This document shows positions 1 to 64,000 of a DNA stretch of 64,000 nt, piece by piece (within the stretch, counting starts at the first letter, position 1; each line of letters starts with the position of its first letter). The notes beneath the pieces are model-generated. The model saw nothing but the letters and a program-made list of their open reading frames with translations. It was not told where the DNA came from and did no database searches. The stretch comes from Duncaniella muris (lineage in GTDB: Bacteria; Bacteroidota; Bacteroidia; Bacteroidales; Muribaculaceae). The stretch lies in contig NZ_PUEC01000017.1 in NCBI RefSeq assembly GCF_003024805.1, positions 1-64,000 on the forward strand, written 5' to 3'. A program made the position numbers and the translations under genes.

Positions 1-163
1 AAAAGCATGGGGACTGAACGTTAGTCACGGGTTTTGCCACCCCCTAATCTGCCTTGTTCCATGCTTGTGATGCCTGATATTTGAAGATAAATTTATTCAA
101 AAACATTTAACCGTACAAATGTACGACCCTCTAAGCCTCAGTCAATGAACCCGCTTCCTGCTC
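1..163. other. non-coding left edge with nested inverted repeats
   Basis: No gene is visible. GCATGG at 5-10 pairs with CCATGC at 59-64, and GACT at 12-15 pairs with AGTC at 23-26, so the first 64 bases could fold into a closed, branched structure. A second palindrome, CGTACAAATGTACG, lies at 112-125, about 40 bases before the first gene, and could be an operator or part of a promoter. No TAnnTTTG box is seen. The function is unknown. Confidence 0.3.
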
Positions 164-2641
164 ATGAAAACCACACCTCCACCAGCTCTCCGTTTCCCTA
201 TTGGCCCGCTGCGCGATGACGGATCAGTCAGCCGTTGCCACAATCTGCGTCCCGCCGCCGCAGGCAGTTCCCTCGTGCCTGTCGGACCGCCCCGTCACCT
301 CACATCCCAGGTCATTCCCGGCGCCAGGCTTCTGCCCGGCGGAGTTTTCTGCGACTCCGCCGGAGTGCTCACCCTCTTCTTTGCCGATGACAGCGGACTC
401 CTCTGCTTTGACGGTCAGGAAGTCTACCGTCCAGCCGGAGCCTCAGGCACTCCCCGCTGTGCCGTGGCCACCGGCGAAAGTCTTCTGCTAATGACCTCCG
501 AGGGTGAAGACCCTCAGATGCTGAGCCGCGACAGCCTCAGCGGACTTTGGACCACCCGCAGTGCCTCTGAACTCCCGCCGCCCCTGACCATAGAGCGCAC
601 TGACCAAGGCCTGGTCTCAGCCACGATCGACGCCCGCAGCCTCCGCGGCAGCTACAGCTCGCGCTCCGCCGGTCTCACGTCGGCCGATCTTGCCTCCATG
701 CAGTCGGCGCTGACCGAAGCCTATCTCGCAATAGGCGACAGGGCAGTGGCCCGGCGGGTGTTCTTTCAGCCCGTCATAGCCCGCTACCGCCTCCGCGGGG
801 CCGACGGCCGTGTCATCTACACCTCCCAGCCCGTGCTCCTCGGCCCTGACAGCGGACCGCAGCTCACCGGAGCCGCCTTCAGCCTCAGCGGCGGCTCTCT
901 CAGCGAGGTAGCGGCCACTACTCTCACCGCCCGCACATTCAGCCTGCGTCTGCGCGGCAGTCTTGACGGACTGTGGGCCCGGACGATCAGCAGCGTCGAG
1001 CTCCAGGTAAGCCCGCAGCTCCATCCGCTTGAAGAGAACCTCCGTGCCGCCCACACCCTCGGCTCGTTCACGGCCACCTCGGCAGTGCTCTCGCTGCGCC
1101 TGCCGGGAGTGCATGACAGCCTCGCCTCACCGGCCGCTCCGGCCACGCTGCTCAGCTCGCAGGTGGCCGCCGTCCTTGCCCGTCTTGACAGCGGCGCGCT
1201 CGAAACCCTCGGCTCAGCCCGCTTCGACAGCGCAGCCGGAGAGTGGGAAGGGCTTGAAAATCCCTGGTATGCCGACCGCCGCGACTGCCGGGCCGATCTT
1301 AAAGCCCTGCGCTCTGTGACCGGCGCACCGGTGAAGCCGCTGACTCCTGTCGGCGAGGCCATCCGCGCTCTGAGTCCGCCCCACGTGATGAACGCATCAG
1401 TCATGGGCCTCAGCGGCGACTGCATAGTGGCCGGCGGACTGTCGGCCCGGCGTTTCAGCGGCAGTCTGCCGGCCGAAATGGCCGTGAAGCTTGACAGCGG
1501 CTCCGGCGAGGTTCAGCCAATGGCCGTGAAAGTTGTCTTTGCCGACGGATCGTCGGTGGTACGCAGTGCCGTAGGGAAAAGCCCTGCCGTCAGCCTCCTG
1601 TCGCCGCTGCTGGTCTATCCCTCGCCTGACGCGGTGGAGATGAGGCTCTATTGCGGCCGCTCGGTGCTCCGCGTCAGCCTCCGCCCCGATCCTTCCGGCT
1701 CGATGGCCTACTGGCTCCACCCCTCGGCCGCTCCGGTGGAGCTGACCGAGTCGCTTCCGGCCTTCGTGCTCCCCGCCTCAGCCCCCGTGTCGCGCCGTTT
1801 CCCCGGAATGCTTGCCGTCAGCACCCTTGCCTCGCCGCTTTCGCCTCAGGCCGCTGTGGAAAACGCCGGATCCGCCCCGGTAGCCATCACAGCCGCCGTA
1901 GGAGGAGCCTCAGGCTGGGACTCTGAAAGCTCACGCTTCTATCTCTTCGGGCAGTCGGGCATACAGAGTCTGACGGTCAACTCCTCGCGCAGCCGCCTGA
2001 CGGTGCGCACCCTCGATCCGCGCCCCACTTCCTGCAGTGAGGCAGTCTGCGTTATCTCGGCCTCGGTCGCCGCCATTGCCGGAGGCGATCTGGTCAGCGT
2101 GAGCGGGCGCCGTGTCACCACCATCAGGCCCTCGGCCGGAGCCGTCAGACTCGGCTATTCAGGCGCTGCCGATGAATTGTGGTGCTTCCCCGCCGCGGCC
2201 TCAGATCCGGTGACCGTCACCTCGCCTGACGGTCGTGTGCGCTTCACCCGCAGTTGTCAGCCTCTTGCCTCGCTTCTGAGCCATCCGCCCGGACTTTGGG
2301 GCGCAGGAGCTGACGGCAGGCTCTATGATCTCACCCAAGAGCTTGATGAGGAATGCGAGATAGCCTTTGCGGCCTCGGTCTCGGTCAGCCCCGGCGCACC
2401 GTCAGCGCTTTGGCGCCGATTTGTGATGCCCTTCAGAGGGCAGGTTGGCGAAGGCAGCGTCAGTCTGCTCGGCGACAACGGCTGCGGCGGTGCCTACTCC
2501 GATCTGCTTGCGTCTTATGAGATCGCCGGGTTGCTGACCCATCTGCCTCCGGTGGCACTCCACGCTCCCCACCGTCACCGCTTCACACTCTCGCTCACCG
2601 CCCGCGTGGCAGTCGGAGACTTCCGCATCGGGCAGTACTAA
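164..2641 (+). CDS. 825-residue protein of unknown function, probable phage structural protein
   Basis: I do not recognise a family. The protein has no signal peptide or membrane segment. It is rich in Ser, Ala, Leu, Pro and Arg and very poor in Lys, with alternating short hydrophobic stretches and turns that suggest a mostly beta fold, possibly propeller-like in the second half (for example WDSESSRFYLFGQSG around residues 585-600). It lies 39 bases upstream of a terminase large subunit on the same strand, so a structural or neck/tail role in a phage-derived unit is an inference from context. The coding sequence is more GC-rich than most of the window. The ATG at 164 is the only good start after the upstream non-coding stretch. 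Confidence 0.7.
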   Translation: MKTTPPPALRFPIGPLRDDGSVSRCHNLRPAAAGSSLVPVGPPRHLTSQVIPGARLLPGGVFCDSAGVLTLFFADDSGLLCFDGQEVYRPAGASGTPRCAVATGESLLLMTSEGEDPQMLSRDSLSGLWTTRSASELPPPLTIERTDQGLVSATIDARSLRGSYSSRSAGLTSADLASMQSALTEAYLAIGDRAVARRVFFQPVIARYRLRGADGRVIYTSQPVLLGPDSGPQLTGAAFSLSGGSLSEVAATTLTARTFSLRLRGSLDGLWARTISSVELQVSPQLHPLEENLRAAHTLGSFTATSAVLSLRLPGVHDSLASPAAPATLLSSQVAAVLARLDSGALETLGSARFDSAAGEWEGLENPWYADRRDCRADLKALRSVTGAPVKPLTPVGEAIRALSPPHVMNASVMGLSGDCIVAGGLSARRFSGSLPAEMAVKLDSGSGEVQPMAVKVVFADGSSVVRSAVGKSPAVSLLSPLLVYPSPDAVEMRLYCGRSVLRVSLRPDPSGSMAYWLHPSAAPVELTESLPAFVLPASAPVSRRFPGMLAVSTLASPLSPQAAVENAGSAPVAITAAVGGASGWDSESSRFYLFGQSGIQSLTVNSSRSRLTVRTLDPRPTSCSEAVCVISASVAAIAGGDLVSVSGRRVTTIRPSAGAVRLGYSGAADELWCFPAAASDPVTVTSPDGRVRFTRSCQPLASLLSHPPGLWGAGADGRLYDLTQELDEECEIAFAASVSVSPGAPSALWRRFVMPFRGQVGEGSVSLLGDNGCGGAYSDLLASYEIAGLLTHLPPVALHAPHRHRFTLSLTARVAVGDFRIGQY

Positions 2642-2645
2642 GAGG

Positions 2646-2664
2646 TTGTTATTAAACACCCTCT
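2646..2664 (-). repeat. 19-bp copy of the AAGAGGGTGTTT repeat end
   Basis: TTGTTATTAAACACCCTCT matches 18 of 19 bases of the end of the repeats at 19870 and 21459, read on the opposite strand. It sits in the 39-bp gap between the 825-residue gene and the terminase gene. The gap also holds AGAGGTT near its start and AACCTCT near its end, which could pair. It may be a remnant end of a small mobile element. Confidence 0.45.
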
Positions 2665-2680
2665 GAAAACCTCTTGACTT

Positions 2681-4546
2681 ATGAAAGAAATACTCCTTGA
2701 AAACGCGCGGCGCAATGCCGCACTTGCCGATGATCCGGATCCGGTGACAGGCGATGCCTCGGATCCCACCCGCGTCCCCTACAGCTTCGGCGGAAAGACC
2801 TACTGGATTCCGGCCGAAATGCTTGACGACCCGAAACTCCGTCTTGCAGCCTCTGAACGCGACTTAGCCCGCCTGCGGTTCAGATATGACTTCCCCTTCT
2901 GGGCCGTCAGCTGCGTAGTGATCACCGACAAGATCTCCTCGCGCGACATCCCTTTCCGCCTCAACCGTCCGCAGCGCAGGCTCGCAGCGCTTCTTGAGGC
3001 CGAGCGCCGCGCCGGACATCCTCTGCGCCTGATCATGCTCAAAGCGCGCCAGTGGGGCGGCTCGACTCTGATACAGATCTACTTCGCCTGGATACAGATA
3101 ATCCACTGCCGTGGCTGGAACTCGCTGATCTGCGCCCATGTCAAAGACACCTCGGCCACCATCAGAGGCATGTATTCACGCCTCCTTGCCCGCTATCCCG
3201 AAGAATACTGGGAAGAGGAGGTGAAACCCGAATTCCGCCCCTTCGAGCGCATGACCAACACCCGCGTCATTCCCGGCCGCGAGTGCAAGGTGACGGTCTG
3301 TTCGAGCGAGAATCAGGAAGCCACACGCGGCCAGGATTATGCGCTGGCCCATCTCAGCGAGGTGGCTTTCTGGAAAGACTCGCCGCTCCACAATCCCGCC
3401 GACCTGCTGCGCTCGGTCACCTCAGGCATTGCCTCCAAACCGCTCTCGTTCATCGCTATGGAAAGCACCGCCAACGGCACCGGCAACTTCTTCCACCGCG
3501 AATGGATGCGCGCCTGCACTCCGGGACGCAGTGACAAGATTCCATTCTTCGTGCCCTGGCATGAGATAGACATCAATCGCTCCGAAGTAGACGATCCGCA
3601 GCAGCTCTGGGACTCACTCGATGCCTACGAACGCAGTCTGTGGACCGACCACGGCTGCACTCTGGAGGCCATAAAGTGGTATCACGACAAGCGGCTCGGT
3701 TTCCCCGACCACCGCTCGATGAAGGCCGAATATCCCACCGTGGCCGCCGAGGCCTTCGAGTCGACCTCGCGCGGAGTCTTCGCCCCGGCTGATGTGGAAC
3801 GCCTGCGCGCAGGCTGCGGCGAGGAAGGCGAGAGGGGAGAGGTGGTGCTCTCGGAGCAGGGCGATGTCAGCCGTCCCGGTGGAGTGCCCCGCTTCTCACC
3901 CTCGCCCCAAGGGCTTTTCGTGCGCTGGAAAGAGCCGCGGAGGGGCGGGGCCTACATTGTCTGTGTCGACATCGGGGGCCGCTCGCGCGGGTCGGACTAT
4001 TCGGTTATCTCCGTGCTCGACCGCCACACCGACACCCTCGGACGGCCGGAGATAGTGGGCCAGTGGCGCGGCCACATCGACCATGATCTTCTCGCAGCCA
4101 AGGCTTCGGCTATCGGACGCTATTTCAACAATGCCATGCTCGTTGTAGAAAGCAATTCATGGGAAAGCTCCTCGGAGGGCCACGGCCACTACATCTTCGA
4201 AACTCTCAGGCAGTCATATCCCTACCTCTACTGCCGCAGCGGCGAGAGCGGTCAGCGTCTGCCGGGCTTCCACGTCAATGTACGCACCAAGGCGGCGCTG
4301 ATAGCCAATCTCGTGGCCTATGTGCGCGACGGGGCCTACACCGAGCGCTGCCCCACGGCCTGCGATGAACTGATGCAGTATGAGGCCCTGCCTGACGGCG
4401 GCTATTCGGCCATGAAGGGCTGCCATGACGATGTGCTGATGACGCGCGCCATCTCGCTCTACATCCACGCCTCCACCCAGTCCTCGGTGGCGCTCCGCTT
4501 CACCCGCGAGGATCTTAACGCCATCCTGCGTCACTGCATCAGGTGA
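2681..4546 (+). CDS. phage terminase large subunit (ATPase and nuclease)
   Basis: This protein resembles large terminases, which drive DNA into phage capsids and cut it. At 621 residues it is full length. The N-terminal ATPase shows a Walker A-like loop LKARQWGGST with Lys121, and a Walker B-like strand HLSEVAFW with Glu227. The C-terminal RNase H-like nuclease shows VCVDIGG (Asp430), VVESNSW (Glu490) and CHDDVLM (Asp583, Asp584), the expected acidic residues. All catalytic positions look intact. Phage terminases normally precede portal and capsid genes, but here a convergent hc1 gene follows at once, so any partners must lie upstream of the window or be absent. It shares its strand with the 825-residue gene and is probably cotranscribed with it. 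Confidence 0.85.
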   Translation: MKEILLENARRNAALADDPDPVTGDASDPTRVPYSFGGKTYWIPAEMLDDPKLRLAASERDLARLRFRYDFPFWAVSCVVITDKISSRDIPFRLNRPQRRLAALLEAERRAGHPLRLIMLKARQWGGSTLIQIYFAWIQIIHCRGWNSLICAHVKDTSATIRGMYSRLLARYPEEYWEEEVKPEFRPFERMTNTRVIPGRECKVTVCSSENQEATRGQDYALAHLSEVAFWKDSPLHNPADLLRSVTSGIASKPLSFIAMESTANGTGNFFHREWMRACTPGRSDKIPFFVPWHEIDINRSEVDDPQQLWDSLDAYERSLWTDHGCTLEAIKWYHDKRLGFPDHRSMKAEYPTVAAEAFESTSRGVFAPADVERLRAGCGEEGERGEVVLSEQGDVSRPGGVPRFSPSPQGLFVRWKEPRRGGAYIVCVDIGGRSRGSDYSVISVLDRHTDTLGRPEIVGQWRGHIDHDLLAAKASAIGRYFNNAMLVVESNSWESSSEGHGHYIFETLRQSYPYLYCRSGESGQRLPGFHVNVRTKAALIANLVAYVRDGAYTERCPTACDELMQYEALPDGGYSAMKGCHDDVLMTRAISLYIHASTQSSVALRFTREDLNAILRHCIR

Positions 4547-4564
4547 ACACCCTCTTAAAAAAAC

Positions 4565-4599
4565 AAACCGTTGCCGGTCTTTTCGACTGACAGCGGTTT
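4565..4599. terminator. bidirectional terminator between terminase and hc1
   Basis: AAACCGTTGCCGGTC pairs, with a few G-T wobbles, with GACTGACAGCGGTTT around a short T-rich loop. T runs follow on both strands (TATATTTTTT on plus; seven T's on minus), which fits two converging genes. Confidence 0.6.
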
Positions 4600-4672
4600 A
4601 TATTTTTTGCTCTCTTTTTGTTTGTTGAAGGGGGGCAAAAAGAGATAATCCCCCAGGAGGCGGGCTTTCTGA

Positions 4673-4846
4673 TTACTTGCCTGCTGCGATAGACTCCTTG
4701 CGGAACTGCTTGAGGAGTTTTTCGATTTCGAGAGATGCTTTGCGTGCGCGGGCACCGGCAGCTTTGTTGCCGTTTTCAACCTGAGCCTGTGCGTCTTTTG
4801 CGAAAGCTTCAAAGTTGGAAGCGAGCTGTTCAACGAGAGTTTTCAT
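4673..4846 (-). CDS. histone H1-like protein, Hc1 family (57 residues)
   Basis: This small gene encodes a 57-residue, Lys/Ala/Glu-rich protein beginning MKTLVEQLASNFEAFAKDA and containing ENGNKAAGARARKASLEIE. It matches from memory the histone H1-like Hc1 family that is common in Bacteroidetes, where it probably binds nucleic acid and affects the nucleoid. The protein is predicted to be all helix, with basic clusters in the middle and near the C-terminus. It is the only plausible product in the gap, has its own promoter upstream, and ends before a shared terminator. The identification rests on sequence likeness. Confidence 0.85.
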   Translation of the reverse strand: MKTLVEQLASNFEAFAKDAQAQVENGNKAAGARARKASLEIEKLLKQFRKESIAAGK

Positions 4847-4942
4847 TGCGATGAGTTTGAGATTAAAAGATTAATAAAAGATAATTGAGAGTAAGAGGGC
4901 CGGAAAGTATAGGCTTGCCATTATGACCTATTGCTCATGTTG

Positions 4943-4978
4943 CAAATATACGGACAAAAAAGTTATATCTCCAAGAAA
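4943..4978 (-). promoter_or_regulatory. promoter of hc1
   Basis: On the minus strand TATATTTG (plus 4943-4950) matches the Bacteroidetes -7 box TAnnTTTG, and TTTCTTG lies 21 bases upstream as a -33 element. The start codon is about 97 bases downstream. Confidence 0.55.
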
Positions 4979-5055
4979 TCTGTTAAAAATTATTTGCTAA
5001 AAGCCCTATAATCCACTCTTTTTGCTTTTTTCGATGCCATATCGGCGCTTTTTTA

Positions 5056-5063
5056 TAACTTTG
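5056..5063 (+). promoter_or_regulatory. -7 box for the M16 protease gene
   Basis: TAACTTTG fits TAnnTTTG and lies 22 bases before the ATG at 5086, so the leader would be short. The -33 region is T-rich rather than a clear TTTG. Confidence 0.5.
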
Positions 5064-5085
5064 AAGTCCAGATTTCAGCAAAAAA

Positions 5086-6387
5086 ATGATCGACTGCCAT
5101 AAATTCACACTCTCTAACGGACTGCGGGTCATCCACAACTATGATCCTTCGACGGCAATGGTTGCCGTCAACGTTCTCTACAACGTAGGTGCCCGCGATG
5201 AAGACCCCTCGATGACCGGCCTGGCCCACCTGTTCGAACACCTCATGTTCGGAGGCTCGGTCAACATCCCCGATTTCGATGCCGAGATGGAACGCGCCGG
5301 CGGCATGGACAACGCATGGACCTCGAATGACTTCACAAACTTCTATGACGTGGCCCCGGCCCGCAATTTCGAAACACTTCTCTGGCTCGAAAGCGACCGT
5401 ATGCTCGGCCTGGCCTTCTCGCCAAAGGCGCTCGAAGTGCAGCGCAGCGTGGTGATCGAAGAGTTCAAGGAAACCCATCTCAACCGCCCATACGGCGATC
5501 TCCACCACTATCTGCGCGGACTGGTCTACACATCGCACCCCTACCGCTTCCCGACCATCGGCAAGGAGCCCTCTCACATCGAGAAAGTGACCGATGCTGA
5601 TGTCAGACAGTTTTTCTTCACCCACTATGCGCCTAACAACGCCGTGCTCGCCGTCAGCGGCAACGTCAGCCCGGAGCAGGTGCGCGAAAGTGTGGAGCGC
5701 TGGTTCGGCTCCATCCCCTCGCGTCCGGTCAGCCCGCGCCAATACTACCGGGAACCTCCGGTCACTGCGCCCCGCGAGCTTGAAGTAAGCGGAGCCGTCC
5801 CTCAGACCTGTGTGGTGGTGGCATATCCCATGCCAGGCTACGGAGAGCCCGGCTATATAGAGTGTGACCTTATCACCGACATTCTCGCCTCAGGCCACTC
5901 GTCGCGCTTCTATCGCCGCCTCGTGCTCGGCGACGACCTCTTTGCCACAGCCGACGCCATGATCACCGGAAGCGAGGAGCCGGGAATGCTGATGCTCCAG
6001 GCGCGTCTGACCGACAACTCGGCCCAGGCGGCCTGCACAGCCGTCAGCCGTCTCAAAGACGAGGCCTCGCGGCTCTGCTATCATGCCGGCCGCCCCGACC
6101 GCCTCTCCTATGTCCACGCCGAAGCCCGTCCTGACGGCGTAAGTCCCTTCGAGGTCGAACGCGCCATCAACCGCTTTGCCAGTGAATTCACCTTCTCATC
6201 GCTCAGTTATCTGCAGCGCGCGCAGTCACTCGCTATGGCCGAGATGCACGGCGAGGATATCAATGACATCGTCCCGGCCTACCGCAGGGTGACCACCTCA
6301 TCGGTCGTAGCCACCGCACGCCGTGTGCTCGATCCCACCCATGCTTGCACGCTCATCTACCGCCCCGAAGAACGAATCGGAGGTTAA
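5086..6387 (+). CDS. M16 family zinc metalloprotease
   Basis: The protein belongs to the M16 (pitrilysin, mitochondrial processing peptidase-like) family. The inverted zinc motif HxxEH is intact (HLFEH, His48, Glu51, His52), and VVIEEFKE with Glu125/Glu126 supplies the third ligand region. An M16 C-terminal domain follows from about residue 170. There is no signal peptide, so it may be cytoplasmic, unlike many paired periplasmic M16 proteases. At 433 residues it is one M16 unit, and no second subunit lies next to it. It has its own promoter and is followed by a separate promoter for rimP, so it looks monocistronic. The substrate is unknown. Confidence 0.9.
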   Translation: MIDCHKFTLSNGLRVIHNYDPSTAMVAVNVLYNVGARDEDPSMTGLAHLFEHLMFGGSVNIPDFDAEMERAGGMDNAWTSNDFTNFYDVAPARNFETLLWLESDRMLGLAFSPKALEVQRSVVIEEFKETHLNRPYGDLHHYLRGLVYTSHPYRFPTIGKEPSHIEKVTDADVRQFFFTHYAPNNAVLAVSGNVSPEQVRESVERWFGSIPSRPVSPRQYYREPPVTAPRELEVSGAVPQTCVVVAYPMPGYGEPGYIECDLITDILASGHSSRFYRRLVLGDDLFATADAMITGSEEPGMLMLQARLTDNSAQAACTAVSRLKDEASRLCYHAGRPDRLSYVHAEARPDGVSPFEVERAINRFASEFTFSSLSYLQRAQSLAMAEMHGEDINDIVPAYRRVTTSSVVATARRVLDPTHACTLIYRPEERIGG

Positions 6388-6432
6388 AAAAACTTAAATA
6401 AGGCGCTCTTCCTCTGTGGGTAAGTCGCTTGA

Positions 6433-6464
6433 TTTGCTGAAAAAACTAAAATTTATTAACTTTG
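6433..6464 (+). promoter_or_regulatory. promoter of the rimP-nusA-infB operon
   Basis: TTTG at 6433-6436, a 20-base spacer and TAACTTTG at 6457-6464 give a near-perfect Bacteroidetes sigma-ABfr promoter. rimP starts 67 bases downstream. Confidence 0.75.
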
Positions 6465-6530
6465 CACTCAGAAAGTCACGGAGGAGGCCACGAGCTTCCT
6501 CCATTGTTTTTATAAGTGCGAAAAGTACAA

Positions 6531-6998
6531 ATGATTGACAAGAACGAAGTCCGCCGCCTGGTGGAAGAGGCCATTGCCGGAACCGATGCCTTTGTGGTTG
6601 ACGTGACCGTCTCGGCTGCAAACGATATTGTGGTGGAGCTTGACAGCGCCACCGGCATAGATCTCGACTTCTGTGCCGACCTCAACAGAAGTCTCAACGA
6701 AAAACTCGACCGCGAGGATGAGGACTACAGCCTCGAAGTGGGCACCGCTTCGCTCACCGCACCATTCAAAGTCAAAGGCCAGTATGAGAAGAATCTCGGC
6801 AACGAGGTCGAAGTGCTGACCCGCGACGGCAAGAAACTCAAGGGTGTGCTCACAGCCGTGACTGACGAAGACTTCACCCTCGAAGTCACCCGCAAGGTCA
6901 AGGAACCCGGAGCGAAGCGCCCCGTGATGGTGGCCGAGCCGACGGTGATCCCTATGGCCCAGGCAAAGCAGGTCTGCTACGTCATCAACTTCAAGTGA
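6531..6998 (+). CDS. rimP: ribosome maturation factor RimP
   Basis: RimP assists maturation of the 30S ribosomal subunit. The 155-residue product has the expected two-domain layout: an N-terminal alpha/beta domain with VVELDSATGIDLDFCADLNR and a C-terminal SH3-like domain with NEVEVLTRDGKKLKGVL. Its place directly before nusA and infB is the widely conserved order. I start at the ATG giving MIDKNEVRRL, which matches family N-termini; a GTG 15 bases earlier would add five residues but seems unlikely. It is the first gene of the operon driven from 6433. Confidence 0.95.
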   Translation: MIDKNEVRRLVEEAIAGTDAFVVDVTVSAANDIVVELDSATGIDLDFCADLNRSLNEKLDREDEDYSLEVGTASLTAPFKVKGQYEKNLGNEVEVLTRDGKKLKGVLTAVTDEDFTLEVTRKVKEPGAKRPVMVAEPTVIPMAQAKQVCYVINFK

Positions 6999-7069
6999 GC
7001 GGCCGCAGACCGGTTTTTTAACAGACAGAAGAATAAAAAAGTAAACACAAAGATATCATAACCACCCCT

Positions 7070-8431
7070 ATGGCAAGAAAAGAAGAAGCTCCCAACATGG
7101 TGGAGCGTTTCGCCGAATTCAAGGAACTGAAAAATATCGACAAGACCACTATGATCAGTGTGCTTGAAGAGTCATTTCGCAACGTGCTCGCCAAAATGTT
7201 TGGCACCGACGAGAATCTCGACGTCATCATGAACCCCGACAAGGGAGACGTGCAGATCTTCCAGAATCTCGAAGTAGTGCCTGACGGCGAAGTCACAAAC
7301 CCCAACCTCCAGATCTCGCTCACCGACGCCCGCGCCGATGACGATCCCGACGTGGAGATCGGCGAGGAACACACCAAGGAAATCTTCTTTGCCGACTTCG
7401 GCCGCCGCGCCATCCTCAACCTCCGCCAGACCCTCCAGTCGAAGATCCTCGACCTGCAGAAAGAGGCAATCTACACCAAGTTCAAGGAACTTGAAGGCCA
7501 GCTCGTGTCAGGCGAAGTATATCAGACCTGGTCACGCGAGACTCTGCTGCTCGACGATGAGAAGAACGAACTTCTCCTCCCCAAGAGCGAGTCGATTCCC
7601 GGCGACTTCTTCCGCAAGGGTGAAAACGTGCTTGCCGTTATCGCCAACGTCGACAACAAGAACAACAACCCGAAGATCACCGTGTCACGTACAAACGAGA
7701 CCTTCCTCCGCCGCCTCTTCGAACGCGAGGTTCCTGAAATTGTCGACGGTCTGATCAACATCCGCGCCGTGGCCCGCATTCCGGGCGAACGCGCCAAGAT
7801 TGCAGTCGAGAGCTTTGACGACCGCATCGACCCCGTGGGCGCATGCGTGGGAGTCAAAGGTTCGCGAATCCACGGCATCGTCCGCGAGCTCCGCAACGAG
7901 AACATCGACGTGATCAACTACACCGCCAATCCCCAGCTCTTCATCCAGCGCGCTCTCAGCCCCGCCAAGATCTCAAGCATCCACCTCGATGAAGAAGAGA
8001 AGAAGGCTGAAGTCTTCCTCCACCCCGAAGAAGTCTCGCTGGCAATCGGTAAGGGCGGTCTCAATATCAAACTCGCCTCGATGCTCACAGGCTATGTGAT
8101 CGACGTCTACCGCGACAGCCCTGAAGAAATCGACGAAGATATCTATCTCGACGAATTCAAGGACGAGATCGACGGCTGGGTTATCGACGCCCTCAAGGAC
8201 ATGGGCTGCATCACCGCCAAGAGCGTGCTCCGCACCCCGCGTCAGGAACTCATTGACAAGGCCGACCTTGAGGAAGACACCGTTGACAACGTGATCCGCA
8301 TCCTCAGCGCCGAATTCGAAGACGAAGCTCCCGCAGCGCCTGCTGAGGCTCCCGCGGCCGAAGAAGCCGCTCCCTCGGCTGAAGCCGCTGTCTCTGCCGA
8401 AGAAGCTCCCGCCGAAGAACCAGCTGAATAA
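7070..8431 (+). CDS. nusA: transcription termination/antitermination factor NusA
   Basis: NusA binds RNA polymerase and nascent RNA and modulates pausing, termination and antitermination. The 453-residue protein has an N-terminal polymerase-binding domain (about 1-135), an S1 domain (about 140-205), and two KH domains (about 225-365; VGVKGSRIHGIVREL and LAIGKGGLNIKLAS). The C-terminus after about residue 420 is an Ala/Glu/Pro-rich acidic tail, as in other Bacteroidetes. It sits 71 bases after rimP and 84 bases before infB in one operon. Confidence 0.97.
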   Translation: MARKEEAPNMVERFAEFKELKNIDKTTMISVLEESFRNVLAKMFGTDENLDVIMNPDKGDVQIFQNLEVVPDGEVTNPNLQISLTDARADDDPDVEIGEEHTKEIFFADFGRRAILNLRQTLQSKILDLQKEAIYTKFKELEGQLVSGEVYQTWSRETLLLDDEKNELLLPKSESIPGDFFRKGENVLAVIANVDNKNNNPKITVSRTNETFLRRLFEREVPEIVDGLINIRAVARIPGERAKIAVESFDDRIDPVGACVGVKGSRIHGIVRELRNENIDVINYTANPQLFIQRALSPAKISSIHLDEEEKKAEVFLHPEEVSLAIGKGGLNIKLASMLTGYVIDVYRDSPEEIDEDIYLDEFKDEIDGWVIDALKDMGCITAKSVLRTPRQELIDKADLEEDTVDNVIRILSAEFEDEAPAAPAEAPAAEEAAPSAEAAVSAEEAPAEEPAE

Positions 8432-8437
8432 GCACAC

Positions 8438-8466
8438 AAGGCACTGTGATGCCTTCCGCCGGCGGA
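8438..8466 (+). other. small hairpins between nusA and infB
   Basis: AAGGCA (8438-8443) pairs with TGCCTT (8450-8455), and next to it is the 12-base palindrome TCCGCCGGCGGA (8455-8466). No T run follows, so this looks like an RNA processing or stability element in the operon mRNA rather than a terminator. Confidence 0.3.
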
Positions 8467-8515
8467 ATTCCGCACCTCTCCTCCTCAATAAAAATTGTAA
8501 CACCAATCTCTCAAT

Positions 8516-11500
8516 ATGCCGAGAATAAAAATAAGTCAAGCCGCTAAAGAATTCAACGTCACTATCCAGTCGTTAGCTGACCAGTTGAGTAAAAAGGGTA
8601 TCACAATCGATGCCTCGAATCCTAACACCCGTCTGGATGAGAGCGCCTATGATATCCTCGTCGAGGCTTTCCAGCCCGACCGCAAGGAGCGCGAGCGTAT
8701 CGACCGCATGCGTCAGAAAGAAAAAGAAAAATCAGCTGTCGCTACTTCATCTGACCGTGAAGCGGCTGCCTCTGTCTCCCACGGACCCCGTGTCATTGGC
8801 AAGATAGAGCTTGACAAAAACAATAACCCCATACCTGCGGCTCCCGCAAAGCCTGAGCCTGCGGCAGAGACCATAAAGGACGCTGCTGCCGAGGCTCCCA
8901 AGGCTCCTGAAGCCCCCAAAGCCGAAGCTCCTGCGCCTAAGACTGAGCCTGCGAAACCCGCAGCTCCCGCCCCTGAGGCTCCGAAGGCTGAGACCAAGCC
9001 TGCCGAGCCCGCTCAGGCTGAACCTGCCGTGAAGAAGGAAGAGATGAAGGCCGAAGCTCCCAAGCCCGCCGCGCCTGCGGTCGAGGCCCCCAAGGCTCCT
9101 GAAGCCCCCAAGGCTGAGGCTCCCGCGCCCAAGGCTGAAACTTCTGCCCCCAAGGCAGAACCCGCCAAGGCCGCCGCGCCTGCAGTCGAGGCTCCGAAAG
9201 CCCCTGAGGCTCCCAAGCCGGCGGCCCCCGCACCCACGGCTCCGGCGGCTCCGAAAGCTCCTGAGGCTCCTAAGGCCGAGGCGAAGCCTGCCGAACCGGC
9301 TCCTGCAAAACCTGCGGAAGACGAAGTGTTCCGCTATCAGTCTGACGCCCAGGTAGTGGCTCCCAAAGTGGTGGGCCATATCGACCTGTCGGCCCTCAAC
9401 CAGTCTACCCGTCCGAAAAAGAAATCAAAGGAAGAGCGCCGCAACGAACGCATCAAGGGTGCGGCCGGTGCCAATGCCTCATCGCAGGGCGGCGACCGCA
9501 AGAAGCGTCGTCGTATCGGTGGCAAGGTAGACATCGAGAAAGCAGCCCAGGGCGGTGAGAACGCCGGTGGCAACAACGGCGGAGGTGGCAACAACCGTGG
9601 CGGAAACGGCGGCGGTAACAACAACGGCGGCGGCAACCGTGGCGGCAATGACCGCGGACGTGGCCGAGACCGCGAACGCAACAAACGTCCGGTTCACACC
9701 GAAGTCAATGAAGAAGACGTTCAGAAGCAGGTGCGCGAAACTCTCGCCCGCCTGACCTCGAAAGATAAGAACCAGAAGAAAGGCGCCAAGTGGCGCAAGG
9801 AAAAACGCGAGGCTGTGGCCCACCGTGCCCATGAAGCGGCCGCCGAGGCAGCTGCTGAAAGCAAGGTGCTCAAGCTCACAGAGTTTGTGACCGCCAATGA
9901 CCTTGCGGTAATGATGGACGTGCCCATCAACAACGTCATAGCCACCTGTATGAACCTTGGTGTGATGGTGTCTATCAACCAGCGTCTCGACGCCGAGACC
10001 ATCAACATCGTGGCCGAGGAATTCGGCTACCAGACCGAATACGTTTCGGCTGAGGTTGTGGAAGCCATCCAGCAGGAAGAGGATTCGGAAGACGAACTCG
10101 TGACCCGCCCGCCGATCGTGACCGTCATGGGCCACGTAGACCACGGCAAGACTTCGCTTCTCGACTATATCCGCAACGCCAACGTGATCGCAGGCGAGGC
10201 CGGCGGCATCACCCAGCATATCGGTGCCTATAACGTGAAACTCTCGGACGGCCGTCACATCACCTTCCTTGACACTCCGGGCCATGAGGCCTTCACCGCC
10301 ATGCGTGCCCGCGGTGCCAAAGTGACCGACCTCTGTATCATTATCGTCGCTGCTGATGACAATGTCATGCCGCAGACCATCGAGGCCATCAACCATGCCT
10401 CGGCTGCCGGTGTGCCCATCGTATTCGCCATCAACAAGATCGACAAGCCCGCTGCAAACCCTGACAAGATCAAGGAAGAGCTGGCCCAGATGAACTATCT
10501 CGTAGAGGAATGGGGCGGCAAATACCAGTCGCAGGACATTTCTGCCAAGAAGGGCATCGGAGTAGAGGACCTCATGGAGAAAGTGCTTCTCGAAGCCGAA
10601 CTCCTCGACCTCAAGGCCAATCCGAACCGCCGCGCCACCGGTTCGATCATCGAATCGTCGCTTGACAAGGGCCGCGGCTATGTGGCCACAGTGCTCGTGC
10701 AGAACGGCACACTCCGTGTGGGCGACATCATTCTTGCCGGAACCCACTTCGGCCGCGTGAAAGCTATGTTCAACGAACGTAACCAGCGCATCACCGAGGC
10801 CGGTCCCGCCGAACCTACCCTCATCCTGGGTCTCAACGGCGCTCCGACTGCAGGCGACACCTTCAATGTGATGGAAACCGAGCAGGAAGCCCGCGAGATC
10901 GCCACCAAGCGCGAACAGCTCCAGCGCGAACTCGGTCTGCGTACCTCCAAGCGCACCACTCTCGAAGAGATCGGCCGCCGCCGCGCCATCGGAAACTTCC
11001 ACGAGCTCAACATCATCGTCAAGGGTGACGTCGACGGCTCGATCGAGGCTCTTTCCGACTCGCTCATCAAACTCTCGACCGAAGAAGTCAAAGTCAACGT
11101 GCTCCACAAGGCTGTCGGCGCCATCTCCGAAAGCGATGTTACCCTCGCAGCCGCCTCTGATGCCATCATCATCGGCTTCCAGGTGCGTCCCTCGCAGGCC
11201 GCCCGCCGTGCCGCCGAGCGTGACGGTGTGGAGATCCGCCTCTACTCGGTCATCTATCAGGCCATCGAGGAGGTCAAGGACGCGATGGAAGGCATGCTCG
11301 CCCCCGAAATCAAGGAAGAAGTCATCGGTACCGCCGAAGTGCTTCAGACATTCCGCATCTCCAAGGTCGGCACAATCGCCGGTGCCATTGTCCGCGAAGG
11401 ACGCATCAAGCGCAGCTGCAAAGTGCGCCTGATCCGCGACGGCATTGTGCGCTACACCGGTGAGCTCGGATCGCTCAAGCGCATGAAGGACGATGTCAAG

Positions 11501-11611
11501 GAAGTCACCTCTGGCTATGACTGCGGTCTCTCGATAGCCGGTTACAACGACGTGCAGGAAGGCGACCTCATCGAAGCCTACGAAGAAGTCGAGGTTAAGA
11601 AGACTCTCTGA
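8516..11611 (+). CDS. infB: translation initiation factor IF-2
   Basis: IF-2 is the GTPase that places initiator tRNA on the ribosome. At 1031 residues it is long, as is usual in Bacteroidetes. Residues 1-70 are an IF2N-type domain. About 105-272 is an Ala/Pro/Lys/Glu repeat linker, and about 347-382 a Gly/Asn/Arg-rich stretch of GGN and RGG type. The second IF2N domain follows. The GTPase domain shows G1 GHVDHGKT (539-546), G3 DTPGHE and G4 NKID; domains II to IV follow to the C-terminus. All GTP-binding motifs are intact. It is the third gene of the rimP operon. Confidence 0.97.
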
Positions 11612-11633
11612 CCTGGGGGACTGATACGGACCC

Positions 11634-11666
11634 TGAAAGGAGAGTGAAAGGAAAATGAAAGGATTA
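11634..11666 (+). repeat. three 11-bp tandem repeats before folK
   Basis: TGAAAGGAGAG, TGAAAGGAAAA and TGAAAGGATTA follow one another exactly, and the last ends 14 bases before the folK start codon. Each unit carries a GAAAGGA that resembles a Shine-Dalgarno sequence, so the array could affect folK translation. It may equally be slippage. Confidence 0.5.
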
Positions 11667-11680
11667 AGTGCCGCAGCTCT

Positions 11681-12175
11681 ATGACGCACAATATCCATAT
11701 CAACATAGGCTCAAACAGCGGCTGCCGCCACGCTCTGATCGAGCGCGCGGCAGCCGCCGTTTCTTCCGCTCTGGGCGGAGAGGTGCTCCGCTCGGATATC
11801 ATCGAGACCGAACCCTGGGGCTTCGAGTCAGACAATACCTTTCTGAACCTTGGTCTCATGACCGTGGTCTCCCTGCCTGACAGCACCGACATGGAAGCAT
11901 TTGCCATAGGTCTGCTGAGGTGTCTCAGAGAGATTGAGCGCGGAATCGACCCCTCGCCCCACCGCGACAGCGAGGGCCGCTACATTGACCGCGCCATAGA
12001 CATCGACCTGATAGCCGTAGGTTCAGTTGTGGTCTCGCTTCCGGAGCTCATCATCCCGCATCCCCGCATGCATGAGCGCTATTTTGTGCTCCGGCCTCTG
12101 TCGCAACTCGATCCGTCGTGGCGCCATCCGCTCCTCGGACTGACCGCCGTGCAGCTTCTCGACAGCCTTGGCTGA
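11681..12175 (+). CDS. folK: HPPK, 2-amino-4-hydroxy-6-hydroxymethyldihydropteridine diphosphokinase
   Basis: The protein transfers pyrophosphate from ATP to the pterin precursor in folate synthesis. Its start THNIHINIGSN matches the family N-terminus, and YIDRAIDIDLIAVG followed by LIIPHPRMHERYFVLRPL is the HPPK signature with its metal-binding Asp residues. The 164 residues are normal for the family. It starts 69 bases after infB on the same strand; no separate promoter is clear. Its end overlaps the frame of the next region only through non-coding sequence. Confidence 0.92.
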   Translation: MTHNIHINIGSNSGCRHALIERAAAAVSSALGGEVLRSDIIETEPWGFESDNTFLNLGLMTVVSLPDSTDMEAFAIGLLRCLREIERGIDPSPHRDSEGRYIDRAIDIDLIAVGSVVVSLPELIIPHPRMHERYFVLRPLSQLDPSWRHPLLGLTAVQLLDSLG

Positions 12176-12266
12176 CCTCGCGGCAGGTCTGAATCCCTCT
12201 CCCGGCTCTGGGAAACAACAGTCGACCAAAAACAACCCGAACCAATCCAACAATCACATCAACCGA

Positions 12267-13715
12267 ATGTCAGACAGCGGACTCAAACAGAAAACCGCCA
12301 AGGGGCTTCTCTGGGGCGGAATAGGCAGCGGCACCATGCAGCTGCTCAATCTGCTTTTCGGCATATTCCTGTCAAGACTTCTCTCTCCGGCCGACTACGG
12401 TGTGGTCGGGGCGCTGACCATATTCTCGGCTATGGCCGGACTCTTTGCCGAAAGCGGCTTCACTCTGGCTATAGTCAACAGGAAAAACATCAGCCATGAC
12501 GACTACAACGCCGTGTTCTGGTTCAACATTGTGGCTGGACTCGGCCTCTACGGGCTGCTTTTCGCGCTTGCCCCGCTGATAGCCCGCTTCTATAATCAGC
12601 CCGAAATGGTGTGGCTCTCGCGCTTTCTCTTCCTGGGCTTCCTTTTCGGAGGAATAGCCACCGCGCCGTCGGCCTACTTCTTCCGCAATCTCAATGTCAA
12701 GCTCCGCAGCCAGATACAGATCTGCGCCATACTTCTCTCCGGCACCGTCGGTGTCACCTGCGCCGCGTTCGGATGCGGCTACTGGGGCATAGCGGCCCAG
12801 ACGGTCACCTATTCAGGCTGCAACGCGCTGCTGCTGTGGCTGCGTTCGCCCTGGCATCCCACGCTATCGTTCCGCATGGCCCCGCTGCGCGAGATGCTAC
12901 CATTCAGCACCCGGCAGCTGATGACCTCGCTCTTCACCCACATCAACAACAATTTCTTCTCCGTGCTGCTGGGCCGCTTCTACGGAATGCAGCCCACGGG
13001 TTATTATACGCAGGGCAGCAAGTGGACCACTATGGGCTATTCGACCATCTCCGGAATGCTCAACAGTGTGGCCCAGCCGGTGTTTCGCGAGGCATCCGAA
13101 GAGCGTGAGCGCCTCTGCCGGGTGTTTCTCAAAATGCTCCGTTTCACCTCCTTTGTCTGCTTTCCGGCCATGTTCGGCCTGGCAATCGTGGCCAGAGAAC
13201 TGATTGTGCTGAGCGTGACGGCCAAGTGGCTTCCGTGTGTGCCGGTGATGCAGATTCTTTGTGTCTGGGGCGCATTCATGCCTGTGGCTACTCTCTACGG
13301 CAACCTCTTCAACAGCATTGGCCGTCCGAACATATATATGTGGAACACTATCTCGCTGGGGCTCATGCAGCTTCTCTGTGTGATGCTCAGTTACCCCTAC
13401 GGGCTGACGGTGATGCTTGAGGTCTATGCCGGAGTCAATGTATGCTGGCTTTTTGTCTGGCACTATTTTGCGGCCCGACACATCGGGCTGCGCCTCTCCG
13501 GGGTGCTTAAGAGCATGATGCCCTACATAGCTGTGTCACTTGCAGTCATGGCCGTCACGGTAGCCGCTACCGCACGGATCGAAAGCGCCATTGTCTCGCT
13601 TCTTGCCAAGATCTTCATGGCCGCCGCGCTCTACGGTCTGCTGATGTGGAGGCTGAAATCCGTAGTGTTCCGCGAGAGCATCGGCTATCTGACCAAAGGG
13701 CGCCTGAAACTCTGA
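12267..13715 (+). CDS. polysaccharide flippase, Wzx/MATE-like
   Basis: This membrane protein of 482 residues has about 12-14 hydrophobic segments and belongs to the polysaccharide transporter (PST) group that flips lipid-linked sugars across the inner membrane. The start LKQKTAKGLLWGGIGSG is the classic N-terminus of the family. I start at ATG 12267; the open frame reaches back to 12168, but the added Asn/Gln-rich residues look like non-coding sequence and overlap folK. A glycosyltransferase gene follows 31 bases later, supporting a joint role in surface glycan synthesis. The glycan is unknown. Confidence 0.88.
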   Translation: MSDSGLKQKTAKGLLWGGIGSGTMQLLNLLFGIFLSRLLSPADYGVVGALTIFSAMAGLFAESGFTLAIVNRKNISHDDYNAVFWFNIVAGLGLYGLLFALAPLIARFYNQPEMVWLSRFLFLGFLFGGIATAPSAYFFRNLNVKLRSQIQICAILLSGTVGVTCAAFGCGYWGIAAQTVTYSGCNALLLWLRSPWHPTLSFRMAPLREMLPFSTRQLMTSLFTHINNNFFSVLLGRFYGMQPTGYYTQGSKWTTMGYSTISGMLNSVAQPVFREASEERERLCRVFLKMLRFTSFVCFPAMFGLAIVARELIVLSVTAKWLPCVPVMQILCVWGAFMPVATLYGNLFNSIGRPNIYMWNTISLGLMQLLCVMLSYPYGLTVMLEVYAGVNVCWLFVWHYFAARHIGLRLSGVLKSMMPYIAVSLAVMAVTVAATARIESAIVSLLAKIFMAAALYGLLMWRLKSVVFRESIGYLTKGRLKL

Positions 13716-13746
13716 AAAAATTTATTTGCAATAACTCTGAAAGGAT

Positions 13747-14769
13747 ATGGATATACTTGAGAATGTCACGGTGATAATCCCGGCCCACAACAGGCCGGAG
13801 CGTCTGCAGCGCCTGCTCGATTATTACAGAGGCACAGGCTTGCGGGTGATTGTCCCCGACTCGTCAGACGCTTTGTTTACCGGGCGTATGGATCCGGAAC
13901 AGGTGGTCTATCTCCACCGTCCGGGTCTGCATTTCCTGCTTAAGATAAGGGAGATACTGCCCATGATCAGCACGCGCTATGTGTTTTACTGCGCCGACGA
14001 TGACTTCATAGTGCCCGAAGCGGTCAGTGAGATTGCGGAGTTTCTTGACCGGAATCCGTCATACAGCTGCGCGCAGGGCCACTATCTGACCTTCACCCCC
14101 TGCGGTGACGGCGTGCGCTTCACTCCCCGCTATATCCGCAATTTCGACAGCCGTGTGGACGGTGACAGCGCCGTGGAGCGGCTGACCGGCCAGCTCGGAA
14201 TGTATGCTTCGGTGCTCTATGGGGTGGTGAGGACCGATGCTTTCATCCGCACCTATCAATATTGTTTCGACAGCAAGGGTGAGCCGCGTTTCCGCAATCT
14301 GTATCTCGCAGAGGAGTTTTTTCATAACTCGATGCTGATCCACGGCTGCTATGCCACCTTGCCTTGCTTCTACAGTGCCCGCGAGCAGATACGCAATTCA
14401 GCGGCGCAGATCACCGTGCCTTCGTCGGTGATCAAGAATTCGCCGGAATACCGGCCGGAGTTCGACGGCTTTGTCCGCGGGCTCACACTTCTGCTTTCGG
14501 AGTGCGCCGGGATGCCGGAGTCTGAGTCCGAGGCTCTGATCAGACGTGTGGTTTCGGCGCCTGCCGACAAGCCTTCCGTTTTGTTCAAGCGCCGGGTCAA
14601 TGCTTTTCTTGACCGCCATCCTCTGCTTGGCTGGGCCTCACGGCTGTCAGTATGGCGCTATCATCAGAAGGGGCTGAAAGCCGTGAGAGGACTTCAGAGC
14701 TATCCATGCACCTTCTCCACCCCGGCCACCGAGGCTATTGTCAGGGCGGTCAGGTCGGGGGGACAATGA
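13747..14769 (+). CDS. family 2-type glycosyltransferase (TIGR00180-like)
   Basis: The protein opens with VTVIIPAHNRPERLQRLLDYY, the nucleotide-sugar-binding start of GT-A fold glycosyltransferases, and has YVFYCADDDFIVPEA at about residues 80-95, the Asp-rich metal-binding motif. At 340 residues with no membrane segment, it matches the TIGR00180-like enzymes seen in surface polysaccharide clusters. It lies just behind a flippase gene and probably works on the same glycan. Donor and acceptor sugars cannot be read from the sequence. Confidence 0.82.
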   Translation: MDILENVTVIIPAHNRPERLQRLLDYYRGTGLRVIVPDSSDALFTGRMDPEQVVYLHRPGLHFLLKIREILPMISTRYVFYCADDDFIVPEAVSEIAEFLDRNPSYSCAQGHYLTFTPCGDGVRFTPRYIRNFDSRVDGDSAVERLTGQLGMYASVLYGVVRTDAFIRTYQYCFDSKGEPRFRNLYLAEEFFHNSMLIHGCYATLPCFYSAREQIRNSAAQITVPSSVIKNSPEYRPEFDGFVRGLTLLLSECAGMPESESEALIRRVVSAPADKPSVLFKRRVNAFLDRHPLLGWASRLSVWRYHQKGLKAVRGLQSYPCTFSTPATEAIVRAVRSGGQ

Positions 14770-14846
14770 GGAAAAGAGTTGTTGAAAAAGAATTTCTGCA
14801 AAGATAAGACATCCGCCGGGAGTGCGATAATGCGGAGAGGCCCCTT

Positions 14847-14976
14847 CCGGAGCGGTAAATCGGTGTCCTCGACCGGACACCATATGCAGGAGGTGATCGC
14901 AAACCCGTGACACCTGCGCGCTTTGCGCTTCGGTGTCACGGGCTATGAGTAAACCGATGTCCTGTCGGACATCACC
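14847..14976 (+). repeat. three-hairpin interspersed repeat, copy R1
   Basis: The copy begins CCGGAGCGGTAAATCGGTG. Its three hairpins are GGTGTCC/GGACACC, a GC-rich CCCGTGACACC/GGTGTCACGGG, and a degenerate third hairpin after CTATGAGTAAACCG. Copies R2 and R3 share the plan. The stretch 14770-15449 holds no gene; it contains R1, R2 in inverted orientation and a terminator. Confidence 0.75.
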
Positions 14977-15097
14977 ATCCGGCCTCAGTACGCGCAGCGT
15001 GATCCGGACAGTTCCCATGTCAGACGAGATGTGTTCCGTCCGGGCTGTTGATGTCGGGTTTCCGGCAATGCGGGTTTCGTCCTGGCCGTGGTCGGCG

Positions 15098-15222
15098 GGT
15101 GTCCGGCAGGACACCGATTTACTCATAGCCCCCGACACCGTAGCGCATTGCGCGTAGGTGTCGGGGAGAAGACATTAAAACCAATGTGGTGTCCGGTTGA
15201 GGACACCGATTTACCGCTCCGG
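15098..15222 (-). repeat. three-hairpin interspersed repeat, copy R2 (inverted)
   Basis: Read on the minus strand this copy has CCGGAGCGGTAAATCGGTG, then CCCCGACACC/GGTGTCGGGG, then CTATGAGTAAATCGGTGTCC and GGACACC. It is the inverse of R1 about 120 bases away. The spacer between them has no gene. Confidence 0.75.
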
Positions 15223-15329
15223 ATGGTCTCGGAATTCGCGGCACCCGGAATCCGCTGTGCCTAAATCATTTCACATTCGGATAGTTTTCGACGTTTCAAC
15301 CGGGTTTTGCAGCGAGACCCGAAAAAAGT

Positions 15330-15364
15330 GCCTCCGGATGCTGAAAGACCAGGCATCCGGAGGC
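15330..15364 (-). terminator. terminator of xerC-hpf
   Basis: GCCTCCGGATGC (15330-15341) pairs perfectly over 12 bases with GCATCCGGAGGC (15353-15364). On the minus strand the stem is followed by ACTTTTTTC, so it fits intrinsic termination after hpf. Confidence 0.7.
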
Positions 15365-15449
15365 GTTATGATTTCAGTGTTCCCCGATGTTATGCTGTGG
15401 CGCATTCAGAGGGGGGCGGTTGTCTTAGAGGTCGTTTTTAGACAATCTC

Positions 15450-15743
15450 TTATTTCTTGTTTTTGATTTTTTCGAGCTGACGGTCGAGGGCTTCGAGACA
15501 GAGGTCAATGGCTTCTTCAAAAGTGTCGGCGGTCTTGTCGGCTACCTGTTCGCGTTCCTGGGGTACGCTCAGGCTGACGATGGCCTGTTTATTGAGGGCT
15601 GTTTCGGGTTTTACCACACGAAGCGAAACCTCGGCGCTCATCACTTCGGGATAACGGCGGGTCAGCTTCTCGATTTTCTTGTTGATGAAAGAGGTCAGTT
15701 TTTCGCTGATGTCGAAGTGGATGGCTTTGATGTTAGTTTCCAT
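15450..15743 (-). CDS. hpf: ribosome hibernation-promoting factor, short form
   Basis: The 97-residue protein matches the short HPF/YfiA family, which binds the 30S subunit and inactivates ribosomes in starvation. It begins METNIKAIHFDISEKLTSFI and has the usual basic helix LTRRYPEVMSAEVSLRVV; the C-terminus is Lys-rich. Its start overlaps the end of xerC by 11 bases, so the two genes are translated from one mRNA. This pairing is common in Bacteroidetes. Confidence 0.93.
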   Translation of the reverse strand: METNIKAIHFDISEKLTSFINKKIEKLTRRYPEVMSAEVSLRVVKPETALNKQAIVSLSVPQEREQVADKTADTFEEAIDLCLEALDRQLEKIKNKK

Positions 15744-16665
15744 TTTTTCCTCCTTTTTTTAATGCACGCGGATGTGCGAGTTGGTAATTATGTTTAAGTT
15801 CACTGTAGGTCACATGGGTGTAGACCTGTGTAGATGTCAGAGACTGGTGTCCGAGCAGGGTCTGGACTGAGGTGAGAGGCGCTCCGGAGTTGAGCATGTC
15901 AGTGGCAAAGGAGTGGCGCAGCACGTGGGGGCTCAGCCGGCTGGCATGGACTCCCTCTTCGGAGAGGGTGCGGTGGACCACGTTGTAGACAAATTTCCGG
16001 TAGAGCGGAAGTCCGTCGTCGCGGACCAGGAGCGGTGCTGTCGGGTCGGCCGGAGAGATGGCGGTGGCCGGAGAGGAGTCGCGCGTCAACCGATAGTCTT
16101 CTATTGCCTGGCAGAGTTCGGGCCCGATCGGGATTATTCTCTCCTTATTACGCTTTCCGAGCACTTTTAGTTCACCTCTGGAGGTGTCGGTGGCGCGGTC
16201 GAGCAGGCCTGTCAGCTCAGAGCAGCGGATGCCGGTGGAGTAGAGCAGGTCTATGATCAGACGGTCGCGGAGTTCGGCGAAGGTGTCGGTCGGGGCGTCG
16301 TCAAGAACGCGGGCTGTGTCGTCGGGGCGTATGTAGACCGGAAGGTCTTTGGGTATTTTGGCGAGTGTAAGAGCCGATGCGGGGTTTGATTTGAGCCCGT
16401 GGTGACACATCAGAAAGCGGAAAAATGATCGCAGCGATGAAGCCTTGCGGCGGATGGTGCGGGGCGAGCGGCCTTCGCGGCCCAGAGAGCCGATCCACTG
16501 GCGCAGATCCGAGGTGGTGACGTCAAGCGGGTGCAGGAGTTCGGGACGGCCTGCCGTGGCAAAATCGGCCCACGCCATGAGGTCGGTGCGGTAGGCACTG
16601 ACTGTCAGCATCGAGTAGTTGAGCTCGTGGCTGAGGTGGTCGAGGAATTGATTGATCAGTTCCAT
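15733..16665 (-). CDS. xerC: tyrosine recombinase XerC-type
   Basis: The protein resolves chromosome dimers or carries out related site-specific recombination. The 310 residues show an N-terminal SAM-like domain (about 1-85) and a catalytic domain with GIRCSEL (Arg), GKRNKERIIPI (Lys), HVLRHSFATDML (His, Arg) and STQVYTHV (the nucleophilic Tyr). All catalytic residues are present. Its pairing with hpf argues for the housekeeping XerC. In related genomes rpsU often precedes it, but the 158 bases upstream (16666-16823) hold no such gene. Confidence 0.88.
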   Translation of the reverse strand: MELINQFLDHLSHELNYSMLTVSAYRTDLMAWADFATAGRPELLHPLDVTTSDLRQWIGSLGREGRSPRTIRRKASSLRSFFRFLMCHHGLKSNPASALTLAKIPKDLPVYIRPDDTARVLDDAPTDTFAELRDRLIIDLLYSTGIRCSELTGLLDRATDTSRGELKVLGKRNKERIIPIGPELCQAIEDYRLTRDSSPATAISPADPTAPLLVRDDGLPLYRKFVYNVVHRTLSEEGVHASRLSPHVLRHSFATDMLNSGAPLTSVQTLLGHQSLTSTQVYTHVTYSELKHNYQLAHPRALKKGGKNGN

Positions 16666-16823
16666 AACATTCGGGGCTTCGGTTGGTTTGCCGTTAGCGC
16701 GAATATAGGAAATGTTTTTGTAAGAAGCAAATCTTTTTGCGCTGATTTTGCAGGAAACTTCTCAGGCGGGTGCGGGTTGAAGGTGGGAGAGGAGAGAGGA
16801 GAACGGGCCTACAGGCTGATGGA

Positions 16824-18029
16824 TCAGGCTGATATGGAGGGGGCGAGGAGCATGCTGGCGGGTATGGCGGCGCCGAAGGGGAGCAGGCAGTGGATAGGGT
16901 CGGCTCCGAGGCTGCCGGTGGTCTGCACGACGGCGAAGACGGTGCCGGCGCTGTCGAAGTTGTAGGCTATGTTGTAGAGGACCACTGTGGCGGTGATGAA
17001 GAGCAGTTCGATGATGATGGCGGTGATGAGCGTTGCTGCCGAGGGTACTTTGAAGCGCAGGAGCGGGACGGCAGCGTAGCGGGCTATCAGTATGAAGGGG
17101 AGCATGATGGAGAAGAAGAGGCAGATGAAGGCCCAGGCGGTGGTGACGGGTGAGTTTTCGGAGAATATGTCGAGTCCGTCGAGGATGTTGGGGTTGCCGG
17201 TGACGGAGTAGACTATTATGCCTGCTACGAGCGAGAGGATGAGGCAGAGCATCACGAAGGCTACTATGGCGCAGACCATTCCGAAGAATCCGAGGATGAA
17301 TTTGGCGGCTATCGAGAAGAAGGTGTTGATGAAGGTGGCGAATGACGATGAGTTTTCGTCAGGCACGGGGGCTGCGGGGGGTGTGGAGTTGTTGATCACG
17401 GTCTGGCCTATGTTGTCAAGCGTGACGGGCTGGCCTTGCATTTCGAGGATCTGACGCGGGGTGTGGGCCACGGGGATGATCATCCATGCCACCATGTAGA
17501 CTATTACGCAGGGCCAGAAATAGGTGCAGACGGTTAGGATGGTGGCGAGGATGCGCATGACGGTTACGTCCCAGCCGAGATACTGCGCGAGGCCGGCTAT
17601 GACGCCTCCGAACACTTTATGGCGCACGTCGCGGTAGAGCCGTTTGTGGATTGGCGGCGGGGGCGGTGTGGCCTGACCGGTGCTGTGGCGGCTCTGTGGG
17701 GCTGCTTTGGGGTCGGGAGGGGTGGCGCCGGTCGGTTCGCTGCTGTGGCGGGAGGTGCTGTCAGGGTCTTCTTCGGAGAGTTCTTCGGGACGGCCCATTG
17801 TCTCGATGACGCGGTTGACGTCATCAATGACGATTACGTTGGCTCCGCGGGCAATGCGTTCTTCGAAGTGTTCGGAGATGCGCTGTTCGATGTCGTTGAC
17901 TATCTCGTCGGCTTCGTTGTCGGCGAAAGTGGCCCGGAGCTGGGAGAGGTAGTCGAGGAGGAGAGTGTAGGCGTCTTCGTCGATGTAGAAGATTTTGCCG
18001 TTTATGTTGGCGGGGAAGCTCTTTTTCAT
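16824..18029 (-). CDS. PspC-domain membrane protein
   Basis: The 401-residue protein has an N-terminal cytoplasmic domain (1-90) with DEADEIVND-type acidic helices, a Pro/Ser-rich linker (about 95-130), a PspC domain (about 130-195; HKVFGGVIAGLAQYLGWDVTVMRI) with membrane helices, and several further hydrophobic segments. PspC proteins sense envelope stress; a Bacteroidetes version with this extended shape is frequently next to a PadR regulator, as here. The gene starts one base after the padR stop (CATGTCA on the plus strand), so the two are translationally linked. Confidence 0.85.
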   Translation of the reverse strand: MKKSFPANINGKIFYIDEDAYTLLLDYLSQLRATFADNEADEIVNDIEQRISEHFEERIARGANVIVIDDVNRVIETMGRPEELSEEDPDSTSRHSSEPTGATPPDPKAAPQSRHSTGQATPPPPPIHKRLYRDVRHKVFGGVIAGLAQYLGWDVTVMRILATILTVCTYFWPCVIVYMVAWMIIPVAHTPRQILEMQGQPVTLDNIGQTVINNSTPPAAPVPDENSSSFATFINTFFSIAAKFILGFFGMVCAIVAFVMLCLILSLVAGIIVYSVTGNPNILDGLDIFSENSPVTTAWAFICLFFSIMLPFILIARYAAVPLLRFKVPSAATLITAIIIELLFITATVVLYNIAYNFDSAGTVFAVVQTTGSLGADPIHCLLPFGAAIPASMLLAPSISA

Positions 18030-18030
18030 G

Positions 18031-18405
18031 TCAGTCTTTGAGTCTGAGAGGGTTGGGTGTGATGGGTGTTATAATAGGAGGGTTTGCGAGGAGGAGGTTG
18101 ACGGAGTTGCTGATCTCGTCCCAGGAGGCCTGGAGCTGTCCGAGGAATTCGAGCCCAAGCGGGGTTATGGAGTAGTATTTCCTCGGCGGCCCCTGGAGGG
18201 ATTCTTCCCATCGGTAGGCGAGGAGTCCGTCATTTTTGAGGCGGGTCAGCAGCGGATAGAGAGTGCCTTCCATTACGATTAGATGCGCTTCTTTTAGCCG
18301 GGCTATCATCTCGGAGGCGTAGGCGTCGCCGCGCCTGAGTATGAGCAGTACGCAGAATTCCAGCATTCCTTTGCGCATCTGGGATTTCAGATTGTCTATG
18401 TTCAT
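18031..18405 (-). CDS. PadR family transcriptional regulator
   Basis: The 124-residue protein has a winged-helix domain of PadR type: LEFCVLLILRRGDAYASEMIARL followed by VMEGTLYPLLTRLKNDGLLAYRWEES and RKYYSITPLGLEFL, with a short dimerisation helix. It starts at MNIDNLKSQMRKGM. The promoter upstream contains an 8-base palindrome that overlaps the -33 element, a likely site for self-repression. It controls, at least, the PspC-type gene immediately downstream. The inducing signal is unknown. Confidence 0.9.
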   Translation of the reverse strand: MNIDNLKSQMRKGMLEFCVLLILRRGDAYASEMIARLKEAHLIVMEGTLYPLLTRLKNDGLLAYRWEESLQGPPRKYYSITPLGLEFLGQLQASWDEISNSVNLLLANPPIITPITPNPLRLKD

Positions 18406-18460
18406 GATTTTTGGATATTTTTCTGTCGGAGTGACTACCGGTTTTGTCTCTCGGACGTTG

Positions 18461-18501
18461 CAAAGGTAGGGATTGGCAAGGTACTATGCAATACATAGTA
18501 C
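18461..18501 (-). promoter_or_regulatory. padR promoter with overlapping palindromic operator
   Basis: On the minus strand the -7 box TACCTTTG (plus 18461-18468) is preceded by a 20-base spacer and TATTG as -33. The palindrome GTACTATG-CAATA-CATAGTAC (18481-18501) lies over the -33 element. A further half-site ACTATG follows at 18500. The arrangement fits repression by the PadR product. Confidence 0.65.
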
Positions 18502-18564
18502 TATGAATTAACAAAAATTAAATCTTTCACCCTCTTAGTGTCGCGTTTTTCTGTTCCGGATTGT

Positions 18565-18572
18565 TATATTTG
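18565..18572 (+). promoter_or_regulatory. -7 box for pncB
   Basis: TATATTTG fits TAnnTTTG, 48 bases before the pncB ATG. A T-rich stretch (TTTTTCTG at 18546) may serve as the -33 region. Confidence 0.5.
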
Positions 18573-18619
18573 CAATAAACAATTGCATAAAGATATGCTA
18601 ATCTCCAAAAATAAATTAT

Positions 18620-19834
18620 ATGCGCCAGATAATACGACATTTTACTGATGACGACTTGTATAAGTTCACAATGTGTTGCGCGGTAATTGAAAACTTCCCA
18701 CGCACACAGGTACGTTACAAATTTAATGACCGGGACAATACCGTTTATCCTGATGGCTTTGCCGATGAGCTCCTTCGTCAGATACAAATGCTTGAAGACG
18801 TGATAATCACCGAAGAGGAAATTGCGTTTTTGCAAGAAAAATGCAGCTATATCCCCGCTTGGTTTTGCAGCTATCTCAAAGGATTTCGGTATGACAGCAA
18901 ATGGGTAAGGATAAATCAAGATGAAAACGGACATCTTGACATAGAGTTCGAAGGCTGTTGGAGCAACACAATACTTCTCGAAGTGAAAGTCCTCGCAATC
19001 ATCTCGGAACTGTATTATATAATGACGGGAGAAGCAGAGAAACTCGATTATGAAGGATACTACCGAAAATCGCATGACAAAGCACGGAGACTGATTGAGG
19101 CCGGTTGCACGTTCAGTGATTTCGGCACCCGCCGCCGAGCATCATTTCAGGCTCAGGACACGGTGGTCAAGGCAATGAAAAATTGTCAGGACACAATGTC
19201 TGGCCCCGGAAGATTCATAGGCACCAGCAATGTGTATTTCGCCATGAAATATGATCTCGTGCCAATAGGGACGATGGCCCATGAACTTATATGTGCCATT
19301 GCCGGAATGTATGGTCCGCAGATGGCAAATTATCTTGCCATGAAAACATGGGCATCTACATATCGGGGTGCGTTGGGCACATTCCTTTACGACACCTATG
19401 GCTGGCGGATTTTCAGCCTTAATTTCTCTGAGGATTATGCCAATATGTTCAAGGGGCTGAGAGTGGACAGCGGCGATAACTGCCATGAACTCGATCTCAT
19501 TGTCGAAAAATACAGGAGTCTTAACATTGATCCACGCACCAAGCAGATTGTGTTCAGTAACGGCTTGAATGTTGATAAAGCAATCGAGATACAGAGATAT
19601 GCCGAAGACAAGTGCATACCATCATTTGGCATTGGCACTCATTTTACCAATGATTTCGAGGATGTCAGACCACGTAACATAGTCATCAAACTTGTCGCGG
19701 TGAAGATTACCGAATCATGGACATTCTATTGCAGCACATGTAAGTTAAGCGAAGACAAAGGCAAATATTCCGGCGATGAAGCAACAGTGTGCCGATTTCT
19801 TGAAGCACTTCATTTGACAGATGGCGAGTTATGA
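18620..19834 (+). CDS. pncB: nicotinate phosphoribosyltransferase
   Basis: PncB makes nicotinate mononucleotide in NAD salvage. The 404-residue protein begins with FTDDDLYKFTMCCAVIENFP, typical of the family, and has GCTFSDFGTRRRASF, FIGTSNVYFAMKYDLVPIGTMAHE and LRVDSGD, the substrate-binding motifs including the conserved His of MAHE. The length is normal. The gene is noticeably AT-richer than the neighbours on both sides and is bordered downstream by a repeat, so transfer is possible. Confidence 0.95.
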   Translation: MRQIIRHFTDDDLYKFTMCCAVIENFPRTQVRYKFNDRDNTVYPDGFADELLRQIQMLEDVIITEEEIAFLQEKCSYIPAWFCSYLKGFRYDSKWVRINQDENGHLDIEFEGCWSNTILLEVKVLAIISELYYIMTGEAEKLDYEGYYRKSHDKARRLIEAGCTFSDFGTRRRASFQAQDTVVKAMKNCQDTMSGPGRFIGTSNVYFAMKYDLVPIGTMAHELICAIAGMYGPQMANYLAMKTWASTYRGALGTFLYDTYGWRIFSLNFSEDYANMFKGLRVDSGDNCHELDLIVEKYRSLNIDPRTKQIVFSNGLNVDKAIEIQRYAEDKCIPSFGIGTHFTNDFEDVRPRNIVIKLVAVKITESWTFYCSTCKLSEDKGKYSGDEATVCRFLEALHLTDGEL

Positions 19835-19869
19835 CTTTTCGGACCAATCGTTCGGATGTAATGAACTAT

Positions 19870-20010
19870 AAGAGGGTGTTTCATAACAAGAGTTAAAATC
19901 TGAGTGGTGTATCTTTTGGATAAATTGTTGCAAGGGAGGAAGAAGTATAGCGAGCTATGCGACTGACGAGCTTCAACAATTTAGCAAAAGAGACACCAAG
20001 GCTCAGGTAA
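19870..20010 (+). repeat. AAGAGGGTGTTTCATAACAA repeat, copy A
   Basis: The copy begins AAGAGGGTGTTTCATAACAA, then GAGTTAAAATC, then a hairpin with ATTGTTG (19924) and CAACAAT (19974) as the outer stem and TATAGC/GCTATG inside, and ends with AAAGAGACACCAAGGC. Copy B at 21459 has the same order. TGTTATGAA at 20090-20098 may be a decayed opposite end. The stretch 19835-20138 contains this and no gene. Confidence 0.6.
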
Positions 20011-20138
20011 CTCAAAATTTTTCACAAATGGAATACTCCTATTTAACGTGAGTTCGGTATAGGCACTTGATAAGAACCGTACAGCTGAAGTGTTATGAAG
20101 GGCTTGTATAAAAAACGGAATCTTTCGTCCGGACATGA

Positions 20139-21422
20139 TTATAGGTTGCCGGCAGTAAGACGGGACACCGCGACCTTGTCGATGCGAACACGGTCCATGT
20201 CCGCGACTTCAATTTTGAAAGAATGCCATTTTATTGTGTCGCCCTCAGTGGGTACTTTGCGCAGAGTCTCCATTATCAGACCTCCGATTGTCGTATATCC
20301 TGCCGGTTTGTACAGCTCCTCACAGTCAAAATATGCAAGAAAATCATATATGGGGCACTGCCCGTCAACAAGCCATTCGTCCACATCCGGACGCTTCACA
20401 ATCATAGGCCCTTCTCCGGACTGGGCGATATTGCCAACAAGACCGTCGAGTATGTCGCGGAGTGTTATAATGCCTTGGAAGCTACCGAACTCATCGTAAA
20501 CAAGAGCAAAGTGGTTGTCGGTGGTTTTGAACGTTTCGAGCGCGTCATATACCGTCATGGACTCAGGAAGACACATAGGAGGTATAATCGCTTTTTCGAT
20601 ATTGAAGTCGGGCTTGCCGAGCGACAGCACGAGACTTTTAAGAGATATAACACCACAGATGTCTTCTTTATCTCTGTCGAAAACGGGATATGAGGAATGA
20701 AGGTCATCGCATAATACCTTCCGGATGCTCTCTTCATCCATATCAATAGTCAGAGTCGCCACTTCTTTACGACTGGTCATAATCGCGCCGATACGGCTGT
20801 CACCCATAACTAATGCTCGCTCCATGATGTCCTGTTCAACCTCACGCACTTCTCCGGAATCTATGCCTTCCTGAATCAAAGATTTGATTTCTTCCTCAGT
20901 TACTTTTGATGTATTGTTTCCAAGTTTGAAAATCTTGACAATGGCCGATGTTGACGCAGACAGCAGCCATACAATGGGATATGTTATTAGAGAAAGCAGT
21001 CTCATTGGACCCGCCGCCAGTTTGGCAATCCCGTCAGCATGTCCCATGCCGATTCGTTTCGGCACAAGTTCACCAACAACTATCGACAGATAAGTTACTA
21101 TCGCGACAATGACAAATTTCGCAATATTCATCGCCATTTTTGGGGCGAGACCTATTGATGTCAAATAATTGCCTGCTTCCGTTGCTATTGTAGCACCTGA
21201 AAACAAACCGGTAAGAATCCCGATAAGTGTTATTCCGATCTGTACGGTCGATAAGAACCGATCTGGCTCACTCTGGAGTTTCAAGGCATTGGCGGCACTA
21301 CGATTGCCGTCTTTGGCTTCTGCCGACAGCTTGGATTTTCGTGCTGATATAAGGGCGACCTCCGACATTGAGAATACACCGTTGAGAAGTATTAAAGCGA
21401 TTATTATAATCAGGTCATCCAT
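20139..21422 (-). CDS. hemolysin-family CNNM/CBS/CorC membrane protein
   Basis: The 427-residue protein has an N-terminal DUF21/CNNM membrane domain (about 1-190, beginning MDDLIIIIALILLNGVFSMSEVALISARKSKL), two CBS domains (about 205-325) and a C-terminal CorC/HlyC transporter-associated domain (about 340-427). Members are linked to divalent cation (Mg/Co) efflux or resistance. I start at ATG 21422; the open frame continues 15 bases upstream. It is a distant paralogue of gldE at 57756. The gene is AT-rich and lies between two copies of the same repeat. Confidence 0.88.
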   Translation of the reverse strand: MDDLIIIIALILLNGVFSMSEVALISARKSKLSAEAKDGNRSAANALKLQSEPDRFLSTVQIGITLIGILTGLFSGATIATEAGNYLTSIGLAPKMAMNIAKFVIVAIVTYLSIVVGELVPKRIGMGHADGIAKLAAGPMRLLSLITYPIVWLLSASTSAIVKIFKLGNNTSKVTEEEIKSLIQEGIDSGEVREVEQDIMERALVMGDSRIGAIMTSRKEVATLTIDMDEESIRKVLCDDLHSSYPVFDRDKEDICGVISLKSLVLSLGKPDFNIEKAIIPPMCLPESMTVYDALETFKTTDNHFALVYDEFGSFQGIITLRDILDGLVGNIAQSGEGPMIVKRPDVDEWLVDGQCPIYDFLAYFDCEELYKPAGYTTIGGLIMETLRKVPTEGDTIKWHSFKIEVADMDRVRIDKVAVSRLTAGNL

Positions 21423-21446
21423 ATAAAAAAAGTGCAAATTATCTTT

Positions 21447-21621
21447 AGAGATTGTCTAAGAGGGTATTTCATAACAAGAGTTAAAATCCGAGCGAAGGAT
21501 TTCCGTAAGGATTTTTGCTTGTGATGAGGGAGCGTAGCCGTAGCTACGTGACCGAAGAATAAGTAAAAAGACACCGACAAGGCCTTCAAAAGCAAAGTGA
21601 TATAAATTTTAGACAATCTCT
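21447..21621 (+). repeat. AAGAGGGTATTTCATAACAA repeat, copy B, with terminal inverted repeats
   Basis: AGAGATTGTCTAA (21447-21459) and TTAGACAATCTCT (21609-21621) are perfect 13-bp inverted ends. Inside come AAGAGGGTATTTCATAACAA, GAGTTAAAATC, a hairpin GCGTAGC/GCTACGT, and AAAAAGACACCGACAAGGC. No gene is present. The right end touches the dapA stop codon. The form is that of a small non-autonomous element (MITE-like). Confidence 0.65.
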
Positions 21622-22508
21622 TAGAGTTTTTCGCGTTCGAGGCCGTGGCGGGTTTCGTCGGTGGCGGGGACAAGGGGGAGGCGGAGGACTTCTTTGTAAC
21701 GCGGGAAGAGGATGTGGAGCAGGCATTTGATGCCGGCGGGGTTGCCGTCTTTGAATAGGAGGGAGTAGAGGGCTGAGAATTGCTGGTGGAGTTTGGCGGC
21801 GTGATCGGGGGTTTCGTCGGTCATGCTCGCGTGGATCATTTCGTTGAAGCGTTCGGGGTAGGCGTTGCCGAGCACGGAGATTACGCCGTCGCCGCCGATT
21901 CGGATCATGCTGTGGGCGAGGGAGTCGTCGCCTGAGATTACGAGAAAGCCTTCCGGGCGGCGGGTGATTACGTTCTGCGCCTGCTCCATGTTGCCGCTTG
22001 CTTCTTTGATGCCTATGATTTTGCCCTGGAATTCGCGGGCGAGGCGGATGATGGTGTCAACGTTCATGTTGACTCCTGTGCGGCCGGGTATGTTGTAGAG
22101 GATTACGGGGATGGGCGATGCCTTGGCTATTTCGGCGAAATGGCGGTACATGCCTTCCTGGGTCGGTTTGTTGTAGTAGGGGACCACTGAGAGGATTGCG
22201 TCGAATTCGTCGAGGCGCTCTGTGGTCAGGAGTTCGTTGACTACGGAGCGGGTTGAGTTTCCGCCGATTCCGAGCACTACGGGGCAACGGTGGTTGATGT
22301 GGTCGAGTATGTGGAGCGCGAGGCGGTGTTTCTCGTCGGGGGTGAGTGTCGGTGTTTCTGCTGTTGTGCCGAGGGCTACAATGTAGTCGGCTTTGCCGTC
22401 GACCAGATAATCAAGGTGGGCGTCAAGTGTCTGAAAGTCGATATCTCCGTTTTCGAGAAATGGCGTGGTGAGTGCAACTCCCATGCCGCGCAAGTGCTCA
22501 GATGACAT
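21621..22508 (-). CDS. dapA: 4-hydroxy-tetrahydrodipicolinate synthase
   Basis: DapA condenses pyruvate with aspartate semialdehyde on the way to lysine and diaminopimelate. The 295-residue protein shows GVALTTPF at the start, GTTAETPTL, SVVPYYNKPTQEGMYRHF with the catalytic Tyr, and IIGIKEASGN with the Schiff-base Lys. Length and motifs are normal. Its stop codon coincides with the inner edge of the repeat at 21447-21621. A promoter lies just upstream at 22595. Confidence 0.96.
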   Translation of the reverse strand: MSSEHLRGMGVALTTPFLENGDIDFQTLDAHLDYLVDGKADYIVALGTTAETPTLTPDEKHRLALHILDHINHRCPVVLGIGGNSTRSVVNELLTTERLDEFDAILSVVPYYNKPTQEGMYRHFAEIAKASPIPVILYNIPGRTGVNMNVDTIIRLAREFQGKIIGIKEASGNMEQAQNVITRRPEGFLVISGDDSLAHSMIRIGGDGVISVLGNAYPERFNEMIHASMTDETPDHAAKLHQQFSALYSLLFKDGNPAGIKCLLHILFPRYKEVLRLPLVPATDETRHGLEREKL

Positions 22509-22594
22509 AAAGAAATTGTAAGATGGATTTGCGTTAGAGCCGTCGATTTGATGTGTTTTGTGTCAAATAAACATCAAAGTCTCCGGTTTGGTTG

Positions 22595-22627
22595 CAAAAT
22601 TACAAAATATTTGCAAATTAGCCAAGA
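22595..22627 (-). promoter_or_regulatory. promoter of dapA
   Basis: On the minus strand TAATTTTG (plus 22595-22602) is a good -7 box and CTTG lies 21 bases upstream (plus 22624-22627), weaker than TTTG. Confidence 0.5.
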
Positions 22628-22753
22628 AAGAGGAGACGATGAGGATCTGAAGTGCCGGTAGCTCCGGATGGTCTGAAACTTCCGGTGTGGCTTGAGGTGG
22701 CTAGGGTGTTCTGGTCAAGGGTGGGTGGCCTGAGGGTTCTTTTGGGACCTGGG

Positions 22754-23569
22754 TTATTTGCGGGCTCGTTTGGTTCTGCGTTTGCGTGATGCTGTGGTTT
22801 TGGCTTTGCGCTTTTTGGCGGGGGCGTATTTCTGAGATTTTCCGTAGGTGCGTTTGTCGAAGGCGAATATGTCTTTGTGGGGCACCTGGTTTTCAAAGTC
22901 GATGATTGCTGCTGGGTTGATGGGGATTCCGAGGTAGCGGCATTCGAAGTGGAGGTGTGGTCCGGTGCTACGGCCTGTGTTGCCTCCGAGAGCTATGGGG
23001 TCGCCGGCTTTGACGTATTGGTTGGGTTTCACGAGGAAGCGGCTGAGGTGTCCGTAGACTGTTTCGAGGCCGTTTTCGTGGCGCATCACTACGTAGTAGC
23101 CGTAGCCGCGTCCTTCATATTTCGTGAGTCGGATTTTTCCGGAGAATGCTGCGCGGACGGTGTCGCCAACCTGGAGCTTGAGGTCAGTTCCGTAGTGCAT
23201 GCGTCCGAAGCGAGAGCGGTAGCCGTAGTTTGATGTGATGTGGCCGGGACAAGGTGACACGAATTCCGAGACGTCGATGTCATGATGGTCAGGGATTGTG
23301 ACTGCTGTTCCGTAGGGGTTGACGCTTTCGCTGTTCCAGAAAGAGTTGAAGATTTCGTTGTCAATGGCGGCTTCGCGAGCTTTGATCTGGTTTAGGAGAA
23401 GGTCGTTGTTTTCGATCTTGAAGGGGTTGACTGATGGCCGCTGGTTGGCTATCAGTGAGTTGTGCTGGTTGGTGTGTGATTTGGGGAGTTTTAGCTGTGC
23501 CTGTGCGGTGAATGCTGCCGCTGAAGCGAGGAGTGAGATGAGGAGTGTATTGAATTTTAGTAATTTCAT
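22754..23569 (-). CDS. secreted M23 family peptidase (LytM)
   Basis: The protein is a peptidoglycan-cleaving metallopeptidase of the M23 type. I start at ATG 23569 (MKLLKFNTLLISLLASAA), a signal peptide; the open frame extends upstream but into the ndk gap and overlapping ndk. The 271 residues include the zinc motif HYGTDL (HxxxD) and HLHFE (HxH), both intact, so it should be active. A long Lys/Arg-rich tail ends the protein. Its substrate is probably cell wall peptides in the periplasm. Confidence 0.88.
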   Translation of the reverse strand: MKLLKFNTLLISLLASAAAFTAQAQLKLPKSHTNQHNSLIANQRPSVNPFKIENNDLLLNQIKAREAAIDNEIFNSFWNSESVNPYGTAVTIPDHHDIDVSEFVSPCPGHITSNYGYRSRFGRMHYGTDLKLQVGDTVRAAFSGKIRLTKYEGRGYGYYVVMRHENGLETVYGHLSRFLVKPNQYVKAGDPIALGGNTGRSTGPHLHFECRYLGIPINPAAIIDFENQVPHKDIFAFDKRTYGKSQKYAPAKKRKAKTTASRKRRTKRARK

Positions 23570-23615
23570 TGGAGTATTCAAAATTTTTTCCGGCAAGAAG
23601 ATGGAGAGTTGATGG

Positions 23616-24128
23616 TTATGCTTTTTTATCCTGGCTGTCGGTTCCCTGCGGGGGACTGGCCGGGATGCCGAGCTCGTCGGTTGAATTGATGAATGGGGTG
23701 GCTGCTGCAGTGCGCGGGAAGAGTTCTTCGGGGCGGAAGAAGCGTCGGATCTCGGTTTCGGCATCTTCGGGTGAGGAGGATGCGTGGATGATGTTTTCCT
23801 GATTCGACATTGCGAAGTCGCCGCGGATTGTTCCGGGAAGAGCTTCGCGTCCATTAGTGGCGCCTGTGAGCGATCGGACCACAGAGATGGCTTGGATTCC
23901 CTGGAGGACCATGACGATGACGGGCGATGCGGTCATCGAATGTAGTATCAAAGGGAAGAATGGTTTGCTGACGAGGTGAGAGTAGTGCTGGTGCAGAAGC
24001 TCTTCGGAGAGTTGCATCATTTTCATGCCGGTAATGGTGAGGCCCTTCTGCTCGAAGCGGGAGAGAACTTTGCCGACAAGAGCGCGCTCGATTGCTGATG
24101 GCTTGAATATGATTAGAGTCTGTTCCAT
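23616..24128 (-). CDS. ndk: nucleoside diphosphate kinase
   Basis: Ndk equalises nucleoside triphosphate pools. The protein begins MEQTLIIFKPSAIERALVGKVL, has the ATP-binding region GATNGREALPGTIRGDF, and NIIHASSSPEDAETEI with the phospho-accepting His. At 170 residues it is about 20 longer than the usual 140-150, owing to a Pro/Ser-rich C-terminal extension. It ends 46 bases before the M23 gene on the same strand. Confidence 0.95.
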   Translation of the reverse strand: MEQTLIIFKPSAIERALVGKVLSRFEQKGLTITGMKMMQLSEELLHQHYSHLVSKPFFPLILHSMTASPVIVMVLQGIQAISVVRSLTGATNGREALPGTIRGDFAMSNQENIIHASSSPEDAETEIRRFFRPEELFPRTAAATPFINSTDELGIPASPPQGTDSQDKKA

Positions 24129-24174
24129 TTAGAGTGACGATTAACAGATGTTTACGGTTTTCGTAAGCACTTTC

Positions 24175-24182
24175 CAAATTTA
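24175..24182 (-). promoter_or_regulatory. -7 box for ndk
   Basis: TAAATTTG on the minus strand (plus CAAATTTA) is a TAnnTTTG box 46 bases upstream of the ndk ATG. The rest of 24183-24460 is AT-rich and shows no gene. Confidence 0.5.
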
Positions 24183-24460
24183 GTCATTTTGAGGCGATTG
24201 AAAAAATTCGGGCGGGATAAAAAGTGTGAATTTTGGGAAACAGAGTTTAATTTCGGTTTGTATCGAATTGTTTGTCAGGCGTTTGGATGTCAATGTGAAA
24301 ATACTATAAAATATGTCGGGCGGTTTCGGCTTTTGATTTTGCGTGTGAATTTATGTAAAATATTGTAATTTGAGAAGGTCTTGTTTTAACATTTGCCGCC
24401 AGAAGCAAAGAAAAACGGCCTGATTCAAGGGGTGGTGATGAATCTGACCGTGGGTTTCTT

Positions 24461-24538
24461 TGGTGGGCGCTGAGGGATTCGAACCCCCGACCCTCTGCTT
24501 GTAAGGCAGACGCTCTGAACCAGCTGAGCTAAGCGCCC
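24461..24538 (-). tRNA. tRNA-Val (anticodon TAC), copy 2
   Basis: The minus-strand sequence folds as a 75-base tRNA plus encoded CCA. The acceptor stem is GGGCGCT/AGCGCCC, the anticodon arm TCTGC-CTTACAA-GCAGA gives anticodon TAC (Val), and the T loop has TTCGAAT. It is identical in the tRNA body to the copy at 24601, 62 bases away, and probably shares its promoter. Confidence 0.95.
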
Positions 24539-24600
24539 GGATTTTGATTGCGCCGCTTGCGCTATCCGGTTTTGCTTTAGATGCGAGAAAGTTTCTGAGT

Positions 24601-24678
24601 TGGTGGGCGCTGAGGGATTCGAACCCCCGACCCTCTGCTTGTAAGGCAGACGCTCTGAACCAGCTGAGCTAAGCGCCC
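24601..24678 (-). tRNA. tRNA-Val (anticodon TAC), copy 1
   Basis: Same fold and anticodon as the neighbour at 24461, with encoded CCA. It is nearer to the promoter at 24698 and so is transcribed first. A 62-base spacer separates the two. Confidence 0.95.
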
Positions 24679-24697
24679 TTTCTCGCTTAAAGCGTTG

Positions 24698-24729
24698 CAA
24701 AGGTAGAGAGGATTTTTGAATTGACCAAA
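24698..24729 (-). promoter_or_regulatory. promoter of the tRNA-Val pair
   Basis: On the minus strand TTTG (plus 24726-24729), a 20-base spacer and TACCTTTG (plus 24698-24705) match the Bacteroidetes promoter closely, 20 bases before the first tRNA. Confidence 0.7.
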
Positions 24730-24931
24730 TGTTTTTGAAAGTTTTTTCGATTTTTTTGAAAAATAGGGCTTAAAAGGGAGAAATCGTAGAATTATTGGTC
24801 GGAATAGCGGGCGAGTGGATGATAATGGTTGGCCCTGACAGTTAAAAATGATATGAAAGGGGTAGTGAAAAAAGATTGCATGGGTGTGGATTTTTTTGAA
24901 GGAAAGGTTGGAGGGATCAAAGTTTATTTTC

Positions 24932-24939
24932 TAAATTTG
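24932..24939 (+). promoter_or_regulatory. -7 box for the 25035 glycosyltransferase
   Basis: TAAATTTG fits TAnnTTTG; GTTG lies 21 bases upstream as a weak -33. The gene starts 95 bases later. The region 24679-25034 otherwise has only the tRNA promoter and AT-rich sequence. Confidence 0.5.
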
Positions 24940-25034
24940 CAAAAATTCTTAATTGCAGAGCTTTTTTTAAACGGAAATCTACAAGTGTAATTTGGAATTT
25001 AACCAATCTCTAAAATATCTAACGGCCTGACATC

Positions 25035-25844
25035 ATGCAGCAGGAACAGAAAGAGCCGGCCGGCGGCGAGCAGCTTACTTCCGGACCGGCTTCTGAGAGA
25101 AATATTGTCGACAGTGTGGTCATCATTCCCACCTATAATGAAAAGGAGAATGTGGCTGCGATTATCGAGGCTGTCTTCGGGCTGCCCCGCGAGTTTGATG
25201 TGCTGATAATTGATGACAATTCTCCTGACGGCACAGCCGCGATAGTGAAAGATCTCCAGAAGAAGTATGCCGGACGCCTGCATCTGGTGGAGCGCGCCGG
25301 CAAGCAGGGGCTTGGCACGGCTTATATAGCCGGATTCAAGTGGGCTCTGGCGCGGGACTATGAGTTCGTGTTTGAAATGGACGCCGACTTCTCGCACAAT
25401 CCCGCCGATCTGCTGAAGCTCTATGACGCCTGCGCCAATGACGGCGCTGATTTGGCCATCGGGTCGAGATATGTGACGGGTGTCAATGTGGTCAACTGGC
25501 CTATGGGCAGGGTTCTGATGTCGTACTACGCCTCGCGCTATGTGAGGGTTGTGACCGGGATGCCGATCAACGATGCTACGGCCGGATTTGTCTGCTACCG
25601 CCGCCGGGTGCTTGAGACCTTGCCTCTGGATGGTATCCGTTTCAAGGGCTATGCATTTCAGATCGAGATGAAATTCCTGGCCTATAAGTATGGATTCAGG
25701 ATCAAGGAAGTGCCCATCATCTTTGTGAACCGTGTGCTCGGAACTTCGAAAATGAGCTCCGGTATCTTCAGCGAGGGATTTTTCGGGGTGATGAGGCTGA
25801 AATGGTCGAGTCTGTTTACGAAATATGAACGCAAGACAGTGTAA
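25035..25844 (+). CDS. polyprenol monophosphomannose synthase-like glycosyltransferase
   Basis: A 269-residue GT2 enzyme of the dolichol-phosphate mannosyltransferase (DPM1) type, which transfers a sugar from a nucleotide donor to a lipid phosphate at the inner membrane. Residues 28-50 read VVIIPTYNEKENV, followed by VLIIDDNSPDGTA (the DDN motif) and EMDADFSHNP (DxD-type motif); IFVNRVLGTSKMS near the end is family-typical. It lacks the C-terminal membrane helices of larger members. It runs with pyrC downstream, separated by 40 bases. Confidence 0.88.
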   Translation: MQQEQKEPAGGEQLTSGPASERNIVDSVVIIPTYNEKENVAAIIEAVFGLPREFDVLIIDDNSPDGTAAIVKDLQKKYAGRLHLVERAGKQGLGTAYIAGFKWALARDYEFVFEMDADFSHNPADLLKLYDACANDGADLAIGSRYVTGVNVVNWPMGRVLMSYYASRYVRVVTGMPINDATAGFVCYRRRVLETLPLDGIRFKGYAFQIEMKFLAYKYGFRIKEVPIIFVNRVLGTSKMSSGIFSEGFFGVMRLKWSSLFTKYERKTV

Positions 25845-25884
25845 GCCTCCTCTATCTGATAAATTTTAAACTCAAGCGTTGCAG

Positions 25885-27276
25885 ATGGCTACCACCTTAT
25901 TATATAATGCAGAGATTGCCAACGAAGGCCGCCGGTTCAGAGGCTATGTGCTTGTTGACGGGCAGAAGATAGGCCGAGTGGGCGAAGGCACGGCCGACGG
26001 CGCCGAATGTATGCGCCTGAAGCAGACAGCCGACAGGGCTGTTGACTGCGGAGGGCGACTGCTGATACCCGGAGTGATTGACACGCATGTGCATTTCCGC
26101 GATCCGGGTCTGACGGAAAAGGGCGACATGGCCACGGAAAGCCGTGCGGCGGTGGCCGGAGGTGTCACCTCGGTTGTCGATATGCCAAATACGAAGCCTG
26201 CCACTGTGACTTGCGCGGCGCTTGGGGACAAGATCAGGCGCGCAGCTGAAGTCTCGGCTGCAAACTTCGGCTTTTTTATCGGCGCCACAAATGACAATGC
26301 CGATGAGCTGCTGAAGGCCGACTACAGCCGGACGGCCGGCATAAAACTGTTTCTCGGATCGTCGACGGGCAACATGCTTGTTGACGACAACAATACACTT
26401 GAAGAACTTTTCGCCTCCGCTCCGGCGCTGATAGCCGTGCATGCGGAAGACGAGGCGACGATCCGTGCGGCCCGCGAAAGGCTGCTGGAGGAATGCGGCG
26501 GCTCGATTCCGGTTGAAAGACATCCGGATGTCAGGCCCCGCGAGGCTTGCGTGAAAGCCACACGCAAGGCTATAGAACTTGCCCGGAAAACGGGTGCGCG
26601 TGTGCACATCTGCCACTTGTCCACTGCCGAGGAGCTGCAGCTTGTCAGCGAAGCCAAGGCCGAGGGAGTGAAGGTGACGGCTGAGACCTGCCCGCAATAT
26701 CTACTTTTTGACCGGAATGATTTTCAGAGAGCCGGCGCGCGCATCAAGTGCAATCCGGCTATCAAGGAACCGTCTGACCGCATAGCGCTGCTGCGCGCTC
26801 TCCAGCCCGGAGGCTGCATCGACACTATTGCCACTGACCATGCTCCGCATCTGCCCGCGCAGAAAGAGGGCGATGCGCTGACTGCCGCGTCGGGTATGCC
26901 TATGGTGCAGTTTTCGCTGCGCGCCATGCTTGAGCTTGTGGCGTCAGATCCGCAACTCGAAGGCTGCGGACCTGAGCGGGTGGTGGAACTGATGTGTCAC
27001 CGTCCGGCCGATCTGTTCGGCATCAAAGGGCGCGGTTATATCCGCGAAGGTTACTGGGCCGATCTGGTGCTGGTGGATCCTCTCGGATGCCGGACTGCGG
27101 TGAGCGATTCGGAGGTGATCAGCCGCTGCGGCTGGACTCCGCTCGCCGGAATGACTCTGCCGGCGCGGATCGAGATGACAATGGTCAACGGAACGGTGGT
27201 CTACGAGGCCGGTTCCGATCCGCAGAGCGGCGCGGCTATGGCGCTCGAATTCGGCACGACCGGCGAAAAGCCCTGA
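25885..27276 (+). CDS. pyrC: dihydroorotase
   Basis: The enzyme closes the ring of carbamoyl aspartate in pyrimidine synthesis. DTHVHFRDPG (metal-binding HxH) and TIATDHAPH (catalytic Asp) are present, as in class I dihydroorotases; HAEDEAT and HICHLST carry further metal ligands. I start at ATG 25885 (MATTLLYNAEI); a TTG six bases earlier is less likely. At 463 residues it is of normal length. Confidence 0.93.
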   Translation: MATTLLYNAEIANEGRRFRGYVLVDGQKIGRVGEGTADGAECMRLKQTADRAVDCGGRLLIPGVIDTHVHFRDPGLTEKGDMATESRAAVAGGVTSVVDMPNTKPATVTCAALGDKIRRAAEVSAANFGFFIGATNDNADELLKADYSRTAGIKLFLGSSTGNMLVDDNNTLEELFASAPALIAVHAEDEATIRAARERLLEECGGSIPVERHPDVRPREACVKATRKAIELARKTGARVHICHLSTAEELQLVSEAKAEGVKVTAETCPQYLLFDRNDFQRAGARIKCNPAIKEPSDRIALLRALQPGGCIDTIATDHAPHLPAQKEGDALTAASGMPMVQFSLRAMLELVASDPQLEGCGPERVVELMCHRPADLFGIKGRGYIREGYWADLVLVDPLGCRTAVSDSEVISRCGWTPLAGMTLPARIEMTMVNGTVVYEAGSDPQSGAAMALEFGTTGEKP

Positions 27277-27334
27277 AACAGGAACTTATAATCAACCATG
27301 ATAACCACATTCATCTAATCAAACCAATCTAATT

Positions 27335-29185
27335 ATGTTAGACAAGACCAATGTCAAGACCCTTGACAAGGTTGTGGTCCGTTTTTCCGGTGACTCCGGT
27401 GACGGCATGCAGCTTGCAGGCAACATTTTCACAAATGTTTCCGCAGGGTTAGGAAACAAAGTGTCAACTTTCCCCGACTATCCTGCCGAGGTTCGAGCTC
27501 CGCAGGGATCGCTCAGCGGAGTGTCGGGCTTTCAGGTAAGTGTAGGTGTCGACGTGCACACTCCGGGTGACCTCTGCGACGTGCTCATCGCCATGAACCC
27601 CGCGGCTCTCAAGCAGAACATCAAGTTTCTCAAGGCTGGCGGTGTGGTGATTGTCGACATCGACTCATTCAAGGAATCAGATCTCAAAAAGGCGCTTTTC
27701 GAGACTCTCGATCCGTTCAAGGAACTCGACATCAAGGCCCAGGTGGTGGAAGTGCCCGTCACTTCGATGACCAAAGCCGCGCTGGCCGAGTCGGGACTGG
27801 ACAACAAGAGCATCCTCAAGTGCCGCAACATATTCGCCCTCGGTCTTGTCTGCTGGCTTTTCGACCGTCCGCTTGAAGGGGCTCTCCGTATGCTCAAGGG
27901 CAAATTCGCCAAGAAGCCCGCTATCTATGAAGCCAATGCCAAGGTTATCGAGGCCGGCTACAATTACGGAAACAACATCCACGCCAGTGTCAGCACCTAC
28001 CGCATCGAGACCGAAGAGGCTGTGCCCGGCGTCTATACGGACATCAACGGCAACACCGCCACTGCATGGGGCTTCATCGCAGCCTCTGAAAAGAGCGGGC
28101 GTCCGCTCTTCCTCGGCAGCTATCCCATCACTCCCGCCACCGACATACTCCAGGAACTTGCAAAGCGCAAGGATCTCGGAGTGAAGGCTCTGCAGATGGA
28201 AGACGAGATTGCCGGAGTCTGCTCGGCCATAGGCGCATCATTCGCAGGCCATCTTGCGGTCACTTCGACCTCAGGCCCCGGTCTTGCTCTCAAGAGCGAA
28301 GGCATCGGTCTGGCTGTGATAGCCGAACTTCCGCTGGTGATTGTCGACGTGCAGCGTGGCGGTCCCTCCACCGGTCTGCCTACCAAGACTGAACAGACTG
28401 ACCTCATGCAGGCGCTCTACGGCCGCAACGGCGAGTCGCCTCTGGCAGTAGTGGCCGCATCGACTCCGACCGACTGCTTTACTATGGCGTTCGAGGCCGC
28501 GAGAATAGCAATGGAACACATGACACCGGTGATTCTCCTGACCGATGCTTTCATCGGCAATGGTTCGAGCGCATGGCGTGTGCCCGAAGCGTCAGATCTG
28601 CCCGAAATCCATCCTCCGCTGCTGGCTCCAAATGCCATCGACGAAGCCTGGCAGCCTTACACCCGCAAGGACGAGGATCTGGTCCGCTACTGGGCTATCC
28701 CCGGAACCGAAGGAGCCGCACACCGTGTGGGCGGTCTTGAAAAAGACTATAACACCGGCGCTATCTCGACCGATCCGGTCAACCATGAGAAAATGGTGCA
28801 GACCCGCCGCGAGAAGATAGAACGCATAGCCAACCACATCCCTGCGCTCGAAGTGCTCGATCCGAAGGGTGCTGACACAATTCTTGTGGGCTGGGGCGGT
28901 ACCTACGGCCATCTGCGCACTGCCGCCGGCGAACTCTGTGCCGAAGGCCGTCCTGTGGCATTCGCTCACTTCAACTACATCAATCCGCTGCCCGCCAACA
29001 CAGCCGAAGTGCTGCGCGGCTACAAGCGGGTGATCGTGGCCGAGCTCAACACCGGCATGTTTGCCGACTATCTCCAGGCCAAGTTCCCTGATCTGCACAT
29101 AGAGCGCATCAACAAGATTCAGGGACAGCCATTCCTCGTAAGCGAAGTTGTCAACGGTGTCAAAAAAATCATGGAGGACAAATAA
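27335..29185 (+). CDS. korA: 2-oxoacid:ferredoxin oxidoreductase alpha subunit (fused gamma-alpha)
   Basis: The protein is half of a thiamine diphosphate-dependent oxidoreductase that converts 2-oxoglutarate (or a similar acid) and CoA to an acyl-CoA with ferredoxin. The first 190 residues form the gamma domain (VVRFSGDSGDGMQLAGNIF), and from about residue 240 the alpha pyrimidine-binding domain (LGSYPITPATDIL near 258). It ends two bases before korB. The 2-oxoglutarate assignment is from family likeness; 2-oxoisovalerate or pyruvate is possible. Confidence 0.9.
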   Translation: MLDKTNVKTLDKVVVRFSGDSGDGMQLAGNIFTNVSAGLGNKVSTFPDYPAEVRAPQGSLSGVSGFQVSVGVDVHTPGDLCDVLIAMNPAALKQNIKFLKAGGVVIVDIDSFKESDLKKALFETLDPFKELDIKAQVVEVPVTSMTKAALAESGLDNKSILKCRNIFALGLVCWLFDRPLEGALRMLKGKFAKKPAIYEANAKVIEAGYNYGNNIHASVSTYRIETEEAVPGVYTDINGNTATAWGFIAASEKSGRPLFLGSYPITPATDILQELAKRKDLGVKALQMEDEIAGVCSAIGASFAGHLAVTSTSGPGLALKSEGIGLAVIAELPLVIVDVQRGGPSTGLPTKTEQTDLMQALYGRNGESPLAVVAASTPTDCFTMAFEAARIAMEHMTPVILLTDAFIGNGSSAWRVPEASDLPEIHPPLLAPNAIDEAWQPYTRKDEDLVRYWAIPGTEGAAHRVGGLEKDYNTGAISTDPVNHEKMVQTRREKIERIANHIPALEVLDPKGADTILVGWGGTYGHLRTAAGELCAEGRPVAFAHFNYINPLPANTAEVLRGYKRVIVAELNTGMFADYLQAKFPDLHIERINKIQGQPFLVSEVVNGVKKIMEDK

Positions 29186-29187
29186 TC

Positions 29188-30201
29188 ATGGAACAGACTC
29201 AATATACCCCCGCCAATTATAAGAGCAATCAATCAGTGCGCTGGTGTCCCGGCTGCGGTGACCACGCGATCCTGAACACACTCCACAAGGCTATGGCAAC
29301 CGTGGGTGTGCCTCCCCACAAGACGGCAGTCATCTCAGGTATCGGCTGCAGCTCGCGTCTGCCTTACTATATGAACACCTACGGTTTTCATACCATACAC
29401 GGACGTGCGGCCGCTATCGCTACCGGCTTCAAGGTGGCCCGCCCCGACATGAGTGTCTGGCAGATTTCAGGCGACGGTGACGGTCTCGCCATCGGCGGCA
29501 ACCACTTCATCCATGCAGTGCGCCGCAATGTGGACATCAACATGATTCTGTTCAATAACAAGATCTACGGTCTGACCAAAGGGCAGTATTCGCCCACGAG
29601 CGACCGCGGCTTCGTGTCGAAATCGTCGCCCTACGGCACAACCGAAGATCCATTCATCCCGGCGGAACTTGTGTTCGGCGCCCGCGGCAATTTCTTTGCC
29701 CGCAGCATAGACGTAGAGCTTCAGATCTCGCAGGAGGTGCTTGTGGCCGCCGCTCTCCACAAGGGAGTGTCAGTTGTAGAGGTGCTTCAGAACTGTGTGA
29801 TCTTCAACAACGGTATCCACAATTTCATCACCGACCGCGAACACCGTGCTGAACGCACCATCCATCTGGTGCACGGCGAAAAGATGCTTTTCGGTAAGGA
29901 TAAGGAGATGGGCCTCGTGCGCGACGGCTTCCTGCTGAAAGCAGTGAAGGTGGGCGAAGACGGCTATACGATGGATGATGTGCTGGTTCATGACGCGCAC
30001 ACGCAGTCGAACTTCCTGCACCAGCAGCTCGCCATGATGGACGGCCACGATCTGCCGCTGGCATTGGGTGTGATCCGCGATGTTGACTCTCCGGTCTATA
30101 ATGAAGAGATCGACGCTCAGATCGAAGAGGTGCGCGGCCGCAAGAACTTCTCGTCGTTGCGTGACATGGTTCTCGCCGGTGAGACCTGGACTGTGGAATA
30201 A
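29188..30201 (+). CDS. korB: 2-oxoacid:ferredoxin oxidoreductase beta subunit
   Basis: The 337-residue beta subunit binds thiamine diphosphate and an iron-sulfur cluster. RWCPGCGDHAIL near residue 18 supplies cluster cysteines and the family start, and GDGDGLAIGG (about 95) with NNKIYGLTKGQ forms the thiamine diphosphate/Mg site. The gene follows korA after two bases, so both are made together. No separate delta (ferredoxin) subunit is seen in the window. Confidence 0.92.
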   Translation: MEQTQYTPANYKSNQSVRWCPGCGDHAILNTLHKAMATVGVPPHKTAVISGIGCSSRLPYYMNTYGFHTIHGRAAAIATGFKVARPDMSVWQISGDGDGLAIGGNHFIHAVRRNVDINMILFNNKIYGLTKGQYSPTSDRGFVSKSSPYGTTEDPFIPAELVFGARGNFFARSIDVELQISQEVLVAAALHKGVSVVEVLQNCVIFNNGIHNFITDREHRAERTIHLVHGEKMLFGKDKEMGLVRDGFLLKAVKVGEDGYTMDDVLVHDAHTQSNFLHQQLAMMDGHDLPLALGVIRDVDSPVYNEEIDAQIEEVRGRKNFSSLRDMVLAGETWTVE

Positions 30202-30288
30202 GCAGATTCTCAATAAGAGATTGTTTTTGAGCAAGCTCTAAAATTCATGGCCGGATATGGTTTTCCGGCCTGACGTGAAAGGCAATGA

Positions 30289-30316
30289 CCGCTGGCAGAA
30301 GGATTTCTGCCAGCGG
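30289..30316 (+). terminator. hairpin after korAB
   Basis: CCGCTGGCAGAA (30289-30300) pairs perfectly with TTCTGCCAGCGG (30305-30316) over a four-base loop. Another hairpin GGCCGGA/TCCGGCC lies at about 30249-30270. The following T run is weak (TCTGTTATAT), so termination may be partial. Confidence 0.5.
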
Positions 30317-30485
30317 TCTGTTATATCTGTCGGTCTGGAGGAGTGGCTATTACGGATTTCGGGGCTGTGTTAACATATATTTGCTGATAATCGGTATTTT
30401 TGTGCACATTTTAATTAAAATTAAGTGTTATACGTTCTATTTTGCATATTTTAAAATTAATAAGGTAATTTTTAAATAATAATAA

Positions 30486-30516
30486 TTTCACAATCCGAAA
30501 AAACTCAGTACTTTTG
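30486..30516 (+). promoter_or_regulatory. promoter of the inositol-phosphate synthase gene
   Basis: TTTC at 30486, a 19-base spacer and TACTTTTG at 30509-30516 form a Bacteroidetes-type promoter. The ATG is 102 bases downstream, leaving a moderately long leader. The rest of 30202-30618 is hairpins and AT-rich sequence with no gene. Confidence 0.55.
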
Positions 30517-30618
30517 AAAGCTCAAATGTAAAGTTGGAAACTCTCTTTGCGACGAGCTAAAGACCAGATATCAAAAATTAACCTTAATAAACTACTATTC
30601 AGTTAGTAACGAACAATC

Positions 30619-31962
30619 ATGACTAAATCTACTGTAAAACCCGCCAATGGTAAACTTGGCGTACTCGTAGTAGGACTTGGCGCCGTGACTTCCACGTTTA
30701 TGACCGGCGTCCTCATGGCCCGCAAAGGTCTCGCAAAACCTGTTGGCTCAATGACCCAATATGACAAGATCCGTGTTGGCAAGGGAGCTGATAAAAAATA
30801 TCTCCACTACAAGGACATCGTTCCGATGGCCGACCTGAACGACATTGTGTTCGGCGCATGGGACGTTTATCCTGCAAATGCTTATCAGAGCGCAGTCTAT
30901 GCTGAAGTGCTTCAGCCCAAGGATATCGAGCCTGTGAAGGACGAACTCGAAAAGATCGTTCCGATGAAGGCCGCTTTCGACCACAACTATGCAAAGCGTC
31001 TCGACGGTGACAACGTGATGGCCGGCAAGACCCGCTGGGAAATGGTAGAGCAGCTCCGCGAAGATATCCGCAACTTCAAGAAAGAAAAAGGTGTTGACCG
31101 CGTTGTTGTGCTCTGGGCAGCTTCAACTGAAGTATATGTTCCGGTTGACGAAAAGATCCACGGAACTCTCGAAGCTCTCGAAGCAGCAATGAAGGCTGAC
31201 GACAAGGAACACATCGCACCCTCAATGTGCTATGCCTACGCAGCCCTCTGCGAGGGCGCTCCCTTCATCATGGGCGCTCCCAACACAACCGTTGACATCC
31301 CCGCAATGTGGGAACTCAGCGAAAAGACCGGCATGCCTATCTCAGGCAAGGACTTCAAGACCGGCCAGACTCTCGTGAAGTCAGGCTTCGCCCCCATCAT
31401 CGGCACCCGCTGTCTGGGTCTCAACGGCTGGTTCTCGACCAACATCCTCGGTAACCGCGACGGTCTCGTGCTCGACGAACCCGCAAACTTCCGTACCAAG
31501 GAGGTTTCCAAGCTTTCTACCCTTGAGTCAATCCTCGTTCCCGAAGATCAGCCCGATCTCTACAACGCAAACTGCGGCGGTGCTGAGGAAGGCGGCCACC
31601 AGGGCTACTACCACAAGGTGCGCATCAACTACTATCCCCCGCGCAACGACAGCAAGGAAGGCTGGGACAACATCGACATTTTCGGCTGGATGGGCTATCC
31701 GATGCAGATCAAGATCAACTTCCTCTGCCGCGACTCTATCCTTGCCGCTCCTCTTTGCCTTGACCTCGTGCTTCTGAGCGACCTCGCAGCACGTGCAGGC
31801 CGTCACGGCATCCAGCGCTTCCTGAGCTTCTTCCTCAAGAGCCCGATGCATGACTACACCAAGGGTGAAGTGCCCGTCAACCACCTCTTCCAGCAGTACA
31901 CCATGCTGAAGAACGCTATCCGCGAAATGGGTGGCTACGAGGCTGACGAAGAAATCGACTAA
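30619..31962 (+). CDS. inositol-3-phosphate synthase
   Basis: The enzyme turns glucose 6-phosphate into myo-inositol 3-phosphate using NAD. KLGVLVVGLGAVTSTFMTGV near residue 13 is its NAD-binding loop and the 447-residue length fits the bacterial form; the C-terminal NAD/substrate region SQxxY-type sequence and MGYPMQIKINFLCRDSILAAPLCLDLV are present. In Bacteroides the product feeds inositol lipids, where it is clustered with phosphatidylinositol-phosphate synthase. Here it stands alone between its own promoter and a strong terminator. Confidence 0.93.
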   Translation: MTKSTVKPANGKLGVLVVGLGAVTSTFMTGVLMARKGLAKPVGSMTQYDKIRVGKGADKKYLHYKDIVPMADLNDIVFGAWDVYPANAYQSAVYAEVLQPKDIEPVKDELEKIVPMKAAFDHNYAKRLDGDNVMAGKTRWEMVEQLREDIRNFKKEKGVDRVVVLWAASTEVYVPVDEKIHGTLEALEAAMKADDKEHIAPSMCYAYAALCEGAPFIMGAPNTTVDIPAMWELSEKTGMPISGKDFKTGQTLVKSGFAPIIGTRCLGLNGWFSTNILGNRDGLVLDEPANFRTKEVSKLSTLESILVPEDQPDLYNANCGGAEEGGHQGYYHKVRINYYPPRNDSKEGWDNIDIFGWMGYPMQIKINFLCRDSILAAPLCLDLVLLSDLAARAGRHGIQRFLSFFLKSPMHDYTKGEVPVNHLFQQYTMLKNAIREMGGYEADEEID

Positions 31963-31989
31963 GCCTATTCATCACATCTTGATTATATT

Positions 31990-32031
31990 GACAGTTCCGG
32001 AAGAGCAATCTTCCGGGACTGTCTGTTTTTT
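31990..32031 (+). terminator. terminator of the inositol-phosphate synthase gene
   Basis: GACAGTTCCGGAAGA and TCTTCCGGGACTGTC form a long stem over a GCAA-type loop, followed by TGTTTTTTC. It is a classical intrinsic terminator for plus-strand transcription. Confidence 0.85.
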
Positions 32032-32067
32032 CAGGGGTGGCCGAGAGGGGGAGGGGTGAAGCGGTTT

Positions 32068-32481
32068 TTAGATGGAGGCGTATTCGGCGGTGGCGTCGAA
32101 GCAGGGGCAGGCTTTGGCGGCAAAATCGCGGTGGGAATGTATGCGGGCCTTGGGATAGGCGAGGCGGAGATCGCTCAGGAGCTTCAGGAGGGCGGTTTTC
32201 TGGGCTTCTGTGCGGGTGTCGGCGGGTTGACGGGTGCTGTCGGCTGTGAGGCCTCCTGCGTAGGCTATGCCGATGCTGTGGGAGTTGTGGCCGAGGCAGT
32301 GCGCGCCTGTCTCGCTCAGGGGGCGTCCGGTGTGGATTGTGCCGTCAAGGTCGATGAGATAGTGGTAGCCGATGGTGCGGAAGCCTCTCTGGCGGTGCCA
32401 GAGGTCGATTTCGGCCACGCTGACGTGGCGGCCGGCGGGTGTGGCGGTGCAGTGGATGATGATTTCGGTGATGGTGCGCAT
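32068..32481 (-). CDS. N-acetylmuramoyl-L-alanine amidase, phage type
   Basis: The 137-residue protein is an Amidase_2 (T7 lysozyme-like) enzyme that cleaves the bond between muramic acid and the peptide. It begins MRTITEIIIHCTAT (zinc-binding His), has RTIGYHYLIDLDGTIHTGRP and GIAYAGG, and ends with HSHRDFAAKACPCFDA, the region of the other zinc ligand and active-site Lys. No signal peptide is present, as in phage enzymes that rely on other exit paths. It is alone with its own promoter; such orphan phage-type amidases are frequent in Bacteroidales. Confidence 0.88.
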   Translation of the reverse strand: MRTITEIIIHCTATPAGRHVSVAEIDLWHRQRGFRTIGYHYLIDLDGTIHTGRPLSETGAHCLGHNSHSIGIAYAGGLTADSTRQPADTRTEAQKTALLKLLSDLRLAYPKARIHSHRDFAAKACPCFDATAEYASI

Positions 32482-32552
32482 GGGAGTGGGAGAATTGGAG
32501 GTTGTTGTTGAAAATGGAGTGTTATGTGTGCGGGCGGGAGGGGTTGTGCTTG

Positions 32553-32560
32553 CAAAGTTA
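32553..32560 (-). promoter_or_regulatory. -7 box for the amidase gene
   Basis: TAACTTTG on the minus strand (plus CAAAGTTA) lies 71 bases before the amidase start. The -33 region is not clear. Confidence 0.45.
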
Positions 32561-32739
32561 ATGCCGGGAATGCCCGGTTTTAGTGCGATGATGCGGAGAT
32601 ACTGCGGAGATACCGGAAATTTTTAGTATTTTTGGCCTCGCACTTTTGCGTTTTTAAGTTTTAGTATTCTGATGTGTAGTTGCTTCCTCTCATCTTGTCA
32701 GAATCAACATCTTGAAGAACCTAATGTGACATCTTGCGC

Positions 32740-32913
32740 ATGAGACTTTATAAGAATATTCTGCTCGCTATCTGGAGCTTGATCTACGTTGTGACGGTCG
32801 TGTTTTTTGTCAGAGGATCTTTGACATCGGTGCCATTCGGATGTCTGACAATCGGCTTTTTGTGCTATCTGATTGCTTTCTTTCATAACCTTTCAAAGGA
32901 GGTGAAAAGATAA
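32740..32913 (+). CDS. 57-residue membrane protein of unknown function
   Basis: This short frame gives a protein starting MRLYKNILLAIWSLIYVV with two hydrophobic segments (about 8-25 and 33-48) and a basic C-terminus (NLSKEVKR). Its composition and length fit a small integral membrane protein, but I cannot name a family. The last codons run through AAAGGAGGTGAAAAG, a near-perfect anti-Shine-Dalgarno match, yet no gene follows. A possible -7 box TATTTTTG is at 32627, giving a leader of about 105 bases. Coding status is not proven. Confidence 0.45.
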   Translation: MRLYKNILLAIWSLIYVVTVVFFVRGSLTSVPFGCLTIGFLCYLIAFFHNLSKEVKR

Positions 32914-33014
32914 GTGGTTGTTGCAGCAAGTTTTGCAATATCCTATAAACGCGAGTTCGGGATAAGGAACGCCATAAAAAGTTGAATCGGCTGCGCCTAT
33001 TTTGACACAGCCTC

Positions 33015-33052
33015 CTATGAGTAAATCGGTGTCCTGGCGGACACCCGCTGAG
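33015..33052 (+). repeat. partial three-hairpin repeat, copy R4
   Basis: It contains only the third hairpin: CTATGAGTAAATCGG, then GGTGTCC/GGACACC, ending CCGCTGAGCG. It lies about 90 bases before the full copy R3. Confidence 0.65.
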
Positions 33053-33137
33053 CGAGGTTCATCCGGAATCTGTCTTGCGGGGCATCTGCCGGGTGCAGAT
33101 CGTCCGAAGCGCGCTTTGTCTGCCATCTACGAGCCGT

Positions 33138-33270
33138 CCGGGGCGGTAAATCGGTGTCCTCGACCGGACACCACATTTGTTTGAATGTTTTTACCCCCGA
33201 CACCTACGCGCTGAGCGCTGCGGTGTCGGGGGCTATGAGTAAACCGGTGTCCTGGCGGACACCCGCTGAG
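33138..33270 (+). repeat. three-hairpin interspersed repeat, copy R3
   Basis: This is the cleanest copy. GGTGTCC/GGACACC follows GCGGTAAATC; then CCCCCGACACC (33194-33204) pairs perfectly with GGTGTCGGGGG (33222-33232); then CTATGAGTAAACCG and another GGTGTCC/GGACACC. The stretch 32914-33371 holds R4 and R3 and no gene. Confidence 0.75.
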
Positions 33271-33371
33271 GGATGATAAACAGACAGAGGCTGCTTTCGG
33301 TTTTGGAGCCGATAGGCAGCCTCTGCATTTGTGCGGGCGGTGGGAGAGGGTGTTCTGTTATGAACTGCTCT

Positions 33372-33857
33372 CTAATTTTTCTCTACAAGGATTCCGATCT
33401 GTTCGACTCCGCGGAGGGTGTCGACGCGCATTATGTGGCGCAGGGCCACGGGGCGCGTGAGGTCGATGCGGGTGTCGGGGTTGACAATGAGTTCGTGCTG
33501 GTAGCCGGCACCGAAACCGCTTCCGAGCCAACGGCCGTAGAGGTCGGCGAGGGGCATGTTGATGGTGTCACGCAGCAGATAAGGACCGTCACCGTGGTAG
33601 GTCAGTTCAAGCCAGATGTTGGAGTAGGGATAGGCGTTGCTGTGACGCAGAGCCACGTGGAGTGTGCTGCCGTTGAGTATCGAGTCGTTGTCGGTGAGCG
33701 TTGTGTCGACCGGCAGGAGGCTGATGGTGTCGTTGTAGGCCCATCCGTCAGCCGGAAGCTGCTGCCAGCTGCTGTAATCGCGCTTCCCGCGGCCACAGGC
33801 TGCGAGAAGCGCGAGAATTGAGATTGCTGCTATAATAATATAGGTGGTTGATCGCAT
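33372..33857 (-). CDS. gldH: gliding motility lipoprotein GldH
   Basis: GldH is an outer-membrane-associated lipoprotein of the Bacteroidetes gliding/T9SS group. I start at ATG 33857, giving MRSTTYIIIAAISILALLAAC; Cys21 after LLAA is the lipidation site. An earlier start 30 bases upstream would spoil the signal peptide. The 161 residues continue with WAYNDTISL and IWLELTYHGDG, typical of the family. It lies downstream of ricT on the same strand, the usual order. Confidence 0.9.
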   Translation of the reverse strand: MRSTTYIIIAAISILALLAACGRGKRDYSSWQQLPADGWAYNDTISLLPVDTTLTDNDSILNGSTLHVALRHSNAYPYSNIWLELTYHGDGPYLLRDTINMPLADLYGRWLGSGFGAGYQHELIVNPDTRIDLTRPVALRHIMRVDTLRGVEQIGILVEKN

Positions 33858-33896
33858 CTGGATAATCTCTTCTGGAGGCGTTGTCAAAACGATCGC

Positions 33897-35270
33897 TTAT
33901 TCCTGGTTGTCGCGGAAGGCTTTCGGGATGCGGTTGGGGCGTTCGGCGGGAGCGTCGGGCTTTTCAGTCTGAGGGGCATTCTGCTGACGTGGCTGCTGGG
34001 CTTTTGGCTCGCGGCGGTTGTCTTTGTTGCGCTGGCGCTGGTTTTTCTGCTGGCCGGGCTGCTGGGTGGCGGCGTTGGCTTCAGGGTTGTCGTTGCGTCT
34101 GCGCTGCTGTTTCTGGGGCTGTTCTCCGGCGTTTTTGGGCGCTTTTGGTGCATCCTGTTTCTCGGCCTGAGGTTTCTGCTGCTGGCCTTCCTGTTTCTGT
34201 CCGTTGCCGCCTCCGCTTTTCTTTTTGCGCTTTTTCTTTTTGGCTTTGTCGAAGCGGGTGAGGTCGTCCTGCGAGGCGAGGTCGATTGGCTTGGCCTTGG
34301 CCGAGCTCTTTTCGGCATCGTCGGCCTGAAGCTGGAGCGGTTTTTCGCCACGGCGGTTCATGTCGATGACCTCGAAGGCGCGGGCTGCGGAGATGGTGAC
34401 GAGATTGGCTGCTATCTGCTTGTCGGTCGAGTAGGTTATCTCCTTCTTGAAGATGTCGGTCTTGAAGTGGAAATAGGTGTTGTCAGCCGTTTCGAGGCGA
34501 ATCTCGCGGCCGGGGAGATGGCGGGCGCTCTCAACGTAGGTGTCAACCTCGAAGTTGAGGCAGCATTTGAGCTTGGCGCACTGTCCGGCGAGTTTCTGGG
34601 GGTTGAGCGAGATGTCTTGATAGCGGGCGGCGCTGGTGCCTACAGAAACAAAGTTGGTCATCCAGCTCGCGCAGCACAGCGGGCGTCCGCAGGAGCCGAT
34701 GCCGCCTATGCGTCCGGCTTCCTGGCGGGCTCCGATCTGCTTCATCTCGATGCGCACCTTGAAGGTGTCGGCAAGGACCTTGATGAGCTGGCGGAAGTCC
34801 ACTCGCTCGTCGGCTATGTAGTAGAAGATGGCCTTGTTGCTGTCGCCCTGATATTCGACGTCGCCGATCTTCATGTTGAGGTTGAGCGATTCGGCTATCT
34901 TGCGTGCGCGGATCATGGTGTCGTTCTCGCGGGCCTTTGCCTCTTCGTATTTCTCAAGGTCGGCGGGTTTGGCTTTGCGGAACACGCGCTTGATCTCGGC
35001 GTCGGGCTTTACGTTGGCGCGGCGCATCTGCAGGGCCACGAGCTTGCCGGTCAGGGTGACCACACCGATGTCATGGCCGGGAGCCGATTCGACGGCTACG
35101 GTGTCGCCTATGGCCAGGTCGATGTTGGCCGAGTTGCGGTAGAAACCCTTGCGGGTGTTCTTGAACTGTACTTCGACTATGTCAAAGTCTGTCACGCCGC
35201 CGGGAATATCCTCCATCCAGTTGAAGCAATGGAGTTTTCCGCGGGGGCATTTTCTGTCTTTTTCTTCCAT
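33897..35270 (-). CDS. PSP1-domain protein, RicT (YaaT) type
   Basis: The protein carries a PSP1 domain (about 25-215) with VEVQFKNTRKGFY, RIGGIGSCGRPLCC and AKLKCCLNF; the cysteine set is thought to bind an iron-sulfur cluster in the RicAFT complex that acts on RNase Y and RNA maturation. The C-terminal half (about 290-457) is a Lys/Arg/Gln/Pro-rich tail with no domain I recognise. Its neighbour is rny on the same strand, 15 bases upstream of its start, which supports a joint role in mRNA decay. Length (457) is larger than the Bacillus protein because of the tail. Confidence 0.85.
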   Translation of the reverse strand: MEEKDRKCPRGKLHCFNWMEDIPGGVTDFDIVEVQFKNTRKGFYRNSANIDLAIGDTVAVESAPGHDIGVVTLTGKLVALQMRRANVKPDAEIKRVFRKAKPADLEKYEEAKARENDTMIRARKIAESLNLNMKIGDVEYQGDSNKAIFYYIADERVDFRQLIKVLADTFKVRIEMKQIGARQEAGRIGGIGSCGRPLCCASWMTNFVSVGTSAARYQDISLNPQKLAGQCAKLKCCLNFEVDTYVESARHLPGREIRLETADNTYFHFKTDIFKKEITYSTDKQIAANLVTISAARAFEVIDMNRRGEKPLQLQADDAEKSSAKAKPIDLASQDDLTRFDKAKKKKRKKKSGGGNGQKQEGQQQKPQAEKQDAPKAPKNAGEQPQKQQRRRNDNPEANAATQQPGQQKNQRQRNKDNRREPKAQQPRQQNAPQTEKPDAPAERPNRIPKAFRDNQE

Positions 35271-35285
35271 GACGCAGACCCTCCC

Positions 35286-36827
35286 TTACTTGGCGAAGCT
35301 TACGGAGCGGGTCTCGCGGATTACGGTGATTTTGACCTGTCCGGGATATGTCATTTCGTCCTGGATGCGGCGGGCGATTTCCGATGAGAGCTTTTCGGTC
35401 TCGACGTCGTCGATCTTGTCGGCTCCGACAATCACGCGCAGTTCGCGGCCGGCCTGGATGGCGTAGGTCTTGATCACGCCGGGATAGCTGAGGGCGAGCT
35501 GTTCGAGGTCGTTGAGACGCTTGATATAGGCTTCGACAATCTCGCGGCGGGCGCCGGGACGTGCGCCTGAGATGGCGTCGCAGACCTGGACGATGGGGGC
35601 CAGGAGCGAGGTCTGTTCGATTTCGTCGTGGTGGGCGCCGATGGCGTTGCAGATCTCAGGTTTTTCCTTGTATTTTTCGGCGAGTTTCATGCCGAGGAGT
35701 GCGTGGGGCAGTTCGGGCTCTTCGTCGGGCACCTTGCCTATGTCGTGGAGCAGGCCTGCGCGACGGGCTTTCTTGGGGTTGAGTCCGAGCTCGGCGGCCA
35801 TGATGGCGCAGAGGTTTGCGGTCTCGCGCGAGTGCTGCAGGAGGTTCTGTCCGTAGCTTGAGCGGTATTTCATTTTTCCGACCATGCGGATGAGGTCGGG
35901 GTGGAGGCCGTGGATGCCGAGGTCAATGGCTGTGCGCTTGCCGGTTTCGATGATCTCTTCCTCGATCTGTTTGCGCACTTTGGCTACAACTTCCTCGATG
36001 CGGGCGGGGTGGATGCGGCCGTCGGCCACGAGCTGATGGAGGGCGAGGCGTGCTATCTCGCGTCGCACGGGGTCGAAGCCTGAGAGCACTATGGCTTCAG
36101 GGGTGTCATCGACGATGATTTCGATCCCTGTCGCGGCTTCGAGGGCGCGGATGTTGCGGCCTTCGCGGCCTATGATGCGGCCTTTGATCTCGTCGCTGTC
36201 GATGTGGAAGACTGTCACGGAGTTTTCAATGGCGGTCTCTGTGGCGAGGCGCTGGATTGACTGGACCACGATGCGTTTGGCTTCCTTGTTGGCGGTCATC
36301 TTGGCTTCGTCCATGATGTCGTTGATATAGGCGCTTGCGGCGGTCTTGGCTTCGTCTTTGAGCGATTCGATTAGCTTTTCCTTGGCTTCTTCGCTTGAGA
36401 GTCCTGAGATGTGTTCGAGGGTGTCCTGGGCGGTGCGGCGCAGGCGGTCGAGTTCTTCCTTGCGCTGGTCGACCACGGCGAGCTGGGCTTCGAGGTTCTG
36501 GCGGGTCTGTTCGTTTTCGTTTCTGGCGCGGGCGTTTTCGCTCTGCTGCTGGTTGAGCTGAGTCTGGCGCTGTTTGAGTTTCGACTCTTCGCTCTGGATG
36601 CGCTGCAGGCGCTGGTTGGCTTGCTTTTCGGCTTCGGTCTTGATGCGGAGTTCCTGTTCGCGGGCTTCGAGAAGTTTGTCTTTCATGATCACTTCTGCCT
36701 CGCGGTTGGCATCGTCGATTATCGTTTTGGCGCGCGAGCGGGCGGTTGATCGCTGGACGGCTACCATGATCACTATTCCGATGGCGGCCCCTATGAGGGC
36801 GGCGCAGATGTAGAATAATATATCCAT
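35286..36827 (-). CDS. rny: ribonuclease Y
   Basis: RNase Y is a membrane-anchored endoribonuclease that starts mRNA decay. I start at ATG 36827 ([18 protein letters not shown]), which gives the typical single N-terminal membrane helix; the open frame extends 60 bases upstream. The 513 residues include a long coiled coil (about 30-190), a KH domain ([19 protein letters not shown]) and an HD domain ([18 protein letters not shown]). All are intact. The gene precedes ricT and follows zapA and a structured RNA candidate. Confidence 0.95.
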
Positions 36828-36870
36828 AAATTTAAGGACTACAAAAAGGTATGAAAAATATATGTATATA

Positions 36871-37040
36871 AAAAATGCACGTGTCAAACATCCGGACCTC
36901 TCAGGCGCCGCGGCATCCCGCGGGAGAGGCGCTCGTCAGATGTGTTGAGCGTGCGTGAATTCGGTTTTTCGGGTCTGACCGTCCGGTAGTCTCAGCCGGC
37001 ACTCCTGTCGGGCATGGGGACGAGGTCAGGGAGAAGAGGT
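36871..37040 (-). ncRNA. ssrS: candidate 6S RNA (ssrS)
   Basis: The 223-bp gap between zapA and rny has no gene. On the minus strand it contains paired segments (GACCTC near the 5' side with GAGGTC near the 3' side), internal hairpins (CGCGG/CCGCG) and ends in GTGCATTTTTT, a plausible 3' end. 6S RNA genes are often beside zapA in bacteria, so the position is suggestive, but the whole fold is not shown. It could also be only the leader of rny. Confidence 0.4.
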
Positions 37041-37050
37041 TGTCAGCATG

Positions 37051-37362
37051 TCAGTCTGCGCAGTCATGGAGATTGTGGATTATGCGGTCGAGGCTTCTCT
37101 CCAGGCTCTCCAGAGTCTTGTCGGCTCTGACTGACGCTTCCTCGGCGCTGAAATAAAGCTGGGCGAACCTGAAGGTCACCATTGCCAGTATCTCGGCTGA
37201 GGATTTATCTTTGAATTCCGCCATCGCTGACCATTTTCGCCAGAGTTCGTTGATGTTGGCCTCGGCTCTTCTGACCACCTCTTCCTGTGAGGCGGGGATT
37301 CGCAGCGCCATTCGTGGCTGGTCGGCTATGCGGATTGATATATTGAGTATCTTTTCGTTCAT
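37051..37362 (-). CDS. zapA: cell division protein ZapA
   Basis: ZapA cross-links FtsZ filaments. I start at ATG 37362 (MNEKILNISIRIADQPRMAL), which fits the family start; the upstream frame would add eight residues. The 103-residue protein has the typical N-terminal alpha/beta domain and a C-terminal coiled coil. Its ATG overlaps the stop of the preceding coiled-coil gene (TGATG), so the two are translationally coupled. Confidence 0.88.
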   Translation of the reverse strand: MNEKILNISIRIADQPRMALRIPASQEEVVRRAEANINELWRKWSAMAEFKDKSSAEILAMVTFRFAQLYFSAEEASVRADKTLESLERSLDRIIHNLHDCAD

Positions 37363-37655
37363 CAAATGCTTAACTGGTTGATGCATTTGTCGATTTCGCG
37401 CACTAATTCGGAAAGCACCGCGCGCGTGGCTTCAACGTCTTTGTGGTCTGGGGTGAGCACTGAGGCCACTTTGAGGTATTCAATCTGCCTGTTGAGGTCG
37501 CCGATGGTGCGTTCGAGGCGCTCCACAGTGCCGGTGAGCTCTCTCACTCGGTTTTCGGCTTCCTGTCTGGCCTGCGATATCAGCCTGTAGCGCTCAAGGA
37601 TGAGCGCGGCCTTTGATTCGATTTTATCGACCCGATGCTGAAGGTTGGCGGCCAT
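37362..37655 (-). CDS. 97-residue coiled-coil protein next to zapA
   Basis: I do not recognise a named family. I start at ATG 37655 (MAANLQHRVDKIESKA). The protein is predicted to be almost all helix, with heptad-like patterns through ENRVRELTGTVERLERTIGDLNRQIEYL. It lacks a signal peptide. Because it is coupled to zapA through a TGATG overlap, it may be a ZapB-like or ZapA partner in Z-ring assembly; this is inference from position. Confidence 0.72.
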   Translation of the reverse strand: MAANLQHRVDKIESKAALILERYRLISQARQEAENRVRELTGTVERLERTIGDLNRQIEYLKVASVLTPDHKDVEATRAVLSELVREIDKCINQLSI

Positions 37656-37750
37656 GCTTGTCTGAATTATATCACAAATGTAAGCATTAATTCCCGAACG
37701 GCGGGAAGTTTTGACACGGAAATTAAATCTATGAAACATTATTTAACCAA

Positions 37751-37783
37751 AGCGCCGCCTCCGGGGTGAGCGGAGGCGGCGCT
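37751..37783 (-). terminator. hairpin after the pectate lyase gene
   Basis: AGCGCCGCCTCCG and CGGAGGCGGCGCT form a perfect 13-bp stem with a loop of seven bases. On the minus strand it is followed by TTGGTTAAATAATG, with a weak T run, so it fits the end of the pectate lyase transcript. Confidence 0.55.
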
Positions 37784-37822
37784 GATGGATGTCATGCCGT
37801 CAGTGTGGCGGCAGGCCGGTTG

Positions 37823-40800
37823 TCAGAAGCGGATCTTGAAGGTCTTGCCTGCGGCGCTGACCAGATAGAATCCGCCTTTGGCGAGAGCGAGCTCGGTGTC
37901 TGATCCGTCAGAAACAGCGATTGCCACTGTGCGGCCGGCGATGTCATAGACGTTGACACGGATGCCGGCTGCGAGGCCGCTGACGCGGATGCCTTCGGCG
38001 GTGGTGCTTACTCTGAGGTCTGAGGCGATGATGCCGGCTATGCCGCTGAAGTCAGGGCCGAAGTTGCCGTCGGCATCTGAGATGCGGAAGGCGTTGAGGG
38101 TGACGTCGCCGCTGACAGAGGCGGGGACGATCTTCACGAAGCGCGATTCGGGGTTGAGTTCGAGTTCGCCCTTGAAGGGAAGTTCGTCCTGGGAGAGGAC
38201 GCGGATTGTGCGCCAGGTGGGTGCGATGTCGGCGTTGCGGGTCTCCTGGATCTTGAGGCGGCAGGCCGAGCCTTCGCTTGCCGATACTTCGAGGTAGATT
38301 TTCTTGGCAGTGCCGTCGAAGTAGGCCATCACCTTGTCGTTGCTTGAGGCTGAACGGAAGGTCACGTGGTCGGCGGTTACTTCGCCTGCGTTAGAGCCGC
38401 CGGCGGTGTAGCACCAGTGGGGGTAGTCGTTCTGCGAGGTCTGCACGAGGCCGCCTACGGTTTCGAAGGGTGCCACGGTGTTGAACGGTGCGAAGTTGAC
38501 GGGGAGGGTCTTGATGGCCTTGCCCCAGTGGGTTTCGCCGCTCTGCTTGGCGCGGGGGAAGTCACCGGTGGTGAGTTTCACTTCGCCTACGAACGACTTC
38601 TCTCCGCCGGCATCTGTGAGAGCTCCTGCGGGGAAGCTGATTGTGTATTCGGAGTTTGCGTCAAGGGCTTCGTAGCTGACAGTCATGCGGGTGCCGCCGG
38701 CAGCAATGGTGATGTCTTCGTAGCTCTTGATGCCGGAGATTGTGGCTCCGCCGTTATATTTGACTTCCTGGTTGAAGCCGAGGCTGATGTTGCCGTCGGT
38801 GTAGTCGATCGAGTTGTTCTGTTCGCCGGAGGTGAGTTCAAGGGGCTGGTCTCCTTCGGGGGCAACGTAGCGCTCTACGAGGATGTCGTTGATGTTGAAC
38901 TTCTTGCCGTTGGCATCAATGCGGAACTTGACTGCACCGGCGTTGGTATAGGTCTTGGTGTATTTGAAGATGCGCTTCTTGGCGCCGATGGCGTAGCTTT
39001 CGGTGCTTTCCTCGCCGCCTGCTATGGTGACGATCTTGACAGTCTGCTGAGAAGAGCCGGTGTTGCCGAAGTAGACGGTCAGCACGCAGGGACCCTGCAC
39101 TTCGGGGGTCTCGATGTAGCCGCCTGCCTTGGTGGTGTAGAACTGGAGGGCCTTTGCGGTTGCACCGCGGTCTTCTTCAGAAGCCGGGCCGTAGTCGGCG
39201 TTAAGGTCTTCAGAGAAGCAGCCGCTCATAGCTACGACGCGGATGGCGTTGGAGCCGGAGCCGATCACCAAGCCGTCAAAATCCATGCTCTGGTTTGCGG
39301 CGTTGAACACGTTGGGGTTGTTTGTCTTCGAACCGAATTTTTCGGCATATGATGCGGGGCATGTGTGGAAGTCGGTGTAGAAGAGCACACCGCCTGCGGT
39401 AGTGGTGAAGCTGTAGACTTCGCTGGGGGTGGTGCCGAGAGAGTTGGTGGCATCGACGCGCCAGTAGTAGGTCTTGTTGGCTTCGAGAGTGGTGCAGTTC
39501 CATTCAGTGGCAGTGAGGCCTGAAGCGGCTTCGGTGAGGTTTTCGGCATCGGTTCCGAGGAAGAGGCTGTAGGTCACATCTCCGCCGTAGGCCTTGCGGT
39601 CGTTCTTCCAGGTGAAGTTGATGCCGTTGGCAATGCCTTCCTTGGCACCGTTGGCAGGGAAGATGAGTTCAGAAGCGAAGGGCACGGTCGGGTCGCCTGA
39701 GGTCTCGAACGAGAGGGTGTCGGTGTAGTCCGAGTAGAGACCCTTGCCGTCAGTTGCGCGCAGGCGGATCTGATAGGCCGTCATGGGCTGGAGGGTTGTC
39801 AGCTCGGCGGTAGTGGCGCCGGCGGGGGCGGTGGCCACTTCGGTGAAGGTGAGGCCGCCGTCAGTAGAGACTTCAATCACGAAACCGTGGTCGGTGTTCT
39901 TGTTGACATCCCAGCTCAGAGACAGCGAGGTCTTTGATGGAGTGCCGATGGCGAACTTGATTGGCTTCTTGATGTAGGGGAAAGCCTCGGTGATGGAGTT
40001 GGCGTAAAGTTCTATCCAGGCGTAACCTGTGGCAGGATCGATTTTTGCAGCGTCGGAAGCATCATTCGGGTTGAGACCGTTTGCTGTTTCCCAGGAATCG
40101 GGAATGCCGTCACCGTCAGTGTCGAGGGGCTTCACGCCGCCTGAGATTGTGCCTGTGCCTCTGTGGGGAAACTGCGATTCGCTGCTGATGCCGTTTTTGG
40201 TTCCTTTGGCACCGTATGATGCGAGTTCATCGATAATATACTGGTCCACTTCATCTCTGACAGGAAGCGTCGGGCCTACATTCTCAAGAATCCAGGCATA
40301 AGATTCTTCAGCAGTCATCATGTTCTGTATCGGAGTTATATGCTGGACTTCAATCTGAGTACCGGCTGCGATCTGAGCGGCGTTTGCAGCATTGAATTCA
40401 TCAATTGTAGCATTTACGGCATCAATGCTTTCAAGGTATATGCTCTGAGATCCGTCTGACTGAGTGCCGAGCATCTCATCTACGGGCATGAGGTAGCCGT
40501 TGAGAATACCGTCTTTGTTGTCGTCATAGTAGTTGCCGGCTCCATAGAAGCGGAATCCCTGTTTGCCGCGTGAGAAGGGCTTTGTCGCACCGTTCCAGGG
40601 GCCTCTCATGAAATAGTTGTTCTGAATGTCAGCCCAGGAGTCACCTTCGGAGTCGCTCATGATATAGCATCCTCCGTTACCCCAGTTGTAGACCACATTG
40701 TTGACATACTGGTTGAGCCCTTTGACTTTCGGGTTGCGGGTCTTGTTTTCGATATAGAGGTTACGGTATAGAGTCACACCGCCGTCAGTCTGAATCAGGC

Positions 40801-41383
40801 CACCGCAGGAGTGAGTCTGCAGGCCCTGGCCGATGATTGAATTCTGGACAGTGATGTTCTGCGGACCAGTGCCTTTTGAGTTTGATGAGATCGAGAAGTT
40901 TTCGTCACGACCCCAAAGCACGGAAAGATGGTCGAAGATCATGTCATGACCGCTGGCCACACCGGCGGCATCTTTGCCGTTATCGCCTTTAATGCCCATG
41001 CGGAAGCGGATGTAGCGAATGATAGTGTTGTTTGCGTTGGAGAATGAGACGCGATTGCCATATACCTGTATGCCTTCGCCTGGAGCTGTCTGGCCGAGGA
41101 CTGTGAGGTTGCTGCTGAAAACCAGAACTGATTTCAGCTCGATGACGCCGCTGACGTCAAAAACTACAATGCGGTTGGGTTTGCTGACGGCATCGCGCAG
41201 AGATCCGGTTCCGGAATCGTTAAGGTTGGTGACGTGGTAGATTTCTCCGCCTCGGCCGCCGGTGGTGAATCTACCGAAACCTTCAGCACCAGGAAAAGCG
41301 AGGATGCCGTTGTCAGCAGCCATCGCTCCTGTGCTCATAGAGAGCGCACAGCAGGCAATAGCAAGTTTTTTAAGAAATTTCAT
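37823..41383 (-). CDS. secreted pectate lyase (PL1-like) with FN3 and T9SS signal
   Basis: The 1186-residue protein starts with a signal peptide (MKFLKKLAIACCALSM). A right-handed parallel beta-helix of polysaccharide lyase family 1 type covers about 28-320, with DHLSVLWGRDENFS (Ca-binding Asp residues) and TRNPKVKG, the region of the catalytic Arg. A Ca-binding DTDGDGIPDSWE motif is near residue 421, two fibronectin type III-like domains lie at about 480-670, a long unassigned stretch follows, and the C-terminus (DIAGRTVAIA...FKIRF) resembles a T9SS sorting domain. It probably cleaves pectin outside the cell. It is the last gene of the susC-led unit. Confidence 0.88.
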   Translation of the reverse strand: MKFLKKLAIACCALSMSTGAMAADNGILAFPGAEGFGRFTTGGRGGEIYHVTNLNDSGTGSLRDAVSKPNRIVVFDVSGVIELKSVLVFSSNLTVLGQTAPGEGIQVYGNRVSFSNANNTIIRYIRFRMGIKGDNGKDAAGVASGHDMIFDHLSVLWGRDENFSISSNSKGTGPQNITVQNSIIGQGLQTHSCGGLIQTDGGVTLYRNLYIENKTRNPKVKGLNQYVNNVVYNWGNGGCYIMSDSEGDSWADIQNNYFMRGPWNGATKPFSRGKQGFRFYGAGNYYDDNKDGILNGYLMPVDEMLGTQSDGSQSIYLESIDAVNATIDEFNAANAAQIAAGTQIEVQHITPIQNMMTAEESYAWILENVGPTLPVRDEVDQYIIDELASYGAKGTKNGISSESQFPHRGTGTISGGVKPLDTDGDGIPDSWETANGLNPNDASDAAKIDPATGYAWIELYANSITEAFPYIKKPIKFAIGTPSKTSLSLSWDVNKNTDHGFVIEVSTDGGLTFTEVATAPAGATTAELTTLQPMTAYQIRLRATDGKGLYSDYTDTLSFETSGDPTVPFASELIFPANGAKEGIANGINFTWKNDRKAYGGDVTYSLFLGTDAENLTEAASGLTATEWNCTTLEANKTYYWRVDATNSLGTTPSEVYSFTTTAGGVLFYTDFHTCPASYAEKFGSKTNNPNVFNAANQSMDFDGLVIGSGSNAIRVVAMSGCFSEDLNADYGPASEEDRGATAKALQFYTTKAGGYIETPEVQGPCVLTVYFGNTGSSQQTVKIVTIAGGEESTESYAIGAKKRIFKYTKTYTNAGAVKFRIDANGKKFNINDILVERYVAPEGDQPLELTSGEQNNSIDYTDGNISLGFNQEVKYNGGATISGIKSYEDITIAAGGTRMTVSYEALDANSEYTISFPAGALTDAGGEKSFVGEVKLTTGDFPRAKQSGETHWGKAIKTLPVNFAPFNTVAPFETVGGLVQTSQNDYPHWCYTAGGSNAGEVTADHVTFRSASSNDKVMAYFDGTAKKIYLEVSASEGSACRLKIQETRNADIAPTWRTIRVLSQDELPFKGELELNPESRFVKIVPASVSGDVTLNAFRISDADGNFGPDFSGIAGIIASDLRVSTTAEGIRVSGLAAGIRVNVYDIAGRTVAIAVSDGSDTELALAKGGFYLVSAAGKTFKIRF

Positions 41384-41415
41384 GGTTAAATTTTGATTGG
41401 ATTAGATTTTGAAAA

Positions 41416-41447
41416 CCCCGCAAGGTTTTATAAGCAACCCTGCGGGG
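41416..41447 (-). terminator. hairpin between the secreted protein and the lyase
   Basis: CCCCGCAAGGTT (41416-41427) pairs, with one mismatch, with AACCCTGCGGGG (41436-41447). On the minus strand TTTTC follows. It may reduce read-through from 41485 into the lyase gene, or mark mRNA processing. Confidence 0.5.
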
Positions 41448-41484
41448 CAATTTCAGATTTTTTTAGATTATCAGTACTGACTGA

Positions 41485-42444
41485 TTATTTCTGAATGTAC
41501 TTTTTACCGTTTTTGATGACGATACCCTTGTAGTTTTCGTCAACCTGAACGCCGAGCACGTTGTAGATAGGTGCGTTTTCGTCAGCTTCAGGATTGGCAA
41601 TGATATCTTCAATGCCTGACTGTTCAGGTGCAGAACCTTCCATTACCACATGGTAGAGGCCGAGTTCGCTACCGCCACAACCGATGCGGAATGCAACGTT
41701 GCCTGTGAGACCGGCGGGGAGGGCGACTTCCTGCTTGTAGTAGCGTTTTGCTTTTGCATCAGAGGGACCGTTGACTGCGATTGTTTCGCCTACAACACCG
41801 TTGACAACGGGAGTTACTTCTGCGTAAAGGCCTTTGTCAATGTATTTGCCACCTGCATGGCCGATCCAGATAGTGAGCTTGGTCGGGTTGCCGATAGCGG
41901 GGAACTGGATGTAAGTACCTGTGCGGCTGCCGGTGTTTGAGTTACGGTTGAAAGCAATGGCGTGAGTAGTTTCCACTGCATCAGCTTCTGAAGCTGCACC
42001 GTAGTTAGTATCTACGCCATGATTTCCACCCCAGCCTTTCATGAGGAGTGTACGGGCCGGGCCAACACCATCCTGGTTCCAGCAGATGAAAGGATGAGTC
42101 ATGTCAATAGCAGTGAAGTCACCGTCTTCTCCTTCGAGAGTGTAGGTCTGGCCGTCAACGAGGTCGATGCAACGGTTTTTGACAGCTTCCCATTTGCCAT
42201 CTGCATTTTTTACATTGAACATTGAACCGCAGGTGTTGAGAGCCATGCCGGTTTTGTCAATGAAATCATAGTTTGATCCGAATCCGAGGCCTTCGAGTTC
42301 AGTTGCTTCGTCAACGATTTCGCCGGCGGGGCTGAAGATAGCCTTGCAGTAGAGAGGAGTGTTATTGAAGTCATAAGTGAAGACTTCTGCATTAGCTCCG
42401 AGAGCCGCCATCATAACGGCGGAAAGGATTAATGATTTTTTCAT
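41485..42444 (-). CDS. secreted protein of unknown function with T9SS-like C-terminus
   Basis: The 319-residue protein has a signal peptide (MKKSLILSAVMMAALGANA) and then a mostly beta domain with DGKWEAVKNRC and conserved aromatic/glycine residues that I cannot place in a family. The last 26 residues (YNVLGVQVDENYKGIVIKNG then KKYIQK) are a T9SS type A-like sorting signal. It lies between susD and the lyase, so it probably binds or processes pectin at the cell surface. The exact role is unknown. Confidence 0.72.
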   Translation of the reverse strand: MKKSLILSAVMMAALGANAEVFTYDFNNTPLYCKAIFSPAGEIVDEATELEGLGFGSNYDFIDKTGMALNTCGSMFNVKNADGKWEAVKNRCIDLVDGQTYTLEGEDGDFTAIDMTHPFICWNQDGVGPARTLLMKGWGGNHGVDTNYGAASEADAVETTHAIAFNRNSNTGSRTGTYIQFPAIGNPTKLTIWIGHAGGKYIDKGLYAEVTPVVNGVVGETIAVNGPSDAKAKRYYKQEVALPAGLTGNVAFRIGCGGSELGLYHVVMEGSAPEQSGIEDIIANPEADENAPIYNVLGVQVDENYKGIVIKNGKKYIQK

Positions 42445-42509
42445 TGTGTAGAAATGTTTGATAGAATATAAAATTATTTGGTTAATAATGATCTGAATAT
42501 ATGAAAGCG

Positions 42510-42558
42510 GAAACGGAGTTCTGATCAGCCGGATGCCGGAGTGTCAGAACTCCGTTTC
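42510..42558 (-). terminator. 15-bp hairpin between susD and the secreted protein
   Basis: GAAACGGAGTTCTGA (42510-42524) pairs perfectly with TCAGAACTCCGTTTC (42544-42558). No strong T run follows on the minus strand, so it may lower expression of the downstream genes relative to susC-susD, as such intergenic hairpins can. Confidence 0.5.
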
Positions 42559-42636
42559 TGCTTGCGGTTTTTGACCGCTGTATAACACAGAGGTCATGAA
42601 AGACTTTTATTATTCAGTTGCTAATTGAGACCGTCC

Positions 42637-44700
42637 TTACTTGTAGGCGGGATGCTGGGTAAGGTTGGGGTTGTCGATCAGCGGATGACCTGCGCTCTTG
42701 CCGGCAAACGGGCAAATCTCGGTTTTGTTCTTGACGAAACCGTGATAAATACCGTATTCGCCTGCAACCCAATCGGGATATGCTCCGTTGTTTTCGGAGC
42801 TGGCAAGCGGTTTGGTATAAACCGTAGAGCCGATGTTGAGGGCGGTTATCGCGGCTGGAGAGTAACCGGCGCAGCGGCGGGAGTTCTTGTTATAGGTGCT
42901 TGTCCAGGCCTGGAACATGTTTACAGTGTACCATACTTCGCTGTCAGAGGGAGTTATGCCATGTGCTGCAAGAACCTCCTTCACAGCCTGATTGTGCTTG
43001 TTTCGGTTGCTTGCGGTCGAGGCATTCTTCATGGCTGTGAGTTTGGAAATTTCAGCCGGATCTGAGATTTCGATATATGGCACTGTGAGAGCCTTTTCGC
43101 CATATTCGCATGAGCTCATCTGGAGTTTGACAATGCGCAGAGCGGGGACATCGGCATATTTGCCTGTGCGGTCTGAAAGATCCTTTATGTCTTGCTGAGC
43201 CTGGCGCACTTCTTTTTCGATAAGGTTCATGCGGATAAGGTCGCCACGGACAAGAAGTTCATCGCCAAGTTCCCATTTGCGTTCCTGCATGATGGTTTCG
43301 AGGAATTCTTCCTTGTTAGCGGCTGCGATAGGCATGGCTCCGATTCCGGCTCGGTCGCGAACCTGCTTTAGAGCAGCTTTGGCGGCGTCATTGGGGCCGT
43401 GGAGGTAGTTCTGGGTTTCGGCATACATGAGAAGTATGTCGGCATAGCGCAGAAGAGGCACGTCAACGTTGCGTTTTGCAGCAGCCTGAGGAGCCTGACA
43501 CCACTGGATGCGGTATTTGCCGGGCATGATGCTTGAGAAAGTGGTAGCGCAGTTTGTACCATCGAACTTTTCAGCATCGCTAAGGAATGTGATAGAGTAG
43601 TTGGCGCAGATCACATCGCGACGCATATCTGCCGGATCAAACGAAAGGTAATACGTAGGCAGTTTGACCTGGAGAGTCTTGCGGCCACCGAAGGGGCCAC
43701 CCATACATCCGGGCTGTCCGTTGTAGATACCGAAATCCGAGTTGGTTGATTCGCCAAGCTGGGCTATCTGCCACATCATTTCCTGAGAGCTGACACCGAA
43801 ATTGCGCTGGCAGTAGTTGTAGAAAAGAGTATGATAGGGGCTCATGCCGTCTCGACCCTGGGTGATGAGGCTGTTTTCACCTTTTCCGATTACCTCTGCA
43901 AGAGCGGCATCTGCGATTTCATAAAGTTCTTTCACGCGGGCTTCATCCGGGCGACGGTCAAAGTGGAGCGAAGAGGCATCGTTGGTCTCAATGTCCCAAC
44001 GCAGAGAGTAACCGCCTGCATACAGACAGATACGTGCAAGAATGCCTTTTGCAGCCTGACGGGTCAGACGTTCCGGGGCAGAACCGTAATTTGATTCAGA
44101 GAACCAGGGGAGATCGTCCACACAGTCCTGCATCTCTCCGATGATACGGTCATAGATTTCATCGCGGCTGGTGCGCTTAGGATACCATGACTGGTCCTGC
44201 TGTTCGCTGATCGGTGAAAAAGCGGCAGGCACATCGCCATAGAAGCGGATAAGTTCGTTGTATGCGAAAGCCCGGATGAAAGTCACCTCAGCTTTCAATG
44301 CTTTGAGCTTAGCAGTCTCATGGAGTCCGGCAAGGCGTTTGAGCGCAACGTTGCAGGATTCGATGGTCTTGTATGACTGGCTGTAGACGGTAGTGGCTGT
44401 TGCGGGGAGGATGGGGTCATAGGCGAAGTTTGCCGAACGGGGGCGTCCGCCGTCAATCGCGTCCTCGCTGATTACAGTGACACCCGGGTCAATGAATGGA
44501 CGCCAGAGTTCAGAGAAAACGAGTGCGCGGTAGCAGCCTTTCACGTAAAGTTCTGCCTTGTCTTCGTCAGAAAAAACGAAATCAAGGTCATCAGCAGTGA
44601 ATGACGGTTTCTCCAGCAGATCCTCGCATGAGGTGAGCGCCGGGGCGGCACCGAAGAGAAGGGCAGCCGCGAGGATGCTATATATTTTGTTCTTTTTCAT
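42637..44700 (-). CDS. SusD/RagB-like outer membrane lipoprotein
   Basis: SusD proteins bind glycan on the cell surface and form a lid on the SusC barrel. The protein starts MKKNKIYSILAAALLFGAAP, with Cys25 after LTS as the lipid attachment site. TPR-like helices (SQSYKTIESCNVALKRLAG, KAEVTFIRAFAYNELIRFYGDVP) and the C-terminal SusD region (RYADILLMYAETQNYL, ERKWELGDELLVRGDLIRM) are present. At 687 residues it is longer than most (500-600). It begins 29 bases after susC. Confidence 0.93.
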   Translation of the reverse strand: MKKNKIYSILAAALLFGAAPALTSCEDLLEKPSFTADDLDFVFSDEDKAELYVKGCYRALVFSELWRPFIDPGVTVISEDAIDGGRPRSANFAYDPILPATATTVYSQSYKTIESCNVALKRLAGLHETAKLKALKAEVTFIRAFAYNELIRFYGDVPAAFSPISEQQDQSWYPKRTSRDEIYDRIIGEMQDCVDDLPWFSESNYGSAPERLTRQAAKGILARICLYAGGYSLRWDIETNDASSLHFDRRPDEARVKELYEIADAALAEVIGKGENSLITQGRDGMSPYHTLFYNYCQRNFGVSSQEMMWQIAQLGESTNSDFGIYNGQPGCMGGPFGGRKTLQVKLPTYYLSFDPADMRRDVICANYSITFLSDAEKFDGTNCATTFSSIMPGKYRIQWCQAPQAAAKRNVDVPLLRYADILLMYAETQNYLHGPNDAAKAALKQVRDRAGIGAMPIAAANKEEFLETIMQERKWELGDELLVRGDLIRMNLIEKEVRQAQQDIKDLSDRTGKYADVPALRIVKLQMSSCEYGEKALTVPYIEISDPAEISKLTAMKNASTASNRNKHNQAVKEVLAAHGITPSDSEVWYTVNMFQAWTSTYNKNSRRCAGYSPAAITALNIGSTVYTKPLASSENNGAYPDWVAGEYGIYHGFVKNKTEICPFAGKSAGHPLIDNPNLTQHPAYK

Positions 44701-44729
44701 GTTGAATTCTTGATGTTAGACTACTAAGG

Positions 44730-47700
44730 TTAGAACGAAAGGTTGAGACCGATAACATAGCTGCGTGAGAGGGGGTAGGTCGATGAGTCGTAGCCCGGAG
44801 TACAGATGATGTTGTCGTTCTTCGACGATGCGTCTGGGTCATAGCCTGAATAACCGGTGATAGTGGCAAGGTTATTGGCTGTGAAGTAGAGACGAAGGTT
44901 GCTTACATGGACTTTCTTCATCCATTTTGAAGGGAAGGTGTAGCCGAGAGTAACCTGGGCGAGGCGCAGGTAGCTGCCGTCTTCAACGAAGTAGGAGTTC
45001 GGGTAGGAGATATATTCGGCATTGGTCTTTGTCAAGCTCCAGGTGCGGTCTGACTCATTGGGGTTGAGTGCCTTGATGGTTGCCACATCTTTGGTCTCGC
45101 GTCCGGTTGACGGATCGATGAGACGGTAGTAGTTGTTGCCGAACTCGGTGGGTACGTTCTCGAACGATGCATAGGGGCTCATGGCATGCTTGGTAGCATT
45201 GTAGATGTCGTTGCCGATATTGAACTTCATGAATACGTTGAGATCAAAACCTTTGTATGTGAAGGTGTTGCTGAAACCTCCAATCACATCGGGAGTGCCG
45301 TTGCCGATCTTGACGAGCTTGCGGGTGAACTGTTTTGTGCCGTCTTCGTTTTCGGTGTCGGCGGCAAATTTCATGTCACCGGGTTTGGGTGTGCCTGAGT
45401 AGGGACGCACAACGCCGTCTTTAAGGGCGCCGTAAGTGCCGTCTTCATTGAGTTCGAAGTCATCAGTGGTGTAGATGCCTTCATATTTGTAGCCATACAT
45501 GTCACCGAGGCTTTCACCGACAGTAGCATAATATGTGACTGTGCCTGCACGGCTACCGCCGGCTCCGAATGTCTTGTGGTCTTCGCCGCTTTCAAGGGAG
45601 ATGACTTTTGACTTGTTGAGTGAAATGTTGAGTGATGATGTCCACTGGAAGTCGCGGGTGGCGATGTTTACAGTGTTGAGCTGGAATTCCCAACCGCGGT
45701 TGCGCATCTTGCCTACGTTCTGATACTGCTTGGAGTAGCCGGTCGAAGTGGGGATCACACAGTTCATAAGCATGTCGGAGATCTGGTTGTTGTACCATTC
45801 TACTGTAAGATTCAGGCGGTTGTTGAACATGCCGAGATCAAGACCGACGTTGGTTGCATGGAGGGTTTCCCATTTGAGCTTTTTGTTGCCGAGGGTTGAG
45901 CCGACCACATAGGCGGGTGAGTTTACATCGCCGTCCATCGGGTAGGTTGTCATCGAAGCGTTGGTTACGTAGAGGTTTGAACCGATGCCGTTGTTACCGG
46001 TGACACCGTAGCCTATACGGAATTTGAGGTTGTTGAACCAGTTGTTGATTCCTGCTTCCTGCCAGAATTTTTCCTGGCTCACTCGCCATGCGGCTGATGC
46101 TGAGGGGAAGTAGCCCCACTTGTTGCCTTTGGCGAATTTCGAAGAACCGTCGGCTCGCATTGTGGCGGTCAGAAGATAGCGGTCGTCATAAACGTAGTTC
46201 ACACGGCCGAAGAAAGAAAGCATGTTGCCTTCTGAGTAGCCTGATTCCTTTTCATAGACTTCGACATTCTTGATGTCGTTGAGCCCGTGGTTGGGATAGG
46301 GGAACTTGCGCATAGACCAGTTGTTTTTGTCACTCTTTGAGAAAGAGTATTCCTGACCGACCATGACTGTGAGGTCATGTTTTTCAGCGAAGGTCTTCAC
46401 GAAGTTGAGGGTGTTGGAGATATGCCAGGCTGAACTGCTTGAGTTCTTGATAGAACCCTGCATTCCGGTGTTTTCGGGATCTGAGAGATAGCCGGTAGAG
46501 CGTTCATCGGCAAAAGATGTGCCTTTGCCCCATGAGGTGGTATAGTTGCCCTGTGTACGCCATGAGAAATACTTGAGGAAGTCAATGGTGATGCCGGCGT
46601 TGGCTTCAAAGCGTTTGGTGTGGCTTGATGAAACAGATGCAAGATTCTGGACAAGCGGGTTGTTAAGGTTATAGAAAGAGTCGAGCTTTTTGAACTGGAT
46701 TGAAGTTTCTGAGTTCATGAGTTCGTCCTGAGTGAAGAGTGTGCCGCCGTTGATGGGCTGAAGAAGCACGTAGTCCATATGACCGTAGTTACCGCCGCCA
46801 TGAGTAAGATTGTCATAGAAGAATGAGTTGAAATCAATCTTTACACCTTTCCAGAGTTCGGCGTTGATTTTCGCGCGAAGGGAGTTGCGGCGATAGTCAT
46901 GGTTGGCGAGAAGACCGTCCTGGTCGACATGGTTGTAAGAAAGCAGGACTCTGGTTTTCTCAGTGCCTGTCGAGATAGATACGTTGTGGTTCTGGGTGGT
47001 TGCGTGGCCGCCGAAAGCCTCGTCTTGCCAGTCGACAGAGTAAGGATTGTTGCCATAGCGTGATGCGATACGGTCAAATGCACCGGTGTAGAAATCGTCC
47101 ATGTCTACTCCATAGTCATCGTCATAGACTGTGGACCAGTTGTTTATTTTGCCTTGGAGCTCTGCAAGTTCATATTGATATCCGACGTAGTCGCGGACAT
47201 TTTTCATCATGCTGAGTTTTTTTGACAGTCTGTCAAAAGAAACATAGCCGTTGTAATCGACTTTGGTTTTGCCGGCTGCAGCTGATTTGGTGGTGATCAC
47301 GATGATGCCGTTAGAGCCGCGGGCACCGTAGATGGCGGTAGATGAGGCATCTTTCAGCACGTCGATTGTCTCGATGTCGTTGATGTCGATGTTTGCAAGT
47401 GCGTCAGACATTTCGAAGCCATCGACGATGTAGAGCGGCTTTGTGTTCTGGGTCAGAGATGCACCGCCGCGGACAGTGACGTTCATCGAAGCACCGGGAG
47501 CACCGTTCTGTGACACGATGTTCACACCGGCAGCTTTGCCCTGGAGGGCTGCTGCCGCGGAGGTCACGGGCGCCTTGGCGAGTTCAGAACCTGACACGGA
47601 GCTGACGGCGCCGGTGAGGTCTTTTTTCTTGACTGTACCGTAGCCGATGGCCACTACTTCGTCAAGCATGGTTGCGTTGGTGGAGAGGGTGATGTCGAGG

Positions 47701-47978
47701 TGTGTCTGGCCGTTGACGGGCACTTCCTTGTTGTCATAGCCGATGTAGCTCACAACGAGGACGGCTTTGGCCGGAACGCTGATAGTGAAGTTGCCGTCAA
47801 GGTCGGTGGCAACACCGTGTTGGGTTCCTTTCTGCATGACGGTGGCGCCGAGCAGGGGCTCGCCGGTGTCGTCAACAACTGTTCCGCTTACGGAAATGTT
47901 TTGGGCGCAGATTGAAAGTGAGAAGGTTACGGTCAGCAAGAAGACAAACCAGTAACGGAGTTTCTGACTAAAATTCAT
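44730..47978 (-). CDS. SusC-like TonB-dependent outer membrane transporter
   Basis: The 1082-residue protein imports oligosaccharides using TonB energy. It has a signal peptide (MNFSQKLRYWFVFLLTVTF), a CarboxypepD_reg-like domain (about 28-95; GTVVDDTGEPLLGATVMQKG), a plug (about 105-230; VAIGYGTVKKKDLTGAVSSV, GSNGIIVITTKS) and a 22-strand barrel ending in SYVIGLNLSF with the terminal Phe. All parts are present. It heads the pectin locus and lies downstream of a candidate invertible promoter. Confidence 0.94.
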   Translation of the reverse strand: MNFSQKLRYWFVFLLTVTFSLSICAQNISVSGTVVDDTGEPLLGATVMQKGTQHGVATDLDGNFTISVPAKAVLVVSYIGYDNKEVPVNGQTHLDITLSTNATMLDEVVAIGYGTVKKKDLTGAVSSVSGSELAKAPVTSAAAALQGKAAGVNIVSQNGAPGASMNVTVRGGASLTQNTKPLYIVDGFEMSDALANIDINDIETIDVLKDASSTAIYGARGSNGIIVITTKSAAAGKTKVDYNGYVSFDRLSKKLSMMKNVRDYVGYQYELAELQGKINNWSTVYDDDYGVDMDDFYTGAFDRIASRYGNNPYSVDWQDEAFGGHATTQNHNVSISTGTEKTRVLLSYNHVDQDGLLANHDYRRNSLRAKINAELWKGVKIDFNSFFYDNLTHGGGNYGHMDYVLLQPINGGTLFTQDELMNSETSIQFKKLDSFYNLNNPLVQNLASVSSSHTKRFEANAGITIDFLKYFSWRTQGNYTTSWGKGTSFADERSTGYLSDPENTGMQGSIKNSSSSAWHISNTLNFVKTFAEKHDLTVMVGQEYSFSKSDKNNWSMRKFPYPNHGLNDIKNVEVYEKESGYSEGNMLSFFGRVNYVYDDRYLLTATMRADGSSKFAKGNKWGYFPSASAAWRVSQEKFWQEAGINNWFNNLKFRIGYGVTGNNGIGSNLYVTNASMTTYPMDGDVNSPAYVVGSTLGNKKLKWETLHATNVGLDLGMFNNRLNLTVEWYNNQISDMLMNCVIPTSTGYSKQYQNVGKMRNRGWEFQLNTVNIATRDFQWTSSLNISLNKSKVISLESGEDHKTFGAGGSRAGTVTYYATVGESLGDMYGYKYEGIYTTDDFELNEDGTYGALKDGVVRPYSGTPKPGDMKFAADTENEDGTKQFTRKLVKIGNGTPDVIGGFSNTFTYKGFDLNVFMKFNIGNDIYNATKHAMSPYASFENVPTEFGNNYYRLIDPSTGRETKDVATIKALNPNESDRTWSLTKTNAEYISYPNSYFVEDGSYLRLAQVTLGYTFPSKWMKKVHVSNLRLYFTANNLATITGYSGYDPDASSKNDNIICTPGYDSSTYPLSRSYVIGLNLSF

Positions 47979-48076
47979 ACACGCATGGTTTAGATTTGGA
48001 TATTTATTTAATTACTTGTTATTTCCCTTTTTGCTACTGTGATAGTATGAAATGCGATGGCATATAGCATGGCGTA

Positions 48077-48268
48077 TCTCTTGCTTAGAGATACTAAATA
48101 TTCGGCAAAATTAAGCAAAAAAAATGAAATTATGGGTATTAAAGTGTGATTATTGGTTAAAACGATATGTTAATATGTCGGAAGATGTTTCACATATTTC
48201 TTCCGGCTGCATGGTTAGGGGCTTGTTATATAATATGTTGTGCGGGGTGGAGATCTCTAAGCAAGAGA
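48077..48268. repeat. inverted 16-bp sites flanking the susC promoter (putative inverton)
   Basis: ATCTCTTGCTTAGAGA lies at 48077-48092 (read on minus as TCTCTAAGCAAGAGAT), and ATCTCTAAGCAAGAGA at 48253-48268: a perfect 16-bp inverted match with a 160-bp segment between. Each site has dyad arms (ATCTCT/AGAGA) and an asymmetric centre (TGCTT versus AAGCA). The promoter of susC lies inside. The layout resembles Bacteroides phase-variable promoters, but two operator sites for one dimeric regulator could also explain it. Confidence 0.5.
48106..48113 (-). promoter_or_regulatory. -7 box for susC
   Basis: On the minus strand TAATTTTG matches TAnnTTTG and lies 128 bases upstream of the susC ATG, inside the flanked segment and close to the left inverted site. 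No good TTTG is found at the -33 distance, which fits a promoter that needs an activator. The leader crosses the left site. Confidence 0.5.
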
Positions 48269-48290
48269 ATTACGGTTCCGAAACACACGT

Positions 48291-48360
48291 GTGGCCGGTC
48301 TTTGGGTTAAAGACCGGCCACAAATCAAGGGGGCTGTCTGACGAAAATCAGACAGCCCCC
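48291..48360 (-). terminator. two strong hairpins after the TPR protein gene
   Basis: GTGGCCGGTCTTT (48291-48303) pairs with AAAGACCGGCCAC (48309-48321), and GGGGGCTGTCTGA (48329-48341) with TCAGACAGCCCCC (48348-48360), each over 13 perfect bases. They follow the TPR gene on the minus strand and should end or insulate its transcript from the susC region; T runs are weak. Confidence 0.55.
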
Positions 48361-48388
48361 GGTTTAACAATTTGCCTGTGGGTGCGGA

Positions 48389-49987
48389 TCAGCGGCCGAA
48401 TATGGCGCCGTTGGCTTTGAGCAGCGCGCTGAAGCGCGGGTCTTTGCGGATGGGCTCCACGTTGACATCGGCTTCGGTATTGACGGCCCAGTTATAGTAG
48501 TTGGCATAGCCTTTTTCGAGCGATGCGGCCATGCACTTGAAGGCTTTGTCGCTGTTGCCGGCCTGGGCGTAGTAGCAGGCGGCGAGATAGTTGACTTCGC
48601 CGTCATAGTCATCGGTTATGGCGAGCACTCGTTCTATCCAGCGGTCGGCTTCTTCCTTGCGGTCGAGCTGCAGGAGTGCGAATCCGCGGTATGACTTTAT
48701 CTGGTCGTGGGCCAGGTCCATGTCAAGCACACGTTCGAAGCTCATGTCGGCGTTTTTCTTTTGCCGGCGGTAGTCTTTGAGCACCCATCCGCGGATTATG
48801 GCGAGATAGGGGTCTTCAGGGGCGTTCATCGTGGCTTCGCTGAGACATACGGAGGCATCGGCGCTGTTGCCCAGGCGCAGCTGTGCGAGGGCTTTGGCTA
48901 TGAGGGCTTCGTTTGAGTCCGGTTCTTTCTCAAGGGCGGTTTCAGCGCAGGAGAGGGCGCTGTCATAGTTGCCTAAGGCGCGCTGGATCTGCGATTTGAT
49001 CACATAGTAGCGCTCGTTGTCGCGGGTGGCGCTGATGGCATAGTCGATGTTGAGCAGGGCGGTGTCGAACTTGCCGAGGGCGAAGTAGCATTCGGCGAGT
49101 GCGGCGTTGAGGCCGGGATATGAGTCGAGGTTTTCGTTGATGATGCGGTCATAGTCGGCTATGGCTGCGAGGTAGTTGCAGTGGCCCTGGGCTATCATGG
49201 CGCGGATGAAGTAGTACATGCCGTTGCGCGGGGCCTGGCGTATGGCGGTCGATAGGCCGGCTATAACTACGGGGTAGTTGGTTTTGGATATTTCCACCAG
49301 TTCGCGGAGTGCCCGCGGGGTGTTTTCCTGGTCGGTTGAGATGGCGAGGATGTAGTCATCGACGGCTCCCTGCTCATTTCCGGCGAGGGTGCGCACTGAG
49401 GCGCGGCGCAGGTAGACCTGGCTGTTTGACGGGGAGAGTTCCACGGCCTGGTCGCAGAGTTCGTCGGCCAGACCGAGGTTGTTTTCCTTGACGGCCACGC
49501 GGGCGAGCCCGAAGAGGGCTTCCTGGCTGCGGGGATTGCGCTGCTGTAGCAGGCGGAAGTCGGCTTTGGCTTCGGGGTAGCGGCCGAGTTCGTAGAGGGC
49601 CGTGCCTCGCTGGTAGACGGCCACATAGTTCTGCGGGTCGAGCGAGATTTCGGAGTTGAGGTCGCCGATGGCCTGCTCGTAGCGGTGGAGCATCATGTTG
49701 ATGTTGGCCCGCAGCTGTATGGCCTGGAAGCGGGTGTCAAGGTCTTCCTCCGGGAGATATTTGAGAGCGTTGTTAATGTCATCGAGTGCCTTGATGTAGT
49801 CGTTGCGCAGGTAATATTCATTGGCACGGCGGAAGAGGGTCTCTGCATCGTGCGGATCTTCGTCGAGTAGGGCCTGGTAGGCCTTCATGAGCGCTTCTTT
49901 CATCGGGTTGGGCGCTTCGGCCGATGCTGTAAAGCCGAATGCGCCGGCTGAGAGGATGAGTGAAATTGCGATTTTTCTTAGGTTCAT
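48389..49987 (-). CDS. secreted or periplasmic TPR repeat protein
   Basis: The 532-residue protein has a signal peptide (MNLRKIAISLILSAGAFGFTASA) and then tetratricopeptide repeats along most of its length (for example AKADFRLLQQRNPRSQEALFGLARV and SALSCAETALEKEPDSNEAL), which form a superhelix for protein binding. No enzyme domain is seen. It is a common, functionally undefined type in Bacteroidetes. It is likely monocistronic, since a strong hairpin pair follows. Confidence 0.82.
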   Translation of the reverse strand: MNLRKIAISLILSAGAFGFTASAEAPNPMKEALMKAYQALLDEDPHDAETLFRRANEYYLRNDYIKALDDINNALKYLPEEDLDTRFQAIQLRANINMMLHRYEQAIGDLNSEISLDPQNYVAVYQRGTALYELGRYPEAKADFRLLQQRNPRSQEALFGLARVAVKENNLGLADELCDQAVELSPSNSQVYLRRASVRTLAGNEQGAVDDYILAISTDQENTPRALRELVEISKTNYPVVIAGLSTAIRQAPRNGMYYFIRAMIAQGHCNYLAAIADYDRIINENLDSYPGLNAALAECYFALGKFDTALLNIDYAISATRDNERYYVIKSQIQRALGNYDSALSCAETALEKEPDSNEALIAKALAQLRLGNSADASVCLSEATMNAPEDPYLAIIRGWVLKDYRRQKKNADMSFERVLDMDLAHDQIKSYRGFALLQLDRKEEADRWIERVLAITDDYDGEVNYLAACYYAQAGNSDKAFKCMAASLEKGYANYYNWAVNTEADVNVEPIRKDPRFSALLKANGAIFGR

Positions 49988-50110
49988 TGCAGAATTGGAT
50001 ATGATGGAGTGTCCGGCCTGATTCCGGCAAAGACCGGAGGTGATTGGCGAGGGGACTGTGAAATAGTTGGCGGTGATTATATATATTGTTCAGCTGAGGG
50101 GTGCCGGCGG

Positions 50111-50833
50111 TCAGCCGCCGGAGACCGGGCTGCTCTGGTCGAGGATGTGGCAGGCCGAGAGGGCGTAGAGGGCGGCGGTTTCGGTGCGCAGGCGGTTGTT
50201 GCCGAGGGTGACGGGGCTGAATCCGGAGTCAAGGGCGAGGCATATCTCCTGAGGAGAGAAGTCACCTTCGGGGCCGATTAGGATCAGTGTGTCGAGCCCC
50301 GGCCGGTAGACCTGCGTGAAGTCTCTGCGGGGTATGTCGGGGTCGCAGTAGGCCATCAGCCGTTGTGCTCCGGGCATCATTGCGGCTACTTCGCGGAGCG
50401 GTGTCATCGGCATGACGGTGGGGAGGGTGGCTTTGAGTGACTGCTTCATGGCGGCCACGGCGATTTTTTCGAGTCTTTCGATCTTGATCTCACGGCGCTC
50501 GCTGCGGTCGCAGAGCAGCGGAATGATGGTGTTGACTCCAACCTCGGTCATCTTTTCCACGAGCCATTCCATGCGGTCCAGATGCTTGGTGGGTGCCACG
50601 GCTACTGCAAGCTGCTGGCTCCAGGGCAGGGGCATGGGGCTGACGGAGAGGATCTCTACCGAGGCATGTTTCGGGTGGGCGTCGGCCAGCCGGCAGCGGT
50701 AGGCGTTGCCGTGGCCGTCGATCACCTGGAGTTCGTCGCCCTCGCGCATTCGCAGCACTCTCACGGCATGTCGTGAGTCGCTTTCGGGCAGCTCAGGAGA
50801 GGTGGCTATGTCAGGAGCGAAAAATTGTATCAT
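50111..50833 (-). CDS. rsmE: 16S rRNA (uracil-1498-N3)-methyltransferase
   Basis: RsmE methylates U1498 of 16S rRNA with S-adenosylmethionine. The 240-residue protein is a SPOUT methyltransferase with LIGPEGDFSPQEICLA and VTLGNNRLRTETAALYAL, the cofactor-binding knot. The N-terminal PUA-like region carries RHAVRVLRMREGDELQV. Length and motifs are normal. It has the same strand as the MFS gene upstream, 92 bases away. Confidence 0.95.
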   Translation of the reverse strand: MIQFFAPDIATSPELPESDSRHAVRVLRMREGDELQVIDGHGNAYRCRLADAHPKHASVEILSVSPMPLPWSQQLAVAVAPTKHLDRMEWLVEKMTEVGVNTIIPLLCDRSERREIKIERLEKIAVAAMKQSLKATLPTVMPMTPLREVAAMMPGAQRLMAYCDPDIPRRDFTQVYRPGLDTLILIGPEGDFSPQEICLALDSGFSPVTLGNNRLRTETAALYALSACHILDQSSPVSGG

Positions 50834-50925
50834 CTGTCAGTGAAATTCTTGGTTTATAAGAGGAGGCCCTGGGGGCGCCGTCGCCGGTTGAGACCGAGAG
50901 GCGATTCCCCGCGGGCGGGGGAGGG

Positions 50926-52257
50926 TCAGTCGTTGACGATGCCGTCGGCAGCCGAGCCGTTTCCGTCAATGACGGCTTCTTCCATCTGCGGGGTCGCTTT
51001 CTTGCTGTCATCCTTGAAGATGAACATGAAGAGCACGGCCACTACGAGGGCATAGCCGGCGAAGATCATCCAAGAGGTGACCCATCCTTCGTGCTGGGCT
51101 TCGGCTGTGGTCTGTGAGAATACGAAGTGGTTGACTACCGCCTGGGCGCAGAGGGTGCCGATGGTGGCTCCGAGGCCGTTTGTCATCATCATGAAGAGGC
51201 CCTGGGCGCTTGAGCGAAGGTCGCTGGTGGTTTCCTTGTCGACGTAGAGACCGCCTGAGACGTTGAAGAAGTCAAAGGCCACGCCGTAGACAATGCAGGA
51301 GAGAATCAGGAGCCAGAGGCCGCTGCCGGTGTCGCCGATCCCGAAGAATCCGAAGCGGAGCACCCATGCGAACATCGACATCAGCATCACGCCTTTGATG
51401 CCGAAGCGCTTGAGGCAGAAGGGTATGAGGAGTATGCAGAGGGTTTCGCTGATTTGCGATAGGGATATGAGGGCATTGGCATTGTGGGCACCCCAGGTGT
51501 CGGCGAATTCGGCAAGATTTTCAAATGAGGTGATAAACGTGTTGCCGTAAGAGTTGGTGATCTGGAGCGAGACACCGAGGAACATGCTGAAAATGAAGAA
51601 TATGGCCATGCGCTTCTGCTTGAAGAGTTTGAAGGCTTTCAGTCCGAGGCTGTCGGCCAAAGAACTTTTCTGGCCTTTCTTGACTTTGCAGGCAGGCATT
51701 GTCAGAGCGTAGGCCGCGAGAATGAAACTCAGGGCCGCCGAGGTTATGAGCTGGTAGGCGTTGGTCTGGAACTGGGTGAAGTTGACGAAGAGCATCGAGC
51801 AGATGAAGCCTACGGTTCCGAATACGCGGATCGGCGGGAAGTGTTTGATGGTGTCGAGATTGGCTTCTGTCAGAGCGTTGAACGCAACTGAGTTGCCGAG
51901 GCCGATTGTCGGCATGAAGAAGGCCACTGAGAGGGTGTAGAGAGCGAAGAGTGGTCCGAACTCCACCTGAGATGTGGTAAGGCAGTAGACACCTGCGGCC
52001 CCCATGAAGCAACCGGCGAGGATGTGGCAGAGACTGAGCATTTTCTGGGCCTGGATCCAGCGGTCGGCAAGGATGCCTATGATAGCCGGCATGAAGAGAG
52101 AGACTATTCCCTGGACTGTGTAGAACCAGCCGATCTGAGTGGCCAGTCCGATTCGAGCCAGATAGTTGCCTAATGAAATCAGGTAAGCGCCCCAGACTCC
52201 GAATTCAAGGAAGCTGAGGAGAGCCAGTTTTACTTGTAGGGATCTTGCTGTTGCCAT
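50926..52257 (-). CDS. MFS nucleoside permease-like transporter
   Basis: A 443-residue membrane protein with about 12 segments. The N-terminus LQVKLALLSFLEFGVWGAYLISLGNYL is that of the nucleoside:H+ symporter (NupG-like) MFS group, and the body shows the expected two halves. It probably takes up nucleosides. The C-terminus carries a short acidic tail (EEAVIDGNGSAADGIVND). The substrate is inferred from family likeness only. Confidence 0.85.
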   Translation of the reverse strand: MATARSLQVKLALLSFLEFGVWGAYLISLGNYLARIGLATQIGWFYTVQGIVSLFMPAIIGILADRWIQAQKMLSLCHILAGCFMGAAGVYCLTTSQVEFGPLFALYTLSVAFFMPTIGLGNSVAFNALTEANLDTIKHFPPIRVFGTVGFICSMLFVNFTQFQTNAYQLITSAALSFILAAYALTMPACKVKKGQKSSLADSLGLKAFKLFKQKRMAIFFIFSMFLGVSLQITNSYGNTFITSFENLAEFADTWGAHNANALISLSQISETLCILLIPFCLKRFGIKGVMLMSMFAWVLRFGFFGIGDTGSGLWLLILSCIVYGVAFDFFNVSGGLYVDKETTSDLRSSAQGLFMMMTNGLGATIGTLCAQAVVNHFVFSQTTAEAQHEGWVTSWMIFAGYALVVAVLFMFIFKDDSKKATPQMEEAVIDGNGSAADGIVND

Positions 52258-52373
52258 ATCCGTGTAGTTTTAAATTCTGTTTTATAGTAACTTGTATGAA
52301 TTACTTATAGTTGCATGGTTTAGATAATTTAAGCTATTGGGAGTCATGTTTTTCTGACGTCAGTGTGATTCTG

Positions 52374-53018
52374 TCAGGCCTGATCGGTGTCTTTGGCGCG
52401 TTTGCGTTTCAATATCTCGGCTACGCGGGCGGCTTCCTCGTATTCCTCACGCTCTATGTGGCGGGCGAGAGTTTTTTCGAGTTCCTCAATGGCGTAGTTT
52501 TCCAGCTTGGGTTCGGAATGGCTGCCGCTGTGTCCGTCTTCATCGCCGAAGGCCGGAGCTTCTACGTCTCCATCGTCTGTCGTTTCATCGGCTATTTCCA
52601 TTTCGAAGCCCGTGGCTTCGAGTATGTCAGGAGTGGTATAGATAGGTGCGCCGGTGCGCATGGCTATCGCTATGGCATCGCTTGTGCGGGAGTCGATGGT
52701 CACAGTCCGGTCACCGTCAGAAAATGTGATTTCCGAAGAGAAAATACCGTCTTCGAATTTGTAGATGAAAACTTCGGTCAGTTTCACGCCGAAAGCGTGG
52801 GCGAAACTCACGAAAAGATCGTGGGTCATAGGCCGTGGCGGTGTGATGTTTTCCATCTTCATTGCGATTGACTGGGCTTCGGCCGCGCCGATCACCACCG
52901 GAATGCGCATCGGACCACCCACCTGCGCGAGAATCAGCGCGTAGGCTCCTGACTGGATCTGGCTGTAGGAAAGGCCCATCACTTTGAGCCTTACCCGGTT
53001 TTCATCGTTCTCTGACAT
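52374..53018 (-). CDS. bifunctional nuclease (DUF151) with UVR motif
   Basis: Residues 1-140 are a BFN/DUF151 domain, with MGLSYSQIQSGAYALIL, IPVVIGAAEAQSIAM, and RTSDAIAIAMRTGAPIY, all well-conserved features. The linker (about 145-170) is acidic. Near the C-terminus AIEELEKTLARHIEREEYEEAARVAE is a UVR motif, found in UvrB/UvrC and clamp loaders. The 214-residue size fits the Bacteroidetes form. Bifunctional nucleases have been proposed to act in DNA or RNA metabolism; the role here is inferred. Confidence 0.87.
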   Translation of the reverse strand: MSENDENRVRLKVMGLSYSQIQSGAYALILAQVGGPMRIPVVIGAAEAQSIAMKMENITPPRPMTHDLFVSFAHAFGVKLTEVFIYKFEDGIFSSEITFSDGDRTVTIDSRTSDAIAIAMRTGAPIYTTPDILEATGFEMEIADETTDDGDVEAPAFGDEDGHSGSHSEPKLENYAIEELEKTLARHIEREEYEEAARVAEILKRKRAKDTDQA

Positions 53019-53072
53019 GAGCTCTTGCTATATATATTATATATGTGGCGTTTTTCGGTTATTATTTTCAGT

Positions 53073-54149
53073 CTATGAGATATTGCGGCCGGTGATCACT
53101 CCGCTGCCATAGCAGAGGCGGGCATCGCGGTCATAGATGACTCCGAACTGGCCGGGGGCTATGCCCTGGACCGGGACCTCGGATTCGATGATATATTCGC
53201 CCTGCCCCATGCGGCTCAGGCGGGCCGGCAGAAATTCGGGCGAGTGGCGGTTTTTAAACCGGATCTCAACGCCGTCACAGTCATCGGGCCACGGATCGCG
53301 GGTGATCCAGTGCATCTCGTCAAGATGGATCAGTTTGCCATATTGCTTTTCGGTGTCGTAGCCCTGCGAGACGTAGACCACGTTGTCATTGACGTTTTTC
53401 TTCACCACATACCACGGGCCTCCGCTCAGCCCAAGGCCTTTGCGCTGCCCTATGGTGTGAAACCAGAATCCGCGGTGCTCTCCGAGCTTGCGGCCGGTCT
53501 CGATCTCGATGATAGGGCCCGGCTTTTCGCCAAGGTGGCGGCGGATGAAGTCGTTGTAGTTTATCTTGCCCAGAAAGCAGATGCCCTGACTGTCGCGGCG
53601 GAATGCGTTGGGCAGCTGTGTGGTCACTGCAATTTCCCTTACGCGGCTTTTGGGCAGGTCGCCGATAGGAAACATCAGATGGCTCAGCTGAGGGTAGCTG
53701 ATGCGGCATAGAAAATCGGTCTGATCTTTGACGGCATCAATGCCGGTGCCGAGATAGACAAGACCGTCGATCTCATGGGTAGTGGCATAGTGGCCCGTGG
53801 CGGTTTTGTCGAACTCATGGCCCCAGCGCTCTTCAAAGAAGCCGAATTTGATCATCTTGTTGCACATGATGTCGGGGTTCGGAGTGAGTCCGGAGCGCAC
53901 GGTCCGGAGCGCATAGTCCATCACATTGTCCCAATACTCCTGGTGGAGCGACACCACATCAAATGGCAGTCCGTAGCGGCGTGCTATGAACGAGCACATC
54001 TCGATGTCTTCCTCGGCCGAGCAGTCGCCCTCGCCGTTGTCAAGCCCGATTCTTATATAGAAAAGGTGCAGGTCATGGCCTTCCTCCACAAGCCGGTGGA
54101 CGGCCACGGCGCTGTCAACGCCTCCTGATATCAGTGCGGCAATCTTCAT
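53073..54149 (-). CDS. mnmA: tRNA-specific 2-thiouridylase MnmA
   Basis: MnmA adds sulfur to U34 of tRNAs for Lys, Glu and Gln. The 358-residue enzyme begins with the PP-loop ATP site ALISGGVDSAV. NPDIMCNKMIKF holds the first catalytic Cys and DSQGICFLGKINY the second, both present. It is complete and of normal length. It is in a run of minus-strand genes, 54 bases downstream of the DoxX-type gene. Confidence 0.95.
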   Translation of the reverse strand: MKIAALISGGVDSAVAVHRLVEEGHDLHLFYIRIGLDNGEGDCSAEEDIEMCSFIARRYGLPFDVVSLHQEYWDNVMDYALRTVRSGLTPNPDIMCNKMIKFGFFEERWGHEFDKTATGHYATTHEIDGLVYLGTGIDAVKDQTDFLCRISYPQLSHLMFPIGDLPKSRVREIAVTTQLPNAFRRDSQGICFLGKINYNDFIRRHLGEKPGPIIEIETGRKLGEHRGFWFHTIGQRKGLGLSGGPWYVVKKNVNDNVVYVSQGYDTEKQYGKLIHLDEMHWITRDPWPDDCDGVEIRFKNRHSPEFLPARLSRMGQGEYIIESEVPVQGIAPGQFGVIYDRDARLCYGSGVITGRNIS

Positions 54150-54202
54150 TCAGTCGTTCTTTGGTTTTGCTAAAGTCATCGGTAGGGTTTTCAGGGGGAG
54201 AA

Positions 54203-54712
54203 TCAGACCTCCTCCATCTCTTCTTCCTCTGATTTGCCTTTGAGGTTGATGATATAGAGTGATATTAAATAGTCGAGTGATATTTTGCCCGGTCCGGCTA
54301 TGAGCAGGTAGAAATAGATGCCGATAAACATGATGGGCAGATAGCCGGGGTCGGTGCTGTCAAGACCGTAGACTGGCAGGAAGGGCACCATGTCGTGGAG
54401 TATGTAGTACTCGGCGGCTATCATGGCGAAAATAGGCGGGAGGGTGCTCAGACGGGTCATGAAACCAGCCATGATCAGCAGCGAGCAGACGAGCTCGATG
54501 GTGATCATGATGATCAGCGAGCATTCCGATGACATGTTCAGAACCGTCGGGAAAGAGTTGCAGAGCACACTGTAGTTTACCAGATGGCGTATGCCGAACT
54601 GCAGCAGCATCATACCCACAAAGAGACGGATAAACAGTCGTGCGAGATTCGAATAAGTGTAGCCGGAAAGCTTTACGAAGCAGTTGACCGGCCAGGAATT
54701 ATACCAACTCAT
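54203..54712 (-). CDS. DoxX-like membrane protein
   Basis: A 169-residue membrane protein with four hydrophobic segments and LARLFIRLFVGMMLLQFGIRHL at about 23-44, resembling the DoxX family, which is often linked to respiration or redox stress. The C-terminus is acidic (KSEEEEMEEV). It is followed on the minus strand by mnmA and preceded, 21 bases upstream, by a thioredoxin-like gene, so the two may be cotranscribed. A specific function cannot be given. Confidence 0.78.
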   Translation of the reverse strand: MSWYNSWPVNCFVKLSGYTYSNLARLFIRLFVGMMLLQFGIRHLVNYSVLCNSFPTVLNMSSECSLIIMITIELVCSLLIMAGFMTRLSTLPPIFAMIAAEYYILHDMVPFLPVYGLDSTDPGYLPIMFIGIYFYLLIAGPGKISLDYLISLYIINLKGKSEEEEMEEV

Positions 54713-54733
54713 AGATTTTTTTGATCTCTCTGA

Positions 54734-55621
54734 TTAGCGTTTCTTTAACTGTCGGGCCACATCAAGCACCTGGTCTATGGTAAGATGCTTGAAGCGCACG
54801 TTGTGATTCTTGTCGATGATGTAGAAATCCGGAGTGCCGTTTCTGAGGTCTACAGTAAGGTCGGCGTCGGGATTGGCTCCCACGCTCCATGCCGACGGGT
54901 AGGAACCCACGGACTGTTTCCATTCATCCGAAGGTTCTGTCAGCGAAATGGCCACTATTTTGGCTTTGCCCTCGCTGATAAGCTCGGTCATTGATATGTC
55001 GGCGTCGAGGCGTATGCGGGCCATGTTGCAGTCATCGCAGTCAGGATCGTTGAAAAACACTACCAGAACCTGGGCCGAGTCACTGTCGAGATTCCTGCTC
55101 TGTCCCTCGCGGGTAGTGTAGGGCAGAGAGGCGAAGCGCTTGCCGGTCATAGAGTTTTTCAGTATTTTGGCCTGATGCGCGAAGCGGGCTTTTGAGGCTT
55201 TGTCAATGCGCTTGTTTGAAGCCACAGCCTCGGCAAAGGGCAGATAGAGCTCATCGATCCACATCTCGGCGGTATCGCCATAGAGTAGGTTTTCGGCACA
55301 TTCGGCCATGAACAATTGGTCAGCCGGCTGCTTTTCAAGCTTCTTGGTAAAACGGTTGACCGAGGCTATTGCCGAATCGGGAGTGGCGTTGCGCAGTATC
55401 GAGATATAGACATTGAACTCCTGGGCCATCTTGTGTTTGGCCGAGAAGGCCTTTTTCAGCTCGCAGAAGTCCCAGAAATGGCGAGCCATATAGTCGCAAC
55501 GGCTCTGAAAGAGCTTGATCGAGTCAGGCACTATGGGATATTGGAAATATGTGTCGGCCTTGGCTCCGAGGCTTACGCCGAGGAAGACCATGAGGCAGAG
55601 AAGCAGTCGTTTGATTTTCAT
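54734..55621 (-). CDS. secreted thioredoxin-like protein with DUF5106-type N-terminus
   Basis: The 295-residue protein has a signal peptide (MKIKRLLLCLMVFLGVSLGAKA). A helical DUF5106-like part (about 25-160) comes before a thioredoxin-like fold (about 165-295), where VLVVFFNDPDCDDCNMARI holds the redox-type CDDC motif and GTPDFYIIDKNHNVRF the cis-Pro region. It probably works in periplasmic disulfide or thiol chemistry. It starts opposite to xseA and has its own promoter at 55653. Confidence 0.82.
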   Translation of the reverse strand: MKIKRLLLCLMVFLGVSLGAKADTYFQYPIVPDSIKLFQSRCDYMARHFWDFCELKKAFSAKHKMAQEFNVYISILRNATPDSAIASVNRFTKKLEKQPADQLFMAECAENLLYGDTAEMWIDELYLPFAEAVASNKRIDKASKARFAHQAKILKNSMTGKRFASLPYTTREGQSRNLDSDSAQVLVVFFNDPDCDDCNMARIRLDADISMTELISEGKAKIVAISLTEPSDEWKQSVGSYPSAWSVGANPDADLTVDLRNGTPDFYIIDKNHNVRFKHLTIDQVLDVARQLKKR

Positions 55622-55652
55622 TCGTTCTGGCTAATGTATAATTTTGCAATCA

Positions 55653-55660
55653 CAAAGATA
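55653..55660 (-). promoter_or_regulatory. -7 box for the thioredoxin-like gene
   Basis: On the minus strand TATCTTTG (plus CAAAGATA) lies 31 bases before the ATG. The -33 region is not clear. Confidence 0.45.
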
Positions 55661-55735
55661 AACAAAATCTCTCAAAAGCGAAAAAATAATCCTCCCGCTC
55701 CGCATTATCGCACTGAAATGCCCGACGCAGGGATG

Positions 55736-55743
55736 TATTTTTG
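55736..55743 (+). promoter_or_regulatory. -7 box for xseA
   Basis: TATTTTTG fits TAnnTTTG, 47 bases before the xseA ATG at 55791. A second match, TAATTTTG at 55778, is too close for a normal leader but would give a nearly leaderless start. Confidence 0.4.
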
Positions 55744-55790
55744 CAGTGTGGGTGACTGTGGATAATATGAATTTCTGTAATTTTGCACTT

Positions 55791-57095
55791 ATGAATTCTG
55801 AAACGCTGACTCTTGAAGAACTTACCTCGCGTCTGGGTGCGGTGCTGGCCTCCGAACCGTCGCTGCGCAATGTCTGGGTCACGGCCGAGACCTCTGACGT
55901 GCGCCGTGCCATGCATTGTTATCTCGAACTGGTCCAGAAAAATCCGTCGACCGGTGAGCCGGTAGCCCGGATGCGCGCCACTGTCTGGCGCTCGGCTCTT
56001 GCCAGGATTGACGCTGATTTCGCAGCCGCTACCGGCAGCCGTCTTGCAAGCGGCATGAAAGTCAGAGTCCTTGTTTCGGTCAACTACCATCCCTCCTACG
56101 GGATTTCGCTCAATATCACAGATATAGATCCGGCCTACACTATGGGCGATCTGATGCGTCTGCGTCTCGAAATCCTCTCACGGCTCCAGAAAGAGGGAGT
56201 TCTGGAACTGAACCGTGAATTGCAGTGGCCCGATGTGCCTTCGCGTATCGCTGTGATTTCCGCCCCCGGAGCGGCCGGCTACGGCGATTTCATCCATCAG
56301 CTCTACACCAACCGCCGTCATCTGCGTTTTGCCACCCGCCTTTATCCGGCGCTGATGCAGGGGCGTGAGGCTCCCTACACTATAATCGAGGCTCTTGAAC
56401 AGATAGCTGCCGACGAGGAAATGTGGGATGGGGTGGTGATCATACGCGGCGGCGGAGCCACGAGCGATCTTGCCGCGTTTGAAAACTATGATCTTGCCGC
56501 CAACATTGCCCAGTTCCCGCTGCCGGTCATTATAGGGATAGGGCATGAACGCGATGTCACGGTGCTTGACTATGTTGCCAACATGCGTGTCAAGACCCCC
56601 ACAGCAGCCGCCGAATGGCTGATTGGCCGTGGCGCAGAAGCCCTTGATCGTCTCGATCAGCTTGCCTCGGAGATCCATCACACAGCTTCAGCCATGCTCA
56701 GCGGAGCCCGTGAGCAGCTTTCATACATTTCAGCGACTTTGCCGCACCTCCCGGCTACAGCTCTCAAAAATTCATCGCGGCGGCTCGACCGCTATGCGAT
56801 GGCTCTTTCAGAAACCGTCCGCGGACGTCTGCGTCCGCGCATCTCGCAGCTCGATATGATCTCGGAGCGGATTCCAGCTCTTGCACGGGCGGCTGTCGAC
56901 CGACAGAAATCGCGCCTTGAGTCAGCCGGCCGGCTCATTGATGTGCTCTCGCCCCTGGCCACTCTTCGCCGCGGCTATTCCATCACCCGTGTCAACGGCC
57001 GTGCAGTGACATCGGTTGCCGATATCGCGCCGGGCGTAAGGATCGAGACCACTCTCGCCGACGGTACTGTAGGTTCTGTAGCTGACACCCTCTAA
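55791..57095 (+). CDS. xseA: exodeoxyribonuclease VII large subunit
   Basis: XseA, with XseB, degrades single-stranded DNA. I start at ATG 55791 (MNSETLTLEELTSRLGAVL), which matches the family N-terminus; the frame extends 45 bases upstream. The 434 residues show the N-terminal OB domain (about 1-105), RIAVISAPGAAGYGDF, VVIIRGGGATSDLAAFENYDLA (catalytic region), IGHERDVTVLDYVANMRVKTPTAAAEW, and a helical C-terminus. No XseB gene follows; a helical protein follows instead. Confidence 0.93.
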   Translation: MNSETLTLEELTSRLGAVLASEPSLRNVWVTAETSDVRRAMHCYLELVQKNPSTGEPVARMRATVWRSALARIDADFAAATGSRLASGMKVRVLVSVNYHPSYGISLNITDIDPAYTMGDLMRLRLEILSRLQKEGVLELNRELQWPDVPSRIAVISAPGAAGYGDFIHQLYTNRRHLRFATRLYPALMQGREAPYTIIEALEQIAADEEMWDGVVIIRGGGATSDLAAFENYDLAANIAQFPLPVIIGIGHERDVTVLDYVANMRVKTPTAAAEWLIGRGAEALDRLDQLASEIHHTASAMLSGAREQLSYISATLPHLPATALKNSSRRLDRYAMALSETVRGRLRPRISQLDMISERIPALARAAVDRQKSRLESAGRLIDVLSPLATLRRGYSITRVNGRAVTSVADIAPGVRIETTLADGTVGSVADTL

Positions 57096-57203
57096 ACATT
57101 CTTTAAGCTCATTTAAGACACTCTGCTGCAACTCCCTTTCTTAAGGGTTGTTATAAAGATGTGAGAAAAAACATAACAAACAACCTTTAAAGCTTAATGA
57201 ATT

Positions 57204-57554
57204 ATGGAATCAATGCAGCAGAACATAGCCGACAAGGCGGGCCAGGTGTCCGCTCAGGCTGCCAAAGTCAGCGCGGAAGCCGCTGAAGTCGCCGCCAAAG
57301 CCCAGTATAAAGCCGATAAGGCTGAAATTAAAGCTACTGCAGCTGAAGCTCAGGCAAACGCAAAAGAAAAACTTGCTGAAGCCAAGGAAAACCTTGCCGA
57401 CAAGATTGCAGACGCCAAAGAGACATTGGCAGATAAACTTGACGATATTAAAGAAAAATCATCTCCGCTGATCGACAAGATCAAATCAGGAGCTGCCAGC
57501 GCGCTCAATTCGATAGCCGATACTGCATCGAATCTGGCCGATAAACTCGACTGA
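57204..57554 (+). CDS. small Ala/Lys/Glu-rich helical protein after xseA
   Basis: The 116-residue protein is almost all Ala, Lys, Glu and Asp with repeated 11-mer-like patterns (KENLADKIADAKETLADKL), predicted as amphipathic helix or coiled coil. It has no signal peptide or domain I recognise, and it lacks the XseB signature despite following xseA by 108 bases. It may resemble apolipoprotein- or LEA-like stress proteins. A strong terminator lies downstream. Confidence 0.7.
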   Translation: MESMQQNIADKAGQVSAQAAKVSAEAAEVAAKAQYKADKAEIKATAAEAQANAKEKLAEAKENLADKIADAKETLADKLDDIKEKSSPLIDKIKSGAASALNSIADTASNLADKLD

Positions 57555-57674
57555 GATCCCCCTAATATCATAAATCCAACACATTTACAAATTCCCCCGG
57601 TCCTCTCGCGTGACGTGTTGCTCTTTCTACCACCGCAACCCGCGCCTGACCGGGGTTTCTTTGTGGGATGCTAT

Positions 57675-57722
57675 AAGAGCCCGTTTCCCGGTGTCGTTGA
57701 CATCGGTGTGAACGGGCTCTTG
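57675..57722. terminator. terminator between the helical protein and gldE
   Basis: AAGAGCCCGTT pairs with AACGGGCTCTT, with an inner CGGTGTC/GACATCG hairpin, and GCTGTTTTTTCT follows on the plus strand. It serves the plus-strand gene and may also end gldE transcription. A second hairpin CCCCCGGTC/GACCGGGG at about 57595-57650 is also present. Confidence 0.7.
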
Positions 57723-57755
57723 CTGTTTTTTCTAAACGGGGGTATGAAACACCCG

Positions 57756-59042
57756 CTATGATTGCTCAGTCTGGGCCTTTTCCACCCGGATCAGATCAAG
57801 GCGTGTGGCCGACCGTCCGAGGATTGTAAATTTCAGATCATCGATCTCAATGGTGTCGCCCTGTGCCGGGAGAGTTCCGGTCGAGTTGATCAGATAGCCG
57901 GCAAGGGTCTGGTACTCGTCATCTTCAGGAATGTCAAGACGGAAATCGTCACGGAGAGTGCGCACTTCTATGCGGCCTGAGAATTCAAACACTCCGGGAG
58001 CTACCTCAGATGCCGTCAGCCGTGTCTTGTCATGTTCGTCCTGGATATCCCCGAAGATTTCCTCCACAAGGTCTTCGAGAGTGACAAGGCCCGCGGTGCC
58101 TCCGAATTCATCGACTACTACCGCCATCGAGCGCTTTTCGCTCAGCAGACGCCGCATCATGGTGTTGGCCAGAAGGGTCTCAGGGGCATAGAGCACCTCC
58201 TTGATATGTTCCTTCCAGTCACTCGTCGGATCGAAGAGTTCCGACACATGCACATAGCCCACCACATTGTCGATGTCATCGCGATAGACCAGGATCTTGC
58301 TGCGGCCTGACGAGGTGAAGAGCTCCGAAAGCTCATCGCGCGAGGTGGAGTCGATGTCCACCGCCACAAGTTCGTTGCGGGGAGCCATGCAGTCGCGCAG
58401 CTGTGTGGTCGAGAAGTCGAGAGCGTTGTGGAAAATCTTTACCTCGTTATCAACCTCCACTTCCTCAGGATTTTCCAGATCGTCGATCTTGGTGTCGAGA
58501 TAATCGTTGAGTTCATTGATGGAGAGCACTCCGAGACGGGTGTCCTCGGCCTTGATCCCTGCCATGCGCATGAGCATTTTTGAAAGCCATGAAGTGAACC
58601 AGGAAATCGGGTAAAGCACTATGTAGAAAAAGTAGACCGGAAGAGCCGATACCTTCAGCGAGGTGTTCGGATTGATGCGGAACACGGATTTCGGCAGAAA
58701 TTCACCGGTGAAGAGTATGACAAGGGTCGAGATAATGGTCTGGAGAATAAGAATGACAGCCTGATTGTCCGAAATGTGTTCGGCTATCCAAGGCTCGAGC
58801 AGAGCGGCCGCCCCCATGCCGTAGATCACGAGCATGATATTGTTGCCCACAAGGATGGTCGAGATGAAAAAGTCCTGATGTGAATAGTAGCGGCCTATTA
58901 TCCGGTTGATGATGCCTCCACGGCTGGTGTCGAGACCGATGCGGACACGGTCGGCTGAAATATAGGCGATCTCCACTCCTGAAAACAGGGCGGAGAAGCA
59001 GAGAGAGATCAGTGCGAGTATAATCCAGGCGGTGAGTGTCAT
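57756..59042 (-). CDS. gldE: gliding motility-associated membrane protein GldE-like
   Basis: The 428-residue protein has a CNNM/DUF21 membrane domain (about 1-190; FSALFSGVEIAYISADRVRI), two CBS domains (about 205-325) and a CorC/HlyC domain (about 340-420). GldE proteins of Bacteroidetes have this shape and act with other Gld proteins in the T9SS or gliding machinery. Its place just before lptC is the usual Bacteroidetes arrangement. It is a paralogue of the gene at 20139. Confidence 0.85.
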   Translation of the reverse strand: MTLTAWIILALISLCFSALFSGVEIAYISADRVRIGLDTSRGGIINRIIGRYYSHQDFFISTILVGNNIMLVIYGMGAAALLEPWIAEHISDNQAVILILQTIISTLVILFTGEFLPKSVFRINPNTSLKVSALPVYFFYIVLYPISWFTSWLSKMLMRMAGIKAEDTRLGVLSINELNDYLDTKIDDLENPEEVEVDNEVKIFHNALDFSTTQLRDCMAPRNELVAVDIDSTSRDELSELFTSSGRSKILVYRDDIDNVVGYVHVSELFDPTSDWKEHIKEVLYAPETLLANTMMRRLLSEKRSMAVVVDEFGGTAGLVTLEDLVEEIFGDIQDEHDKTRLTASEVAPGVFEFSGRIEVRTLRDDFRLDIPEDDEYQTLAGYLINSTGTLPAQGDTIEIDDLKFTILGRSATRLDLIRVEKAQTEQS

Positions 59043-59053
59043 TGGCTTGCGGT

Positions 59054-59830
59054 TTAGAAGCGGGTTGTCTGTGTCTGGAGGCTTTCAGACGTGCTTGCGG
59101 ATACCTTTTGTTGTGGCGGCTGCTGGATTTGCATCTTCGGTGCCGCGGTGTTTCTGTCAGGCTTGGCTCCGGACGGGCGTGAGGCTGCCGGCAGAGTATC
59201 AGCCGCAGGCTGTGGAACTTTCGGGCTCTGAGCAGATGAGTTACCGCCCGGAGTGAAGGCTCCGGCCGGAAAGATGCCTGAAACGCGGCGGATGGTGTAG
59301 CGCGTCAGGTTCTGGTTTGAGTCAAAGCCATAGCCTTCAAGCACCTTGTCGGGGCGCTCGATGTGGATGAACGAATCTGAGTAGAGTTTTTCCTGACGCT
59401 GGTCCCAGAATAGCTGGTTGGTCTGGAATTTTTCGTTCATGACATTGGTCAGGCTGACGTTTCCGTCAAGCCGCCAGAGTTGCTTGTTCTTGAAATATGT
59501 GGCCGAATCGGCTGTGACAGTGGCCTCGATTCGGAAAAAGTTGTCGTAGCGCTCAAGTCTCAGCCCCTCAGGAAAACGCCAGAACGGTTCCGGAGTCTCG
59601 TCATAGACATACCATATCGGGGTCACGATGCGATAACGCGTCACTCCTGAGTCAGAGATGAGGGTTTCGACGTCGCGGGTGAGCATTGTCGGTGTGTGGG
59701 TCGGATCGACAGAGCCGGTGGCCACAGGGTCGCTGTCTTTGCATCCGCTGACAACAAACGAGGCTCCGGTGATGGTCGCGAGGATCAAGGCTGGAAGCAG
59801 GCGCAGGCGGGTGACGGTTGAGGTCGTCAT
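59054..59830 (-). CDS. lptC: LPS export protein LptC
   Basis: LptC carries lipopolysaccharide from the inner membrane to the periplasmic bridge. The N-terminus ends in SFVVSGC with Cys30, so this may be a lipoprotein; YRIVTPIWYVYDE and ATYFKNKQLWRLDGNVSLTN match the LptC jellyroll. The last 60 residues are Pro/Gln/Ser-rich and probably unstructured. It starts 12 bases upstream of gldE. Typical for Bacteroidetes, it is longer than the E. coli protein (258 versus 191). Confidence 0.87.
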   Translation of the reverse strand: MTTSTVTRLRLLPALILATITGASFVVSGCKDSDPVATGSVDPTHTPTMLTRDVETLISDSGVTRYRIVTPIWYVYDETPEPFWRFPEGLRLERYDNFFRIEATVTADSATYFKNKQLWRLDGNVSLTNVMNEKFQTNQLFWDQRQEKLYSDSFIHIERPDKVLEGYGFDSNQNLTRYTIRRVSGIFPAGAFTPGGNSSAQSPKVPQPAADTLPAASRPSGAKPDRNTAAPKMQIQQPPQQKVSASTSESLQTQTTRF

Positions 59831-59904
59831 GGTGTGGCTGTAGGGTTGGTGTGATTCGGCCTTTTGGGGCTTGAGGGATCAGTGGTGGTGAGGCCCGGCG
59901 GTCT

Positions 59905-61146
59905 TTAACGGAGCTTGGGCTGGAAGAACCAAAGGCCGTTGAAGTTTATGCCGAGTGTGATGTTGAAATACTGTTCGGTCAGCAGTGCGTTTGGGGTCGA
60001 CTGGCGGTGGTGATATTCAAAACCGAGATTGATGACGTTTTTTGATTTTACGGTCGGGAAACCGAAGCCGCATGAGAATCCGTAGTCACGCACATTATTA
60101 TAGGTGTCTTTGCTCTTTACCATGACATAGTCGCGGTTGTAAAATCCGCCTGCACGGTAAGTGATGCGCTTGAAATAGCCTCCGTGGGGATTGGGGATGT
60201 AGCTAACACCGGCTCCGATGCGCCAGCGGTTGTCAAATTTGGTCGACGAAAAGTCTTCTATTTCGGTGAATTTGGCTTTGGCCCAGTTCTGGTAGGTGAA
60301 GTCGACTTCGGCCTGGAACTGTTTGTTCCATTCGTAGTTGATGCCCACGCCCCAGGTGTCGGCTATCGAAAATTTGTTGCGGAGGCTTGTCGAGGCCACT
60401 GTGTCGGGCTTGCTGTCTTGCGAGGTGTCATATTTGAGCACATAGGTCTTGCCGAGGAGGGTCTTGCCGGGCGAATACGTAACGCCGAGAGTCAGGTCGT
60501 TCTTGCGCGAAAGGTTGAGAGTGTACTGCATACCGAACTGGAAGTGGAAATCCTGGACTTCCATCACCTGCTCGAAGAGCGATGAGGTTGAACCTACGGC
60601 ATAGACGTCGTTGAACGTGTTGCCGAAAAGATAGCTCGCGTTGAAACCCACGGTGAAGTTTTTGAACGGTCTGACACCGGCTCCGAGGTAGAGCTGGTTG
60701 ATGCCGCCGGTGCCCTGGTGAGTGGCCACACCGTTTTCAATGTCAGATCCGAAGGCATAGCCCACCGATGAGTAGGGCAGTATGCCGGCGCTCACGCCGA
60801 TATAGCTTGTGACGGGAAACTGCATTGTGACATATTCGAGTCCGCCTCCCCAGTCCTTGGAGCTGCCGGTGTTGTCCTTGCGCCAGTACATGGAGACATC
60901 GGTTCCCATGTCGAAAAGGAATGTCAGAGAGTCAATGGCGGCATATGATGCCGGGTTCATGACATTGATCTGCCTTCCGGAACGCATGGCATAGCCCACT
61001 CCGCCCATCTGGCGCTGTGCGGAAGTGGCATTGTCGCCAAGAAGGCCATAGCCGAATTTTGAGTATGGACTTGTGGTCTGGGCCAGCGCGGCGGGGGCTG
61101 CGGTCATGGCCATGACGGCGAGGAGGAGAAATGGCTTAATTTTCAT
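59905..61146 (-). CDS. outer membrane beta-barrel protein, OmpP1/FadL-like
   Basis: The 413-residue protein has a signal peptide (MKIKPFLLLAVMAMTAAPAALA) and a mature part of alternating aromatic and polar beta strands that ends in NGLWFFQPKLR. Its N-terminus SPYSKFGYGLLGD and a conserved G-rich start are seen in Bacteroidetes barrel proteins next to coaX. It may belong to the OmpP1/FadL-type or a PorV-like group, but the ligand is unknown. It overlaps coaX by 11 bases and likely shares its mRNA. Confidence 0.75.
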   Translation of the reverse strand: MKIKPFLLLAVMAMTAAPAALAQTTSPYSKFGYGLLGDNATSAQRQMGGVGYAMRSGRQINVMNPASYAAIDSLTFLFDMGTDVSMYWRKDNTGSSKDWGGGLEYVTMQFPVTSYIGVSAGILPYSSVGYAFGSDIENGVATHQGTGGINQLYLGAGVRPFKNFTVGFNASYLFGNTFNDVYAVGSTSSLFEQVMEVQDFHFQFGMQYTLNLSRKNDLTLGVTYSPGKTLLGKTYVLKYDTSQDSKPDTVASTSLRNKFSIADTWGVGINYEWNKQFQAEVDFTYQNWAKAKFTEIEDFSSTKFDNRWRIGAGVSYIPNPHGGYFKRITYRAGGFYNRDYVMVKSKDTYNNVRDYGFSCGFGFPTVKSKNVINLGFEYHHRQSTPNALLTEQYFNITLGINFNGLWFFQPKLR

Positions 61147-61873
61147 TGTAAAGCAAAATTCTGTTTAAACCTTTGCTGGCGAGATGTTCGTCTGGGAGAA
61201 CATCGAAGTCGCACAGAGAAGCGAGATGATGGCCACAGCCTCCGCCGAGCACTATCACGGTGTCTTTCGGCAGGCGGCTGCGATAATATCCTATTGATGC
61301 TACGACGCTGTAGACAGCACCGAGCGTTATGGCCTCAACGGTGTCGCGGCCTATCACCTTGTCGCGCAGCTCCGGCATGTGTTCCGGAAACGGCACGAGG
61401 GGCAGGCGTGCGGTGAACTGGTTGAGGGCTTTGAATTCCATGTTGATGCCGGGGGCTATGTTGCCGCCGCGGTAGGTGCCGGTGGAGTCTACGTAGTCGT
61501 AGGTCACGGCGGTGCCGGCGTCGACCACGAGGATGTCGCGTCCGGGAAAATCGCTCCAGGCTCCTACGGCCGATGCTATGCGGTCAACTCCGAGTGTCTG
61601 CGGAGTCGCATAGTCGAGTTTGATGGGCAGAGGGGTGGAGGGTGACAGGCGGTAGACACAGCGCGCCAGATGGCTGAGTTTGTTGATGACAGGGCCGTTG
61701 TTCTGAACCACAGAACAATAGATGGCCCCTTTGAGGCGGCGCCCACCTACGAATTCTTCGACGGACGAGGGTGTGAGACGTGTGTCGATGACGGTGTCAA
61801 CGAGCTCTTTATCCTCCCAGAGCGAGATCTTCGCTTCGGTGTTGCCTTGATCAATTGTCAGATATTGCGACAT
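61136..61873 (-). CDS. coaX: type III pantothenate kinase
   Basis: CoaX phosphorylates pantothenate in CoA synthesis. The start YLTIDQGNTEAKISLWE carries the phosphate-binding DxGNTxxK motif; LGVDRIASAVGAW and VDAGTAVTYDYV with RGGNIAPGI are the other conserved motifs. At 245 residues it is typical. It is the first gene of a pair with the barrel gene (11-base overlap). Promoter at 61905. Confidence 0.94.
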   Translation of the reverse strand: MSQYLTIDQGNTEAKISLWEDKELVDTVIDTRLTPSSVEEFVGGRRLKGAIYCSVVQNNGPVINKLSHLARCVYRLSPSTPLPIKLDYATPQTLGVDRIASAVGAWSDFPGRDILVVDAGTAVTYDYVDSTGTYRGGNIAPGINMEFKALNQFTARLPLVPFPEHMPELRDKVIGRDTVEAITLGAVYSVVASIGYYRSRLPKDTVIVLGGGCGHHLASLCDFDVLPDEHLASKGLNRILLYNEN

Positions 61874-61904
61874 TCAGTGACGGTGGCTTTTTCTATTTGC
61901 GTGG

Positions 61905-61912
61905 CAAAATTA
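61905..61912 (-). promoter_or_regulatory. -7 box for coaX
   Basis: On the minus strand TAATTTTG (plus CAAAATTA) lies 31 bases before the coaX ATG. No matching -33 TTTG is clear. Confidence 0.45.
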
Positions 61913-61994
61913 CTAATAATGTGGCAATTTCACGGCCATCATACGGCTATTTTTGCACTTGCCTTCTTCCGGAGTGCCGGATAAGGCGGGTGTT

Positions 61995-62357
61995 TTAACG
62001 TTTATTATCAGCTTTCTGCCTTGGAATCATGACGGATGTGTAGATGGTCAGCAGTCCGCCGGCGAGAGTGAAGGCCAGCCAGTCTGTCTTTCCGGCTGAC
62101 GGTATGAACATGAAGACTGCCCCGGCAAGGAAAATCAGGGCAGTCCAGACTTCCACCCGTATGAGGCGGCGCAGACGCAGGGGGGCGTCCTTGACTTTCG
62201 GGGCCACAAAGCGTCCGGCAAGCAGTATGAGAGAGCCTGCGGCGTAGAGATAGCGTCCCCACTGGGTGGCCATGTGGAGAAGGGGGAAGAGTGCGGCTGC
62301 CATGATGGCGAGGAGCCCGGCAGTGACCATTATGTTGGAGGCTGATGTTCTGTCCAT
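61995..62357 (-). CDS. small four-helix membrane protein of unknown function
   Basis: The 120-residue protein has four hydrophobic stretches (about 9-25, 34-50, 72-87 and 93-110) and Arg/Lys-rich turns (KVKDAPLRLRRLIRVE), as in small integral membrane proteins. I do not recognise a family. It lies 55 bases downstream of the DivIC gene on the same strand and may be cotranscribed. The basic end PRQKADNKR suggests a cytoplasmic C-terminus. Confidence 0.7.
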   Translation of the reverse strand: MDRTSASNIMVTAGLLAIMAAALFPLLHMATQWGRYLYAAGSLILLAGRFVAPKVKDAPLRLRRLIRVEVWTALIFLAGAVFMFIPSAGKTDWLAFTLAGGLLTIYTSVMIPRQKADNKR

Positions 62358-62411
62358 TAGCTGAATTGATGAGTTGTGTGGGAGGTTGGTGTGGGTGAGA
62401 GAGGAGGGGGG

Positions 62412-62702
62412 TTATTCGAAGATATAGACATCTTCATCGGGGTGCTGCATGTGGTATTGCTCGCGGACTATGCGCTCCATTGTCTCTTTGTCGGTGTCAA
62501 GGGAGTGGTTGAGGTCGCGGTAATAGTTGAGGGTGTCAGTAGCTTCGCTGATGCTGGCTTCGAGTTCGGTGATGCGGCGTTCCTGCTCTACCGTGCGCAG
62601 CAGGGAGTTTTCATTGAAGAAGAGCACGAGAGAGCCTATCACCAGTGAGGCGAGAAGTGTCAGAGAGAGATAACGTTTGCACCAGGCGTAGAAATTGCTC
62701 AT
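62412..62702 (-). CDS. septum formation initiator, FtsB/DivIC-like
   Basis: The 96-residue protein has one membrane helix (about 12-30, LSLTLLASLVIGSLVLFF) and then a coiled coil (LLRTVEQERRITELEASISEATDTLNYY), followed by a MERIVREQYHMQHPDEDVYIFE tail. This is the FtsB/DivIC layout in the division protein complex. The family is short and weakly conserved, so FtsB versus DivIC cannot be settled from the sequence. Confidence 0.85.
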   Translation of the reverse strand: MSNFYAWCKRYLSLTLLASLVIGSLVLFFNENSLLRTVEQERRITELEASISEATDTLNYYRDLNHSLDTDKETMERIVREQYHMQHPDEDVYIFE

Positions 62703-62744
62703 GTCAAAAAGTAAAGTGTGATGAGAGACTGGAGTTTCCGCATG

Positions 62745-63641
62745 TCAGGCTGATGCGGTTACGGTAATCACAAAGCCTGCGGCATAGATGAGCATCAGCA
62801 CCGCGGTCATGCCTAAGAGCGGGTTGAGCCGGGCACCGCTGAGATGCGTGAGTCTGAAATAGAGTACGGTGTGGCCGCAGAGGTAGAGGGCCGGGACTAT
62901 CCACCAGCCGGGACCGGCTGCAAGCCAGGGCGGCAGGGTAAGGATCAGGGCCAGAATGCCGTTGGCGAGATAGATGGCTGACATGGCGCGGAGGCCGAGG
63001 CGCACGGCAAGAGTGCGCTTGCCTACCGCACGGTCATCCTCTATGTCGCGGTAGTTGTTGACTATCAGTACGTTTGCGCCCATCAGTCCGATTCCGGCCG
63101 CTGCGGCTGCCAGCCACCATCCGAACGGACCGCCCATGAGCATGTAAGTCAGGGTGACGGGGATGATGCCGAAGAAACAGATTACCGCCACCTCTCCGAA
63201 TCCGTGGTGGGAGAGCGGGTAAGGTCCGGCGCTGTAGGCCATGACACCGAGAGCCGTGGCGATGCCCACGAGATACATCCACCAGCTGCCGTAGAGCCAT
63301 ACGAGTATGCAGCCCGCAAGGCAGGCGCAGGCAAGCGTGGCGAATGTGGCCCGCTTCATGGCTCCGGGAGTGATGTCGCCTTCGGTGACTCCGCGGCGCG
63401 GACCCTGACGGCCTGCGCGGTCAAGGCCGCCCTTGAAATCATAATATTCGTTGGCGAAATTCGATGCTATCTGGGCCAGGAGTGCAAAGAGCAGGCAGAG
63501 CAGCGCGGGGACAAGACTGAAACGCCATGAGAGGAGTCCGAGTCCGGCGGCATAGATCACCCCGGCGAGCGACACCGGGAGTGTGCGCAGGCGCATGGCT
63601 TCGATCCAGCAGGCGGTTTTTGATCTCTTGGTCGCGCTCAT
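62745..63641 (-). CDS. menA: 1,4-dihydroxy-2-naphthoate polyprenyltransferase
   Basis: MenA joins a polyprenyl chain to dihydroxynaphthoate in menaquinone synthesis. The protein has about eight membrane segments and the aspartate motifs NEYYDFKGGLD (prenyl diphosphate/Mg site) and NNYRDIEDDRAVGKRTLAVRLG (second Asp site), both intact. At 298 residues it is normal. It starts 28 bases downstream of the HIT gene on the minus strand and may share an mRNA with it. Confidence 0.93.
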   Translation of the reverse strand: MSATKRSKTACWIEAMRLRTLPVSLAGVIYAAGLGLLSWRFSLVPALLCLLFALLAQIASNFANEYYDFKGGLDRAGRQGPRRGVTEGDITPGAMKRATFATLACACLAGCILVWLYGSWWMYLVGIATALGVMAYSAGPYPLSHHGFGEVAVICFFGIIPVTLTYMLMGGPFGWWLAAAAAGIGLMGANVLIVNNYRDIEDDRAVGKRTLAVRLGLRAMSAIYLANGILALILTLPPWLAAGPGWWIVPALYLCGHTVLYFRLTHLSGARLNPLLGMTAVLMLIYAAGFVITVTASA

Positions 63642-63669
63642 CTGTAGCAGGTCTGTCTGTGGTTCCGGG

Positions 63670-64000
63670 TTAAGCGTTGAGTTCGTCGAATTTTGCTGCG
63701 ATTGCTTTTGCGATTGCTTCCATTTCCTCTGCCGGGAGCTCCACTTTATGGCTGAAGTCCATATCGGCCTCGGTGTTGATAGGAATAAGGTGGATATGGG
63801 TGTGGGGCACTTCCAGACCTATGACGGCCACGCCGACGCGCTTGCAGGGGACTGCCTCGCGGATGGCTTCGGCCACTCGCTTGGCAAACAGAGTCAGAGC
63901 CTGGTAGTCATCGTCGGAGAGATGGAATATGTAGTCGTCTTCCTTTCGGGGAATCACAAGCACATGTCCGGGTGCCACGGGGTTGATGTCAAGAAATGCA
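63670..64000 (-). CDS. HIT family protein (5' end beyond the window)
   Basis: The HIT family includes nucleotide hydrolases and transferases. HTHIHLIPI near residue 80 is the HxHxHxx motif with the catalytic His. The frame continues to the window edge: the start VAPGHVLVIPRKEDDY is preceded in frame by FLDINP, matching HIT proteins at about residue 35, so at least 30 N-terminal residues are missing. A short GTG-started version at 63978 would be an artefact of the edge. Confidence 0.85.
   Translation of the reverse strand, partial: AFLDINPVAPGHVLVIPRKEDDYIFHLSDDDYQALTLFAKRVAEAIREAVPCKRVGVAVIGLEVPHTHIHLIPINTEADMDFSHKVELPAEEMEAIAKAIAAKFDELNA

Follow-up and report, generated by a model that had tools for sequence, protein, structure and literature searches.

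A putative invertible promoter of a susCD operon in Duncaniella muris and related inverted-repeat elements among Muribaculaceae

Invertible promoters in Bacteroidales

In Bacteroides fragilis, the recombinase BF2766 (Tsr19) inverts a nearby promoter as well as a distant one, according to the accessible part of PMC4747536. The element described here, which lies upstream of a susCD operon in a 64,000-nt stretch of the Duncaniella muris genome (hereafter the window), shares with that system the -7 box TAnnTTTG (PMC4747536 and PMC3090145, available portions). It differs in that the gene of Tsr19 adjoins one of its two promoters, whereas the candidate recombinase of D. muris is encoded on a contig with housekeeping genes. 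A Tsr19-like layout, with one recombinase, a polysaccharide promoter, and a remote promoter of an outer-membrane protein, is present by arrangement only (recombinase on contig C52, upxY on C19, susC on C9).

Other inversions in B. fragilis likewise switch SusC/SusD genes (Tsr0667) and polysaccharide promoters (Mpi), as described in the same partly accessible source (PMC4747536). Unlike the element in D. muris, Tsr0667 brings about multi-site rearrangements of gene clusters (a shufflon; PMC4747536, same portion), and Mpi, a serine recombinase, acts on sites of a different sequence (PMC8375218, available excerpt). The excerpts available from two catalogs of gut invertons (PMC11892184, PMC8748976) report intergenic promoters flanked by inverted repeats near UpxY and tyrosine invertases in Bacteroidota.

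UpxY-linked elements with a local invertase are also present in B. fragilis (NZ_CP069564.1), Phocaeicola massiliensis (OY726003.1), and two fecal phage scaffolds (MT835494.1, MT835622.1), which are the four records examined among the 75 plasmid and 47 phage records that were matched. Each encodes a recombinase with 40–44% identity, followed by two short elements with inverted repeats, similar arms, and an outward box 26–31 bp in; on the plasmid NZ_CP069564.1, the recombinase (40%) and its two elements are followed by UpxY and MraY. The elements in all four records are local to the recombinase, and their arms vary (TCTTT, TTCTC, TCTCT). The combination of a local tyrosine invertase, promoters framed by inverted repeats, and upxY in these Bacteroidales records, together with Tsr19, indicates that the kind of system is already known.

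What we regard as new are the present target, a predicted unlinked recombinase combined with two promoters, cores that are private to each pair of sites, and an AAACA motif whose distance from one of the sites is fixed. The accessible text of PMC11892184 contains no word beginning with "Muribacul", the site 13-mers were encountered in papers only in one unrelated report on human telomeres, and no open-licence paper was found that links Muribaculaceae to invertible promoters, to invertons, or to phase variation by DNA inversion, Muribaculum to invertons, or S24-7 to invertible phase variation.

Architecture of the element upstream of susC

The element spans 192 bp between susC and the 3' end of a gene for a TPR-repeat protein. 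A reading of the window made without database searches (the sequence-only reading) had proposed an invertible promoter at this place. The perfect 16-bp inverted pair, the -7 box, and the asymmetric cores between dyad arms that it described were all recovered; its coordinates of the left arm are correct, but its letter string for that arm begins one base early (at 48076). The following features were recognized:

48077–48092: susC-proximal recombination site TCTCTTGCTTAGAGAT, composed of TCTCT-TGCTT-AGAGA and one T, with a perfect inverted partner at 48253–48268
48082–48086: 5-bp core TGCTT of the proximal site (TGCTA in the sister species G025)
48093–48252: segment predicted to be invertible, as observed for counterparts in relatives
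48113–48106, minus strand: -7 promoter box TAATTTTG, aimed at susC (ON)
48190–48186, minus strand: AAACA motif, a putative accessory site, 79 nt inward of the outer boundary of the distal site
48253–48268: susC-distal recombination site ATCTCTAAGCAAGAGA, composed of one A and TCTCT-AAGCA-AGAGA
48259–48263: 5-bp core AAGCA of the distal site (TAGCA in G025, a concerted change)

The two arms are perfectly complementary and enclose 160 nt, in agreement with the definition of invertons as short intergenic segments between inverted repeats of 10–40 nt (PMC11892184, accessible part). The predicted internal promoter would read outward through one of the repeats toward susC, and its box fits the -7 consensus of Bacteroides as printed in the available part of PMC4747536. 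Dinucleotide shuffling of the window (100 replicates) produced perfect inverted pairs of at least 16 bp that are 100–400 nt apart at a mean of 0.01 and a maximum of 1 per replicate; the window itself holds two, the element and a 25-bp pair at 14846–15223. The exact 15-mer has only two copies in the genome of D. muris (3.27 Mb, 79 contigs), both at this element; if up to two mismatches are allowed, it matches 7 places vs 8 for the reversed control.

The surroundings comprise the operon on one side and, on the other, two hairpins and the TPR gene:

37823–41383, minus strand: 1186-aa protein with a distantly pectate-lyase-like N-terminal part and an fn3 domain
41485–42444, minus strand: 319-aa protein without a match in Pfam or NCBIfam, probable operon member
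42637–44700, minus strand: SusD family lipoprotein (PF07980, PF14322)
44730–47978, minus strand: susC, the gene presumed to be regulated, encoding a SusC/RagA TonB-linked outer membrane protein (TIGR04056, 918.5 bits; Pfam)
48290–48322: GC-rich hairpin between the 3' end of the TPR gene and the element
48329–48360: second GC-rich hairpin, terminator-like
48389–49987, minus strand: TPR-repeat protein gene, whose 3' end faces the element

The label "pectin" that the locus had received is weak, as the 1186-aa gene scores only 105 bits against the pectate lyase PelZ (cut-off, 840). A search of the intergenic DNA of the window against a plasmid collection gave no match.

A family of sites with matched cores

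The arms-only pattern (two copies of TCTCT-N5-AGAGA separated by about 190 bp) is present in 88 of 297 genomes of Muribaculaceae and in 18 of 30 genera, and the reversed control in none; as with all counts of elements in this study, kinship is not taken into account. The more specific TCTCTTGCTWAGAGA occurs in 21 of the 297 genomes. An order-wide search detected the pattern in 5/295 genomes vs 1/295 for the control, namely, in two members of the same family (G000, which is D. muris, and G038) and in three members of two other families (G323 with six elements, G530 with five, and G571 with one). Eleven of the 12 elements outside the family have inverted matched cores, and the cores of the remaining one (G323:C27) are direct. 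The genomes G323 and G530 belong to one genus of another family and represent a second lineage rich in elements of the arms type; their congener G436 has none.

The core letters vary widely from element to element, but the two cores of each pair matched exactly in all 75 listed elements (72 inverted and three direct, as read by eye), which fits crossover sites and not operators. Among the listed elements, each of the direct cases (in G099, G139, and G011) is found at a place with a third site. A simple pattern of arms plus core suffices to find such switches in genomes for which there are no reads.

The 56 distinct elements gathered from the fetched loci are not a random sample, because they include some overlapping pairs in triple-site loci and some that were found via the recombinase; 53 of them have an outward TAnnTTTG box near an end (52 at one end only, one at both ends). 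Where only one end has a box, it lies 28–31 bp from the outer boundary of the site in 51 of 52 cases, and an inward box at the same distances is present in only 1/56. Among the 47 oriented elements no longer than 230 bp, 25 have the motif AAACA, which was picked after inspection of the elements, with its start 76–84 nt inward of the outer boundary of the non-promoter site; counted from the promoter end, none of the 47 has it in this range. The distance between AAACA and the box varies from 74 to 107, so that the motif is tied to the site and not to the promoter; its interpretation as an accessory or arm-type site is conjectural.

A second element in D. muris

In the genome of D. muris, TCTCT-N5-AGAGA occurs at 11 places (vs 3 for the control), two of which are the pair in the window and one of which is a site of the second element, on C19. 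A relaxed arm pattern yields exactly two elements, the one in the window and another at C19:795–984 (L153), and the reversed control none. The second element has the core TAATA/TATTA, and its partner site contains one mismatch in the outermost base of an arm. Its box is located 29 bp in and is aimed at a gene encoding UpxY (NF033644; score of 125 bits vs a cut-off of 100), which corresponds to the ON orientation. A tRNA-Leu lies on the other side, and the contig ends just past upxY.

Opposite orientations in relatives

Both orientations occur among members of the site family when different species are compared. A locus of G099 and its ortholog in G139 have susC-like genes on both sides and contain three sites. 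The flanks are collinear (86.9% identity over 1707 bp, the first segment included, and 80.7% over 1011 bp), and the second segment aligns over 106 bp in inverted orientation (82% identity), with the alignment ending at the sites. G099 has one box directed to the left and one to the right, whereas in G139 both are directed to the left and none to the right; from these directions, the right-hand susC appears to be ON in G099 and OFF in G139. In the pair G040/G281, the flank on the side of the recombinase is collinear (77% over 700 bp outward from the site), and so is a 23-bp stretch at the far site. At the promoter end, 63 bp align in inverted orientation (79% identity). The two inverted pairs align over only these 106 and 63 bp of the segment, the rest having diverged, and each compares different species, indicating inversion in the course of evolution and not within a culture.

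The two inverted pairs emerged flank by flank; a whole-flank comparison of similar segments had returned five rows, all of them parallel, and three of these were the same place twice. The elements linked to upxY comprise two in ON and four in OFF orientation, with three of the six UpxY matches being weak (36–52 bits), and among those linked to a recombinase, 13 are directed toward its gene, 6 away from it, and 2 have no assigned direction. The conserved pair, the matched cores, the fixed outward box, the inverted orthologs, and the adjoining recombinases lend strong support, at the level of the family, to the invertible promoter that had been proposed from the window.

A candidate for one element in both orientations within a single genome (G280, C30 and C38) turned out to consist of paralogs (flank with 82% identity over 55 bp, interior opposite), which makes it merely supporting. 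The triple-site loci of G099, G139, and G011 (L176, L177, and L185) are situated between two divergent susC-like genes; because two of their three sites are repeated in the same direction, such loci could conceivably lose a segment as well as invert it. In G031 (L115), a single element is flanked by two divergent susC-like genes and could select one or the other.

A candidate recombinase on an unlinked contig

As had been noted from the window, no recombinase gene was identified beside the site, and the sole one found in the window is Xer-like (15733–16665). Elements in the genomes G156, G195, and G102 are adjoined by one type of tyrosine recombinase. A profile search recovered 30 loci of this recombinase: 14 with a strict element in the fetched flank, 2 with an element that has one changed arm base, and 14 with neither; some of the flanks are short or contain runs of N, and the loci lacking a strict element include those of D. 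muris and G025. At two places in G002 (C1:2091788–2093556 and C2:881846–883613), there are closely similar copies of a recombinase with two elements, and the relaxed pattern detects eight elements in this genome.

The genome of D. muris has 29 matches to PF00589. One of them, encoded on contig C52 beside housekeeping genes, is an intact open frame of 401 aa that is 42–51% identical to the enzymes of G156, G195, and G102, whereas the other integrases of D. muris reach at most about 30% with the same three enzymes over long stretches. In a tree that took in 22 of the 28 other PF00589 matches, with long-branch warnings among the other integrases, the C52 recombinase falls into a clade with 20 other enzymes of the element type (support, 96/99). 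Its ortholog in G025 is 93% identical and occupies the same place beside lptB and udk. Among solved structures, only remote Xer and integron integrases were matched, and a TCTCT-N5-AGAGA site (with up to one mismatch) is absent from the 6-kb contig C52.

The recombinase is present (E ≤ 1e-40) in 84/88 genomes with a pair vs 116/209 others (Fisher p 3e-13, ignoring kinship) and in all 21 genomes with a TGCTW site. The four exceptions (G111, G123, G157, and G173) have only remoter matches, with best E values from 2e-32 to 1e-6; G157, which is 99% complete and has three elements but no close recombinase, is a real exception. The recombinase elsewhere in the genome that the sequence-only reading had called for may thus be the product of the intact candidate gene on C52, a family member whose action on the sites is putative.

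Proposed mechanism

We consider the element at 48077–48268 to be an invertible promoter, i.e., a phase-variation switch of the susCD operon that is at present ON, with a probability of roughly 0.83. In the mechanism that we infer, a tyrosine recombinase acting in trans, most likely the 401-aa protein encoded on C52, would bind the TCTCT/AGAGA arms of both sites, strands would be exchanged across the 5-bp core, where the partners must match, and the segment would then invert. In the present orientation, the TAnnTTTG promoter is predicted to read through the proximal site into susC. After inversion, it would read antisense toward the 3' end of the TPR gene and the two hairpins, which would leave it without a sense gene, and susCD should be silent (OFF). 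The C52 recombinase probably also flips the upxY promoter of the surface-polysaccharide locus on C19; the elements on C9 and C19 would not recombine with each other because their cores differ.

Extended to the family, the findings can tentatively be read as an address system. One clade of recombinases would serve many promoters with shared TCTCT/AGAGA arms, and the pair-private 5-bp core, kept identical by recombination itself, would let one unlinked enzyme flip the susCD and capsule promoters independently and without joining them. AAACA, at its fixed distance, would act as an accessory or arm-type site and determine the geometry of the reaction, and the same system might switch defense genes of the SspB/SspC type and set divergent susC operons in relatives.

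For a family of gut bacteria, the locus provides a switch of a glycan-uptake operon that can be tested, with a candidate enzyme and a second target named in the same genome. If one enzyme flips both promoters, cells would vary in capsule and nutrient uptake, which may bear on their sensitivity to phages and their response to diet.

The locus in the sister species and alternative explanations

The whole stretch is present in only two of the 27 genomes of the genus that were searched, those of D. muris and G025. The opposite orientation, a search for which had been suggested as a check, was not found among them; the two loci are parallel and both ON. The locus of G025 is 89% identical over 481 bp and retains both sites, each with a single change: TGCTT became TGCTA on the left, and AAGCA became the complementary TAGCA on the right. 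Such a concerted change is what recombination between the copies would give, and it provides indirect evidence that the element has been active since the split of the two species. Between the two species, 20 of 81 aligned positions differ in the distal half of the segment, against 4 of 81 in the promoter half and 0 of 137 beyond the left site; since the latter two regions are so similar in the sisters, other constraints also act. Twelve of 17 loci with susC relatives were examined: L023 is the sister species with its element, L024 is almost without upstream sequence, and the other ten have no TCTCT-type pair upstream.

A family element that no longer inverts in this species, with its promoter locked in the ON state, would agree with the orientation in both genomes that have the locus, with the lack of a recombinase linked to the element, and with the low identity of the C52 recombinase to 28 relatives in the family (41–50%). 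The concerted change of the cores since the split from G025, the retention of the arms beside a fast-diverging inner half, and the intact recombinase at the same place in both species argue against such a relic, which we regard as unlikely.

The invertible promoter might also be flipped by a recombinase other than that on C52, either another of the PF00589 matches or a serine recombinase, an explanation that overlaps with the preferred one. The number of PF00589 matches (29) leaves room for it, and the four genomes that have pairs but no close family recombinase suggest that other enzymes may serve such sites. The C52 protein, however, is the only one from D. muris that falls into the clade flanking these sites, and it has been kept together with the element in G025, which makes another enzyme improbable.

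Operator pairs at such distances exist, and each of the sites is nearly palindromic around a spacer of odd length, as would suit two operators of one dimeric regulator that loops the DNA without any inversion. Operators, which had been named as the main alternative to inversion, should have free spacer letters, in conflict with cores that match within every listed pair though they vary between elements; the outward box at a fixed place, the inverted orthologs, and the recombinase genes adjoining such sites contradict them as well, so that this explanation is very improbable. An RNA element, in which the susC mRNA would begin with a hairpin formed by the proximal site that protects or regulates it and the distal copy would be incidental, is hardly credible: an 8-bp hairpin is predicted in a 41-nt piece of the leader (z -2.0; 8/200 shuffles as good), but the entire 125-nt leader shows no advantage in folding over shuffled sequences (z -0.79), a search of Rfam gave no match, the hairpin follows from the dyad arms anyway, the complementary change affects the distal site, which is located upstream of the promoter, and the matching of cores across the family makes an RNA element insufficient.

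Further elements and repeats

Several elements of the family are associated with other kinds of genes. In L106 (G195:C34, 7137–11918) and also in L118 and L148, an element separates a small gene that matches no family, presumed to be HNH-like at L106, from defense genes of the sspB/sspC type. The assignment of the latter is based on PADLOC matches to SspB and SspC in G195 and on DUF4007-like sequences detected by tblastn in L118 and L148. The promoter is aimed at the small gene in all three loci. In G080 (L052/L111), an element is flanked by two divergent DUF3575 genes that are about 80% identical in DNA.

The second inverted pair of the window, at 14846–15223, consists of nested repeats with arms of 25, 15, and 14 bp, whose letters are unrelated to the TCTCT/AGAGA sites. 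These repeats adjoin the Xer-like recombinase gene (15733–16665).
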